From contig NZ_JBFRXN010000002.1 of assembly GCF_040947875.1 (NCBI RefSeq), positions 2,542,001-2,606,000 on the forward strand: 64,000 nucleotides of DNA. Direction: 5' to 3'. Below, one piece after another: positions 1-64,000 of the stretch. Made by a program: the position numbers and the translations under genes. This stretch comes from Pseudomonas sp. MYb118. Lineage in GTDB: Bacteria > Pseudomonadota > Gammaproteobacteria > Pseudomonadales > Pseudomonadaceae. The notes beneath the pieces are model-generated. The model searched no databases and had not been told where the DNA came from. It saw nothing but the letters and a program-made list of their open reading frames with translations. How positions within the stretch are numbered: the first letter of the stretch is position 1; the number at the start of each line of letters is the position of its first letter.

Positions 1-78
1 AGCGGGCTTGCCCGCGAAGAAGGTGCCAGGATGTATGGCACCGACTGCGCCGGTGTTCGCGGGCAAGCCCGCTCCTAC
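1..78. repeat. REP doublet (inverted REP pair)
   Basis: An REP-type palindrome at 1-18 (AGCGGGCTTGCCCGCGAA) recurs in inverted orientation at about 54-78, followed by the typical CTCCTACAG tail. Such doublets are abundant extragenic elements in fluorescent pseudomonads. A third, diverged copy of the tail (CTGTAGGAGTGGGCT) lies at about 114-128, directly before the stop of the first gene. The window edge may cut the left copy. Confidence 0.8.
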
Positions 79-142
79 AGAAATTTGCGTTGCCCCATAA
101 AACGGCGCGCTACCTGTAGGAGTGGGCTGGGCCGCGCGCCTT

Positions 143-1849
143 TTACCCTTCGATTCGGGTGAACTCGGCCTCGATCAACTCCCCGCTTTGGCGCCATTGC
201 TGGAACTGTTCACGCAGCGTGTTCTGGCTCTGGATAGCATTGCGCACGTCTTCGGCATTGCTTTGCAATGAGGCATAGTCCGGGAAGAATTGGGCCTCGA
301 AGCTTGGGTCGTCGATAAGGGCCAGCACTTCTTCACGCTGATCGTTGAAGTTGTTCTCCATCTCGACGAGCGCCAGGCGGAACTGATCTTCGCGCTTCTT
401 GCGCTCGTAGCTGTCCCAGGCCTCCAGTGCCAAGCCAGCCACCGAAAGGATGCCATTGAGGTTCTTGGCCAGGTTCACCGCACCCCATGGCTGGAACTTG
501 AGGGTCTTGCCCAGATCCACACCGAACGTCTTGGCCGCGCCGACGATGCCATCACGGGCTGCCAGGATGCTGCCGTTGTTGATGAACTTGCCCTTGACCA
601 CGTAGTTCAAGCCCTGCTTGCCCAGGTCGATCACGGTGCTATTGAAGTGGTCTATCTCCGAGTCGAAGCTGAGGCGCATGCGGGAAAGCTCCTGGCTGAC
701 ACCATTGAGCTGGCGCTCAAACTCGTTCTTCAGACGAGTGTTGACCATGACGCCGTCGCGACCTATTTCATGCTCGAAGAATTCCTGGAAGGTTTCCTGG
801 GTCAGGCCCTTGGTGCGCAGGATCAGCCCGGCAAAGTAACGCGCCACGAACTCGCGCAGGCCTGTGCGCACTTCGCTTATCTGGCCCTCGGCGCCATTGA
901 GCTGGCGAGTGAGGGCACGGTTGACGCCACTCAGGCGCTCCACTTCATCACCCAGGCGCTGGTCGTTCTCCACCGCTACGGGCAACTCCTTGTGCAGCAC
1001 GTCGAGGATGACGCTCTTGCGCGCCTGCTCGACGATTTTCGCCGGCCCGCCACTGGCCTGGATCTTCCCGGTAGTGGCCTGTTGCAGGTTGCCGATATGC
1101 GACAGTGCCTTGAACTTGGTCAGGCGTTCGAGCCAGTAGTCGGTACCCATGTCGAACGGGTTGGCGGCGACCGCAACAATGCTCAAGGCTGCTACTTCCG
1201 CGTCGGTGGCAGCGATGCTCTCGCGCAGACGGGCTTCGACGTTGCTGCGTTTTACCTGCAAGTGCTGGGCATAGCTGTCTTCATCTTCAACATCGGCCAC
1301 TTCGTCGAAGCGGCTGAGCACGAACACCGTGCGCGGCAGCAGGTCAAGGGTGCGGAACAGCCAGTTCAGGTCGTCCTTGTGGCTGTCCTTGATCGGGTTG
1401 GTGGAGTTCATCACATACAGCACCAAGTGCGCTTCGCTGACGTACTTGCGGGTGATGTCCTTGTACTTCTCCATGGCATCGATGTCGGCGTTGTACTGCT
1501 CTTTGAAACCGAACAGCCCGGGGGTGTCGATCAGCACGAAGTTGTTGTCTACGTCGTAGACCTTCACTTCGTTGGACGACTCCTGCTGGCTGATATTCAT
1601 GCTGGCCTTGTCCAGGCGCTCCATCCACGCGGCGGCGATGGAAGTCTTGCCTTCGGAGAAGCCGCCGATCAGGGCAATCTTGAGCTTTTCGGTGGCCAGG
1701 TTCTGGCTGGCGTGTTCGAGCTTGCTCAACAGGCTGGGGTCGATGTTGACGCCCAGCGCGGCACCTTGTTCGAGAAACGCCTGCAGCTTGCCCAGCAGTG
1801 CCAGCGCCTGGTTGTTCTGGTGTTGAAAGCTTTCAAGGGTCGAATGCAT
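143..1849 (-). CDS. Dynamin-like GTPase, second of a pair
   Basis: A 568-aa predicted large GTPase of the bacterial dynamin type. The G1 P-loop GGFSEGKTS is at residues 62-70, the G3 motif DTPG at 108-111, and a G4-like SRFDE at 179-183. The spacing and the long helical region that follows (residues about 270-420, then a hydrophobic, Gly/Ala-rich stretch about 420-480) fit dynamins rather than Era/Ras-type GTPases. It is the last gene of a three-gene leftward operon, 11 bases behind a second, unrelated-looking dynamin-like gene. Paired bacterial dynamins (for example the LeoABC proteins of enterotoxigenic E. coli) act together on membranes. The role here is inferred; the GTPase call is secure, the exact family is not. 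Confidence 0.75.
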   Translation of the reverse strand: MHSTLESFQHQNNQALALLGKLQAFLEQGAALGVNIDPSLLSKLEHASQNLATEKLKIALIGGFSEGKTSIAAAWMERLDKASMNISQQESSNEVKVYDVDNNFVLIDTPGLFGFKEQYNADIDAMEKYKDITRKYVSEAHLVLYVMNSTNPIKDSHKDDLNWLFRTLDLLPRTVFVLSRFDEVADVEDEDSYAQHLQVKRSNVEARLRESIAATDAEVAALSIVAVAANPFDMGTDYWLERLTKFKALSHIGNLQQATTGKIQASGGPAKIVEQARKSVILDVLHKELPVAVENDQRLGDEVERLSGVNRALTRQLNGAEGQISEVRTGLREFVARYFAGLILRTKGLTQETFQEFFEHEIGRDGVMVNTRLKNEFERQLNGVSQELSRMRLSFDSEIDHFNSTVIDLGKQGLNYVVKGKFINNGSILAARDGIVGAAKTFGVDLGKTLKFQPWGAVNLAKNLNGILSVAGLALEAWDSYERKKREDQFRLALVEMENNFNDQREEVLALIDDPSFEAQFFPDYASLQSNAEDVRNAIQSQNTLREQFQQWRQSGELIEAEFTRIEG

Positions 1850-1860
1850 GTTGCAGTTCC

Positions 1861-4050
1861 TTATGCGTTGAGGTCGCTGGCAAGTTTTTGCAGGCCCAGG
1901 TGCGCGGCTTCAAGCTTGCGCTGGATATGCCTGGCCTGGCGGGCGGGTTGATGCAGGACGCTGTCAATGTGCCGGATCTTGTCTTTCAGCGGCGGCAGTG
2001 CTTGCTTGAGGGTTTTCTGGAAACCTTCGCGGATGGCCTCGCAGGCTTGATCGAGGTTCTTGTCGGTGGCCTTGCGTTGTTGGCCTTTCTTGTAATCGTC
2101 GTCAAAGAAGCCCCACACCGACTTGACGAGGCCGATAAGCAGCGTGGCCACGCCGATGCTCATCATCACCCAGCCTACCGGGCTCCAGAACAACGCCACG
2201 CCGCCGGCCAGGGTGGCGAGCAGGCTCACTACGTTGATGCCGTTATCGATGTTCACATTCAGGTTGAAGTCGCTGGCCAAGCGGGTCTTGCCGATTTGCG
2301 AGTAGCCGTCGAGCAGGTCTTTGGCATGAGCTTCGAAGCGCTGCACGATATCGCTGACCTGGTTCTGGAACCGCTCGACTTGTTTGTCGAGCACCGCAGG
2401 CAGTTTTTCTTGCAGGGCGGCTTGCTCACTCTCGAATACCCGTTCGAGCGTGGATTTGAATTCGTCGTTGCTGATGTTGCTTTCAATGCGCTCGTAAACG
2501 CGGTTACGCACGTTCTCTTCGAATTGACCAATAGACTTCTCGCCCTCGTTGGCGAGTCGGCTGTTGAGCGATGTGAAGGCGATCTGCAATTGCTCGCAAG
2601 CGCTCTCGGCCTCTTCTTTGAGCTTCCTGGCCAGTGGCACGAACTGTTTGTGCTGGATGACCGCGATTTCCTCGCACACGTGGGTGACGGCCAATTGCAC
2701 CTTGTTCATGTTCGAACGGCGGATCTTGGCCTTCACGTCCGTCACCAGATCATGGGTGAGGTGCCGGTAGAACTGCTTGATGCCAGACTTCGTCAGCAGG
2801 TCGTCCGCAGGCATGGCATCAAGGAACTTCTTGCGGCTGGCCGCCGCTGTGGAGCGCGGTACCAGGCATTCGGCAGCGGCGTAGAACGCTGGCAGTGCAC
2901 ACAGGGTCATGCTGCGGCGGTAGTGGCCCTTGAGCTGTCCGGCCATGACCTGGTCGAGGTTGTCCAGGCTGGTTTGTTCGTCGGCACTGACCAGGTTTGG
3001 TTTGTCGAGGGCGATGGGGTTGGTGATGCGCTTGTTGTATAGCGTCCACACTTCCGTCTGCGCATCCAGTTGCGCCTTGATCTTCTCCAGCGTGCCAGGC
3101 CGCCCGGCGTCGCCTGACTGCGGCGGCGCTGCTTTGGAGGTGACGTAGAACACCGCGTGGGCACGCTTCACCGCCTTGTCGATTTGCTCGCTGACTTTGC
3201 TTTCATCGCCCTCGATACCGGGCACATCGAGCAGTTGGAACTGCTGCCCAGCGCTTTCGAAGGTGTAGGCCTGGGTTTCACGGGTGAAGTCGGCGCGGCC
3301 ATCGCCGATGATGCGACCGTCTTCGAAGGCGGCCAGCTGCTGCAGGTTGTCGAGAGCGCTGGCGTGGCGCTGGTTCTGCTCGCCGAGTTGTCCTTGAAGT
3401 TGCTCGCTTTGCTGGCGCAGCGTGGTCAATTCGGCGTCACGCTGCACGGGCAATACCGACGCGCCGGCCTTCAACTGCACCAGCGCGATTTCCTCGGGAA
3501 GCTTGCGCAGCAGGTTGAGGATGCGCTGGAACAGGTTTGCGTTGCGCTTCTGTTCTTCGATACGTGTGCGCAGGGCCTCTTCCTGCAACTGTTGCTCGAC
3601 CTGGCGTTGGTCGTGGCGGGCGTCGGCGGCGAGCACCTCTGCTTCGGCCTGGGCCAGGCGCGAGATCAACGAGGCGATTTCCCCTTCCAGCGCCTGTAGC
3701 GCTGCTTCACTCAGGCCCGACTGCTGTTGCAGATCGAGGAACTGCTGGCGCTGGGCCTGCTTGGTGCTTTCCTTGAGCAGGATGCGCAAGGTTTCGATCA
3801 GAGTCGACTTGCCCGCGTTGGTTTCGCCGTAGAAAGCCACCGTGAAGGTCTTGTGCTCGGCGTTTTCCTTCAGCTCGAGAATAGCGCTGGTCAGCGCCTG
3901 CTCGATCTCCTTGAGCTTGTTTTGGGCATCCGCCTGGGCAGAGGCGAGGCTGGCGTCGTCAGCGCTGCGGCCCAGGGCGCTGAGCAGCGCGCCGACATGG
4001 TCGGTGAGTTTGAGGTAGAGACCTTCGGGGAGGTCTTCGGCTGCAGTCAT
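1861..4050 (-). CDS. Dynamin-like GTPase with coiled-coil insertion and membrane segment
   Basis: A 729-aa predicted dynamin-family GTPase. G1 is GETNAGKS at residues 75-82 and G3 is DVPG at 275-278. Between them, residues about 95-235 form a charged, heptad-like coiled-coil region, so the two motifs sit about 200 residues apart, far more than usual. A canonical [NT]KxD G4 is not obvious; YNKR at 338-341 is the nearest candidate and lacks the Asp. A long helical part follows, then a hydrophobic segment (about 600-645, GINVVSLLATLAGG onwards) that is probably a membrane paddle or hairpin. The gene is 46 bases downstream of the hydrolase gene and 11 bases upstream of the second GTPase gene. The start ATG at 4050 has GGAAG about 8 bases upstream. 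Confidence 0.75.
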   Translation of the reverse strand: MTAAEDLPEGLYLKLTDHVGALLSALGRSADDASLASAQADAQNKLKEIEQALTSAILELKENAEHKTFTVAFYGETNAGKSTLIETLRILLKESTKQAQRQQFLDLQQQSGLSEAALQALEGEIASLISRLAQAEAEVLAADARHDQRQVEQQLQEEALRTRIEEQKRNANLFQRILNLLRKLPEEIALVQLKAGASVLPVQRDAELTTLRQQSEQLQGQLGEQNQRHASALDNLQQLAAFEDGRIIGDGRADFTRETQAYTFESAGQQFQLLDVPGIEGDESKVSEQIDKAVKRAHAVFYVTSKAAPPQSGDAGRPGTLEKIKAQLDAQTEVWTLYNKRITNPIALDKPNLVSADEQTSLDNLDQVMAGQLKGHYRRSMTLCALPAFYAAAECLVPRSTAAASRKKFLDAMPADDLLTKSGIKQFYRHLTHDLVTDVKAKIRRSNMNKVQLAVTHVCEEIAVIQHKQFVPLARKLKEEAESACEQLQIAFTSLNSRLANEGEKSIGQFEENVRNRVYERIESNISNDEFKSTLERVFESEQAALQEKLPAVLDKQVERFQNQVSDIVQRFEAHAKDLLDGYSQIGKTRLASDFNLNVNIDNGINVVSLLATLAGGVALFWSPVGWVMMSIGVATLLIGLVKSVWGFFDDDYKKGQQRKATDKNLDQACEAIREGFQKTLKQALPPLKDKIRHIDSVLHQPARQARHIQRKLEAAHLGLQKLASDLNA

Positions 4051-4096
4051 GGTGTCTTCCTATCTGACGTTGGTTGCGCTTGCTGCGGTGGATGTC

Positions 4097-5554
4097 TCAG
4101 CGGTGTCTGAACCCACGCTCGCTCCCCCAGTGAACCCGCGCAAAAAACACCACAGCCACGGCGGGCACCAAAGCCGAGTAACCGGGTTTCAGCGCGGTCT
4201 TGAAATTAGTCATCCAGCGGCCGGCTAAATGTTTGCCCAGTAACTCGGGCAACGCCGACAGCATGTTCCAGCTCGCCAGCTGCGTGATGTTGAGCGCCCC
4301 GCCGGTGACTGTCAGCGTTTGGGAGGTTTGCACCTCCGGAGCAGAGGCTGGAGTCTTGACGTAGGAGGCCAACGTCAAGCGCTCAGCCAGTGCGTCGACA
4401 TGGCTGAAATAGGTGTCCGCAGGCATGGCCTTCACTGCGGCAATTGGCGAACTGCTGAAGGCATGGCCATCCGGGAACGCGTTGTCGAACACTTGCCGAA
4501 TCAACAGCGCCTCCAGCTCCACGACGGCACCGCAACGTTGCCGGTCATTGCCCAGGTCGAAGTGCTCCACCAGCATGTCCAGCAGCGCGGCGTAGCCAAT
4601 GCCCCGGCCCCGCACGAAATTCACCATGCAGTGACCACCCAGGTGCTGCATTTCACGGATGAAGGAGTGCAGCGGCTGTTGCTCGTCGATGCTGGTCCAA
4701 CTGCTGGTTTTGAGGTGTTTGATACCTTGGGCCAGTACCTCCTGCGGAACGCCCTTGAGCAGGCCATACAGCAGGACGTCATTGAGCACCGGGTCTTGCA
4801 ACTGGGGCTGGCCGAGTTGTTGGCCGTTAAAGCCGGCAAACTGCGTGCGCATGAGCACGTCATGCAGTTTCGGCCAATAATCCAGGTGGCCGAACCTGGT
4901 CATTTCAACGTTATCGAAGGGCTCGACTTCATGCCGCCCCAGGCATTTTTCATCGGCATTGAACAGCAACACAACGTCCGACTTGGAGTAGGCGTTAATT
5001 ACACGTTTCGCGGTGTCCTTCAACGCCTGCGCTTCGTCCTCCGACACCTCCACAGCCGCAGCCATCAACAGCACGTCATTGATGACCAGGTCGCACGCAT
5101 CGCGGTTTTGGGCCAGTTTGCGCAGCGCGCTGATCACCACACGTCCGCCCAAAGAGTGGCCGACAAGGTTTACGTGGGTGACGTAAGGGTAGTGCTCCAG
5201 CAGGTATTCCATCAGCTCATCGAGCAGAGCTTCGCCAACCAGATTCGCGCGTTTGCGGGACATCGCGAAATGCACGGCCCTGTCCCCGGCAAACGCCACC
5301 AGCGGTGCTGCCGGATGCAGACGCGAGGCGCCGAAAATAACATTGCGCGAAAGCTTGCCGATTGAACCGAAGTGACTGGATTCCCAGAACATCAGCAGAT
5401 TGATATCGGCATTCAGGGCCTGCGGAATCTGGCTGACCAGCAGTGCCCGATCGGTGAAGTTGTGGCCCGCGGAATAACCGTGGATAAACACGTTGGCGGT
5501 GGTGGTATTGCTGTTGAAGGATTGGGTGGTGAAACTGAAGTGCTGGGGGTTCAA
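4097..5554 (-). CDS. Alpha/beta hydrolase of the dynamin operon
   Basis: A 485-aa protein whose first half is an alpha/beta-hydrolase fold. FIHGYSAG (residues 23-30) is the oxyanion-side strand, and GHSLGG at 132-137 is the nucleophile elbow with Ser134. Downstream, VINAYSKSDVVL and RFGHLDYW look like the regions supplying the catalytic Asp and His. The second half (about 250-485) is unrecognised. The fold resembles the DUF726/DUF900-type hydrolases that act on lipids or esters, but the substrate cannot be read from sequence. It is the first gene of the leftward operon with two dynamin-like GTPases. The start is a TTG at 5554 with GGAG upstream; no ATG fits the conserved N terminus. Confidence 0.7.
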   Translation of the reverse strand: MNPQHFSFTTQSFNSNTTTANVFIHGYSAGHNFTDRALLVSQIPQALNADINLLMFWESSHFGSIGKLSRNVIFGASRLHPAAPLVAFAGDRAVHFAMSRKRANLVGEALLDELMEYLLEHYPYVTHVNLVGHSLGGRVVISALRKLAQNRDACDLVINDVLLMAAAVEVSEDEAQALKDTAKRVINAYSKSDVVLLFNADEKCLGRHEVEPFDNVEMTRFGHLDYWPKLHDVLMRTQFAGFNGQQLGQPQLQDPVLNDVLLYGLLKGVPQEVLAQGIKHLKTSSWTSIDEQQPLHSFIREMQHLGGHCMVNFVRGRGIGYAALLDMLVEHFDLGNDRQRCGAVVELEALLIRQVFDNAFPDGHAFSSSPIAAVKAMPADTYFSHVDALAERLTLASYVKTPASAPEVQTSQTLTVTGGALNITQLASWNMLSALPELLGKHLAGRWMTNFKTALKPGYSALVPAVAVVFFARVHWGSERGFRHR

Positions 5555-5740
5555 GGGCGAGAGCTCCGTGCTAGGGCGCGATCCACAGGGGGCTTAGCAT
5601 GTCAGGCTGGGTGGCAAACTGCCAGCCTATCCTCTCGTCTACGTTGCAGCGGGGTTTGAGGAATAGTATTTGTGCTTTTTTTGAGTGATTCGCGGCTTTA
5701 GAGTGGTGCAACGATACACTTCTAAACGCGGGTTGGACTT

Positions 5741-5759
5741 GCCGGGGGGATTTGAACCC
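5741..5759. repeat. Distal attachment site (att) of the ssrA island
   Basis: Perfect 19-base copy of the ssrA 3' end without the remainder of the tmRNA gene; it marks the far boundary of the island. The following bases (GCGTC versus CCGTC) match apart from one position. Confidence 0.85.
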
Positions 5760-5818
5760 GCGTCTAACTCCTTAATTACAGGGGCTTCATACTGGAGGCT
5801 GGCATAATGCTGTCATTT

Positions 5819-6331
5819 TCAAGCGTCTGCATCTCTTTCATGCGCTTCTCTGCGCGTGTGCAGGTCGTCTATGAAAAGATAATTAGCGTAAATCACGCTC
5901 ACGACTGCAGAGCACTGTACGAGAGTAAGAAAAATCACGATCCCAGCGCCGATAGCTTTAATTGCCTCACGATATTCGAGGTAAATTGGCATCCCTGATA
6001 TTAAAAGTTTCAGTAGATAGATTGCCGTTATACAAATCGCCACGGACCCGGACTCCATAATACTTCCAACAATGCTTTCTAGCCTGCGAGTGTCTTGCAT
6101 TGTAGCCGTAAAGTCCGCAATTTTAATTTTGTTAGGGTCTTGTAGTCGAGTAATAGCGTTGGGGTAAACAAAAGCTATCCAAATGCCCATGATCGTGAAA
6201 ACCATGCCGGAAATGGCTAGCAGGGTACTGCAGTAATCTTTGAAGTCCGAGTACGTGAAAGTGGAGTTTTGCCAAAATATTAACGCGCCGAATGAAACAG
6301 CGACTAGAGCCATGATTGATAATTTAACCAT
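5819..6331 (-). CDS. Four-helix membrane protein, putative effector of a two-gene module
   Basis: A 170-aa protein of unknown family with four predicted transmembrane helices, at residues about 5-20, 34-55, 95-114 and 124-152, and charged loops and tail (ending HTRREAHERDADA). No signal peptidase site is evident. Its ATG overlaps the stop of the upstream 356-aa gene by 8 bases (ATGGTTAA), so the two are translationally coupled and probably made in fixed proportion. The base composition is AT-rich relative to the core. Small multi-helix proteins coupled to a larger soluble partner are a common layout in phage-defence modules, where they perturb the inner membrane. That role is inference from layout only; an unrelated regulatory membrane protein is possible. 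Confidence 0.7.
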   Translation of the reverse strand: MVKLSIMALVAVSFGALIFWQNSTFTYSDFKDYCSTLLAISGMVFTIMGIWIAFVYPNAITRLQDPNKIKIADFTATMQDTRRLESIVGSIMESGSVAICITAIYLLKLLISGMPIYLEYREAIKAIGAGIVIFLTLVQCSAVVSVIYANYLFIDDLHTRREAHERDADA

Positions 6332-7394
6332 TTGCTTCGGCCTGTTTTGATAACATGTCTTTTTTGAGAGGGGCTAAGTAGCGATCTCGACTAGACTTGA
6401 TGGTAGCATAAATATCGGGAGCCGAAAAAACGGGTTTGCCATTATCTTCTATCGAAATGTGCTCCGTAAGTCTATATTTGCTCGCCCAAACAATCTTCGT
6501 AGGCTTATTATCCAGAATAAACCCTACATCCTCCCAAACATTCGCGTCATGATTTGTGGCGTGTGTTTCGATAATGCTTTCTATTTCTTTGGTTGTGGGT
6601 TGAGCCTCAATGCGTAGTTCAATTTTTCGAGATGAATTATCTTCAGCTGAAGCGAAAGGAACCGTAAATTTCTTGAAATAACTTGCGAACCCTTTTCGCT
6701 TGTCAACTTCTTTAATGGACACTGTTTCGCGTCTGACTATCTGGGTTACTCGTCTTGCAAGGTTTTGCATCTCCGCTGATGAGGTGGACAGGGATTTCAT
6801 AGATAAGTCAAATTGGAAGTAATACTTGAACTTATCCTCGTCCTCGCCGATCATCTCGTATCGTTTGAAACCATGGTCGGTTGAGCTGGTTTTATATTCT
6901 GGCAAGTCTACTCTGAAATCTATGCAGCCTCTGACCCAGTCTTGAAACATGGATGAGTCTGTGCGTGAGTTGTCGAATTTTATTGATGCAACTATATTAA
7001 GTTCGGGGATCACCCAGTAATAGCATGGACGCCCCCAAATCATTTGTTTGTTAGTTTTCGTTTTTGTTTGCTCGACCGCTTGCTCAATAGATCCATCAGC
7101 GTTTACTGTTATTCCGTAGAGTGGGCCGTGTCGATCAGAATCTCCTTTCCACAATACTAGCAAATAGTCTCCGTTGTCTTTGTCATGATGCACTGCATGG
7201 CAATAACACGCGGTTTTGTTTTTATTCCTGCCGGCGTCCCACGGATTTGTCGCTTCAAAATTACGGCCGCCCTTCCAACTCTGCAGCTTTGAAAATGTTT
7301 CAGCCAGGTCCAAGCCTTTAGGCGTTTCGCTGAAGTGGCGATAGAGGCCGCACTTGTTTGCGTTAAAGAAATTAATATATCCGCTTTGAAGCAT
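6324..7394 (-). CDS. Unknown 356-aa soluble protein, partner of the four-helix membrane protein
   Basis: A 356-aa protein with no recognised domain. It has no signal peptide or membrane segment. The N-terminal half is rich in aromatics and Gly (MLQSGYINFFNANKCGLYRHF, a GDYLLVLWKGDSD strand, and MIWGRPCYYWVIP), suggesting a beta-rich fold. The C-terminal half is more charged and helical. The start ATG at 7394 has AAGGA eight bases upstream. The coding region is AT-rich and uses codons unlike the core genes, consistent with transfer. The stop overlaps the start of the membrane protein gene. The layout recalls Kiwa-type systems (a four-helix protein plus a larger DUF4868 partner), but the gene order is reversed and I do not recognise DUF4868 in it. 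Confidence 0.7.
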   Translation of the reverse strand: MLQSGYINFFNANKCGLYRHFSETPKGLDLAETFSKLQSWKGGRNFEATNPWDAGRNKNKTACYCHAVHHDKDNGDYLLVLWKGDSDRHGPLYGITVNADGSIEQAVEQTKTKTNKQMIWGRPCYYWVIPELNIVASIKFDNSRTDSSMFQDWVRGCIDFRVDLPEYKTSSTDHGFKRYEMIGEDEDKFKYYFQFDLSMKSLSTSSAEMQNLARRVTQIVRRETVSIKEVDKRKGFASYFKKFTVPFASAEDNSSRKIELRIEAQPTTKEIESIIETHATNHDANVWEDVGFILDNKPTKIVWASKYRLTEHISIEDNGKPVFSAPDIYATIKSSRDRYLAPLKKDMLSKQAEANG

Positions 7395-7446
7395 TCCGAA
7401 AGTCCTTTTAGAGGAAGGTGAGCATTGAAGCTACCACTGAGGATGG

Positions 7447-8010
7447 CTAAGCGCCATACTGACCTTCCGCTCCTATCGTGGGAAGAGCGCTGAAAAGGCT
7501 TTCAGCTTTACTTCCTGCGTGCTCATCTGCTGTTGGCATCCAGCGCCCATAAACCCTTGCAATCATCGTCCAGTCAGTATGTCCCATCTGTCTGGCTACC
7601 CACATCGGATGTTCGCCAGCAGACAGCATCATCGATGCATAGGTGTGACGGGTCTGGTACGGCCGTCGATATCGAACACCGGCCTTCTTCATCGCCGGCA
7701 CCCACATCGTTTTCCGGATCGGCCCGTCGCCAGCCCATCGCTCCAGGGTTCGGGGGTTCTGAAAGACTTCAGCGTCCGCCAGAAATGTGTGGGTCTTCTG
7801 CGCTTTCAGTGCCTCTAGTGCGGGTCGTAGCAGTTTCACGCTTCTGCGGCCGGCCGCAGTCTTCGTAGTCTCCGCCTTTCCCTTTCCGGCCTGGGTCATC
7901 GCGCGGCTCCTCGCACCGTACGAGCCGAACTTGACCCAGCGCATGCTCAACGAATTATCGCCATCACCGACGCCGGCGACCAAGGACTGATCGCATTGGC
8001 TGCGTGCCAA
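7447..8010 (-). pseudogene. Tyrosine integrase remnant (C-terminal catalytic part)
   Basis: From about residue 50 the reading frame matches the C-terminal half of a phage-type tyrosine recombinase: KTAAGRRSVKLL, then RPYQTRHTYASMM (box II His/Arg), RQMGHTDW, and VYGRW with the nucleophile Tyr. The arm-binding domain and the region with the first catalytic Arg are missing, and the first 45 or so residues do not look like integrase. It is therefore a truncated or recombined remnant. It lies in the middle of the island, not next to either att site, which suggests deletion or nested insertions. The frame itself is open, so a short protein may still be made. Confidence 0.8.
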
Positions 8011-8173
8011 GCGTACATAAAAGAAATTAACGCCAGGTAAGTGAGGGTTCTAGCAAAGGTGGCCTTACATCGGACTCGATTGAAGTGAGGCGACGAAGGG
8101 GTCGTCTCTGGTAAAGGATCTCTACTATCGTTCCAGGGCAACTCAATTCCATCGAATAAATGTGGAGGTGGAC

Positions 8174-8557
8174 ATGGAGATCTGGACAACGAATTTTACG
8201 GACGGAACGGGCTATGAAGGCAGGGAATTTAAGCTAACAGTTACGGGGACCGCTACTGATGATTCTGTTGTCGTCGAGTTAACAATCGAAAATGAGGAGA
8301 GACTTTGTGGGTCCGTGAAGTTAACCAAGACAGAGTCGAATATATCACTAACAAAATTAGACCTCGGTTCCTTCAATTTTGTAGCCTGTCTACTAGCCAG
8401 CGGGGGTGGAACACTAGCTCACGAGCTTGGGGACTGTCAGGGGAAGCACGGCTTTAAGCCATTTGAAATTATCGCTTGTATGGCAGCTAAGGGTCATATT
8501 TTAGAGCCTGCAATAACCACTGCATTAATTTCTTGCTGGATCGGAAGTGGGAATTGA
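8174..8557 (+). CDS. Unknown small island protein
   Basis: A 127-aa protein of no recognised family. The N-terminal half looks like alternating beta strands (EFKLTVTGTATDD, VVVELTIENEERL). The C-terminal half has four cysteines and a Gly-rich helix (LASGGGTLAHELGDC, EIIACMAAKG), ending ISCWIGSGN. No signal peptide is seen. I chose the ATG at 8174 because GGAGG lies five to six bases upstream; a GTG at 8162 in the same frame is embedded in that ribosome binding site. It is the only rightward gene in the island and sits between the integrase remnant and two leftward genes. It could be an immunity-like or cargo protein; nothing in the sequence decides this. Confidence 0.55.
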   Translation: MEIWTTNFTDGTGYEGREFKLTVTGTATDDSVVVELTIENEERLCGSVKLTKTESNISLTKLDLGSFNFVACLLASGGGTLAHELGDCQGKHGFKPFEIIACMAAKGHILEPAITTALISCWIGSGN

Positions 8558-8602
8558 ATAAGGTCGACGGTACGCATTCTGGCCCATATGTGAAAGGAAC
8601 CT

Positions 8603-8812
8603 TCACTCTGGAGTCATCAGGGCAGCGAGCGTCAGCTTGATGAACCCCTCGTTCCTGTCGATGGCTTCCAGGGCGCCGCGCACGTTGTCCGCGACTTCGG
8701 CGCCGCCTTGCTGCTCGACCCAGTTGGACAACTCAAGGATGGCGGCCTCAAGGGCCAATTGGTTTTCGTTGATCTTGAAGAGCAGGGAAGGGAGTAGGTC
8801 TGAATTTGGCAT
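8603..8812 (-). CDS. Small helical island protein
   Basis: A 69-aa acidic, all-helical protein (MPNSDLLPSLLFKINENQLAL..., ending TLAALMTPE) of unknown function, of a type often seen next to integrases in Pseudomonas islands. Two in-frame ATGs exist; the one at 8812 has AGAGG seven bases upstream, whereas the one at 8818 would start almost on top of that motif, so I prefer 8812. No membrane segment or DNA-binding motif is visible. Confidence 0.55.
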   Translation of the reverse strand: MPNSDLLPSLLFKINENQLALEAAILELSNWVEQQGGAEVADNVRGALEAIDRNEGFIKLTLAALMTPE

Positions 8813-8921
8813 AGACATGCCTCTGTTTATGTAGGAAAGCGTAGCAGTGACGGCGCCGTGATCCCGAATTTGCGACGAGGCTGCGGTTTAAACGGCGATA
8901 AACCAAGCGTCCCGCTATTTG

Positions 8922-9662
8922 TTAAACGTTGTTCAGCACACTTAAAAGCAATGGTGCTGCTGGTGCGCCCAACAGATATATATTTTGTCCAGTGGACACC
9001 AGATCGTTAATTTTGCCCAAGGTTTCGAAAAAACCTTTAATAAAAATATTGCCAGATTCGTATTCACGTCCAACTGTGGACTGATGACGAGCCATTGATC
9101 CGGCTATCTCATCCAAAGCTTTCTCAAGCGAAACCGATCCGTTCAACCTGTACTCCAACAATGCCGATCTTAACGATTCGAGATGTCGGAGAAATAGTGC
9201 CTTGAGTTCTGGAGCTAATTCGGAAGCCAAGCACTCGTCAAGAAGAACGTCCAACCTAGAAATAAAATCTCTGATGTCTTGAGGCGTTTCTGGAGACTCT
9301 CCTGCGTAAGTCAGGCTTAGAGAATGATCGCCGAACGTCAGCGCGGCAATCACGCTATCGCTTATGTAGGGCTGATACGTGGACCATGCTGCGAGCAAAT
9401 TCATCCGACTGAACAGCCCCTCAATTTTATCGAAAGGTGCTAAAAAAATGGCTTTGTTACCAGGAATAAATTTCTCGGTAGCCGCTCTTGCTTGTGCACA
9501 TAAATTGATTGCATAGAGGATTCCACGCGCCACGCTAATGCTGTCATCAGCCTTGCAGGCGAAGACTGTGCTTAGCGCTTCAATCGTATGCTGATTGTGT
9601 CCCTGCTCGCGTGCAGCGGTCATCAAATCTAAAAGCTGACCCGTTGGGTTGTTCTTTGCCAC
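8922..9662 (-). CDS. Unknown 246-aa island protein next to ssrA
   Basis: A predominantly helical 246-aa protein with no recognised family. The sequence begins VAKNNPTGQLLDLMTAARE and has a hydrophobic C-terminal end (YLLGAPAAPLLLSVLNNV). I chose the GTG at 9662 because GGGAGG stands at a good distance upstream. Reading on to the ATG at 9767 would add 35 residues that run through the predicted ssrA terminator and look non-coding. Codon use is moderately AT-rich. It is the cargo gene nearest to the ssrA end of the island. Function is unknown. Confidence 0.6.
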   Translation of the reverse strand: MAKNNPTGQLLDLMTAAREQGHNQHTIEALSTVFACKADDSISVARGILYAINLCAQARAATEKFIPGNKAIFLAPFDKIEGLFSRMNLLAAWSTYQPYISDSVIAALTFGDHSLSLTYAGESPETPQDIRDFISRLDVLLDECLASELAPELKALFLRHLESLRSALLEYRLNGSVSLEKALDEIAGSMARHQSTVGREYESGNIFIKGFFETLGKINDLVSTGQNIYLLGAPAAPLLLSVLNNV

Positions 9663-9756
9663 CCTTCCTTCCCTCCCTGCTGGGCATACCTTGATCAGAT
9701 ATGCTGATGCTGTCATTAAGCTGGCATAACCGAGCCAAAACCACCCATCTAGGCAC

Positions 9757-9788
9757 AAAAAAGGCACTTGCGAAAACGCTAAGTGCCT
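9757..9788 (-). terminator. Rho-independent terminator of ssrA
   Basis: On the minus strand AGGCACTT and AAGTGCCT form an 8-bp stem around an 11-base loop, followed by a run of T. It lies just beyond the CCA end of the tmRNA gene, inside the island side of the junction, so the island supplied a new terminator on insertion. Confidence 0.75.
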
Positions 9789-9805
9789 GATTTGTATAGC
9801 TAATT

Positions 9806-10199
9806 TGGTGGAGCCGGGGGGATTTGAACCCCCGTCCGCCAGTACTCCGCTGTCGGTACTACATGCTTAGCCGTGTCTATTAAGTTAACCCTCAGCGACC
9901 CGACGGGCAGGGTGCTTTGGGCGAGTTGTGTAAGTTTTAGCCGCTTCGTCCACAACGTACTGCACGGCGATTCTGTTCTATATGACAATCACTTTGGGTT
10001 TACAGACATCCCCTGATGATTGCTGGACCCGAAGGTACCAGAAGGGAAGAGCTAAGGCTGCTTACGCAGCGAGAGCGTATTCCCCGTAGGTTTCGTCATT
10101 GGCAACTATAAGAAGTTGCAACAGTGGATTTACGAGTTCTGTTACCAACTCGGCATGCACCTAAAGTTTCGCAACCGGCGTCGAATCCTAAACGGCCCC
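9806..10199 (-). ncRNA. ssrA: tmRNA (transfer-messenger RNA)
   Basis: The tRNA-like 3' end is seen as GGGGGTTCAAATCCCCCCGG followed by CTCCACCA ending at 9806, and the 5' end starts GGGGCCGTTTAGGATTCGAC at 10199. These two ends pair to form the alanyl acceptor stem, giving a 394-base one-piece tmRNA. It works with SmpB (gene at 19450-19932 in this window) to rescue stalled ribosomes and tag the nascent chain for proteolysis. The 3' end is the integration site of the neighbouring island, and the gene is intact. Confidence 0.95.
10062..10103 (-). other. tmRNA proteolysis tag reading frame
   Basis: Within ssrA the resume frame reads GCC AAT GAC GAA ACC TAC GGG GAA TAC and on to TAA, encoding the tag ANDETYGEYALAA. 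The ALAA end is the ClpXP/ClpAP degron. The tag is longer than the ANDDNYALAA of P. aeruginosa, as is usual for the fluorescens group. Confidence 0.9.
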
Positions 10200-10296
10200 G
10201 AACCCGTTGCTGCGTGTATCGTGTGAGCAACAGGCCTGTGCAGTGTACGCCAACGCGGGCCAGAAGGCCAACCCGAAGGTTGGCCCTGGGCGGTGG

Positions 10297-10584
10297 TCAG
10301 TTTTTGCCGTCCTTGTTCGCGTTCCTCAGTTCCTGGATGGTCTGGGTGGTTTCGGCGATGCATTTTTCGGTGCCTTCCTTGCTGCCCATGGCCTGGTGGG
10401 CCTTGGCTTGCTGGACGCTGGCATCGACGCGGGCCTGTTGTTCCGGGGTCTGGATCTGGGCCTTGGCGTTGGCGATGGTTTGCAGGTTGACCTCGCAGAG
10501 GTCGTCGGTGTTGTTGGCCGCAAACGAGGTGGACGCCATCATGGAAGCTGTAACGAACAGACCTAACAGTACAGAACGTTTCAT
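10297..10584 (-). CDS. Small secreted (periplasmic) protein of unknown function
   Basis: A 95-aa protein with a clear Sec signal peptide (MKRSVLLGLFVTASMMASTSFA, cleavage after AFA or SFA at about residue 22). The mature part is about 73 residues, charged and helical, with two cysteines (DLCEVN and EKCIAE) that could form a disulfide in the periplasm. The ATG at 10584 has a strong AAGGAGA ribosome binding site. It lies downstream of dld with a gap of about 130 bases and is probably transcribed on its own. No family is recognised. Confidence 0.75.
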   Translation of the reverse strand: MKRSVLLGLFVTASMMASTSFAANNTDDLCEVNLQTIANAKAQIQTPEQQARVDASVQQAKAHQAMGSKEGTEKCIAETTQTIQELRNANKDGKN

Positions 10585-10713
10585 GTGTATCTCCTTGAAC
10601 TGAGGGCCCAGGCTTTGGCCGGCCTTCAGGACGGGTGCCGGGTTTGGGTATGGCCCGGCAATGGCCGGGCTTAACCAGTGGACTACGGCGCGTCGTCAGG
10701 GTTCTATTTTTCT

Positions 10714-13520
<2,807 letters not shown>

Positions 13521-13524
<4 letters not shown>

Positions 13525-14192
13525 TGGTCCTCCAGAATCAAAACCACCAGGTCCTTGGGACCATGGGCACCATAGGCCAGGACTTGCTCGATGTCGGCGG
13601 TCTTCGACGGGCCGGACACCAACAGCGCGTTGGTCGGCATGCCGTGCGCCCAGTTGAACTCCTGCTGCACCTGATAGAAGTTGTCGCGGATTTCACTGGC
13701 CTTGAGCAAGGCGAAATGCACCGTCGGCGCCAGGCTCATCAGGCGCGGTTCTTCCCGCGTCGGCCAGAGAATCAGGCTGCCGGTGGCGGCGATGGCGCCC
13801 AGGGTGCCGGTGAGGCTGGCCGGGGTGTCGTCGAACAGTTCGGCTTTCCATTCTTCAACCGGGCGGTCGTAGGCTTTGAGCGTTGGCAGCCCAGGATTGT
13901 TCGCCCAGTGTTGCGTGATCTGTTGGCCGTGGCCGGTGCTCGGCGCGATCAGCAGGCTCGGCAATTGGCGTTCCGCCAGCAACTGCGCGAGCAACGCCGG
14001 CCACTCTGCACTTGAGGTCAGGTGGATTTCGGTGTGCACCGCTTCCATCAGCTTGCGCAGTTGCGGGATGCGTTGTTCGGCGCTGTAGGTGTAGGGCGCC
14101 GTCACCAGTTCGACATCGAAGTTGTCAGGCACAGGTGTCGTACCTGTCAGGCTTTTACGCAATTTGCCGAGGATGTTTTGCTTGGCGCTCAT
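13521..14192 (-). CDS. lutC: Lactate utilisation protein C (LUD domain)
   Basis: A 223-aa LUD-domain protein, the third subunit of the LutABC (LldEFG) L-lactate oxidation complex. It starts MSAKQNILGKLRKSL, followed by the LUD core with TGTLGAIAATGSLILW and ends VVLILEDQ. The start ATG at 14192 overlaps the lutB stop by one base, and the end overlaps the dld start by four bases, so the operon is tightly coupled. Longer upstream starts run back through lutB in another frame and are not credible. Confidence 0.9.
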
Positions 14193-15646
14193 CAGCGGTC
14201 TCCCTGTTTGGCCAGGTGTTCGCGGGCCATGTCGTGCAGTGAGCGGGCGGCGGGTTTGGGCGCGCTGTGGTTTTGCGTCCAGGGGCCGACGTTGCTCGGG
14301 GTAAGCGCACGCAGGCGCGTGGCGAAGAAGCCAAACAGACGATACAGGGTCGGCGAGCTGTTGAGCCGCGCCCAGGCGTTCCAGATGAAACGCTCCTTGC
14401 GTGAGAACTTGCTGCCCTGGCCGCGCATGACCTGGTCGGGACTGTCCGGTGCCTTGACGTTTTCTTCGCGCAGGCGACGCAGCAGCGACGGGATCGGGAT
14501 CTTCACCGGGCATACTTCACCGCAGGCGCCGCACAGCGACGAGGCGCTCGGGTGGTTCGGTACCTTCGCCAGGCCGACCATGTGCGGGGTGATGATCTTG
14601 CCGATCGGGCCTGGGTACACCTCGCCATAGGCGTGGCCGCCGATGCGGGTGTAGACCGGGCAATGGTTCATGCAGGCGCCGCAGCGGATGCAGTTGAGCG
14701 ACTGGCGCAGTTCGCTGTCGGCGAAGGCCTGGCTGCGACCGTTGTCCAGCAATACCAGGTGCACTTCCTGCGGGCCGTCGAGTTCATGCTCCTTGCGCGG
14801 GCCGGAGATCATGTTGACGTAGGTGGTGATCGGGATACCCAGGGCCGAACGGGTCAGCAGCGACAGCAGCGGCACCACGTCGCGCAGGTTCTCCACGACC
14901 TTCTCGATGCCGGTGACGGCGATGTGCACCGGTGGCACGGTGGTGGTCATGCGCCCGTTGCCTTCGTTTTCCACCAGCAGCAGGGTGCCGGTTTCGGCCA
15001 CGGCGAAGTTGACGCCGGAGACGCCGATGTCCGCTTCGAAGAATTTCTGCCGCAACACCTTGCGACCGATCTGAATGAGCTGGTCGACGTCCTTGGTGTA
15101 CTCCACGCCAAGTTTGTCGTGGAACAAGGACGCGACCTGACCGGCATTCTTGTGGATCGCCGGCATAATGATGTGTGAAGGCTTCTCGTGGTCGAGCTGG
15201 ACGATGTATTCCCCCATGTCCGACTCCAGGCATTCAATGCCTTGAGCCTCGAGGACATGGTTCATTTCCATCTCTTCGCTGACCATCGACTTACCCTTGA
15301 TCACTTGCCGCCCCTCGTGAGCGCGGATGATCGACAGGACGATGTCATTGGCTTCGTCCACCGTTTCCGCCCAGTGCACTGTCACACCGTTGCGGGTCAG
15401 GTTCTGTTCAAGCTGCTCGAGCAGGTCGGGCAGCTTGGATAACGCACGGGCGCGGACCGCATTGCCCAGCGCACGCAAATGTTCTCTTTCGTGGGCATCG
15501 CCAAAAGCCGTTGCCCGCTTGGTCATCAGTGAATCCATCGCCTTGCGAAAGTTGTTTCGCAACTGTGCATCGCCCAGGGCCTTATGTGCCCGGGCGTGGA
15601 AATCTTCTTCTACGGCAACCGTAGGAATAATCGCGGAAGCGTTCAT
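14192..15646 (-). CDS. lutB: Lactate utilisation iron-sulfur protein B
   Basis: A 484-aa subunit of the LutABC complex that oxidises L-lactate to pyruvate. An N-terminal LUD domain (GVNFAVAETGTLLLVENEGNGR, KGKSMVSEEMEMNHVL) is followed by two [4Fe-4S] motifs, CIRCGACMNHCPVY and CGACGEVCPVKIP, and a C-terminal tail. The start ATG at 15646 (MNASAIIPTVAVEEDF) overlaps the lutA stop as ATGA; a longer frame to 15751 adds 35 residues inside lutA and is rejected. The complex replaces the flavin LldD enzyme, which is missing here. Confidence 0.92.
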   Translation of the reverse strand: MNASAIIPTVAVEEDFHARAHKALGDAQLRNNFRKAMDSLMTKRATAFGDAHEREHLRALGNAVRARALSKLPDLLEQLEQNLTRNGVTVHWAETVDEANDIVLSIIRAHEGRQVIKGKSMVSEEMEMNHVLEAQGIECLESDMGEYIVQLDHEKPSHIIMPAIHKNAGQVASLFHDKLGVEYTKDVDQLIQIGRKVLRQKFFEADIGVSGVNFAVAETGTLLLVENEGNGRMTTTVPPVHIAVTGIEKVVENLRDVVPLLSLLTRSALGIPITTYVNMISGPRKEHELDGPQEVHLVLLDNGRSQAFADSELRQSLNCIRCGACMNHCPVYTRIGGHAYGEVYPGPIGKIITPHMVGLAKVPNHPSASSLCGACGEVCPVKIPIPSLLRRLREENVKAPDSPDQVMRGQGSKFSRKERFIWNAWARLNSSPTLYRLFGFFATRLRALTPSNVGPWTQNHSAPKPAARSLHDMAREHLAKQGDR

Positions 15647-16467
15647 TGACCGCCTCCGGTGCGTTGCCACAGGAAGCTGGCCAGGTGTTGGCCGCGCAAC
15701 GCTTCCCGCTGTTTTTCCAGTGAGCCGTTGATGTTCATCAGGCAACCGCAATCGGCACTGAGTACCTGGTGCGCACCGGATTCCTTCAACGAGCGGGTCT
15801 TGTCAGCCACCATCGCTCCGGAAATATCCGGCATACGGACGCTGAAAGTCCCACCGAAGCCACAGCATTCACTCTCGCGGCTGTGCTCCACCCGTTCCAC
15901 GTTGCCCAGTTGCGCCAGCAGCTCGCGACCGTGCAGGTGGGTGTTCATTTCACGACGGGCCGAGCACGAGGTGTGCAGGGCCACTTTGACCGGTGCACCG
16001 CTGTCCTTGAGCTGCACCTTGCAGACGAACAGCAGGAACTCGGCCAATTCATAGGTCCGGGCTGCCAGGGCCTGGACCTGTTGCAACGTCTGCGGCTCGT
16101 CCTTGAACAAGTCGGCGTAGTGCTCGCGGATCATGCCCGCGCAGGAACCCGACGGCACCACCACCGGGTAATCCCCGGCAAACAGGGCCAGTTGCGCGCG
16201 CGCCACGGTCCGCGCCTGCTCGGTGTAACCCGAGGTGTAGGCCGGTTGTCCGCAGCAGCTTTGCCCTTGCGGGTACTCGACACGGATGCCTTCGCGTTCC
16301 AGCAAGTGGATCGCGTCCATTCCGGCTTCGGGGTAGAACAAGTCCACCACGCAGGTTCCGAACAGATAGACCCGCGAGGGTTTTTCGGCAGGGTACTGTC
16401 GAGGCTCGGGCAGGGGCGGGGCGACACGGGTCGCATTCGGCACGGCGTTGTAAAAAAGCTCGCTCAT
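15643..16467 (-). CDS. lutA: Lactate utilisation protein A (CCG-domain Fe-S protein)
   Basis: A 274-aa protein with two cysteine-rich CCG domains (SCCGQPAYTSGY and ECCGFGGTFSV, plus VPSGSCAGM and TSCSARREMN), the family of LutA/LldE and the GlpC and heterodisulfide reductase subunits. It binds an iron-sulfur cluster and works with LutB and LutC in L-lactate oxidation. It follows lldP by 142 bases on the same strand; that gap contains a 10-bp-stem hairpin without a T run. Confidence 0.92.
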   Translation of the reverse strand: MSELFYNAVPNATRVAPPLPEPRQYPAEKPSRVYLFGTCVVDLFYPEAGMDAIHLLEREGIRVEYPQGQSCCGQPAYTSGYTEQARTVARAQLALFAGDYPVVVPSGSCAGMIREHYADLFKDEPQTLQQVQALAARTYELAEFLLFVCKVQLKDSGAPVKVALHTSCSARREMNTHLHGRELLAQLGNVERVEHSRESECCGFGGTFSVRMPDISGAMVADKTRSLKESGAHQVLSADCGCLMNINGSLEKQREALRGQHLASFLWQRTGGGQ

Positions 16468-16507
16468 CAGGCGTTGTCTCCGGGTGGTCCCGGTTATCCG
16501 TCCGCTG

Positions 16508-16545
16508 AGGCTGCTGAATATAGAGCGTGTTGCTTTCAGCAGCCT
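16508..16545 (-). other. Intergenic hairpin between lldP and lutA
   Basis: GGCTGCTGAA and TTCAGCAGCC form a perfect 10-bp stem around an approximately 15-base loop. No T run follows on either strand, so it is more likely an mRNA processing or stability element between lldP and lutABC-dld than a terminator. Confidence 0.5.
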
Positions 16546-16609
16546 TACGGACCGGGTTGTGAATAGCGGACGCCGCGGGGTAGTGCGGCGTCGGTTCTTG
16601 CGTAGGAAA

Positions 16610-18304
16610 TCAGTGCACCAGCATGCCGGTGAACCAGTAGGCTTGAGCCAGGGTGATCAGGCCGACGATGGTGGCGAAGAACAGGCTGTGCTTGAGGGTG
16701 AAGCGGAACAGATCCGACTCCTTGCCCACCAGGCCTGTTGCGGCGCAGGCCACGGCGATCGACTGTGGCGAGATCATCTTGCCGGTCACACCGCCGCTGG
16801 TGTTGGCCGCGACCAGCAGGGTGTCGTTGACGCCGATCTGGTGTGCGGTGGTGGCTTGCAGCGAACTGAACAGGGCGTTCGACGAGGTGTCGGAACCGGT
16901 CAGGAACACGCCCAGCCAGCCGAGGAACGGCGAGAAGAACGGGAACGCAGCGCCCGTGCCGGCCAGTACCAGGGCCATGGTCGAAGACATGCCCGAGTAG
17001 TTGGTGACGAAGGCGAAGGCCAACACCATGCCGATGGACAGGATCGGCCAGCGCAGTTCGAAGAAGGTCTCTTTCAAAGTGGTCAGACCAGTTTTGACGT
17101 TGATCTTCAACACCAGCATCGAAATCAGTGCCGAGAAGAAAATCGCCGTGCCGGTCGCCGAGATCGGGTCGAGCTTGAACACCGCTGGAATGGCGGTTGG
17201 CGCAGCGACGATCGGTGCAGTCTTGATCACCAGTTGGTCGAGGTGCGGGATGGCGAAGTTGAACACCCAGCTGTACATCGAACCGCCGGCGGCGAACATC
17301 GCCTTGAACGGTTTCAGGGTCCAGATGGTGACCAGCACGGTGAGGATCAGGAACGGCGACCAGGCCTTGACGATTTCACCCAGGCTGTAAGGCGATGCGG
17401 TGGTGGTGCGTGGCTGACCGAAACCACCGGCGCTGGCGGCGACCACGGAGGCGGACACGGCACCGGCGACATGTTGCCCGGCGGCGCGTTTTGGCTGCCA
17501 GACTTTCAGGAACAGGGTCAGGGAAATCAGGCTGGCCAGGGCCGAGGTGATGTCCGGCAGTTCCGGGCCAATGAAGTTCGAGGTGAAGTATTGGGTGATG
17601 GCAAAGCTCAAGCCTGCCACCAGGGCTGCCGGCCAGGTTTCACGCACGCCGCGCAGGCCGTCCATCATAAACACCAGCCAGAACGGCACGAACAGCGACA
17701 GCAGAGGCAGTTGGCGACCGGTCATGGCGCCGATCTTGAATGCGTCGATGCCGGTCACTTGTCCGGCCACGATGATCGGGATACCCAGGGCGCCGAACGC
17801 CACGGGCGCGGTGTTGGCGATCAGGCACAGGCCGGCGGCGTACAGCGGGTTGAAGCCCAGGCCCACCAGCAGGGCTGCGGTGATTGCCACCGGCGCGCCG
17901 AAACCGGCGGCACCTTCAAGGAACGCACCGAAGCAGAAACCGATCAGCAACACCTGCAGGCGCTGGTCGTCGGTGATCGACAGGACGGAGCTGCGGATCA
18001 CCTCGAACTGACCACTCTTGACTGTCAGCTTGTAGAGGAACACCGCGGCGACGATGATCCACGCGATCGGCCACAGGCCATAGGCGAAGCCATAACCGGC
18101 GGCGGCGAGCGCCATGTCGACCGGCATCTGGAAGGCGAAGATCGCCACCAGGATGGACAAGGCCAGGGTGATTGAGCCTGCCACGTGGCCCTTGAGGCGG
18201 AACACGGCCAATGCCAGGAAGAAGAACACGATGGGAATGACGGCCGCGAGAGCGGACAGGCCGAGGCTGCCGAGCGGGCTATAGAGCTGTTGCCAGGTTT
18301 GCAT
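16610..18304 (-). CDS. lldP: L-lactate permease
   Basis: A 564-aa inner-membrane lactate permease of the LctP/GlcA family, importing L- and D-lactate (and often glycolate) with protons. More than ten hydrophobic helices are apparent. Family regions include [20 protein letters not shown] and the C-terminal [14 protein letters not shown] and [17 protein letters not shown]. It is the first gene of the lactate operon and is transcribed away from lldR, with the LldR operator about 50-70 bases upstream of its start. Length is typical of the family. Confidence 0.95.
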
Positions 18305-18355
18305 ATGGGGTGGCCCCTAGTTGTTGTTGGTAGGCACTGGTCAGCGTGCTTGGTT

Positions 18356-18372
18356 AATTGGTAATACCAATT
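18356..18372. promoter_or_regulatory. LldR operator
   Basis: AATTGGTAATACCAATT is a perfect 8+1+8 palindrome in the lldP/lldR intergenic region. It fits the TGGT-N-ACCA type site bound by FadR-family lactate regulators. It is 52 bases upstream of the lldP start and about 190 bases from the lldR start, so it is placed to control the lldP-lut-dld operon. Confidence 0.8.
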
Positions 18373-18565
18373 TACAATCGCTGTTCGCTAGGGTAAAAGC
18401 CTTGCCCGTGGTGTGTCAATTTGCAGCACTCAAACTTTTGTCGAATACGTGCTTCGCTGCCTGAGTGATCCGCTGCAACAAATCTCGTCTGGTGCGTGCT
18501 GGCCCGGCACCGATAGGCCAGAATAGAGAGCCCGGCGAAGGGCCGGGATCGTGGAGAATTGAGTT

Positions 18566-19333
18566 ATGGGGTTTGATCAGATTCGTCAGCGCCGTTTGTC
18601 TGACGATATTGTCGAGCGGCTCGAGGGGATGATCCTCGAAGGCACTTTGAAGGCCGGCGAGCGCTTGCCGGCCGAGCGTGCCCTGGCCGAGCAGTTCGGC
18701 GTGTCACGCCCTTCGTTGCGCGAGGCGATCCAGAAACTGGCGGCCAAGGGCCTGCTGGTCAGCCGCCAGGGGGGCGGCAACTATGTGGTGGAGTCCTTGG
18801 GCACCACGTTCAGCGATCCTTTGTTGCATCTGCTGGAGAGCAACCCCGAAGCCCAGCGCGATCTGCTGGAGTTTCGCCACACCCTGGAAGCCTCCTGTGC
18901 CTACTACGCCGCGCTGCGCGCCACGGATGTCGACCGTGAGCGGCTGACCCTGGCGTTCAATGAATTGCAGGATTGCTACTCGCGCCACGATGAAGTGAGC
19001 CGGGCCGAGGAGGGCGCGGCGGACGCGAAATTTCACCTGGCGATTGCCGAGGCCAGTCACAACGCGGTGTTGCTGCACACCATTCGCGGGCTGTTCGACC
19101 TGCTCAAGCGCAACGTGGTCACCAACATCGGTGGCATGTACAAACAACGCACGGAAACCCGCGACATGCTGATTACTCAGCATCGGGAGTTGTACATGGC
19201 GATCATCGAGGGCCGGGCGGAGCAGGCGCGAGAGGTGTCGAGCCGGCACATTCTGTATGTGCAGGAGGTGCTCGAAGAGGTGCGTCAGGAAGTGCAGCGG
19301 GTGGCGCGGGCGGAGCGGCGCAAGGGGATGTAG
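18566..19333 (+). CDS. lldR: FadR-family lactate regulator
   Basis: A 255-aa GntR-superfamily repressor. The N-terminal winged helix (about 8-75) contains LKAGERLPAERALAEQFGVSRPSLREAIQKL and the wing SRQGGGNYV. The C-terminal FCD ligand-binding domain (about 95-230) has the helical pattern and His/Asp residues (DAKFHLAIAEASHN) that bind a metal and a carboxylate. It is divergent from lldP and faces a perfect palindromic operator. Lactate is expected to release it from DNA. The start ATG has GTGGAGAA upstream. Confidence 0.92.
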   Translation: MGFDQIRQRRLSDDIVERLEGMILEGTLKAGERLPAERALAEQFGVSRPSLREAIQKLAAKGLLVSRQGGGNYVVESLGTTFSDPLLHLLESNPEAQRDLLEFRHTLEASCAYYAALRATDVDRERLTLAFNELQDCYSRHDEVSRAEEGAADAKFHLAIAEASHNAVLLHTIRGLFDLLKRNVVTNIGGMYKQRTETRDMLITQHRELYMAIIEGRAEQAREVSSRHILYVQEVLEEVRQEVQRVARAERRKGM

Positions 19334-19364
19334 GCGGGGGTTTTGTGGTGAATGCTATACCGCT

Positions 19365-19428
19365 ATCGCGAGCAAGCTCGCTCCTACAGGGGTTGTGATA
19401 TCCCTGTAGGAGCGAGCTTGCTCGCGAT
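19365..19428. repeat. REP doublet between lldR and smpB
   Basis: ATCGCGAGCAAGCTCGCTCC is followed, after a short spacer, by its inverted copy ending GAGCTTGCTCGCGAT. It is a typical GCGAGCAAGCTCGC REP pair of fluorescent pseudomonads in tail-to-tail orientation, located between two convergent genes. Confidence 0.9.
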
Positions 19429-19449
19429 GAGGCCATCAGGACGAGCGAA

Positions 19450-19932
19450 TTACTCTTCCTTGCCCTTGTTGCGCACCGCACGCTGCAACTCGCGACCGGC
19501 GTCGCGTTCGCGTTCGGTATCGCGCTTGTCGTATTCCTTCTTGCCCTTGCCCAGTGCGATCTCGCACTTGACCATGTGCTTGCTCCAGTACCAGGACAGG
19601 CACACGCAGGCGTAACCCTTCTGCGCCACGGCGGCGGAGAGCTTGTCGATCTCGCGGCGGTTGAGCAGCAGTTTGCGGGTACGGGTCGGGTCGGCGATCA
19701 CGTGGGTGCTGGCAGTGGTCAGCGGCGTGATGTGGCTGCCCAGCAGCCAGGCTTCGCCGTCCTTGAGCAGGACGTAACTGTCCACCAGCTGCAGCTTGCT
19801 TGCCCGCAGACTTTTTACTTCCCAGCCGGCCAGGACCAGACCAGCCTCGAACTTGTGCTCGATGAAGTAATCGTGTCGCGCCTTTTTATTTTGCGCGATG
19901 GTCCCTGTTGGGTGTTTCTTCTGTTTAGCCAT
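19450..19932 (-). CDS. smpB: SsrA-binding protein SmpB
   Basis: A 160-aa SmpB, the small protein that binds the tRNA-like part of tmRNA and delivers it to stalled ribosomes. It has the typical start [20 protein letters not shown], the OB-fold core [14 protein letters not shown], and the basic C-terminal tail ([15 protein letters not shown]) that enters the mRNA channel. The ATG at 19932 fits the family start; the longer open frame runs into the upstream intergenic region. Its RNA partner ssrA is about 9 kb away in this window. Confidence 0.97.
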
Positions 19933-20050
19933 AGGGGCGGCATTATAGGGAGTTGCAAGCCAGTCGGCTACGGTGATGCAGTGTGCTTGAGCAGGTTGAT
20001 TGAATCCCGGACAATGCGCGCACTTTTTTCGATGCTTGGACGTGGTAACG

Positions 20051-21454
20051 ATGTCGACAGACAAGGTTTCTGTCCACGGCAGCTGGGCCAGTCGCTGGGT
20101 GTTCATTCTGGCCGCGACCGGGTCGGCCGTGGGCCTGGGGAGCATCTGGAAGTTCCCGTACATGGTCGGTGTCTACGGCGGCGGGGCGTTCGTGTTGATG
20201 TTCCTGGCCTGTATCGCGCTGATCGGTGTGCCGGTCATGCTGGCCGAAACCCTAATCGGCCGTCGCGCCCGGCAAAGCCCGGCCAATGCCCTGAAAGTCC
20301 TGGCGCAAGAAGCCGGGCACTCGGCGAAGTGGTCCTGGGGCGCCTTCGCCGGCATGATCACGGCCTTGCTGATCCTGTCTTTCTACAGCGTCGTGGGCGG
20401 CTGGTCGCTGGATTACATCATCGACATGGGGCGTGGCGATTTCCAGGGCGTCACGCCTGAGCAGGTCGGCGCGTATTTCGGCAAGGTGATCGCCGACCCG
20501 TGGCGCCTGACACTTTGGCACACGATTTTCATGCTGCTGTCGGCCATTGTGATCGCCAAAGGCGTGGTGGCCGGGCTGGAGCGCAGTTTGCGCATCATGA
20601 TGCCATTGCTGTTCGTCATGGTTCTGGTATTGCTGGGCTACAGCATGACCACCGGCCATTTCATGGACGGCCTGCACTTCATGTTCGATTTCCACCCGGA
20701 AAAGGTCCTCGACGGTTTGCTGCCGGCCATGGGGCATGCATTCTTTTCGCTGAGCGTGGGGGTAGGTTCGATCATGATCTATGGCGCCTACATGCCCAAG
20801 CATTCGTCGATTTCCGGCACCGTGGTCGGCGTCGCGCTGCTCGACACCTTCGTCTCGCTGGTGGCGGGCCTGGCGTTGTTCCCCATCGTGTTCGCGGCGG
20901 GCCTGAACCCGAGCGAAGGTCCCGGCTTGATGTTTGTCAGTCTGCCATTTGCCTTCGGAAACGTAGCCTTTGGCCAGCTTATGGGCGTAGTGTTCTTCGT
21001 TCTGGTGGCGATTGCTGCCTGGAGTTCGGCGATTTCGTTGCTCGAACCCATGGTGGCTTATCTGGTTGAGCGGACTCGCATCCGTCGCGCCTGGGTGACC
21101 TTCTGGCTGGCATTCACTTGCTGGTTCGTCGGCCTGGGCACGGTGTTTTCGTTCAATATCTGGAAACAGGCCAGGTTTTTCGTGAACGAAGGCGGGACGT
21201 TTCACCTCTACCAATGGGGTGCCGTCGGCGGTCTGGATTTCTTTGGCGTGATCGACTTCTTCACTTCACGGATCATGTTGCCACTTGGTGGTTTGTGTTT
21301 CGTGTTGTTTGCGGGTTGGGTGATGGGACGTGAAGCGGTGCGCGACGAATTGTCGATCCGCAGCCCCAGGTTGTTCACCTTGACCCTGTTTTTGATGCGC
21401 TATGTGGCGCCCATCGGCATTCTCGTAGTGTTTGCCGCCCAGCTGTGGAAGTAA
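20051..21454 (+). CDS. Sodium-dependent transporter (NSS/SNF family)
   Basis: A 467-aa inner-membrane symporter of the neurotransmitter:sodium family (LeuT-like). TM1 carries the family motif [26 protein letters not shown]; about 11-12 helices follow. Members import amino acids or related compounds with Na+. The substrate cannot be read from the sequence. The ATG at 20051 is used rather than an upstream GTG frame because the conserved N terminus begins there. It stands alone between divergent smpB and downstream ratA, which starts 8 bases after its stop. Confidence 0.9.
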
Positions 21455-21461
21455 CGCTGAC

Positions 21462-21896
21462 ATGACGACTCACATTCAACGTTCGGCTCTGCTGCCGTAT
21501 CCGGCACAAGCGCTGTATGACCTGGTCAACGATGTAGCGCGCTACCCGGAATTTCTGCCGTGGTGTTCGTCGGCCGAAGTCCTGGAAAGCTCGCCTGAAT
21601 TCATGCGGGCGAGCGTCGGGGTGGCCAAAGGTGGGCTCAGCCAGCATTTCGTCACGCGCAACACCCTGGTGCCGGGGCAGTCGATCGAGATGAACCTCGA
21701 AGAAGGCCCGTTCACCCAGTTGCACGGCATCTGGGTGTTCAAGCCGCTGACCGACAAAGCCTGCAAGATCAGCCTGGACCTGTCGTTCGATTACGCCGGG
21801 CCGATCGTTCGCGCCACGCTGGGGCCGCTGTTCAACCAGGCTGCCAACACGCTGGTCGATGCGTTCTGCCAGCGTGCCAAGCAGATGCATGGTTAA
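21462..21896 (+). CDS. ratA: RatA / COQ10-type START-domain protein
   Basis: A 144-aa protein of the polyketide cyclase/COQ10 family (RatA, YfjG). Characteristic are the start MTTHIQRSALLPYPAQALYDLVNDVARYPEFLPWCSSAEVL and the C-terminal FDYAGPIVRATLGPLFNQ. In E. coli RatA has been described as a ribosome-association toxin, but homologues bind ubiquinone; the physiological role here is uncertain. It overlaps ratB by eight bases, so the two form one operon. Confidence 0.9.
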   Translation: MTTHIQRSALLPYPAQALYDLVNDVARYPEFLPWCSSAEVLESSPEFMRASVGVAKGGLSQHFVTRNTLVPGQSIEMNLEEGPFTQLHGIWVFKPLTDKACKISLDLSFDYAGPIVRATLGPLFNQAANTLVDAFCQRAKQMHG

Positions 21897-22203
21897 CCCT
21901 GTGATCGAGATTGAAGTGGTGTATGCCGCCGTCGATCGCCAGGTGCTGCGCAGCGTGACGGTTGCCCAGGGCAGTAGTGTGCGCGCCGCGCTGTTGGCCT
22001 CTGGGCTGGGGGCCGAGTTTCCCGAGTTGAGCCTGGCCGATTGCCCTGTGGGTATTTTTGGCAAGGTGGTCGCCGACCCGCAGGTGCGCCAGGTTCAGGC
22101 GGGGGATCGTCTGGAAATCTATCGGCCGCTGATGGCTGACCCGAAAGAGGTTCGACGTCTTCGCGCCGCCAAGGCCGCCGAGGCCAAAGCTCGTAATCAG
22201 TGA
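21889..22203 (+). CDS. ratB: RnfH-family protein (RatB)
   Basis: A 104-aa ubiquitin-like-fold protein of the RnfH (UPF0125, YfjF) family. It starts MVNPVIEIEVVYAAVDRQVLRS and carries the family signature CPVGIFGKVV and GDRLEIYRPLMADPKEVRRLRA. The ATG at 21889 lies inside the end of ratA. The function is unknown; it is nearly always paired with ratA in gammaproteobacteria. Confidence 0.9.
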   Translation: MVNPVIEIEVVYAAVDRQVLRSVTVAQGSSVRAALLASGLGAEFPELSLADCPVGIFGKVVADPQVRQVQAGDRLEIYRPLMADPKEVRRLRAAKAAEAKARNQ

Positions 22204-22217
22204 TCACCGACCCATAG

Positions 22218-22254
22218 GCAATAAAAAACCCGGAAATTCCGGGTTTTTTATTGC
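22218..22254. terminator. Bidirectional terminator between ratB and bamE
   Basis: GCAATAAAAAACCCGG, then AATT, then CCGGGTTTTTTATTGC is a perfect inverted repeat with A and T runs on both arms, serving the convergent ratAB and bamE transcripts. Confidence 0.95.
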
Positions 22255-22262
22255 GTCGCAAA

Positions 22263-22790
22263 TTATTGCGGCGAGGTGTCCAGCGGCTCCGGCGTCGGGA
22301 CTGGAACGGTTTCTACACCGTCGACGTCCTTCTGGATCTGATCCAGCAACGAACCTGGCTTGACTGGTTTTTCCGGTTTCGGCTTCTCGGCATTTTCGGC
22401 AGGGGCGGTCACGGTAGTGCCACTGTCCTTGCCTAGAATGGCTTCGTCTCGGCTCACGCCGGGCATGAAGTCACCGGAGAGGCTGACAAGTTGGTCATTT
22501 GGGTTGAAGATAAGGCTGATGCGTTCCTGTTGGCGTTCACCGCCACCGGGTTGCAGGCTGTACAGATAATCCCAGCGATCGGCATGGAACGTGTCGGCCA
22601 GCAGGGGATTACCCATGATAAACCGTACTTGCCGCCGGGTCATTCCGGGGCGTAACTGGTCTATCATATCCTGCGTGACGACATTGCCCTGCTGGATGTC
22701 GATTTTGTAAACCCCGGGGAATGAACAACCGGCGAGTGCGAGCAGTCCCACAAAGGTGAAACTGGTTAGCAAGAGCTTGGTGTTTTGCAT
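22263..22790 (-). CDS. bamE: Outer-membrane assembly lipoprotein BamE
   Basis: A 175-aa lipoprotein (SmpA/OmlA) of the Bam complex, which folds proteins into the outer membrane. The signal peptide ends in the lipobox LAGC (Cys22). The BamE core has [29 protein letters not shown] and [13 protein letters not shown] Pro-rich tail of about 60 residues follows, longer than in E. coli but usual for Pseudomonas OmlA. It is divergent from fur, as in P. aeruginosa. Confidence 0.96.
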
Positions 22791-22887
22791 CGGTGGGCGA
22801 CTTCCACTATCTTGGCTGGGACAACGTAAACGCCGATCATACCCGCATTAAGAGAAGCTGCGAAGCAGCATCGCGAGAAAGCTGACC

Positions 22888-23292
22888 ATGGTTGAAAATA
22901 GCGAACTACGCAAAGCCGGCCTTAAAGTGACCTTGCCACGGGTCAAAATTCTGCAAATGCTCGATTCCGCCGAGCAGCGCCACATGAGTGCCGAGGATGT
23001 CTACAAGGCGCTGATGGAGGCTGGCGAGGACGTCGGTCTGGCCACGGTTTACCGTGTTCTGACCCAGTTCGAGGCAGCTGGCCTTGTGGTGCGGCACAAC
23101 TTCGACGGAGGCCATGCGGTCTTCGAATTGGCTGACGGTGGCCACCACGACCATATGGTCAACGTGGACTCCGGTGAGGTCATCGAATTCATGAACGCGG
23201 ACATCGAAAAGCTCCAGAAGCAGATCGCCGAAGAGCACGGTTACGAGTTGGTAGAGCACAATCTTGTGCTGTACGTACGCAAGAAGAAGTAA
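22888..23292 (+). CDS. fur: Ferric uptake regulator
   Basis: A 134-aa Fur, the Fe2+-dependent repressor of iron acquisition. The winged helix (1-82) includes GLKVTLPRVKILQML and GLATVYRVLTQFEAAGLV. The C-terminal dimerisation and metal-binding part has GHHDHMVNVDSGEVIEF. It lacks the CxxC zinc motif of E. coli Fur, as Pseudomonas Fur does. It is divergent from bamE and convergent with recN. Confidence 0.97.
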   Translation: MVENSELRKAGLKVTLPRVKILQMLDSAEQRHMSAEDVYKALMEAGEDVGLATVYRVLTQFEAAGLVVRHNFDGGHAVFELADGGHHDHMVNVDSGEVIEFMNADIEKLQKQIAEEHGYELVEHNLVLYVRKKK

Positions 23293-23327
23293 GCATGTCG
23301 CGTGAACCTGCGGGTTCACGAAACGAA

Positions 23328-23353
23328 CGAAGGCGACCCCAGGGTCGCCTTCG
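23328..23353. terminator. Terminator hairpin between fur and recN
   Basis: CGAAGGCGACCC and GGGTCGCCTTCG form a 12-bp stem between two convergent genes; the flanking T run is weak. A smaller hairpin (GTGAACC / GGTTCAC) lies just before it at 23302-23319. Confidence 0.7.
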
Positions 23354-23372
23354 TGCTTTCTGCGCGGCCGAT

Positions 23373-25046
23373 TTATGCCTTGGCAGCCACCACCATCTTC
23401 TTGGCGTGGGCCAGGGATTCCTTGGTCAGGTCGATGCCGCCCAGCATGCGGGCGACTTCTTCGACGCGATCATTCTTGTTCAGCTTGGAAACGGCCGTGT
23501 GGGTCGCTTCCTCACCGCGCACCTTGTGCACGAACAGATGCTGATGCCCCTGCGCCGCCACCTGCGGCAAGTGCGTCACCGTCAGCACCTGGCCACGTTC
23601 GCCCAGGCGGCGCAGCAATTGGCCGACGATCTCGGCGGTCGGCCCGCCAATACCCACGTCCACTTCGTCGAACACCAGGGTCGGTACCCGTGAGGTCTGG
23701 GCGGTGATCACCTGGATCGCCAGGCTGATCCGCGACAGCTCACCACCCGAGGCGACTTTGGCCAAGGCCTTCAACGGCTGGCCGGGGTTGGCGCTGACCA
23801 GCAGTTCGACCTGTTCCAGCCCGTTGGGCAGCAGCTCGTCGCCGCTGTTGGGGCGCAGTTCGATGGTGAAGCGCCCACCGGGCATGCCCAAGCGCTGGAT
23901 TTCCTGCTCGACGGCACTGGCCAGGCTGCCAGAGGCCTGATGGCGCAGGTCGCTCAATTCCCGAGCCTTCTCCTGATAGTGGCGCGCGTAAGACGCCAGC
24001 TCTTCGCCCAGGCGTTCGATGGACTCGTCGTTGGCGTTGAGGGTTTCCAGTTCATCCAGCAGCCGCTGCTGCAGTTCGGCGACTTCGGTGGGCTGGATGC
24101 GGTGTTTGCGCGCCATGGTGTAGATCGCATCCAGGCGTTCTTCCAGGTATTGCAGGCGCGCCGGATCAGCGTCGAAGTTGTCGAGGAAGCGGTTCAGTTC
24201 GCCGACGGCTTCTTCCACCTGAATCTGTGCGCTGGTCAGCAGGCTGCTGGCTTCGCCCAGCGCGCTGACCGAGCTGTTGACGCTCGACAGGCGATTGAGG
24301 CTGGCGGTCAGGGCGTTGAGGACGTTGCCGTTATCACTCTCGCTGCATTGCTCGACCACCTGGCGGCAGATGCCCAGCAGGGTTTCCGCGTTGGTCAGGT
24401 TCTTGTGTTCCTGCTCCAGCTCTTCCAGTTCGTTTTCGCCCAGGCCCAGGTTTTCCAGCTCTTCGAGCTGATAGCTGAGCAACTGGTGGCGGGCGCGTTG
24501 CTCGTCGCCGGAGTTGGACAGGCGCTCCAGCTCCTGGCTGGTCTGGCGCCAGCGCTGGGCGGCGAGGTGCACCTGGCGGGCGAGGTCGGTGGCGCCGGCG
24601 TATTCGTCGAGCAGGCGGCGGTGGGTGTCGGTCTTGAGCAGCGACTGGTGCTCATGCTGGCTGTGGATGTCGATCAGCAATTCGCCCAGGGCCTTGAGGT
24701 CGCCCAACGGACAGGGGGTGCCGTTGATATAGCCGCGCGAGCGGCCCTCGGCGGTGATCACCCGGCGCAGGATGCACGGCCCGTCGTTTTCCAGGTCGCG
24801 TTCGGCCAGCCAGGCGCTGGCTTCCGGGATATCGGCCAGGTCGAAGGTGGCGAGGATGTCGGCCTTGTCGGCACCGGGGCGCACCACGCCGCTGTCGGCG
24901 CGGTCGCCCAGGGTCAGGCCGAGGGCGTCGAGCATGATCGACTTGCCGGCGCCGGTTTCCCCTGTGATCACGCTCATCCCGCAATCGAGTTCGAGATCGA
25001 GATGTTCAACGATGGCGTAGTTATGTACGGACAGGTGCACCAGCAT
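23373..25046 (-). CDS. recN: DNA repair ATPase RecN
   Basis: A 557-aa SMC-like ATPase of double-strand-break repair. Walker A GETGAGKS is at about residues 30-37 (VITGETGAGKSIMLDALGLTLGDRA). A long coiled-coil middle follows, then the ABC signature LARVASGGELSR-like ASGGELSRISLAIQ and Walker B TLVFDEVDVGIGG. The start MLVHLSVHNYAIVEHLDLE is the family start. A LexA box lies 25 bases upstream, so it is SOS-induced. Confidence 0.96.
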   Translation of the reverse strand: MLVHLSVHNYAIVEHLDLELDCGMSVITGETGAGKSIMLDALGLTLGDRADSGVVRPGADKADILATFDLADIPEASAWLAERDLENDGPCILRRVITAEGRSRGYINGTPCPLGDLKALGELLIDIHSQHEHQSLLKTDTHRRLLDEYAGATDLARQVHLAAQRWRQTSQELERLSNSGDEQRARHQLLSYQLEELENLGLGENELEELEQEHKNLTNAETLLGICRQVVEQCSESDNGNVLNALTASLNRLSSVNSSVSALGEASSLLTSAQIQVEEAVGELNRFLDNFDADPARLQYLEERLDAIYTMARKHRIQPTEVAELQQRLLDELETLNANDESIERLGEELASYARHYQEKARELSDLRHQASGSLASAVEQEIQRLGMPGGRFTIELRPNSGDELLPNGLEQVELLVSANPGQPLKALAKVASGGELSRISLAIQVITAQTSRVPTLVFDEVDVGIGGPTAEIVGQLLRRLGERGQVLTVTHLPQVAAQGHQHLFVHKVRGEEATHTAVSKLNKNDRVEEVARMLGGIDLTKESLAHAKKMVVAAKA

Positions 25047-25070
25047 GACGGCCGCTCCCAGGCTTTAGGT

Positions 25071-25086
25071 CTGGTTATTTATACAG
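25071..25086. promoter_or_regulatory. LexA (SOS) box of recN
   Basis: CTGGTTATTTATACAG matches CTG-N10-CAG with an AT-rich centre, 25 bases upstream of the recN start, the expected operator position. Confidence 0.85.
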
Positions 25087-25205
25087 TGTTTTGTTCGAGG
25101 CTGACAATGCCCCGCCTTAGCTCGATTTGGTTGGTCCGACGAAAGCGTTAGCGCGCCAGGGAATGACAATGCAGGGGTTTTTTGTAGGGTTAATGCGCAA
25201 AGGCC

Positions 25206-25233
25206 CTTGAAGCCTGTTTTTACGGCCCCATAT
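25206..25233 (+). promoter_or_regulatory. Heat-shock (sigma-32) promoter of grpE
   Basis: The -35 CTTGAA (25206-25211) and -10 CCCCATAT (25226-25233) are separated by 14 bases, a near-perfect RpoH promoter, about 50 bases upstream of grpE. Confidence 0.9.
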
Positions 25234-25286
25234 ACCGGGTCAGAAGCGCGAGTACAGCTCGCGGACGATATTGAAAGGAGAATTCT

Positions 25287-25853
25287 ATGGCTGACGAACA
25301 GACAGTGGATACGCAAAACCCAGACGTCAACCAGGCGCCCGAGGCTTCGGGTGAAGACCTGGCGACTCGTGTACAAGTGCTCGAAGAGCAACTGGCTGCC
25401 GCGCAGGATGGTGCTTTGCGCGTAGCCGCCGATCTGCAGAACGTCCGCCGTCGTGCCGAGCAGGACATCGAGAAGGCGCACAAATTCGCCCTGGAAAAAT
25501 TCGCCGGCGACCTGCTGCCGATCATCGACAGCCTGGAGCGCGGCCTGGAGCTGTCCAGCCCGGACGACGAAAGCATCCGTCCGATGCGCGAAGGCATCGA
25601 GCTGACCCTGAAAATGTTCCAGGACACCCTCAAGCGTTACAACCTGGAAGCGATCGACCCGCATGGCGAACCGTTCAATGCCGCTCTTCACCAGGCAATG
25701 GCCATGCAAGAGAGCGCCGACGTCGAGCCGAACAGCGTTCTGAAGGTGTTCCAGAAGGGTTATCAGCTCAGTGGTCGCCTGCTGCGCCCGGCCATGGTCG
25801 TGGTCAGCAAGCCTGTTTCACCTGCTCAACCTTCTATTAACGAGCAGGCTTGA
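25287..25853 (+). CDS. grpE: Nucleotide exchange factor GrpE
   Basis: A 188-aa GrpE, exchange factor for DnaK. An acidic N-terminal region is followed by the long dimerising helix (about 35-90, [38 protein letters not shown]) and a beta domain with [20 protein letters not shown] and [22 protein letters not shown]. It has a strong AAGGAG site and a sigma-32 promoter, and begins the grpE-dnaK-dnaJ heat-shock cluster. Confidence 0.97.
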
Positions 25854-25955
25854 AATTCGCCGCAAGGCCCCCATCTATAAGTCAAGCGTTTAAGTGCTAC
25901 CGCAGTTAGCCACCACTGCTGCGGCAACCAAATCCAAAGTTTCGGGAGAGTGAAC

Positions 25956-27872
25956 ATGGGCAAAATTATCGGTATCGACCTGGGGACTACCAACTCCTGC
26001 GTCTCCGTGCTGGAAAACGGCAAGGCCAAAGTCATCGAGAACGCCGAAGGCGCGCGTACCACGCCTTCGATCATCGCTTACGCCAACGATGGCGAAATCC
26101 TGGTTGGCCAGTCGGCCAAGCGTCAGGCAGTGACCAACCCGCACAACACCCTGTACGCGGTGAAGCGTCTGATCGGCCGTCGCTTCGAAGAAGAAGTGGT
26201 CCAGAAAGACATCCAGATGGTCCCTTACAAGATCGTCAAGGCTGACAACAACGACGCCTGGGTTGAAGTGAACAGCCAGAAAATGGCTCCGCCACAAATC
26301 TCGGCTGAAATCCTCAAGAAAATGAAGAAGACCGCCGAAGACTACCTCGGCGAGCCTGTGACCGAAGCGGTGATCACCGTTCCGGCCTACTTCAACGACA
26401 GCCAGCGTCAGGCGACCAAAGATGCCGGTCGCATCGCCGGTCTGGACGTCAAACGTATCATCAACGAACCAACCGCAGCCGCTCTGGCCTACGGTATGGA
26501 CAAGGCCAAGGGTGATCACACCGTGATCGTTTACGACCTGGGTGGCGGTACCTTCGACGTTTCCGTGATCGAGATCGCTGAAGTTGACGGCGAGCACCAG
26601 TTCGAAGTGTTGGCCACCAACGGTGACACCTTCCTGGGTGGTGAAGACTTCGACATTCGTCTGATCGACTACCTCGTCGACGAGTTCAAGAAAGAAAGCG
26701 GCATGAACCTCAAGGGTGATCCGCTGGCCATGCAGCGCCTGAAAGAAGCCGCTGAAAAAGCCAAGATCGAGCTGTCTTCCGCTCAGTCGACCGACGTCAA
26801 CCTGCCGTACATCACTGCAGACGCCACCGGTCCTAAGCACCTGAACGTGAAGATCTCGCGTGCCAAGCTGGAATCGCTGGTCGAAGACCTGGTTCAACGC
26901 ACCATCGAGCCTTGCCGTATCGCGCTGAAAGACTCGGGCATCGACGTTGGTTCGATCAACGACGTGATCCTGGTCGGCGGCCAGACCCGTATGCCACTGG
27001 TTCAAAAACTGGTGACCGAGTTCTTCGGTAAAGAAGCTCGTAAAGACGTGAACCCGGACGAAGCCGTTGCCATGGGTGCTGCCATCCAGGGTGCCGTTCT
27101 GGCCGGTGACGTTAAAGACGTTCTGCTGCTCGACGTCAGCCCGCTGACCCTGGGTATCGAAACCATGGGTGGCGTGATGACCGCGCTGATCGAGAAAAAC
27201 ACCACGATTCCTACCAAGAAATCGCAAGTGTTCTCGACTGCCGACGACAACCAGGGCGCCGTGACCATTCACGTGCTGCAAGGTGAGCGTAAGCAAGCGG
27301 CCCAGAACAAGTCCCTGGGCAAGTTCGACCTGGCCGAGATTCCACCAGCACCACGTGGCGTGCCACAAATCGAAGTGACCTTCGACATCGACGCCAACGG
27401 CATCCTGCACGTAGGTGCCAAGGACAAGGCCACTGGCAAGACTCAGTCGATCGTGATCAAGGCCAACTCCGGCCTGTCCGACGAAGAGATCGAGCGTATG
27501 GTGCGTGACGCCGAGGCGAATGCCGAGGAAGACCGCAAGTTCGAAGAGCTGGCCGCTGCCCGTAACCAGGGTGATGCACTGGTTCACTCGACGCGCAAAA
27601 TGGTCGCTGATGCTGGCGACAAGGTGAGCGCTGAAGAGAAGACTGCCATCGAAGCGGCAGTGGTTGCCCTGGAAGCCGCCGTCAAAGGCGACGACAAGGC
27701 CGCCATCGAAGCCAAGGTCGAAGAGCTGTCGAAAGTCTCCGCTCCAGTGGCGCAGAAGATGTATGCCGAGCAGGCTCAACCTGCTGAAGGCGCTGCACCG
27801 CAGGGCGAATCGGCTGAGAAGGCTGACGACGTGGTCGACGCCGAGTTCGAAGAAGTCAAAGACAACAAGTAA
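25956..27872 (+). CDS. dnaK: Chaperone DnaK (Hsp70)
   Basis: A 638-aa Hsp70. ATPase signatures are [31 protein letters not shown] and [15 protein letters not shown]; the linker [16 protein letters not shown] leads to the substrate domain, and the C terminus ends in the EFEEVKD-type tail. The ATG at 25956 has GGGAGAG upstream; a GTG two codons earlier is in frame but less likely. The strongly biased codon use indicates high expression. Confidence 0.98.
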
Positions 27873-28182
27873 GTTGTTGGTCGTCCGGTTGACTGCCTTC
27901 GGGCAGTGACTGGTAGGATGTCGCCGCGCGGGAGCCTGCCTCCCGCGTTGGCGTGTCTGGAGTACACGAATTTTTACAGCATGCGACAAGGCTTCGTGCC
28001 GGTTCGGGTGCTGGCGGTATGGCCGGGAATGCTCCTGCTTTTCGCGCCGCAGATACTGCAATGAATCAAAGACCAGGATCGTTGAATTGACGTGAGTTGG
28101 GTCCGGGCCTGTATTGGGGCTCAACGAGTTTGGCGAAGCTCAGGAGAGGTTTGCCGAACGTCCTCAAGAGTGCAGAAGACTT
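27873..28182 (+). other. dnaK-dnaJ intergenic region
   Basis: A 310-base gap without a convincing gene. It contains a small hairpin (ACTGCC / GGCAGT at about 27890-27908) and a perfect 8-bp GC stem CGCGGGAG / CTCCCGCG at 27927-27947 with no T run. The latter may attenuate read-through or protect the dnaK mRNA end. A frame open upstream of dnaJ from 28114 has no coding character. Confidence 0.5.
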
Positions 28183-29307
28183 ATGGCAAAGCGTGACTAT
28201 TACGAAGTATTGGGTGTCGAGCGCGGCTCGAGCGAAGCGGACCTGAAAAAGGCCTACCGTCGCCTGGCGATGAAGCACCACCCGGACCGTAATCCCGATG
28301 ACAAAGCGTCGGAAGAGCTGTTCAAGGAGGCCAACGAGGCCTACGAAGTGCTGTCCGATTCCAGCAAGCGCGCGGCGTATGACCAATACGGTCATGCCGG
28401 TGTCGACCCGAGCATGGGTGGCGGCGGTGCCGGGTTTGGCGGCCAGAACTTCTCCGACATCTTCGGTGATGTCTTCAGCGACTTCTTCGGTGGTGGTCGC
28501 GGCGGTTCCCGTGGCGGCGCCCAGCGTGGCAGCGACCTGCGCTACACCCTGGAGCTGAACCTGGAAGAAGCCGTGCGCGGCACGACGGTCAATATCCGCG
28601 TTCCGACACTGGTCAACTGCAAGCCGTGCGACGGCTCGGGTGCCAAGAAAGGCTCCTCGCCAGTCACTTGCCCGACCTGTGGCGGTATCGGCCAGGTGCG
28701 CATGCAGCAAGGGTTCTTCTCGGTGCAGCAGACCTGCCCGCGCTGCCATGGCCAGGGCAAGATCATTTCCGACCCGTGCACCTCCTGCAACGGTGACGGC
28801 CGCGTCGAAGAGTACAAGACCCTTTCCGTGAAAGTGCCGGCCGGTGTCGACACCGGTGACCGCATTCGTCTGTCCGGTGAAGGTGAGGCGGGCGCGCAGG
28901 GTGGTCCGACCGGCGACCTGTACGTGGTGATCAACGTGCGCGAGCACGCGATCTTCCAGCGCGACGGCAAGCACCTGTTCTGTGAAGTGCCGATCAGCTT
29001 CGTCGACGCGGCGCTGGGTGGCGAGCTGGAGATTCCGACCCTTGATGGTCGGGTCAAGCTGAAGATCCCGGAAGGCACCCAGACCGGCAAGCAGTTCCGT
29101 GTCCGCGGCAAAGGCGTTGCGCCGGTGCGTGGCGGCGGTGCGGGCGACCTGATGTGCCGCGTGGCGGTCGAAACTCCGGTCAACCTGGGGCGTCGCCAGC
29201 GTGAATTGCTCGAAGAGTTCCGCAGCTCCCTGGCGGACGACAACAGCCATTCGCCCAAGACCACCGGCTGGTTCGAAGGCGTGAAGCGCTTCTTCGGCGA
29301 CCTGTAA
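28183..29307 (+). CDS. dnaJ: Co-chaperone DnaJ
   Basis: A 374-aa type I Hsp40. The J domain ([24 protein letters not shown] at about 33-35 in KHHPDRNP) is followed by a Gly/Phe-rich region, four CxxCxGxG zinc repeats ([32 protein letters not shown]) and the C-terminal substrate domains. The ATG at 28183 is the family start. It stimulates the ATPase of DnaK, encoded upstream. Confidence 0.97.
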
Positions 29308-30123
<816 letters not shown>

Positions 30124-30135
30124 GATGCACGCCGA

Positions 30136-30170
30136 AACCGGGCCCTGGCTCAGCGTTGGGTCCCGGTTTT
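30136..30170 (+). terminator. Terminator after dapB
   Basis: AACCGGG and CCCGGTT form a stem with an internal GGCCC/GGGTC part, followed by TTTTG, 12 bases beyond the dapB stop. Confidence 0.8.
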
Positions 30171-30302
30171 GTTACGCCAAGCGACGTCCTGTCGCATTCT
30201 CCAGCCTTTAGGGCTCATTGGCGGTAGACCCAAAACGCCTTTTTCTGTAAGCTACAGCTTTAGTGTGTCCACTAAAAGCGCGCAGAAAATTATTCAGTGA
30301 AG

Positions 30303-30340
30303 AAGCGGGGTGACGTGTCCATACGTCACTCCGCTTTTTT
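30303..30340 (+). terminator. Terminator/attenuator in the carA leader
   Basis: AGCGG(G)GTGACGT and ACGTCAC(T)CCGCT form a 12-bp stem followed by a run of six T, ending 45 bases upstream of the carA start. dapB already has its own terminator, so a second one here, just before carA, is placed as an attenuator of carAB transcription. Confidence 0.7.
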
Positions 30341-30385
30341 ACAACCTGCGATCGCCCTTTCAGGCTTTATTTACGGGAGGTCTTC

Positions 30386-31522
30386 TTGACTAAGCCAGCC
30401 ATACTCGCCCTTGCTGATGGCAGCATTTTTCGCGGCGAAGCCATTGGAGCCGACGGTCAAACCGTTGGAGAGGTGGTGTTCAACACCGCAATGACCGGCT
30501 ATCAGGAAATCCTTACCGATCCTTCCTACGCCCAACAGATCGTTACCCTGACTTACCCGCACATCGGCAACACCGGCACCACGCCGGAAGACGCCGAGTC
30601 GAACCGCGTATGGTCCGCTGGCCTGGTCATCCGTGACCTGCCGCTGGTTGCGAGCAACTGGCGTAACACGATGTCCCTGTCCGATTACCTGAAGGCCAAC
30701 AACGTTGTCGCCATCGCCGGTATCGACACCCGCCGCCTGACCCGCATCCTGCGTGAAAAAGGCGCACAGAACGGCTGCATCATGGCCGGTGACAACATTT
30801 CCGAAGAAGCCGCCATCGCCGCTGCCCAGGGTTTCCCTGGCCTGAAAGGCATGGACCTGGCCAAGGTCGTCAGCACCAAGGAAAGCTACGAGTGGCGCTC
30901 GACGGTCTGGGACCTGAAAACCGACAGCCACGCGACCCTCGAAGCGTCCGAGCTGCCGTACCACGTCGTCGCCTACGACTACGGCGTCAAGGTCAACATC
31001 CTGCGCATGCTGGTCGAGCGCGGTTGCCGCGTGACCGTGGTGCCTGCACAGACCCCGGCTGCCGACGTGCTGGCACTCAACCCGGACGGCGTGTTCCTGT
31101 CCAACGGCCCTGGTGACCCGGAGCCTTGCGACTACGCGATCCAGGCGATCAAGGACGTGCTGGAAACCGAAATCCCGGTATTCGGCATCTGCCTGGGTCA
31201 CCAACTGCTGGCCCTGGCCTCCGGCGCCAAGACCCTGAAAATGGGCCATGGCCACCACGGTGCCAACCACCCGGTGCAGGACCTGGACACTGGCGTCGTG
31301 ATGATCACCAGCCAGAACCACGGTTTTGCCGTAGACGAAGAAACCCTGCCCGCCAACGTCCGCGCGATCCACAAATCGCTGTTCGATGGCACCCTGCAAG
31401 GGATCGAGCGTACCGACAAGAGCGCCTTCAGCTTCCAGGGTCACCCGGAAGCCAGCCCTGGCCCGAACGACGTAGCGCCACTGTTCGATCGCTTCATCAC
31501 CGAGATGGCCAAGCGACGCTGA
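30386..31522 (+). CDS. carA: Carbamoyl-phosphate synthase small subunit
   Basis: A 378-aa glutamine amidotransferase subunit, supplying ammonia for carbamoyl phosphate in arginine and pyrimidine synthesis. The N-terminal domain ([19 protein letters not shown]) precedes a class I GATase with the nucleophile Cys in [13 protein letters not shown] and the His-Glu pair in [11 protein letters not shown]. The start is a TTG at 30386 with a strong GGAGG; no ATG is available upstream. The leader contains an attenuator-like hairpin. Confidence 0.97.
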
Positions 31523-31637
31523 TCGCTGGCCTCGATGCAGCAAAGCCTGAGGGCGGTCCCGACAGCGGTGGCCCCCCAGGCTTCACAGATTGAACAAGAC
31601 GGCTTGCCGACTGACCTGCGGATTTGAGTGACAACCC

Positions 31638-34855
<3,218 letters not shown>

Positions 34856-34859
<4 letters not shown>

Positions 34860-35338
34860 GCATAACGAAATACCCGATGACCGTTCAGGGCGCTCGCGCC
34901 CTGGAAGAAGAGCTGAACCACCTGAGCAAGGTCGAGCGTCCGCGCTTGAGCCAGGCCATTGGTGAGGCTCGCGAGCTGGGTGACCTCAAGGAAAACGCCG
35001 AATACCATGCCGCGCGCGAAGAGCAGGGCATGGTCGAGGCGCGGATCCGTGACATCGAAGGCCGCATGCAGAACTCTGTGGTCATCGACGTCACGACCAT
35101 TCCTCACACCGGAAAGGTGATTTTCGGCACGACCGTCGAAATCGCCAACGTCGAGACCGATGAAAGCGTGACTTACCAGATCGTGGGTGAGGACGAAGCG
35201 GACATCAAGCTCGGCAAGATTTCCGTCGGCTCGCCCATTGCCCGCGCCTTGATTGCCAAGGAAGAGGGTGATGTGGTGGCGGTCAAGACGCCAAGCGGCG
35301 TCATCGAGTACGAGATTGTCGAAGTTCGCCACATCTGA
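34856..35338 (+). CDS. greA: Transcription elongation factor GreA
   Basis: A 160-aa GreA, which reactivates backtracked RNA polymerase by stimulating transcript cleavage. The N-terminal coiled coil ([20 protein letters not shown]..., [25 protein letters not shown]) carries the acidic tip; the C-terminal FKBP-like domain ends [23 protein letters not shown]. The ATG overlaps the carB stop (ATGA). Confidence 0.97.
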
Positions 35339-35366
35339 AGGCGGGCGCCCGTTTCGCGCGGGCGCC

Positions 35367-35771
35367 ATGCTTTGGCAGCTGACCCAGATGTTGTGGGTCG
35401 GTGGCCTGTGGCTGTCTCATCTTGGTCTGCCGCTGGTGCTGGGTCGAATCGGCCTGGCACCGCTGCTGATCGACGAAATTGCAGGCATGCTCAATGCGCT
35501 GATGGTGGCTTTCGCCGCAGCGTGTGCGATTTTTCAGGCGATGGTGCTGGTCCAGGCTGAAGGCCTTGCCAGTCTGTGGCGTGATTTGCGTGGGCAGTTG
35601 CTGCTGATGGCGCTTTACGCCAGTGCAATGTTTTTTGCGGTGCTGCTCGGCTGGCCGGATGCCGTGCGTTGGCAGGTATTCAGTTATCTGATCCTGGGCT
35701 TCTCCGGGCTGCTGCTGGTGTTGCAGCCGGTGCCGGGATGGAGTGGCAGGGTGCGCGAAGCACACCCTTGA
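35367..35771 (+). CDS. DUF4149 membrane protein
   Basis: A 134-aa protein with four predicted transmembrane helices (MLWQLTQMLWVGGLWLSHLGLP at the start, then about 40-65, 75-95 and 105-125) of the DUF4149 type. Function unknown. It sits between greA and the convergent yhbY, as in other Pseudomonas genomes. No clear ribosome binding site precedes the ATG at 35367; this start is chosen by similarity of the first helix to the family and is less certain than the gene itself. Confidence 0.75.
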   Translation: MLWQLTQMLWVGGLWLSHLGLPLVLGRIGLAPLLIDEIAGMLNALMVAFAAACAIFQAMVLVQAEGLASLWRDLRGQLLLMALYASAMFFAVLLGWPDAVRWQVFSYLILGFSGLLLVLQPVPGWSGRVREAHP

Positions 35772-35780
35772 CCCTTGCCA

Positions 35781-36089
35781 TCACTTGAAGCGATGGACGT
35801 TCGACAGCTGCTTGTTGACGCTGAAGTTCTTGCGGTAAATCAGTGCCATCTTGCCGATGACCTGGACCAGATCCGCCTTGCCGACCTTGCACAGCTCTGC
35901 AATGGCCTCCAGGCGCGATTCGCGGTCGAGGATGTTGAGCTTGATCTTGATCAGCTCGTGATCCGCCAGGGCGCGTTCAAGTTCGGCTAACACACCTTCA
36001 GTCAGACCGTTGTCTGCCACAATCAGAACTGGTTTCAGATGGTGGCCAATGGATTTGTACTGTTTCTTCAGCTCTGGAGTGAGCGGCAT
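35781..36089 (-). CDS. yhbY: CRM-domain RNA-binding protein YhbY
   Basis: A 102-aa CRM-domain protein that binds pre-50S ribosomal RNA. It starts MPLTPELKKQYKSIGHHLKPVLIV and has the GNGL-like loop DNGLTEGVLAELERALADHELIKIK and the end VQVIGKMALIYRKN. It is divergent from rlmE with about 100 bases between, as in many gammaproteobacteria. Confidence 0.95.
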   Translation of the reverse strand: MPLTPELKKQYKSIGHHLKPVLIVADNGLTEGVLAELERALADHELIKIKLNILDRESRLEAIAELCKVGKADLVQVIGKMALIYRKNFSVNKQLSNVHRFK

Positions 36090-36190
36090 AATCTGACCCT
36101 TACGTCTGGATTCTGTAAAATGGCGGCCATTTTACCCGAGGGCTCGTTGATCCGCCCAATTAATCACGACCCTAATCATCGAGGTGCCCA

Positions 36191-36820
36191 GTGGCGCGTT
36201 CCAAGACAAGCCTTGGTTGGCTGAAACGACATGTCAACGATCCCTACGTGAAGCAGGCGCAGAAGGATGGCTACCGCTCGCGTGCGAGTTACAAGCTTCT
36301 GGAAATCCAGGAGAAGTACAAACTGATCCGTCCAGGAATGAGCGTGGTCGACCTCGGCGCCGCACCGGGTGGCTGGTCGCAGGTCACCAGCCGGCTGATC
36401 GGTGGTCAGGGGCGCCTGATCGCCTCGGACATCCTGGAAATGGACGGTATTCCCGACGTCACCTTCATCCAGGGGGACTTCACCGAGGACTCGGTGCTCG
36501 CCCGCATCCTTGAAGCGGTAGGTAATTCGCAGGTAGACCTTGTGATTTCCGATATGGCCCCCAATATGAGTGGTACGCCTGAAGTAGACATGCCCAAAGC
36601 CATGTTCCTTTGCGAGCTGGCGCTTGATCTGGCAGACCGGATCCTCAAGCCCGGTGGCAATTTCGTGATCAAGATTTTCCAGGGCGAAGGGTTCGATGTT
36701 TACCTCAAGGACGCTCGCAAGAAGTTCGACAAGATCCAGATGATCAAGCCGGACTCTTCCCGCGGCAGTTCCCGCGAGCAGTACATGCTGGCCTGGGGCT
36801 ATCGTGGCGGAAACGAGTAA
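36191..36820 (+). CDS. rlmE: 23S rRNA 2'-O-methyltransferase RlmE
   Basis: A 209-aa FtsJ/RrmJ methyltransferase that modifies U2552 of 23S rRNA. The SAM motif is [13 protein letters not shown] (about 55-67), the catalytic Asp lies in [14 protein letters not shown], and the catalytic Lys in [15 protein letters not shown]. The start is GTG at 36191 ([14 protein letters not shown]) with GAGGTG upstream. A 192-base gap, probably with the ftsH promoter, separates it from ftsH. Confidence 0.97.
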
Positions 36821-37012
36821 AGTAAGGTTTTTGGTCGGGTCGATAGGTTTTTCGTATTTCGCCCCGCAGGCATTAGCGAATATTGTGTAGAAAGTGTTTC
36901 ACAAAGGGTTACAGACGGCGCCTGCCAAGCCGTACGTAATGTAGTAAGTTAGGCCGGTGAATATCATGCGAAGCGCGCGCCAGTAGCGGAGCTTGCTTCA
37001 GAGGGTAGTTAA

Positions 37013-38932
<1,920 letters not shown>

Positions 38933-38940
38933 GGTTTGAA

Positions 38941-39792
38941 ATGACTTCTGTTCAGTCCTCGACCCGGTTGCCTTGCGGCAACCGGGTTCTTGATTTGGCC
39001 CATACGCATGTCATGGGCATTCTCAATGTCACTCCTGATTCCTTCTCCGATGGCGGCCGTTTCAGCCAGCTTGACGCGGCCTTGCGCCACGCCGAAGCGA
39101 TGGTGCTGGCGGGGGCCACGCTGATCGACGTCGGCGGCGAATCGACCCGGCCTGGCGCCAGGTCGGTTTCACCGATCGAAGAATTGGAGCGCGTGGCGCC
39201 CATCGTCGAGCGCATCAGTCGCGAGCTGGACGTGATCATCTCGGTGGATACCTCCACGCCGGCGGTCATGCGCGAAACGGCGCGGCTCGGGGCGGGGCTG
39301 ATCAATGATGTTCGCTCGCTGCGCCGTGAGGGCGCCCTGGATGCGGCCGCCGATACCGGTCTGCCGGTCTGCCTGATGCACATGCTCGGCGAGCCGGGCG
39401 ATATGCAGGATAATCCGCATTATCAGGACGTCACCCGAGAGGTGGCCGGGTTCCTCACCGAGCGCATGGCACAATGCGAGGCCGCCGGAATTCCGGCGGA
39501 GCGAATTATCCTCGATCCGGGTTTTGGTTTCGCCAAGAACCTGGCGCACAATCTAAGCTTGTTTAAACACATGGAAGCCCTGCATGCGCTCGGACGCCCC
39601 CTGTTGGTCGGGGTTTCGCGCAAGAGCATGATTGGTCAGGCCCTGAATCGTCCGGTTGATGAGCGACTGTCGGGTGGCCTGGCCCTCGCGGCGCTGGCAT
39701 CCGTCAAAGGTGCGCGTATATTGCGCGTCCATGATGTGGCCGAAACCGTCGATGTGGTGCGAATGATCGCTGCAGTGGAATCAGCCGAATAA
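38941..39792 (+). CDS. folP: Dihydropteroate synthase
   Basis: A 283-aa folate enzyme condensing 4-aminobenzoate with the pterin diphosphate, the sulfonamide target. Signatures are [28 protein letters not shown] and [13 protein letters not shown]. It starts 8 bases after the ftsH stop and is followed by glmM 16 bases on, the usual ftsH-folP-glmM operon. Confidence 0.97.
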
Positions 39793-39808
39793 GAATGATG
39801 GAGCACTT

Positions 39809-41146
39809 ATGACTAAGAAATACTTTGGCACCGACGGCATTCGTGGTCGGGTCGGCGAATATCCGATTACTCCTGAATTCATGCTCAAGCTTGGCTGGGC
39901 CGCAGGCATGGCCTTCCGCAAGATGGGCGCCTGCAAGGTATTGGTGGGCAAGGACACGCGCATTTCCGGCTACATGTTCGAATCGGCGCTCGAAGCCGGG
40001 CTGACATCGGCCGGTGCCGACGTGATGCTCCTGGGCCCGATGCCGACACCGGCCATTGCCTACCTGACGCGCACGTTCCACGCCGAAGCCGGCATCGTCA
40101 TCAGTGCCTCGCACAACCCTCACGATGACAACGGCATCAAGTTTTTCTCCGGCAAGGGCACCAAGCTCCCGGATGAAGTCGAACACATGATCGAAGAGCT
40201 GCTCGATACCCCGATGACGGTGGTGGAGTCGAGCAAGATCGGCAAGGTGTCGCGAATCAATGACGCCTCGGGGCGTTACATCGAATTCTGCAAAAGCAGC
40301 GTACCGACCGGCACCAGCTTCGCCGGCCTGAAGGTCGTGATCGACTGCGCCCATGGTGCGACCTACAAGGTGGCGCCGAGTGTGTTCCGTGAACTGGGTG
40401 CCGATGTCGTCGTGCTCAGCGCGCAGCCCAACGGCCTGAACATCAATGACAACTGCGGTTCGACCCACATGGGGCAGTTGCAGGCTGCCGTGCTGGCCGA
40501 ACATGCCGACCTGGGCATCGCGTTCGATGGTGACGGTGATCGGGTGCTGATGGTCGATCACACTGGTGCTGTCGTCGATGGTGACGAATTGCTGTTCATC
40601 ATCGCCCGTGACCTGCACGAGCGTAAGATGTTGAAAGGCGGCGTGGTCGGGACCCTGATGAGCAACCTGGGGCTGGAGCTGGCCCTCAAGGACCTGTCGA
40701 TTCCGTTTGTGCGCGCCAATGTCGGCGACCGCTACGTGATCGCGGACCTGCTGGAGCGTAACTGGTTGGTCGGTGGCGAGAACTCGGGCCACATCGTTTG
40801 CTTCAATCACACTACCACGGGTGATGCGATCATCGCGGCGTTGCAGGTGCTGATGGCGCTGAAGACCCGTTCCGAAACCCTGGGGCAGGCTCGGCAGGCG
40901 CTGCGCAAATGCCCTCAGGTGTTGATCAACGTGCGTTTCGGCGGGGGTACCAGTCCGCTTGAGCATCCGTCGGTCAAGGAGGCCAGCGAGCGTGTTACCC
41001 AGGCCATGGCTGGTCGTGGGCGTGTGCTGTTGCGCAAGTCCGGTACCGAGCCGTTGGTGCGTGTGATGGTCGAAGGCGAGGACGAAACCCAGGTTCGTGG
41101 CTACGCCGAAGAGCTGGCAAAACTGGTTGCTGAAGTTTCTGCCTGA
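39809..41146 (+). CDS. glmM: Phosphoglucosamine mutase
   Basis: A 445-aa enzyme converting glucosamine-6-phosphate to the 1-phosphate for peptidoglycan and LPS. The phosphoserine loop is [19 protein letters not shown], the metal loop [12 protein letters not shown], the sugar-binding loop GGENSGHI and the phosphate-binding end [15 protein letters not shown]. It starts [13 protein letters not shown], the family start. Confidence 0.98.
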
Positions 41147-41212
41147 ATTCGGCTTGCCAGCCATGATTGTGTTGGGTAACATCTGCGCCCACTTTGACCG
41201 ACGAGGTACAGC

Positions 41213-41968
41213 ATGCGTCGCCCTATGGTAGCTGGTAACTGGAAGATGCACGGTACCCGCGCCAGCGTCGCTGAGCTGATCAAAGGCCTGAGTCATCTGG
41301 CCTTGCCGAGCGGTGTTGATGTCGCGGTATTCCCGCCTTGCCTGCATATCACTCAAGTGATTGATGGCTTGGAAGGTCGCTCGATTTCGGTCGGCGCGCA
41401 GGATGCTGCGATGGAAGCCGGGCAAGGTGCATTGACGGGTGAGGTTTCGCCGAGTCAGTTGGTGGATGCAGGTTGCTCCTTGGTGCTTGTCGGGCACTCT
41501 GAGCGTCGCCAGATCATCGGCGAGCAGGACGCAGTACTGGTCCGCAAGTTTGCAGCGGCACAGGCAAGTGGCTTGATTCCGGTGTTGTGTGTAGGGGAAA
41601 CCCTTGAGCAGCGCGAAGCGGGGAAAACTCTTGAAGTTGTCTCGCAGCAGCTGAGCAGCATCATCGACGAGTTGGGTGTCGGTGCCTTTGCAAGGGCAGT
41701 GATTGCTTATGAGCCGGTCTGGGCCATTGGTACCGGGCTGACGGCTTCGCCGCAACAAGCGCAGGATGTGCATGCAGCCATTCGCGCGCAGTTGGCGGCA
41801 AAAGATTCTGAAGTCGCGCAAGGTGTGCGGCTTCTATACGGCGGCAGCGTGAAGGCGGCCAATGCGGTCGAACTGTTCGGCATGCCGGATATCAATGGGG
41901 GGCTCATTGGTGGAGCTTCCCTGAATGCAGATGAGTTCGGTGCGATTTGTCGCGCCGCGGGAAACTGA
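41213..41968 (+). CDS. tpiA: Triosephosphate isomerase
   Basis: A 251-aa TIM barrel. The catalytic Lys is in GNWKMHGT, the His in [11 protein letters not shown], the Glu in [11 protein letters not shown], and the phosphate-binding loop is [10 protein letters not shown]. It lies between glmM and secG, with secG starting five bases after its stop, suggesting co-transcription. Confidence 0.97.
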
Positions 41969-41972
41969 AAAA

Positions 41973-42356
41973 ATGCTGGAAACAGTCGTAGTCGTTTTTC
42001 ATCTGCTGGGTGCATTGGGCGTAGTCGCTCTGGTATTGCTGCAGCAGGGTAAAGGTGCGGACGCTGGCGCGTCTTTCGGAGCAGGTGCTTCAAATACTGT
42101 GTTCGGAAGCCAAGGTTCCTCTACCTTTCTTAGTAAGTTTACTGCTATACTTGCCGCCGGTTTCTTCATAACCAGCTTGGGGTTAGGTTACTTTGCTAAA
42201 GAGAAAGCTCACCAGCTGACTCAAGTAGGTTTGCCAAACCCGGCAGTGTTGGAAGTTCCAAAGCAACAACCGGCTTCTGATGATGTCCCGGTGCTTCAAG
42301 AGCAAAAGTCGGCTACTCCAGCGACTGACGTACCTCCAGCTCAAGAGCAGAAGTAA
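41973..42356 (+). CDS. secG: Preprotein translocase subunit SecG
   Basis: A 127-aa SecG. Two membrane helices (about 3-22 and 52-72) flank the conserved cytoplasmic loop [31 protein letters not shown]. The C-terminal tail is long, Pro/Gln-rich and hydrophilic (ending PPAQEQK). It stabilises the SecYEG channel. The ATG at 41973 is the family start. Confidence 0.95.
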
Positions 42357-42378
42357 GAAGAGTTTCAAACGTAGTTTT

Positions 42379-42464
42379 GCCGAGGTGGTGGAATTGGTAG
42401 ACACGCAACCTTGAGGTGGTTGTGCCCATAGGGTGTAGGGGTTCGAGTCCCCTTCTCGGTACCA
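42379..42464 (+). tRNA. tRNA-Leu (GAG)
   Basis: An 86-base class II tRNA starting GCCGAGGTGGTGGAATTGGT and ending TCGGTACCA. The anticodon stem CAACC/GGTTG encloses TTGAGGT with anticodon GAG; a long variable arm and the TTCGAGT T loop follow. It lies 22 bases after secG. Confidence 0.95.
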
Positions 42465-42473
42465 ATTAGTCAG

Positions 42474-42498
42474 GAGAGCCCGCTGTTGCGGGCTTTCT
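42474..42498 (+). terminator. Hairpin after tRNA-Leu
   Basis: AGAGCCCGC, TGTT, GCGGGCTTTCTT: a 7-bp GC stem with a short T-rich tail; probable terminator of the secG-tRNA-Leu transcript or a processing signal. Confidence 0.6.
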
Positions 42499-42561
42499 TG
42501 CAGGTGGAAGGTTACATTGACCCTGTAGGGGATCGGTCGTATACTTCCGCCCCAGCTTTGT

Positions 42562-42638
<77 letters not shown>

Positions 42639-42646
42639 GTTTCAGG

Positions 42647-42668
42647 AGCCCCTATTCAGGGGCTTTTT
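42647..42668 (+). terminator. Terminator after tRNA-fMet
   Basis: AGCCCC, TATTCA, GGGGCTTTTT: a 6-bp stem with a T run directly behind the initiator tRNA; partial termination before rimP is likely. Confidence 0.8.
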
Positions 42669-42764
42669 GTTAGCTGAATACTTTATGACGCCGATGTTCA
42701 ATGGCGATCTCATGTGGGCTTTTTGCCCATTTTTTATTTCCAAAGCATGCACGAGGGGGTTCAG

Positions 42765-43223
42765 GTGTCGAGCAAGCTAGAACAGCTGCAGGCCTTGTTG
42801 GCCCCGGTAGTCGAGGCTCTTGGCTATCAATGCTGGGGGATCGAATTCATCTCTCAAGGCAAACATTCGGTCCTGCGAATCTATATCGACAAAGAGGGCG
42901 GCATCCTGATTGACGACTGCACCGCAGTCAGTCACCAGGCCAGTGCGGTACTCGATGTCGAAGACCCGATCAGTTCTGAATACACCCTTGAGGTGTCCTC
43001 GCCTGGCATGGATCGCCCGCTGTTCACCTTGGAACAGTTTGCCTCGCATGCCGGTGAACAAGTGAAGATCAAGCTGCGCTCGCCTTTCGAAGGTCGACGC
43101 AACTTTCAGGGCCTTCTGCGCGGTGTAGAAGAGCAGGACGTAGTGGTGCAGGTAGAAGACCACGAGTTCCTGTTGCCGATCGATATGATCGACAAGGCCA
43201 ACATTATTCCCAGTTTTGACTGA
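42765..43223 (+). CDS. rimP: Ribosome maturation factor RimP
   Basis: A 152-aa RimP needed for 30S assembly. The N-terminal alpha/beta domain ([40 protein letters not shown]) is followed by an SH3-like C-terminal domain ([12 protein letters not shown] is the domain junction motif). The GTG at 42765 has GAGGGG at a good distance and gives the family length; ATG starts further upstream add a non-conserved N terminus. Confidence 0.93.
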
Positions 43224-43270
43224 GACGCGGATCCCGCGGATCCAATGGCTTGCGAAAGGCGAGGCGTACG

Positions 43271-44752
43271 ATGAGCAAAGAAGTACTGCTGGTTGTTGAG
43301 TCGGTATCCAATGAAAAAGGCGTACCGCCAAATGTGATTTTTGAAGCGCTGGAGCTGGCTTTGGCCACCGCTACCAAAAAGCGTTTCGAAGACGAAGTTG
43401 ATCTGCGTGTGGAAATCAATCGCCACACCGGTGCTTACGAGACATTCCGTCGCTGGACAGTCGTCGAGGAAGACGATCTGGACGATCCGGCGATCGAAAC
43501 CTGGCCAAGCAAGGTTGCGCAAACGCATCCGGGTGCCAAGGTCGGTGATGTCGTCGAAGAAAAGATCGAATCCATCGAGTTCGGCCGCATCGCCGCACAG
43601 ACCGCCAAGCAGGTCATCGTGCAGAAGGTTCGCGAAGCCGAGCGTGCTCAAGTCGTTGATGCCTATCGCGAGCGCCTGGGGGAAATCATCTCCGGCACCG
43701 TGAAGAAAGTGACCCGCGACAACGTGATCGTCGACCTGGGCAACAACGCTGAAGCGTTGCTGGCCCGTGAAGACATCATCTCTCGCGAAACCTTCCGGGT
43801 TGGCGTGCGTTTGCGTGCACTGCTCAAGGAAATCCGTACCGAGAACCGCGGCCCGCAGCTGATCCTGTCGCGTACCGCACCGGAAATGCTGATCGAGCTG
43901 TTCCGTATCGAAGTGCCGGAAATCGCTGAAGGGCTGATCGAAGTGATGGCTGCGTCCCGTGATCCGGGTTCGCGCGCCAAGATCGCCGTTCGCTCCAAGG
44001 ACAAGCGCATCGACCCACAAGGTGCCTGCATCGGTATGCGCGGTTCGCGCGTCCAGGCGGTATCGGGTGAGTTGGGCGGTGAGCGTGTGGACATCGTCCT
44101 GTGGGACGATAACCCGGCTCAGTTCGTGATCAACGCCATGTCCCCGGCTGAGGTCGCGGCAATCATCGTTGACGAAGATGCCCACGCCATGGACATCGCC
44201 GTTGGCGCCGACAACCTGGCTCAGGCCATCGGTCGTGGCGGTCAGAACGTGCGTCTGGCGAGCCAGTTGACTGGCTGGACCCTGAACGTGATGACCGAAT
44301 CGGACATCCAGGCCAAGCAACAAGCGGAAACCGGCGACATCCTGCGCAACTTCATCGACGAGCTGGAAGTCGACGAAGAGCTGGCACAGGTGCTGGTAGA
44401 CGAAGGCTTCACCAGCCTGGAAGAAATTGCCTACGTACCGTTGGAAGAAATGCTCAACATCGACGGCTTTGACGAAGAGATCGTCAACGAGCTTCGCGCT
44501 CGTGCCAAGGATCGTTTGTTGACCAAAGCCATCGCTACTGAGGAAAAGCTGGCAGACGCCCATCCGGCCGAAGACCTGCTCTCGCTTGAGGGTATGGACA
44601 AGGATTTGGCGATGGAACTGGCGGTGCGCGGCGTCATTACCCGCGAAGACCTGGCCGAGCAGTCTATTGACGACCTGCTCGACATCGACGGCATCGACGA
44701 TGATCGTGCCGGCAAGTTGATCATGGCCGCCCGAGCCCACTGGTTCGAGTAA
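43271..44752 (+). CDS. nusA: Transcription termination/antitermination factor NusA
   Basis: A 493-aa NusA. The N-terminal polymerase-binding domain ([19 protein letters not shown]) is followed by an S1 domain (about 135-200), two KH domains ([14 protein letters not shown] and [13 protein letters not shown]) and two C-terminal acidic helix-hairpin repeats. The ATG at 43271 is the family start. It is in the rimP-nusA-infB operon. Confidence 0.97.
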
Positions 44753-44779
44753 TTAGGCGCGGCCTGAGGAGAGAAGTGC

Positions 44780-47314
44780 ATGACGCAAGTCACGGTGAAA
44801 CAACTGGCCGATGAGGTCAAAACACCGGTAGAGCGCCTGTTGCAGCAGATGCGTGAGGCAGGTCTGCCGCACACCGCCGCCGAAGAACATGTGACTGACA
44901 GTGAGAAGCAGTCCCTGCTGACTCACTTGAAAAGCAGCCACAAGGCGAAAGTGGAAGAACCACGCAAGATCACACTGCAGCGTAAAACCACCAGCACCCT
45001 GCGTGTTGCTGGCAGCAAAAGCATCAGTGTCGAAGTTCGCAAGAAGAAAGTATTCGTACAGCGCAGCCCGGAAGAAATCGAAGCCGAGCGCAAGCGTGAG
45101 CTGGACGAGCGCCGTGCAGTAGAAAATGCTGCCCGTCAGAAGGCTGAAGAAGAAGCCAAGCGCCGCGCCGAAGAAGAAGCGCGTCGCCAGCCTGCTCCGG
45201 TTGAAGCACCTGTTGCTGCGCCTGAGCCTGTGGCAGCACCTGCCCCGGTCGTCGAGCCTGTGCGTGAAAGCGCGCCGGTTGCAGCGGCGGCGCCGGCACC
45301 TGCGGCCGATGCGCGCAAGCGTGACGAACAGCGTCGTCCGGACAAACCACGTGCCGACGATAACAATCGTCGCGGCGGTGGTGGCGATGGCGAGCGCAAA
45401 AACGCTCCGCATCGTGCTTCGGTCAAGGAAAAAGCGCCTGCTCCACGTTCTGCCCCACGTACTACCGACGAAGAAAGCGATGGCTTCCGTCGTGGTGGTC
45501 GCGGCAAGGCCAAGCTGAAGAAGCGCAACGCCCACGGTTTCCAGAGCCCGACCGGCCCTGTCGTGCGCGAAGTGAAGATCGGCGAGACCATCACTGTGGG
45601 CGATCTGGCCCAGCAGATGTCGGTCAAGGCTGCTGAAATCATCAAGTTCATGTTCAAGCTGGGTACTCCAGCGACCATCAACCAGGTACTGGACCAGGAA
45701 ACTGCCCAGCTGGTTGCCGAAGAACTGGGCCACAAAGTGACCCTGATCAGCGACACCGCCCTGGAAGATTCCCTGGCCGAGTCCCTGAAGTTCGAAGGCG
45801 AGGCGGTTGCCCGTGCGCCGGTCGTGACCGTAATGGGCCACGTTGACCACGGTAAGACATCCCTGCTCGACTACATCCGTCGTGCCAAGGTAGCTGCTGG
45901 CGAAGCCGGTGGTATCACCCAGCACATCGGTGCTTACCACGTTGAAACCGACCGTGGCATGGTGACGTTCCTCGACACCCCTGGTCACGCCGCGTTTACC
46001 GCCATGCGTGCCCGTGGTGCCAAGGCCACCGACATCGTGATCCTGGTGGTTGCAGCGGACGACGGCGTGATGCCACAGACCGTTGAAGCCGTTCAACACG
46101 CCCAGGCCGCCGGTGTTCCGCTGGTCGTGGCGGTGAACAAGATCGACAAGCCGGGTGCTGATCTCGATCGCATCCGCAGCGAACTGTCGGTACACGGCGT
46201 GACGTCGGAAGACTGGGGTGGTGACACGCCTTTCGTACCGGTTTCCGCGAAAATGGGTACCGGTGTCGACGAACTGCTCGAAGCCGTATTGCTGCAGGCC
46301 GAAGTTCTCGAACTGACCGCAACCCCATCGGCCCCTGGTCGTGGTGTCGTGGTTGAATCGCGCCTGGACAAGGGCCGTGGCCCGGTGGCGACCGTTCTGG
46401 TTCAGGACGGTACCCTGCGTCAGGGCGACATGGTCCTGGTCGGTTCGAACTATGGCCGCGTGCGTGCCATGCTCGACGAGAACGGCAAGCCAATCAAGGA
46501 AGCCGGTCCAGCCATCCCTGTCGAGATCCTCGGCCTGGACGGTACGCCGGACGCCGGCGACGAGATGAGCGTGGTGGCCGACGAGAAGAAAGCCCGTGAA
46601 GTGGCTCTGTTCCGTCAAGGCAAGTTCCGCGAAGTCAAACTGGCTCGCGCTCACGCCGGCAAGCTGGAAAACATCTTCGAAAGCATGGGCCAGGAAGAGA
46701 AGAAGACGCTCAACATCGTCCTCAAATCCGACGTCCGTGGTTCGTTGGAAGCTCTGCAAGGCGCTCTGAACGGCCTGGGCAACGACGAAGTGCAAGTGCG
46801 CGTAGTCGGTGGCGGTGTCGGTGGTATCACCGAGTCCGACGCCAACCTGGCACTGGCCTCCAACGCTGTACTGTTCGGCTTCAACGTGCGTGCCGATGCC
46901 GGCGCGCGCAAGATCGTCGAGCAGGAAGGTCTGGATATGCGTTACTACAACGTGATCTACGACATCATCGAAGACGTCAAGAAAGCCCTGACCGGTATGC
47001 TCGGCAGCGACGTTCGCGAGAACATCCTGGGCGTGGCCGAAGTGCGTGACGTGTTCCGTTCGCCGAAGTTTGGCGCGATCGCCGGTTGCATGGTGATCGA
47101 AGGGACCGTTCACCGTAACCGTCCGATCCGTGTACTGCGTGAAGACATCGTTATCTTCGAAGGCGAGCTGGAATCCCTGCGCCGCTTCAAGGATGACGCT
47201 TCCGAAGTACGTGCCGGCATGGAATGCGGTATCGGCGTGAAGAGCTACAACGACGTCAAAGTCGGTGACAAGATCGAAGTCTTCGAGAAGATTCAGGTTG
47301 CTCGCAGCCTCTAA
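44780..47314 (+). CDS. infB: Translation initiation factor IF-2
   Basis: An 844-aa IF-2. The N-terminal domain ([22 protein letters not shown]) is followed by a long low-complexity linker rich in Ala, Glu, Arg and Pro (about 100-245). The GTPase domain then has G1 [10 protein letters not shown]3 DTPGHAAF and G4 NKID, and domains II-IV bind initiator tRNA. Internal starts making IF2-beta forms are possible but not evident. Confidence 0.98.
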
Positions 47315-47385
47315 CTCGCGCACTTCAGGAGCCACGTCAGGCCGCCGCATGCAGATGCGCGGCCTGGTGTCGGGACTCTAAACGC

Positions 47386-47419
47386 AACGCCCGGTCTGGC
47401 TTTTGTCAGGCCGGGCGTT
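47386..47419 (+). terminator. Hairpin between infB and rbfA
   Basis: AACGCCCGG-T-CTG and CAG-G-CCGGGCGTT form a GC-rich stem followed only by TT. Weak terminator or mRNA-stability element in the 159-base gap. Confidence 0.55.
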
Positions 47420-47473
47420 TGCCGCTTTCAGACCCTGCGGGTTTCACCGTGGGGCAGTAACAGGTAACAAGAC

Positions 47474-47875
47474 ATGGCAAAAGAATACAGCCGTACCCAA
47501 CGTATCGGCGATCAGATGCAGCGTGAGCTGGCACAACTGATCCGTCGTGAAGTCAAGGACCCACGCGTGGGCCTGGTGACCATCACCGCCGTTGAAGTCA
47601 GCCGTGACGTCGGTCACGCCAAGATCTTCATCACCGTGATGGGCCAGGACAACGCCGAAGACATCGCGCAAAGCATCAAGGTGCTCAACTCCGCCGCCGG
47701 TTTCCTGCGTATGCAGCTGGCCCGCGAGATGAAGTTGCGCAGCGTTCCGCAGCTGCACTTCCACTACGACGAAAGCGTCGTGCGTGGTGCGCACCTGTCG
47801 GCCCTGATCGAGCGTGCTGTCGCTGAAGACAGCCAGCACTCGGTTGCGGCAGAAGCTGAAGACACCAAGGAGTAA
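47474..47875 (+). CDS. rbfA: Ribosome-binding factor A
   Basis: A 133-aa KH-type protein for 30S maturation and cold adaptation. It starts [45 protein letters not shown] and includes the core [15 protein letters not shown] short acidic tail follows. truB starts three bases after its stop. Confidence 0.97.
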
Positions 47876-47878
47876 CCG

Positions 47879-48796
47879 GTGGCTCAGGTCAAACGTATCC
47901 GTCGTAACGTCAGCGGCATCATCCTGCTCGACAAGCCCCTGGGCTTCACGTCGAACGCGGCGTTGCAGAAGGTCCGCTGGCTGCTCAATGCCGAGAAGGC
48001 CGGGCACACCGGCAGCCTCGATCCGCTGGCCACCGGCGTATTGCCGTTGTGCTTTGGCGAAGCCACCAAGTTCTCGCAATACCTGCTCGATTCCGACAAG
48101 GGCTATGAAACCCTGGCGCAATTGGGCAAGACCACCAGCACGGCCGATGCCGAGGGTGAAATTTTGCAGGAGCGCCCGGTGACCGTTGGTCGATCCGATA
48201 TCGAAGCGGTTCTACCGAAATTTCGCGGGCAAATCAGTCAGATACCGCCGATGTACTCGGCGCTCAAGCGTGATGGCCAGCCGCTGTACAAGCTCGCCCG
48301 TGCAGGGGAAGTAGTGGAGCGCGAACCGCGTTCTGTTACTATTGCGCGCTTGGAATTGCTGGCCTTCGAAGGCGATACTGCGCGGCTTGCCGTGGATTGC
48401 AGCAAAGGCACCTATATCCGTACCCTGGTGGAGGATATCGGTGAGCAACTCGGTTGTGGCGCTTACGTTGCAGAACTGCGACGGACCCAGGCCGGGCCTT
48501 TCACGCTGGCGCAGACCGTCACGCTCGAAGAGCTGGAAGCGGTACATGCCGAAGGCGGCAACGAAGCGGTCGACCGCTTCCTGATGCCATCGGACAGCGG
48601 CCTGCAGGATTGGCCGCTGCTGCAGTTCTCCGAAGCGAGCGCGTTCTACTGGCTCAACGGCCAGCCGGTACGTGCCCCGGATGCTCCGAAGTTCGGCATG
48701 GTGCGGGTACAGGATCACAACGGTCGCTTCATCGGGATCGGTGAAGTGAGCGAAGACGGGCGCATCGCGCCGCGTCGACTGATTCGGTCGGAATGA
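47879..48796 (+). CDS. truB: tRNA pseudouridine(55) synthase TruB
   Basis: A 305-aa enzyme making pseudouridine 55 in the T loop of tRNAs. The catalytic Asp lies in [17 protein letters not shown]; other signatures are [21 protein letters not shown] and [16 protein letters not shown]. The C-terminal part is a PUA domain. The start is GTG at 47879. Confidence 0.97.
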
Positions 48797-48940
48797 CCGA
48801 AAACCGGTCTGTGTAACAGCAGGCTGGCGAGGGTGGCTGTCAACAGGCACGGTCACTGCTCTTTTATTGATACAGGGATTTGTCCCTGGCCTGTTGAAAC
48901 TGTTTTCCTGAAACAGTTTCCTGATAAAAAGGATTGCCTC

Positions 48941-49210
48941 ATGGCTCTCGACGTTCAAGAAAAAGCTCAAATCGTTGCTGACTACCAGCAATCTGTTGGT
49001 GACACTGGTTCGCCAGAAGTGCAAGTTGCACTGCTGACCCACAACATCAACAAACTGCAAGGTCACTTCAAGGCCAACGGTAAAGATCACCACTCCCGTC
49101 GTGGTCTGATCCGCATGGTTAACCAGCGTCGCAAGCTGCTGGACTACCTGAAAGGCAAGGACCTGAGCCGTTACAGCGCTCTGATCGCTCGCCTGGGTCT
49201 GCGTCGCTAA
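48941..49210 (+). CDS. rpsO: 30S ribosomal protein S15
   Basis: An 89-aa S15, which binds 16S rRNA helices 20-22 and normally represses its own translation by binding its mRNA leader. It starts [20 protein letters not shown] and has [21 protein letters not shown] 144-base leader precedes it after truB, with inverted-repeat-like GAAACTGTTTTCCTGAAACAG just upstream that could be part of the control structure. Confidence 0.98.
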
Positions 49211-49406
49211 TCAGCGATTGCGCTAGAGGTTGGTTGTCTGTCGTACGTCAGTGGGTTTCCCGCTGGCGTATGGCAGGCTCCCAGCCTCAAGTTTTATCTG
49301 GATGGACGTTTTACCCTGGACAGGCGTTGGGCCGATTCCCGACATTGCCCAAGAATTTCGCAAGAAGACAAGTTCCCCCAAGAGCCACAAAAGAAGGTAG
49401 GACACC

Positions 49407-51512
49407 GTGAACCCGGTAATCAAGAAATTCCAGTTCGGTCAGTCGACCGTTACCCTCGAGACTGGCCGTATCGCCCGTCAGGCCTCCGGCGCAGTGTTGG
49501 TCACCGTTGACGACGACGTCAGCGTATTGGTGACCGTAGTCGGTGCAAAACAAGCCGATCCAGGCAAGGGCTTCTTCCCTCTGTCCGTTCACTACCAGGA
49601 AAAGACTTACGCTGCCGGTAAGATCCCTGGCGGTTTCTTCAAGCGCGAAGGCCGTCCTTCGGAAAAAGAAACCCTGACTTCCCGACTGATCGACCGTCCG
49701 ATCCGTCCGCTGTTCCCTGAAGGCTTCATGAACGAAGTGCAGGTTGTCTGCACCGTCGTTTCCACCAGCAAGAAAACCGATCCGGACATCGCTGCGATGA
49801 TCGGTACCTCGGCTGCGCTGGCCATCTCCGGCATTCCTTTCGACGGTCCGATCGGCGCTGCCCGCGTTGCGTTCCACGAAAGCACCGGCTACCTGCTGAA
49901 CCCGACCTACGAGCAACTGGCTGCTTCCAGCCTGGACATGGTCGTTGCCGGTACCGAAGAAGCCGTACTGATGGTTGAATCGGAAGCCAAAGAGCTGACC
50001 GAAGACCAGATGCTGGGCGCCGTGCTGTTCGCCCACGACGAGTTCCAGTCGGTCATCAAGGCTGTCAAAGAGCTGGCTGCCGAAGCCGCCAAGCCAACCT
50101 GGACCTGGGCTCCACAAGCCGAAGCCACCGAACTGCTGGGCGCTATCCGTGCCGAGTTCGGCGAAGCGATCTCCCAGGCCTACACCATCACCGTCAAGGC
50201 CGACCGCTACGCTCGCCTGGGCGAGCTGAAAGACCAGGTCGTGGCCAAGCTGTCCGGTGAAGAAGGCCAGCCTTCGTCCAGCGAAGTCAAAGCCGCTTTC
50301 GGTGAAATCGAATACCGCACCGTTCGCGAAAACATCGTCAACGGCAAGCCACGTATCGACGGTCGCGACACTCGCACCGTACGTCCGCTGAACATCGAAG
50401 TCGGCGTGCTGCCGAAGACTCACGGTTCGGCGCTGTTCACCCGTGGTGAAACCCAGGCGCTGGTCGTTGCAACCCTGGGCACCGCCCGTGACGCGCAACT
50501 GCTGGACACCCTGGAAGGCGAGAAAAAAGACCCGTTCATGCTGCACTACAACTTCCCTCCGTTCTCGGTGGGCGAGTGTGGTCGCATGGGTGGCGCTGGT
50601 CGTCGTGAAATCGGTCACGGCCGTCTGGCTCGTCGTTCGGTTCAGGCCATGCTGCCTGCTGCCGACGTGTTCCCGTACACCATCCGCGTGGTATCGGAAA
50701 TCACCGAATCCAACGGTTCGAGCTCGATGGCTTCGGTCTGCGGCGCTTCCCTGGCCCTGATGGACGCTGGCGTTCCAATGAAGGCACCGGTGGCCGGTAT
50801 CGCCATGGGTCTGGTTAAAGAAGGCGAGAAATTCGCCGTCCTGACCGACATCCTGGGTGACGAAGACCACCTGGGCGACATGGACTTCAAGGTAGCCGGT
50901 ACCGCCAAAGGCGTCACCGCGCTGCAGATGGACATCAAGATCAAGGGCATCACCGAAGAGATCATGGAAATCGCCCTGGGCCAAGCCCTGGAAGCGCGCC
51001 TGAACATCCTCGGTCAGATGAACCAGATCATCGGCCAGTCGCGTACCGAACTGTCGGCCAACGCTCCGACCATGATCGCGATGAAAATCGACACCGACAA
51101 AATCCGTGATGTCATCGGTAAAGGCGGCGCGACCATTCGTGCGATCTGCGAAGAAACCAAGGCTTCGATCGACATCGAAGACGACGGTTCGATCAAGATC
51201 TTCGGCGAAACCAAGGAAGCGGCAGAAGCGGCTCGTCAGCGCGTTCTGGGCATCACTGCAGAAGCTGAAATCGGCAAGATCTACGTCGGCAAGGTTGAGC
51301 GCATCGTCGACTTCGGCGCATTCGTCAACATCCTGCCTGGCAAGGACGGCCTGGTGCACATCTCCATGCTGAGCGACGCTCGCGTAGAGAAAGTGACCGA
51401 CATCCTGAAAGAAGGCCAGGAAGTGGAAGTATTGGTACTGGACGTGGACAACCGCGGCCGTATCAAGCTGTCCATCAAAGACGTGGCAGCAGCCAAGGCT
51501 TCGGGCGTTTAA
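49407..51512 (+). CDS. pnp: Polynucleotide phosphorylase
   Basis: A 701-aa 3'-5' exoribonuclease of the degradosome. Two RNase PH domains (about 1-220 and 310-540, second with [26 protein letters not shown]) enclose an alpha-helical domain, followed by KH ([13 protein letters not shown]) and S1 ([26 protein letters not shown]). The start is GTG at 49407 with AAGGTAGG. The 196-base rpsO-pnp gap includes a self-complementary region (49245-49273), as expected for an RNase III/PNPase autoregulation site. Confidence 0.98.
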
Positions 51513-51536
51513 TCGCCTGACGGCTTCAGCGTCATG

Positions 51537-51573
51537 AAAAAAGCCCCGCAGTGAACGCTGCGGGGCTTTTTTT
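51537..51573 (+). terminator. Terminator after pnp
   Basis: AAAAAAGCCCCGCAG, TGAA, CGCTGCGGGGCTTTTTTT: a strong GC stem with A and T runs on the two sides. Confidence 0.95.
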
Positions 51574-51642
51574 CGCCTGTATGAAACCCAAACCACTCAC
51601 GAAGTTGCCTGGCCTGAAAGTCAGTGCTAGGTTTAGCCCACT

Positions 51643-51718
51643 GCCCGTGTAGCTCAGTCGGTAGAGCAGCGCACTCGTAACGCGAAGGTCGCAGGTTCGA
51701 TTCCTGTTTCGGGCACCA
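51643..51718 (+). tRNA. tRNA-Thr (CGT), two non-standard stem positions
   Basis: A 76-base tRNA starting GCCCGTGTAGCTCAGTCGG and ending CGGGCACCA, closely resembling tRNA-Thr(CGU) of E. coli around the anticodon (CTCGTAA). Two stem positions do not pair: A31-C39 next to the anticodon loop, and T6-T67 in the acceptor stem (with G7-T66 a wobble). It may still function, but these are unusual. Confidence 0.85.
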
Positions 51719-51727
51719 TCCCTCTTC

Positions 51728-52234
51728 TTACTTCACCTTCCTGCTCAACTCCTCGACGGTTCGCTTGAGCTGGTCGATGGTGCGATCCTGTTCGCTGATA
51801 TCGCGCTTGAGGTTGGATATCTCGCTGTTGCTGGAACTCGAACTGGAACCGCTGCTGCGCTTGAGCTCTTCGATCTGCTTGCGCTGATTATCCAGGTCGC
51901 GCTCCTGTTCCTTGACGGTGCGCTTGAGCTCGTCGATTTCCTTGCTGCTGGAGCTTGAGCTTGTGCCATTGCTGCGTTTCAGCTCTTCGATCTGGCGCGC
52001 CTGGTCGCTGAGGGCGTCCTGCATTTTCTTGATGTCGCTGGGCTCGAAATCGGTGGGGGTCAGCGTTATATGGCCGGCCTCGTTTTGCACGCTCGCTATT
52101 TTCGCCCATTGTGAAATGTTCCCGCGCGGCTCAATGTCGGCGGCCTGTGCCGTAATGGGTAATGCCAGAATGCTCAACACGGTTGCGAATGCAGCGGTGG
52201 ACAGGGCAGCGGAACGCTTGCGGTCAGCAGACAT
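51728..52234 (-). CDS. Secreted coiled-coil protein with poly-serine linkers
   Basis: A 168-aa protein with a Sec signal peptide (MSADRKRSAALSTAAFATVLSILALPITAQA, cut after AQA) and a mature part made of three charged heptad segments separated by two Ser runs (NGTSSSSSS and SGSSSSSSNS). The segment QIEELKRS occurs twice, showing internal duplication. It ends TVEELSRKVK. It is probably periplasmic or cell-envelope attached, but there is no lipobox or membrane helix. The ATG at 52234 has AGGGA at nine bases; a TTG two codons upstream is an alternative. No family recognised. It is convergent with tRNA-Thr. Confidence 0.7.
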   Translation of the reverse strand: MSADRKRSAALSTAAFATVLSILALPITAQAADIEPRGNISQWAKIASVQNEAGHITLTPTDFEPSDIKKMQDALSDQARQIEELKRSNGTSSSSSSKEIDELKRTVKEQERDLDNQRKQIEELKRSSGSSSSSSNSEISNLKRDISEQDRTIDQLKRTVEELSRKVK

Positions 52235-52519
52235 CGTCAAATTTCCCTATGAGGTGCCGAGGTGGCACATCGCTATGACTCGGCTTTTTGACTTATGTTC
52301 CTGATCGCAAGGTTTTTGTGCGATTGATGTAAAGACCCGTGTCATTCGACCGACAAACATCCTATATTCGGAGCTTGCCCGGGTTTCACCCAGGCGTTTT
52401 CAGATGATCCCCGAATGGTTCTGAAGGCCAGGTAAACCGCAGTGTTTGCGGTTATTTGCGTCAGAGAGATCCTAGATGATCCAGATCCATCTTCCATTCC
52501 CTCGATCAGCGAGAACGAC

Positions 52520-52825
52520 ATGACCGAAACAGTATTGAGCCAGGAAGCCCGGCACGAAGAAGCGCTGAAAAAATACCTGCTTGAGTCCCCGCAGTTGGCC
52601 GACGAGATCAAGGATCTGTCTGCCGACGATCAGAAGGACCAGATCCAGTGGGCCTTCGAGGACGAGGCCGAAGCCCAGGGCTTGCAGCCGTGGGAGCTGA
52701 CGCTCAAGTACACCTCCAGCCCTGAAGAATTCGAGGCGACGCGCCTGGCGCTGCACAAGGAAGCCGCCGAGGTGTTGGGCGTCGAGTGGGAAGAGTACTG
52801 CGAGATGAACAATCTGGTGGTCTGA
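52520..52825 (+). CDS. Small acidic protein, possibly DUF6388
   Basis: A 101-aa acidic, helical cytoplasmic protein (MTETVLSQEARHEEALKKYL, ESPQLADEIKDLSADDQKDQIQWAFEDEAEAQGLQPWELTLKY) ending EEYCEMNNLVV. It resembles a small Pseudomonas family I know as DUF6388, from memory and without a search. Function unknown. A strong terminator follows. The 279-base gap upstream carries its promoter; I see no other feature there. Confidence 0.75.
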   Translation: MTETVLSQEARHEEALKKYLLESPQLADEIKDLSADDQKDQIQWAFEDEAEAQGLQPWELTLKYTSSPEEFEATRLALHKEAAEVLGVEWEEYCEMNNLVV

Positions 52826-52826
52826 C

Positions 52827-52859
52827 AAAAACGCCAGCCTCGATGAGGCTGGCGTTTTT
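52827..52859. terminator. Bidirectional terminator before nadC
   Basis: AAAAACGCCAGCCTC, GAT, GAGGCTGGCGTTTTT: near-perfect inverted repeat with A and T runs between two convergent genes. Confidence 0.95.
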
Positions 52860-52876
52860 CATTGCGGCGACAAACG

Positions 52877-53725
52877 TCAGATGCTCAGGCGCATCGACAG
52901 GTCCACCGCCTTCACGTCCTTGGTCATCGCCCCGATCGAGATATAGTCGACCCCGGTCTGGGCAATTGGCAGCAGCGTCGATTCATTGATGCCGCCACTG
53001 GCTTCCAGTTTTGCCCGGCCGCGATTCAGGCGTACGGCTTCACGCATGTCATCCAGGCTCAACTCGTCGAGCATGATGATGTCGGCGCCGGCCTCCAGTG
53101 CTTCCTTGAGTTCCTCCAGGCTTTCCACTTCGATTTCCACCGGTTTGCCCGGGGCGATCTTGTGCGCGGCGTTGATCGCTTGCGCGATGCCACCGCACGC
53201 CGCGATGTGGTTTTCCTTGATCAGGAAGGCATCGTACAGGCCGATGCGGTGATTGTGGCAGCCACCGCAGGTCACGGCGTACTTCTGCGCCAGGCGCAGC
53301 CCTGGCAGGGTTTTGCGGGTATCGAGCAACTTCACCTGGGTTTGCGCAACGAAGTCTGCCAGGTACTGCGCGCGCGTGGCCACGCCAGACAGCAATTGCA
53401 GGAAGTTCAGCGCGCTGCGTTCGCCGGTCAACAGCGAGCGGGCGGGGCCTTCGAGGTGGAACAGGGCTTGATCGGGTTTTACCCGTTCGCCGTCACGCAC
53501 CTGCCAGTGCACGGCTACCCGAGGGTCCAGCTGCCGGAACACCGCGTCCACCCAGGCGGTACCTGCGATGACAGCGGCGTCGCGGGTAATGATGGTGGCT
53601 TTGGCCAGGCGCTCGGCCGGGATCAGTTGCGCGGTGATGTCGCCGCTGCCGACATCTTCGAGCAACGCGCGGCGCACATTGGCTTCGATTTCGGCGGTCA
53701 GATTGGCGAGACGTAGATTCGGCAT
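52877..53725 (-). CDS. nadC: Nicotinate-nucleotide pyrophosphorylase (carboxylating)
   Basis: A 282-aa quinolinate phosphoribosyltransferase of NAD synthesis. Signatures are [73 protein letters not shown] and LEASGGINE. The start ATG at 53725 is the family start; the longer open frame runs upstream into the intergenic region. Confidence 0.97.
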
Positions 53726-53972
53726 AACGGACTCCACAAACAAAGTGGCCCGATTATAGGGCCATGGTGCGAGGCAACCCAAGGCGCGAGAAGCGCTCAG
53801 ATGGCTGTCGAAGCGGCATTTGGTCGATTCTTCGAGCAATTTGCGTTGAACGGCGGGCAATTTCACGCGTCTGTTGCCTGTGTGCAGCGAAGTCTGCTGG
53901 CACAAGGGACATCTTTTGCAAGATAATGCGCCTTGCAATTGACGTCATGGCTTTGACGGATACGGAGGCACG

Positions 53973-56147
53973 ATGCACAACGATGGCAATGTAGTGCCTT
54001 TGCACAAGGCGGCTATTGATCCGGCGACCCTGTCGCCGCTCGCCCGCGTGCCCGTGATTCTGCTTCAGGTCCGTGACAAGGCCGTGCTCGAGCTCAGGCA
54101 TGGTTTGCAGGAGCTGTTCGATAACGCCGACGATATGCTGTTTGAAATGGCCGACCGAGCGCGCAATGACGTCGACCAGAACATCTTTTTCCAGGCCATG
54201 CGCGATTTGCGCCTCAAGCGCAAAAGTATCGAGCGGGTGTTTCTCGAACAGGTTTTCGAGGCTTTCGTCGAGCTGACCCGCTACAGCACGGCACCGATGG
54301 CAGCGCCACCGGCCGTGGCTATCGAGACGGTGACGCAGCTGTCGGGCGATGAGCTGGAGCGCAGCCTGGCAGTGGAGGCGATGGTCAACAAAGCCTTGAA
54401 TCGCGATGGTTTCGCGCTCGATCAACTGACGGCCCGGCTCAGCACCCTGATTGGCAAGAAACTGACGACGCCCAACAATCCGCTGGGCCCGGAGATGCTC
54501 TGTGAGTTTTTCATGCAGGCGGCGCGTAATCTCGGGGTGGAGATCAAGGTCAAGCTGATTATCCTCAAGCTGTTCGAGCGTTATGTGCTCAGCGAGGCCG
54601 ACCAGCTCTACACCGACGCCAATCAACTGCTGATCGCCACCGGTATTTTGCCCGACCTCAAGTCTGCCCCGGCACGCCGCGCCCTCGATCGTGCCGAAGC
54701 GAGCGTCCAGGCCGAAGCGGCCGAAGCCCATGCGCCGCTCGACGAAGGCGTCCAGGAAGTGTTCGCCGCCCTGCAAGAGTTGCTGTTTCACGTGCGCGGC
54801 AGCGTGGCGCCGACCCTGGAAGTCAGCGCGCCGGCACAACCGATTTCCACCCGTGACCTGCTTCGGATGCTCTCGCATTTGCAGCAATACGTGCCGACCC
54901 CGGCGGCGCAGGATGACTTCGATCTGCGCAACCAACTCGAACAGCTGTTGACCCGCATCAGCGTCAAAAGCGGCAAGTCGCGGGTGGTCGGCGTTGCCGA
55001 CGAAGACGTGATCAACCTGATCGCCATGCTGTTCGAGGTCATCCTCGACGACCGCAACCTGCCGGATTCGCTCAAGGCGCTGATTGGCCGCCTGCAGATT
55101 CCGATGCTCAAGGTGGCGGTGCTGGACAAGAGCTTCTTCAGTCGTGGCTGTCACCCGGCTCGCCGCCTGCTCAACGAAATTGCCGCCGCGGCCATGGGCT
55201 GGGGGGATTGCGACGATCATCAACGCGACAGCCTGTACCTGCGCATCGAACAGGTGGTGCAACGCCTGTTGAACGACTTTGTCGACGACCCGGCGATTTT
55301 TTCCGATTTGCTTGCCGAGTTTCTCGCGTTCACCAGCGACGAACGCCGCCGCAGTGAGTTGCTGGAGCAACGCACCCGCGATGCCGAAGAGGGGCGGGCC
55401 AAAACCGAACTGGCCAGGCAGCAGGTCGAGCAGGCATTGAACAGCGTGGTGCTGGGCAAAGTGCTGCCGCAACGGGTGCTGGCGTTTGTCCAGGATGCCT
55501 GGAGCCAGGTATTGCTGCTGACGTGCCTCAAGCATGGCGAGCAGTCCGATGAATGGCAGGCCGACGTGCAGACCCTGGATCAACTGGTCTGGAGCGTCCA
55601 GCGCCATGACGAAGCGGACGCGCAACAGCGCCTGTTCGCGGTGGTACCGGGGTTGCTCAAGGCATTGCGCGAGGGGTTGAGTCGGTCGGCGTTCGATCCA
55701 TTTGCCACCGCCGAGTTTTTCAGTGAGCTGGAAAGCCTGCACCTGCAACTGTTCGAGCAAACGGTCAGCGATATCGACACGCCGGTGATGGTGCAAGTGC
55801 ACGAGGAAATCCTTTTGCACACCGCCGACGAAGGGCCGGTCGACCGGCCTTCGGCAGTGGACGATGAGAGCCTGTTGCAGATCGACCGGTTGCAGGTCGG
55901 CGCCTGGGTCGAGTTTCAGGAAGACGAGGAAACCACCCTGCGCTGCAAACTGGCGGCGATCATCGACGCCACGGGCAAATACATTTTTGTCGACCGCACC
56001 GGCATGAAGGTGCGTGAGCGCAGCCGCACCAGCCTGGCGCTGGATGTTCGTCGGGGCACGGTGCGCATGCTCGACGACACCTTGCTCTTCGACCGCGCCC
56101 TGGAGTCGGTGATCGACAACTTGCAACGCCTCAATCGCGGCAAGTGA
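53973..56147 (+). CDS. DUF1631 family protein
   Basis: A 724-aa protein of the DUF1631 family, probably helical throughout apart from a C-terminal beta-rich part (about 620-700, LQVGAWVEFQEDEETTLRCKLAAIID and YIFVDRTGMKVRERSRT, which resembles a PilZ-like domain). No signal peptide or membrane helix. Function is unknown. The order nadC / DUF1631 / ampD / ampE is the same in P. aeruginosa. The ATG at 53973 has GGAGG upstream; nadC is divergent, and the region between holds the two promoters. Confidence 0.85.
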   Translation: MHNDGNVVPLHKAAIDPATLSPLARVPVILLQVRDKAVLELRHGLQELFDNADDMLFEMADRARNDVDQNIFFQAMRDLRLKRKSIERVFLEQVFEAFVELTRYSTAPMAAPPAVAIETVTQLSGDELERSLAVEAMVNKALNRDGFALDQLTARLSTLIGKKLTTPNNPLGPEMLCEFFMQAARNLGVEIKVKLIILKLFERYVLSEADQLYTDANQLLIATGILPDLKSAPARRALDRAEASVQAEAAEAHAPLDEGVQEVFAALQELLFHVRGSVAPTLEVSAPAQPISTRDLLRMLSHLQQYVPTPAAQDDFDLRNQLEQLLTRISVKSGKSRVVGVADEDVINLIAMLFEVILDDRNLPDSLKALIGRLQIPMLKVAVLDKSFFSRGCHPARRLLNEIAAAAMGWGDCDDHQRDSLYLRIEQVVQRLLNDFVDDPAIFSDLLAEFLAFTSDERRRSELLEQRTRDAEEGRAKTELARQQVEQALNSVVLGKVLPQRVLAFVQDAWSQVLLLTCLKHGEQSDEWQADVQTLDQLVWSVQRHDEADAQQRLFAVVPGLLKALREGLSRSAFDPFATAEFFSELESLHLQLFEQTVSDIDTPVMVQVHEEILLHTADEGPVDRPSAVDDESLLQIDRLQVGAWVEFQEDEETTLRCKLAAIIDATGKYIFVDRTGMKVRERSRTSLALDVRRGTVRMLDDTLLFDRALESVIDNLQRLNRGK

Positions 56148-56211
56148 TCGCGCGCCGGGGGACTATCGCGGCATACTGGGCACTCACACAGTCGACGTTG
56201 AAGGAACCGGT

Positions 56212-56772
56212 ATGCAGTTGGACCCCGCGAGCGGTTGGTGCCAGGGCGTGAACATCTGCCCCTCACCCAACTTCAATGCGCGCCCCACGGGCGAGATTTC
56301 CCTGCTGGTGATCCACAACATCAGTCTGCCGCCGGCTCAGTTCGCCACCGGCAAGGTGCAGGAATTTTTCCAGAATCAACTGGATGTCACAGAGCATCCC
56401 TACTTTGAGGGGATCGCCGACCTGCGGGTGTCTGCGCATTTTCTGATCGAACGCGACGGCACTGTCACGCAGTTTGTCTCCTGCCTGGAGCGCGCCTGGC
56501 ATGCGGGCGTGTCGTGTTTCGAGGGGCGGGAAACCTGTAACGATTTTTCCGTGGGCATCGAGCTGGAAGGCACCGATGATCTGCCATTCACGGACGCTCA
56601 ATACACCGTGCTGACCGCGTTGACGCTGCAGTTGCAGGGGACGTTCACGGCCATTACTACGCAGCGCATCTGCGGGCACAGCGATATCGCGCCCGGGCGC
56701 AAGACCGATCCGGGACCGGCGTTCGACTGGACGCGTTATCGTGCCGCCCTGGCAAAAGAGGAACAACAATGA
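56212..56772 (+). CDS. ampD: 1,6-anhydro-N-acetylmuramyl-L-alanine amidase AmpD
   Basis: A 186-aa cytoplasmic amidase cleaving anhydromuropeptides in cell-wall recycling; its loss derepresses chromosomal AmpC beta-lactamase. It starts MQLDPASGWCQGV with no signal peptide. Zinc ligands are expected at the His in LLVIHNISLP, at the His in RAWHAG and at the Asp after GHSDIAPGRKTDPG. It overlaps ampE by four bases. Confidence 0.96.
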   Translation: MQLDPASGWCQGVNICPSPNFNARPTGEISLLVIHNISLPPAQFATGKVQEFFQNQLDVTEHPYFEGIADLRVSAHFLIERDGTVTQFVSCLERAWHAGVSCFEGRETCNDFSVGIELEGTDDLPFTDAQYTVLTALTLQLQGTFTAITTQRICGHSDIAPGRKTDPGPAFDWTRYRAALAKEEQQ

Positions 56773-57605
56773 GTTTTCTGGTGTTGCTGCTGGCGGTGTG
56801 GATCGAGAAATTCTCGGCCCTTCGCCATCAGGTTCAGCGTGACGGTGGGTGGGTGCGCGAACTGCACAAGCTTGAGGCCAGCCCGCGCCTGGCCAATCAC
56901 CCCTGGTGGGTTCTGATTATTCTGGTGTTGCTGCCGGTGGCGCTGCTGGCGTTGCTGTTGGTGGTGCTCGATCCGGTCGCCTATGGATTGCTGGCGCTGC
57001 CGGTGCATTTGCTGGTGGTGATTTACAGCCTGGGCCGGGGTGATCTGCTGGGTGGCCTTGGGCCGTTTCGCGATGCCTGGCGCCGCGAAGACCTGCAAGC
57101 CGCCGCCCATGTGGCCAAGCGCGACCTCGATATTTGTGCCGACAGCGGCGAACAGTTGCTGGAGCGGGTCGAAGGCCATTTGCTGTGGCAGGCCTACCAG
57201 AGCTTTTTCGCGGTGATTTTCTGGTATTTCCTGTTGGGGCCGGTGGCGGCGTTGAGTTATCGACTGCTCGCCCTGGCCGAAGAGCACGGGCAAAACCCCG
57301 CCGTCGTCGAGTGCGCGACTCAGCTGCGCCATGCGTTCGATTGGGTGCCGGTGCGCTTGCTGGCGGCCAGTTTCGCCTTGGTCGGTAATTTTGTCGCCGT
57401 GAGCCGAGTGATGCTGCATGAGCTGTTGAACTGGAACATCAGCGCTGCGCAACTGATCGAAAAAATCGGCCTGGTGGCGGGTGAAATCCCCGCGCCGGTG
57501 GCCGGGCCGGATGGCATCAACAGCCTCGACCGGCTCTGGGAGTTGCTGCTGCGGGCAGCGGTGCTCTGGTACGCCGGCTTCGCCTTGTGGACCGTGCTTC
57601 CCTGA
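56769..57605 (+). CDS. ampE: Regulatory membrane protein AmpE
   Basis: A 278-aa inner-membrane protein with four predicted helices (about 42-68, 73-90, 145-165 and 255-275) and a long cytoplasmic loop with DAWRREDLQAAA. Its role in beta-lactamase control is secondary and unclear. It is translationally coupled to ampD (ATGA). Confidence 0.95.
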   Translation: MSFLVLLLAVWIEKFSALRHQVQRDGGWVRELHKLEASPRLANHPWWVLIILVLLPVALLALLLVVLDPVAYGLLALPVHLLVVIYSLGRGDLLGGLGPFRDAWRREDLQAAAHVAKRDLDICADSGEQLLERVEGHLLWQAYQSFFAVIFWYFLLGPVAALSYRLLALAEEHGQNPAVVECATQLRHAFDWVPVRLLAASFALVGNFVAVSRVMLHELLNWNISAAQLIEKIGLVAGEIPAPVAGPDGINSLDRLWELLLRAAVLWYAGFALWTVLP

Positions 57606-57762
57606 GTCGATTGACGTAGCCGCGGGCATCCCCTGCGGCTGTTAACTTTAAGTTACAAAACCCCCTGACGATTTGAGTTATACAACGATAGCGCTCAATG
57701 GTGGCTATCTGCTGTCGACGTGCGCCAGCCAATAACAATAAAAAATCAACGGGGGACTTCCA

Positions 57763-59793
57763 GTGAAGAGCTTGCTCAATCCCGCTGTCGCGCTAATGAA
57801 TCGCCTGAGCTTCGGCATGAAGTTCAGCCTGATCAGCATCCTGTTCCTGGTGCCGATGCTGGTGACCAACTTTTATCTGGTGCGCGATTCCTATCGTGAG
57901 TTCCAGGGCACGCAAGTGGAGCTGCAAAGCCTCGATTTGCTGGGCAGCAGCTTGAACCTGCGCCGCGACCTGGAAACCCTCAATAACCTGGTACAGATCA
58001 ACGTCGTCCTCGGCCAGGCCGGCAAGGCCGGTAACGTCGAAGCAACAATCACCGCACTCGAACAAAGTGTGCTCGCCCGCTTGCAAGGGCTGACCGCAAT
58101 GACCACCGATCCGGAGCAAGTCGCCGTGTTCGATGGCAAGCGCGATGAAATGATCAGCGCGTTCAAGGCCCAGCAGACGGAAAACTCGTTACAGAGCAAA
58201 AGCGCGCTGATCGGCAAGTTGCTGGGCAATGCGCAGATCTTCAGCCAGATCGTCGCCAGCCAGGCGGGCCTGAGCCGTGACAGCCAGAGCGACATGCGCC
58301 AGCTCACGGAGCTGATTACCAACATCACACCGCCGGTCACCCAGATGCTCGGTGACGGTCGCGCCATGGGTTCTTTCTCCCTTGGGCAAGGTTTCCTCAA
58401 CTCGTCGTCGAGCACTCGCTTTGATGAGTTGCTGGCGCAGATCGAAAAGCTGCAAGGCGAATACGGCCTGAAACTGCAGGACGCACTGGGTTCGAGCAAG
58501 GCGGCGCGTGAAGCCCTGGCGAGCCGGGCCGAGGCCAGCAAGGCGACGCTGAAAAAGGCCAGCGAATTGTTCGAAGAACAGGTGGTGATGGCCGACACCC
58601 TCGATGCGCCGTGGCAGGCCTTTTACGATCAGGTCACCGGCCTGATGGACCAGACCTACCAGCTCAACGAAGCGACCCTGAAGTTCCTCGATACCCAATT
58701 GCAGCAGCGCCTGAGCCAGAACCGTACCCACATGCTGTTGCAGGCCATCGCCCTGTCTGTGGTGTTTGTGCTGATTTTCTACCTCTACGGCGGTTTCTAC
58801 GCCTCGACCCGCACCACCCTCAAGCGTCTTGGCGCGATGATGGACAAGGTGGCGGCCGGCGATATGACCATCACCTTCAACGCCAACAGCCGTGATGAAC
58901 TGGGTGAGCTGGGTGAGGTGTTCAACGGTACCGTGAAGAAGATCCATGACCTGATCGAGCGGGTCGGCCAGACCGTCGCCGAGGTCGAGCGCCAGGCCGG
59001 GCAGGTCGAGAATGTTTCGGCCCAGAGCAATCAGGCCGTGGCGGGGCAGCGTACGCAGATCGAACAGGTGGCGACGGCCATGAACCAGATGTCGGCCACC
59101 TCCCAGGAGGTGGCGCGCAGCGCGGCCGCAGCGGTCAGCAGCGCCCATAGCGTCAACGACGAAACCATCAACGGTCGCGGCCTGGTGGAGTCGCAGCAGG
59201 GCAGCATCGCCGCCCTGGCCAGCGAAATTGATCAATCGGTGCTGGTGATCAACCAGTTGGCCAGCGACAGCCAGTCCATCAGCAGCGTGCTGGAGGTGAT
59301 CAAGAGCATCGCCGAGCAGACCAACCTGCTGGCGCTCAACGCGGCCATCGAGGCGGCGAGGGCGGGGGAACAGGGGCGTGGTTTCGCGGTGGTGGCGGAC
59401 GAGGTGCGAACCCTGGCCAAGCGCACCCAGCAATCGACCGAAGAAATCGAACAGATGATCGCCAGGCTGCACAGCGGTGTTGGCGCTGCGGTGAAAGCCA
59501 TGGGCACCAGCCATCAAATGGCCAACGGCACCGTTGGGCAGTCGGAAAAGGTCCAGCAGGCGCTGGAAAACATCCTGGGTGCCGTGGGGATGATCGTCGA
59601 TCAGAACCAGCAGATCGCCGCTGCCGTGGAGCAACAGACCGCCGTGGCCCACGACATCGACCAGAACATCGTCGAGATCAACCGCGCCGGCGAGCGCACC
59701 GCCGAGGGCGCCCACCAGACCGAGGATGCGAGCCGGGCATTGTCGGCGCAGGTCATGGAACTCAAGCAACTGATCAGTGCGTTCAGGGTTTGA
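57763..59793 (+). CDS. Methyl-accepting chemotaxis protein
   Basis: A 676-aa transmembrane chemoreceptor. TM1 is at about 19-45, the periplasmic helical sensor domain at about 45-325, and TM2 at about 325-347 ([21 protein letters not shown]). HAMP follows at about 348-402, then a coiled-coil signalling domain with the conserved hairpin [34 protein letters not shown]. The sensor is not a recognisable Cache domain, so the ligand is unknown. The GTG at 57763 has GGGGGA upstream. In P. aeruginosa a receptor occupies the same place beside ampE. Confidence 0.93.
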
Positions 59794-59801
59794 CCCCTGC
59801 T

Positions 59802-59910
59802 TGATCGTTCCCACGCTCTGCGTGGGAACGCCTCCACGGACGCTCCGCGTTCGGCTTCGGGCCGCAGAGCGTCCCGGGCTGCATTCCCACGCGGAGCGTG
59901 GGAACGATCA
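59802..59910. repeat. MITE-like inverted repeat (REP doublet)
   Basis: A 109-base element flanked by near-perfect 30-base inverted ends, TGATCGTTCCCACGC ... GCGTGGGAACGATCA, each containing its own small palindrome (CCCACGCTCTGCGTGGG). A shorter inverted pair lies inside (GGACGCTCCGCG ... AGAGCGTCC). It is of the extragenic type common in fluorescent pseudomonads, directly behind the chemoreceptor gene, and may act as its terminator. Confidence 0.85.
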
Positions 59911-60042
59911 ATATAAGAGACACGATCTGTCATCTTTATTACCCAACCAAGTAGGTACTATCCGGTTTCGCTCCAGGCTCTGGTTTTTGGTCTTCAATAA
60001 AGGATGATCCACAACCCTGACCTACCTTGAGGAGGCTCGGTT

Positions 60043-60432
60043 ATGTCGGCCGTCGCAACTGGAATACAAGGGCACTGCGCCCATTGTGGATGCACCCATC
60101 AGCTCGAACCCTGGCAACTCAATGCGATTGCCATTCATGAGGCATTTCCCTGTTCGCAATGCCACAAGTCGCTGCAACTGAGCGATCCGAAACAGATCAA
60201 GCAGATCAAGGGCCTCGATTCCCTGGCCGTGTTGCGCGCCAGTACCCTGGTGATGGTGTGCACCGCCGTGCTGGTGGCGCTGGTGATGGAGTGGGTGGGG
60301 TTGCTCAGTGTGATTGAGCAGGTGAACTACTCGCTGCTGGCGATTCTGGTTTACTTCATCGTTGTGCAATACGCCAGGCACAAACAGCACATCACCCTGA
60401 TCCTGGAAGCCGCCAAAGCCCACACTGACTGA
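60043..60432 (+). CDS. Small zinc-ribbon membrane protein
   Basis: A 129-aa protein of unknown function. The N-terminal half has two CxxC pairs (HCAHCGCTH and FPCSQCHKSL) spaced as a zinc ribbon. The C-terminal half has two predicted membrane helices (about 66-88 and 93-112). The start MSAVATGIQGHC has GAGGC upstream. Probable inner-membrane protein with the metal-binding domain in the cytoplasm. It is convergent with the TatD-family gene, whose stop directly abuts its own. Confidence 0.75.
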   Translation: MSAVATGIQGHCAHCGCTHQLEPWQLNAIAIHEAFPCSQCHKSLQLSDPKQIKQIKGLDSLAVLRASTLVMVCTAVLVALVMEWVGLLSVIEQVNYSLLAILVYFIVVQYARHKQHITLILEAAKAHTD

Positions 60433-61209
60433 CTACCAGTCGAACAACTCACGGGCATTGGCCGTGCTTGCGGCCGCCAGTTGCTCGGCGCTGATCGCCA
60501 TGATTTCAGCCAGCGCCGCGCAGATCGCCGGCAGGTGCGCCGGGCTGTTGCGCTGGCCGGGGAACATGGCCGGCGCCATGTCCGGTGAGTCGGTTTCCAG
60601 CACCACCGCGTCCAGCGGCAAGTCGGCCAGCACGCGGTGCATGCGCAGTGCCTGTGGCCAGGTGGCTGCGCCGCCCAAACCCAATTTGAACCCCAGCTTG
60701 ATGTATTCCCGGGCTTCCTCGCGGCTGCCGGCGAAGGCGTGGATGATGCCGGCACGCTTGAGTTTGAAGCGCTTGAGTGTGGCAATCACCGCCGCATGGC
60801 TGCGTCGCACGTGGATCAGCGCCGGCAGGTTGAAGTCGACCGCCAGTTGCAACTGGGCATCGAACAGCGCCTGCTGGCGCTCGCGGTCCAGGGTTTCGAT
60901 AAAGTAATCCAGGCCGATTTCGCCAACGGCGCAGAGCTGGCGATGACCGGCGAGGCGACTCAGCCAATGGCCCAGTTCGCGCAGATCATCGGGGCGGTGT
61001 TGCTCCAGATACACCGGGTGCAGGCCGAACGCGGCATGCAGGTCCGGGTCGGCTTGCACCAGTTCCCAGACCCGCTGCCAGTTGCCCTGATAAACCCCCA
61101 GCACCACCATCTGGCGTACGCCCAGGGCGCGACTTTCGGCCATCAACGCCGAGCGGTCGGCGTCGAAGTCCGGAAAGTCCAGGTGGGTGTGGGTGTCGAT
61201 CAGTTCCAC
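60433..61209 (-). CDS. TatD-family metal-dependent hydrolase
   Basis: A 258-aa TIM-barrel hydrolase. Metal ligands are visible in LIDTHTHLDFPDFDADR, the Glu in CAVGEIGLDYF, the His residues in ALIHVRRSHAAV and GIIHAFAGSREEA, and the Asp in VVLETDSPDMAP. Members are DNA 3'-5' exonucleases or deoxyribonuclease-like. It follows fruR by three bases, so it is probably co-transcribed with it. Which paralogue (YjjV- or TatD-like) is not decided by sequence alone. Confidence 0.92.
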   Translation of the reverse strand: MELIDTHTHLDFPDFDADRSALMAESRALGVRQMVVLGVYQGNWQRVWELVQADPDLHAAFGLHPVYLEQHRPDDLRELGHWLSRLAGHRQLCAVGEIGLDYFIETLDRERQQALFDAQLQLAVDFNLPALIHVRRSHAAVIATLKRFKLKRAGIIHAFAGSREEAREYIKLGFKLGLGGAATWPQALRMHRVLADLPLDAVVLETDSPDMAPAMFPGQRNSPAHLPAICAALAEIMAISAEQLAAASTANARELFDW

Positions 61210-61212
61210 GGC

Positions 61213-62208
61213 TCAGTCCTGGTGAATACGCTGTTTGAACGTACGGCCGATGGCGTGCACGCCGGGCTGGTAATCGGCCTGCTCGATGGCGGCGAGGGCC
61301 AGTTGCAGCGCCTTGTCGGCGATCAGCTGATGCTGCTGGGCCATGGCGTTGACCGGCAATGGCAGGAAGTCCAGCAACTGCGTGTCGCCAAAAGTGCCGA
61401 GGCGCAATGGCCGGGTTTTCAGCGGGAAGTCGTGCAAGGCATCGAATACGCCTTGCAGCAGCACGTAGGAGGTGGTGACCAGCGCTTCCGGCAAATGCCC
61501 CAGGCGTTGCAGCAGCTCTTCCATCAATTGCTTGCCGCATTCGCGGCTGAACGATTCTGCGTGCTCGATCAGGATCTCGCCTTCGAACCCGGTCAAGGCT
61601 TCCTTGAACCCGGCGGCCCGGTCCTGGCTGATGCTCAGTTCCGGGCGCGCACCGATCAGGGCGATCTGTTTGGGCAACGGGTCGAGCAGGCTGCGGGTCA
61701 AGTGCAGGCTGGCCTCGCGGTCGTCGCTGATCACCGAGCAGAACTCTCCGGGCGCCATGACCCGGTCGATGGCGATGATCGGCATGCCCTTGGCCTGCAA
61801 CTGCCGGTAGCTGTCGTCATCGGCGGGCAGGCAACTGGCGACGATCAGCGCATCGCAACGCCGGGCGCGGAACAGTTGCAGCAGTTGCCGCTCGCTGTCC
61901 GGGGCGTCGTCGGAACTGGCGATCAGCAGTTGATAACCGCGGGCCCGTGCGCCTTGTTCGAGCAGCTTGGCAATGCGCGCATAGCTGGGGTTTTCCAGAT
62001 CAGGCAGGATGAAACCCAGGGTACGCGTGTGCCGGCTGCGCAGCCCGGCGGCCTGAGGATTGGGGGTGAAGCCATGGAGTTCGACGACCGCGCGGACGCG
62101 TTCGACGGTGGCGCTGCTGATGCGTTGCTGCTCAGCCTTGCCATTGATGACATAACTGGCGGTGGTCACGGACACACCGGCCAACTGTGCGATATCACTG
62201 AGTTTCAA
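61213..62208 (-). CDS. fruR: Fructose repressor FruR (Cra), LacI family
   Basis: A 331-aa LacI-family repressor. The HTH is MKLSDIAQLAGVSVTTASYVINGKAEQQRISSATVERVRA, followed by a hinge helix (GFTPNPQAAGLRSRHT) and a periplasmic-binding-protein-type domain that binds fructose-1-phosphate. The start is TTG at 62208 with AAGGA upstream. It is divergent from fruB, with a FruR operator between them, and controls the fructose PTS operon. Confidence 0.93.
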   Translation of the reverse strand: MKLSDIAQLAGVSVTTASYVINGKAEQQRISSATVERVRAVVELHGFTPNPQAAGLRSRHTRTLGFILPDLENPSYARIAKLLEQGARARGYQLLIASSDDAPDSERQLLQLFRARRCDALIVASCLPADDDSYRQLQAKGMPIIAIDRVMAPGEFCSVISDDREASLHLTRSLLDPLPKQIALIGARPELSISQDRAAGFKEALTGFEGEILIEHAESFSRECGKQLMEELLQRLGHLPEALVTTSYVLLQGVFDALHDFPLKTRPLRLGTFGDTQLLDFLPLPVNAMAQQHQLIADKALQLALAAIEQADYQPGVHAIGRTFKQRIHQD

Positions 62209-62354
62209 ACCGGGATTTCCTTTTTATTACCGAGCGTGCCCCGACATTGTCGCCAATCCTACCCGATTCCGGGATACGCCTATTGTCGCAACGTATCCGA
62301 CAGGTTGTGCTTCAACCGGGCAGCATTATCGAGTAACGTGCCAAACATACTAGA

Positions 62355-62366
62355 TTAAACGTTTCA
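62355..62366. promoter_or_regulatory. FruR (Cra) operator
   Basis: TTAAACGTTTCA, the binding site known for Cra in P. putida at PfruB, occurs in the fruR-fruB intergenic region, 134 bases upstream of the fruB start, within an AT-rich promoter region. Confidence 0.85.
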
Positions 62367-62499
62367 GCAAGCGTATTTTCTGCGCATTAGGTGCATTTGG
62401 CCGGTTCTGCCGCGAAACCGCCAAAAGCTGCGACCGAGCGCCTAAGCTGACTCATTCAAAACAATACCTGGCGCCCTGACGTGCCAAATAGGAGAACCC

Positions 62500-64000
62500 A
62501 TGCTCGAGCTTACGATAGAGCAGATTTCCATGGGCCAGACGGCTGTGGACAAGTCCGCAGCGCTTGCGCAGCTGGCGCAGCATCTGGTCAACGATGGCCT
62601 GGTGGCCGACGGCTACCTCGAAGGTCTGCAAGCGCGTGAAGCCCAGGGCTCGACCTTTCTTGGCCAGGGCATCGCCATTCCCCACGGTACCCCGCAAACC
62701 CGCGACCAGGTGCATTCCACCGGCGTGCGCCTGATGCAATTCCCCGAGGGCGTGGACTGGGGCGACGGGCAGATGGTGTACCTGGCCATCGGCATCGCTG
62801 CCAAATCCGACGAACACCTGCGCCTGCTGCAATTGCTGACCCGTGCGCTGGGCGAGACCGATCTCGGCCAGGCCCTGCGTCGTGCCAGTTCCGCCGAGGC
62901 CCTGCTGAAACTGCTGCAAGGCGCGCCGCAGGAGCTGGCGCTGGATGCGCAGATGATCGGCCTGGGCGTCGCCGCCGAGGACTTCGAGGAACTGGTGTGG
63001 CGCGGTGCTCGTTTGCTGCGCCAGGCCGACTGCGTCAGCGGTGGTTTCTCCGCGGTGTTGCAGCAGGTCGAGGCGCTGCCCCTGGGCGATGGCCTGTGGT
63101 GGCTGCACAGCGAGCAGACGGTCAAGCGTCCGGGCCTGGCGTTCGTCACGCCGGACAAACCACTGCGTTATTTGGGGCAGCCCCTCACTGGCCTGTTCTG
63201 CCTGGCCAGCCTCGGCGAAGCACACCAGGCCCTGCTCGAGCGCCTGTGCGCGCTGCTGATCGAAGGTCGTGGCCATGAACTGGGTCGCGCCACCAGCCGG
63301 CGCAAGGTCCTTGAAGTGCTCGGCGGCGAGCTGCCAGAGGACTGGCCAAGCGCGCGTATCGCCCTGGCCAACGCCCATGGCTTGCATGCCCGCCCGGCGC
63401 AGATCCTCGCGCAACTGGCGAAAAGTTTTGACGGCGAAATTCGCCTGCGCCTGGCCGACGGGCACGACAGCGCCGTGTCGGCCAAGAGTTTGAGCAAACT
63501 GCTCAGCCTCGGCGCCCGTCGTGGTCAGGTGCTGGAGCTGATCGCCGAACCAGGTATCGCAGCCGATGCGTTGCCGGCGTTGCTGGCGGCCATCGAAGAA
63601 GGCCTGGGTGAAGAGGTCGAACCGCTGCCGCCCGTGAGCCAGGCGCGCGAAGTCATCGCCGAGGTCGCCGAAGTACTGCTTGCGCCAGTGGCCGGCAGCG
63701 TGGTCCAGGCCATCCCGGCCGCACCGGGCATTGCCATTGGCCCGGCGCACATCCAGGTGCTGCAAGCCATCGACTATCCGCTGCGCGGCGAGTCGGCCGC
63801 CGTTGAGCGCCAGCGTCTGCAACAGGCACTGGCCCAGGTGCGTGGCGACATCGCCGGATTGATCGAGCGCAGCCAGTCCAAGGCGATTCGCGGCATCTTC
63901 GTTACCCATCAGGAAATGCTCGACGACCCGGAACTGACCGACGAAGTCGAGGCCCGTCTCAAGCAGGGTGAGAGCGCGGAAGCGGCGTGGATGACCGTGA
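62500..64000 (+). CDS. fruB: Fructose PTS multiphosphoryl protein FruB (EIIA-HPr-EI), partial
   Basis: The gene runs off the right end of the window; 500 residues are visible. The EIIA-Fru domain has the phosphorylated His62 in GIAIPHGTPQ. The HPr domain begins at about 284, with the active His296 in NAHGLHARPAQ. The start of enzyme I is at about 403 (IPAAPGIAIGPA), with LRQGE-type residues to the end. This fusion carries phosphate from PEP to the membrane FruA. The ATG at 62500 has AGGAGA upstream. It is divergent from fruR and repressed by it. Confidence 0.95.
   Translation, partial: MLELTIEQISMGQTAVDKSAALAQLAQHLVNDGLVADGYLEGLQAREAQGSTFLGQGIAIPHGTPQTRDQVHSTGVRLMQFPEGVDWGDGQMVYLAIGIAAKSDEHLRLLQLLTRALGETDLGQALRRASSAEALLKLLQGAPQELALDAQMIGLGVAAEDFEELVWRGARLLRQADCVSGGFSAVLQQVEALPLGDGLWWLHSEQTVKRPGLAFVTPDKPLRYLGQPLTGLFCLASLGEAHQALLERLCALLIEGRGHELGRATSRRKVLEVLGGELPEDWPSARIALANAHGLHARPAQILAQLAKSFDGEIRLRLADGHDSAVSAKSLSKLLSLGARRGQVLELIAEPGIAADALPALLAAIEEGLGEEVEPLPPVSQAREVIAEVAEVLLAPVAGSVVQAIPAAPGIAIGPAHIQVLQAIDYPLRGESAAVERQRLQQALAQVRGDIAGLIERSQSKAIRGIFVTHQEMLDDPELTDEVEARLKQGESAEAAWMTV

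Follow-up and report, generated by a model that had tools for sequence, protein, structure and literature searches.

What is the function of a three-gene operon in which an alpha/beta hydrolase precedes two dynamin-like GTPases, and does the hydrolase belong to the same system as the GTPases? The operon lies in a window of 64,000 nucleotides from Pseudomonas sp. MYb118 (contig NZ_JBFRXN010000002.1, positions 2,542,001 to 2,606,000), and all positions given here are window positions. An earlier note on this DNA had described three tightly spaced leftward genes, and the reading frames bear this out: three co-directional open reading frames occupy the minus strand, separated by gaps of 11 and 46 bases. 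The hydrolase is the first gene, upstream of LeoBC and then LeoA. The relevant features are as follows.

143..1849, minus strand: LeoA, dynamin-like GTPase, 568 aa; PADLOC, NCBIfam and PDB matches
1861..4050, minus strand: LeoBC, dynamin-like GTPase, 729 aa; PADLOC and Pfam matches
4051..4096, minus strand: 46-base gap between hydrolase and LeoBC; homology to hydrolase-free Eleos loci stops at 4068
4097..5554, minus strand: DUF726 alpha/beta hydrolase, 485 aa, TTG start; hydrolase over aa 1-243, followed by a helical C-terminal half
5734..5758, minus strand: tmRNA 3'-end copy, imperfect (21/25 bases); probable distal boundary of the ssrA insert
5819..7394, minus strand: PDC-M18A and PDC-M18B, candidate defence pair; PADLOC E 6e-44 and 3e-17
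9806-10199: tmRNA

The two GTPases are readily placed. LeoA matched PADLOC model PDLC03839 over residues 1-565 of 568 (E 2.6e-172), NCBIfam NF041922 with 695.9 bits against a cut-off of 325, and the LEOA structure, PDB 4aur (E 1.3e-61). LeoBC matched PDLC03841 (E 2.8e-159) and PF00350 with 29.2 bits against a cut-off of 27, and a sequence search of the PDB returned no relative. Both GTPases exceed the Pfam dynamin cut-off, and each carries one pair of G1/G3 motifs, GETNAGKS/DVPG in one and GGFSEGKT/DTPG in the other; the candidate G4 motifs SRFD and NKR are a guess from the search pattern. The proteins were said to be different and not close copies, which agrees with their distinct P-loops and with the weak matches of each to the PADLOC model of the other (E 1.4e-26 and 6.6e-20), indicative of a distant relationship. 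The PADLOC models cover known and candidate defence proteins, so that a match is a catalogue entry and not a functional proof. On these matches, the GTPases are LeoA and LeoBC, components of the catalogued Eleos defence system, which we take to be defined by this pair; the original Eleos study reportedly assayed defence. The two genes are adjacent on one strand with near full-length model matches, as in Eleos, and the difference lies in the additional upstream hydrolase gene, whose family occurs in LeoBC fusions in relatives. The statement that no named system applies therefore does not stand, and an unnamed dynamin pair was rejected since PADLOC identifies both proteins. The choice of LeoABC of enterotoxigenic E. 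coli (ETEC) as the nearest analogue was sound; the LeoA family (match to 4aur) and the tandem dynamins are shared, but LeoB and LeoC are a single LeoBC in the window instead of separate genes. The remark that LeoABC is not known to have a hydrolase of this type agrees with the main text of PMC4159319, in which the word 'hydrolase' occurs 0 times. All three genes of the operon gave dN/dS values near 0.1 (about 0.11 for the hydrolase, 0.13 for LeoBC and 0.09 for LeoA, from one sequence pair per gene), suggesting purifying selection.

The new part of the locus is thus the third gene, the hydrolase, since LeoA-LeoBC is already catalogued. The hydrolase scored 50.9 bits with PF05277 (DUF726; gathering score 22.6), contains the GHSLGG nucleophile elbow motif, and matched none of the LeoA or LeoBC models in PADLOC. 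A sequence search of the PDB returned no relative, and the predicted structure matched esterases and lipases in general over residues 1-243. The triad Ser134-Asp193-His223 is intact in the window protein, and a Ser-Asp-His triad is found in 35 of 35 aligned hydrolases. Asp193 and His223 are present in all 192 of 192 hydrolase-bearing proteins, and Ser134 in 190, the remaining two being uncovered at that position. The protein is presumably a lipase-like enzyme. Its C-terminal half gave a partial PADLOC match to JukA at residues 290-359 of 485 (E 9.7e-7) and aligned with JukA over 102 columns with a probability of 95.8; the sole 30% relative scanned (L064) matched JukA over 210 residues (E 3.7e-36). 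The C-terminal half of the window hydrolase thus appears JukA-like in part only.

The operon had been placed by the distal end of an ssrA island, in accessory and defence-type surroundings, and both observations are supported. The copy of the tmRNA 3' end marks the likely distal end, and the insert contains a weak integrase remnant with a score under the Pfam cut-off. The PDC-M18 pair is inside the insert, a neighbour of the operon and not a member of it. The flank away from the insert has a WYL regulator, a pair of type II restriction genes, and genes resembling ZorA and ZorB. The operon has a GC content of 58.7-60.4% versus 43.5% for the PDC-M18 pair. By the position of the tmRNA 3'-end copy, which sits between the two, the operon adjoins the ssrA insert yet stands outside it. 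The same intervening copy rules out, for the window, that the operon is cargo of the present insert. A comparison of the left flank with 24 genomes (relatives and the window's own) gave only matches under 60 bases and no counterpart, so no empty site is demonstrable. A scan of window positions 1-6000 for the sigma-70 consensus found no promoter. A REP-like inverted doublet was noticed by eye at about 1-110.

Is the hydrolase a dynamin partner? An initial search of 298 Pseudomonas genomes at E 1e-10 found the hydrolase in 64 genomes, 44 of which had a 30% family as the only match. A search of 398 Pseudomonas genomes at E 1e-40 returned 30 loci in 29 genomes. LeoA was found in 19 of the 398; one (G139) is a fragment, leaving 18 loci, among which an interrupted LeoA (G254) is counted. 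The hydrolase is fused to LeoBC or adjacent at 11 of the 18. Six loci have an in-frame fusion (G078, G228, G193, G134, G254 and G764), and the five adjacent cases include the window and four in which the hydrolase is convergent with a split LeoC-LeoB-LeoA (G077, G149, G683 and G758). One further genome with a LeoA locus has the hydrolase elsewhere (G059), and in six (G017, G047, G143, G179, G234 and G679) the hydrolase was absent both near LeoA and genome-wide at E 1e-40. Both genes therefore occur in 12 of 398 genomes, compared to about 1.3 expected; with species relatedness uncorrected, the Fisher p is 7e-11, or 2.7e-11 without the LeoA fragment, and when the six fused genomes are left out (6/12) it is 1.5e-5. 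This excess favours the suggestion that the hydrolase is a true partner.

Viewed from the hydrolase, 14 of the 30 loci, the window included, have adjacent or fused dynamin-like GTPases, with at least three kinds represented, and three of these loci have the hydrolase beside other dynamin-like GTPases (G008, G235 and G225). Searches with tblastn found dynamin relatives at 13 of 13 other dynamin-associated hydrolase loci versus 0 of the 16 remaining loci, which had no dynamin within the 13-17 kb examined. Thirteen of these 16 occupy one common chromosomal site in a metabolic and transport neighbourhood, bordered at one end by SDR and thiolase genes and at the opposite end by AraC, RIO-kinase and P-type ATPase genes; among five flanking proteins scanned at one such locus, none were defence genes. 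In a hydrolase tree built from six 30% relatives and every locus but the broken G191 copy (29 of 30; 35 rows in total), the fused hydrolases form a single clade with support of 100/99, and the yes-or-no label for a dynamin neighbour requires four changes. A search beyond the genus, in 369 class genomes, found the hydrolase in one, the window's own. A link between the hydrolase and dynamins is well supported by these gene neighbourhoods. The proposal of a novel accessory system is borne out in that the genes co-occur and are not core, and falls short in that the operon is a variant of the named Eleos system; a core Pseudomonas locus was rejected, as LeoA is in only 19 of 398 genomes. The three genes do occur together across genomes, but of the 398 only the window's own showed the exact order of separate hydrolase, LeoBC and LeoA genes.

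Fusion of the hydrolase to LeoBC extends well beyond the six genomes. A fused-protein query returned 148 clusters, at least 100 of which have the hydrolase domain, these being 100 among the best 120 of 148; names among the matches listed were from Pseudomonas, Stutzerimonas, Metapseudomonas, and one Stenotrophomonas. In contrast, a query with the window's LeoBC returned 1489 clusters, with a hydrolase fusion in 2 of the best 120. Among the matches listed, the fusion appears to be a large branch, and the branch of the window's LeoBC appears to be mostly without it. With 100 of 120 versus 2 of 120 listed clusters fused, the hydrolase is best seen as an optional module. Two clusters, P0015 (hydrolase) and P0267 (LeoBC, 50%), come from the same sources and have a longest contig of 54428 in both, which hints at another candidate operon of separate genes. 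No LeoBC match was found in phage records. In plasmids, LeoBC is in eight records, including a Raoultella record with LeoBC and LeoA and no annotated hydrolase, and the hydrolase is in one record, as a partial match. Two IMG/VR contigs each encode a fused hydrolase-LeoBC and LeoA, and the window's own LeoBC had no match in that collection. One of these two contigs, L112, is identical to L055 and thus not independent; L093 equals L057 and is likewise non-independent. A model of the fused protein was of moderate quality (pLDDT 74.8, pTM 0.46); its best PDB matches were bacterial dynamins, and no arrangement of domains can be deduced from it.

The operon is, by a narrow preference, best explained as an Eleos anti-phage system that has a lipase-like effector module. 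From gene content, domain matches and conservation we infer defence, lipase activity, and interaction of the hydrolase with the dynamins. LeoBC and LeoA would pair up on membrane deformed or breached by an infecting phage. The hydrolase would be drawn to the site by contact with LeoBC, a contact built in where the proteins are fused, and in the window the hydrophobic C-terminus and JukA-like half of the hydrolase may also aid its recruitment. Assembly of the GTPases would then lead the hydrolase to cleave a membrane lipid or another ester, and phage production would fail as the membrane used for phage entry or replication, or the host inner membrane, is destroyed. The hydrolase may be an optional and exchangeable effector, since its family also occurs alongside other sets of dynamins and there are Eleos systems that lack it.

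Two precedents make this mechanism reasonable. The GTPase RAB18 brings TMCO4, an orphan lipase with DUF726, to the ER membrane, according to the portion of PMC10641524 available; TMCO4 shares the PF05277 family (PMC11878206, likewise in part) and membrane recruitment by a GTPase with the proposed system, but RAB18 is a small GTPase, the setting is eukaryotic, and there is no fusion. JukA, the phage sensor of the JukA/JukB system against jumbo phages, cooperates with effectors, including phospholipases, at the early phage vesicle (PMC13282480, a review available in part). The partly JukA-like half of the window hydrolase and the phospholipases among Juk effectors would connect Juk with the operon. 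However, the JukA match spans about 70-100 residues only, no JukB was found among five window proteins scanned with PADLOC, and the available passages of the review do not mention dynamins as Juk effectors. B. subtilis DynA is also a bacterial dynamin with anti-phage action at the membrane, but it is a single double-dynamin, and the portion of PMC8844932 available mentions no hydrolase partner.

A conserved lipase-like enzyme beside or fused to LeoBC would be a testable effector candidate for at least one branch of Eleos and would link Eleos with Juk-type sensing. The fused hydrolase-LeoBC forms would provide single-chain proteins for biochemistry, whereas adequate amounts of LeoB and LeoC were beyond reach in the ETEC work (PMC4159319, in part). 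Among the matches listed, the open-licence PMC literature had no report of such a hydrolase with Eleos or LeoA, and the Eleos or dynamin passages available from PMC10482375, PMC12629846 and PMC12757443 name no hydrolase. A bolder version, which we offer tentatively, is that the dynamin pair is a GTP-driven delivery platform for a phospholipase directed against phage-remodelled membrane, with the hydrolase a portable effector used with at least three kinds of dynamin. If true, a JukA-like module would join two defence families in a 'lipase Eleos', and the system would be a bacterial counterpart of RAB18-TMCO4 recruitment.

The strongest alternative, which we regard as unlikely, is that the operon is a plain two-gene Eleos upstream of which an independent hydrolase landed in a defence hotspot, the two acting separately and the hydrolase perhaps belonging to a Juk-like system. 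Among the Eleos loci examined, the three nearest (LeoBC 77-78%, LeoA 85%), from P. kitaguniensis, P. putida ASAD and P. fluorescens PS918, consist of integrase, LeoBC and LeoA at ssrA and agree with it in having no hydrolase. They lie 2.3-5.3 kb behind the tmRNA with a full tyrosine integrase nearby (L090-L092), and blastn with window positions 1-10300 found DNA homology to 143-4068 and no trace of a hydrolase. Given these loci and the 2 of 120 listed clusters with a fusion, the hydrolase could, in this branch, be a late arrival or an optional neighbour. Its closest relative in the Pseudomonas genomes searched (82%, in G008) accompanies three GTPases with weaker matches to the LeoA and LeoBC models (E 6e-45 to 1.9e-19), indicating that dynamin partners have been exchanged, and the 16 of 30 hydrolases without an adjacent dynamin also fit independence. 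Against it are the well-supported clade of LeoBC-fused hydrolases, the 100 fusions among the best 120 of 148 clusters, and a dynamin adjacency far above chance.

Less probable still is a system for membrane maintenance or vesicle release instead of defence, in which the role of the dynamins would be to seal or bud membrane and that of the hydrolase to edit lipids. The ETEC Leo proteins are linked to vesicle secretion, and knock-outs of leoA and leoB reduce vesicle release roughly by half (PMC4159319, in part), which counts against the defence reading; B. subtilis DynA supports the membrane and delays lysis (PMC8844932, in part). However, LeoA is rare and patchy (19/398), and the islands around it often carry restriction, BREX or ZorAB-like genes, which is not expected of housekeeping. 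That the hydrolase is a sensor or switch and not a killer, cleaving an ester from phage or host and so setting off the dynamins, would suit its JukA-like half in the window's separate form and its position as first gene, but is very improbable given that the six fused forms examined have no JukA-like half, the hydrolase leading directly into LeoBC, and that fused clusters nevertheless retain the triad.

The genes around the other hydrolase-dynamin loci were scanned in flanking ORFs of our choosing, with L052 left out. WYL regulators were found at 5 of 14 hydrolase-dynamin loci (L039, L054, L055, L058 and L101), and one is also present at an Eleos locus without the hydrolase (L083). The defence-type genes in these flanks also include GmrSD; L057 carries BREX genes, L051 a DrmD-like helicase, and each of L050, L053 and L105 type I restriction genes. 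An AraC regulator was found at L109 and helicase-type matches at L056.

Relatives of the window's DUF726 hydrolase also accompany other sets of dynamins. At L039, the locus whose hydrolase is closest to that of the window within the 398 Pseudomonas genomes (82%), the hydrolase is followed by three dynamin-like GTPases of 289, 587 and 544 aa and by a 197-aa protein (L039:3204-8080), and a WYL regulator lies upstream of the set. This set is a dynamin system different from that of the window. At a second locus (L051:2151-8824), the hydrolase precedes dynamin-like proteins of 568 and 747 aa, which match the Leo models weakly.

The hydrolase is also found joined to LeoBC. Two IMG/VR contigs (L112 and L113) each harbor the fused hydrolase-LeoBC plus LeoA; L112 is identical to the hydrolase-dynamin locus L055. 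A locus labelled Pantoea sp. Ap-967 (L093) is identical over 14 kb to genome G134 (hydrolase-dynamin locus L057); the genome set places G134 in the genus of the window.

Other members of the family have a different partner domain or stand alone. Short DUF726 hydrolases of clusters P0087 and P0088 are joined to DUF1232 (PF06803). A Pseudomonas protein (L064:5753-7348) that has relatives across L060-L065 combines a DUF726 hydrolase with a JukA domain, the latter tested in L064. The nucleophile elbow of these proteins is GHSLGAR, and in L064 and L065 the neighbouring gene encodes an Nramp transporter. A stand-alone DUF726/JukA-like hydrolase occupies one common chromosomal site in 13 of the 398 Pseudomonas genomes (L041-L048, L103, L104 and L106-L108); the G191 copy is interrupted by a stop.

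Genes on either side of the operon include the following.

5819-7394, PDC-M18A/B candidate defence pair within the ssrA insert, GC 43.5%
7447-8010, remnant of an integrase C-terminus, with a weak match to PF00589 (23.0 bits, below the cut-off of 27.1)
L059:11322-13967 (G000:C2, left of the window), ZorA-like (660 aa) and ZorB-like (OmpA, 216 aa) pair, convergent to LeoA

No full-length integrase was identified among the listed ORFs of the ssrA insert. The two genes behind the ZorA-like/ZorB-like pair (447 and 329 aa) had no match in Pfam or PADLOC; together with the pair, they possibly constitute a reduced Zorya-like system.
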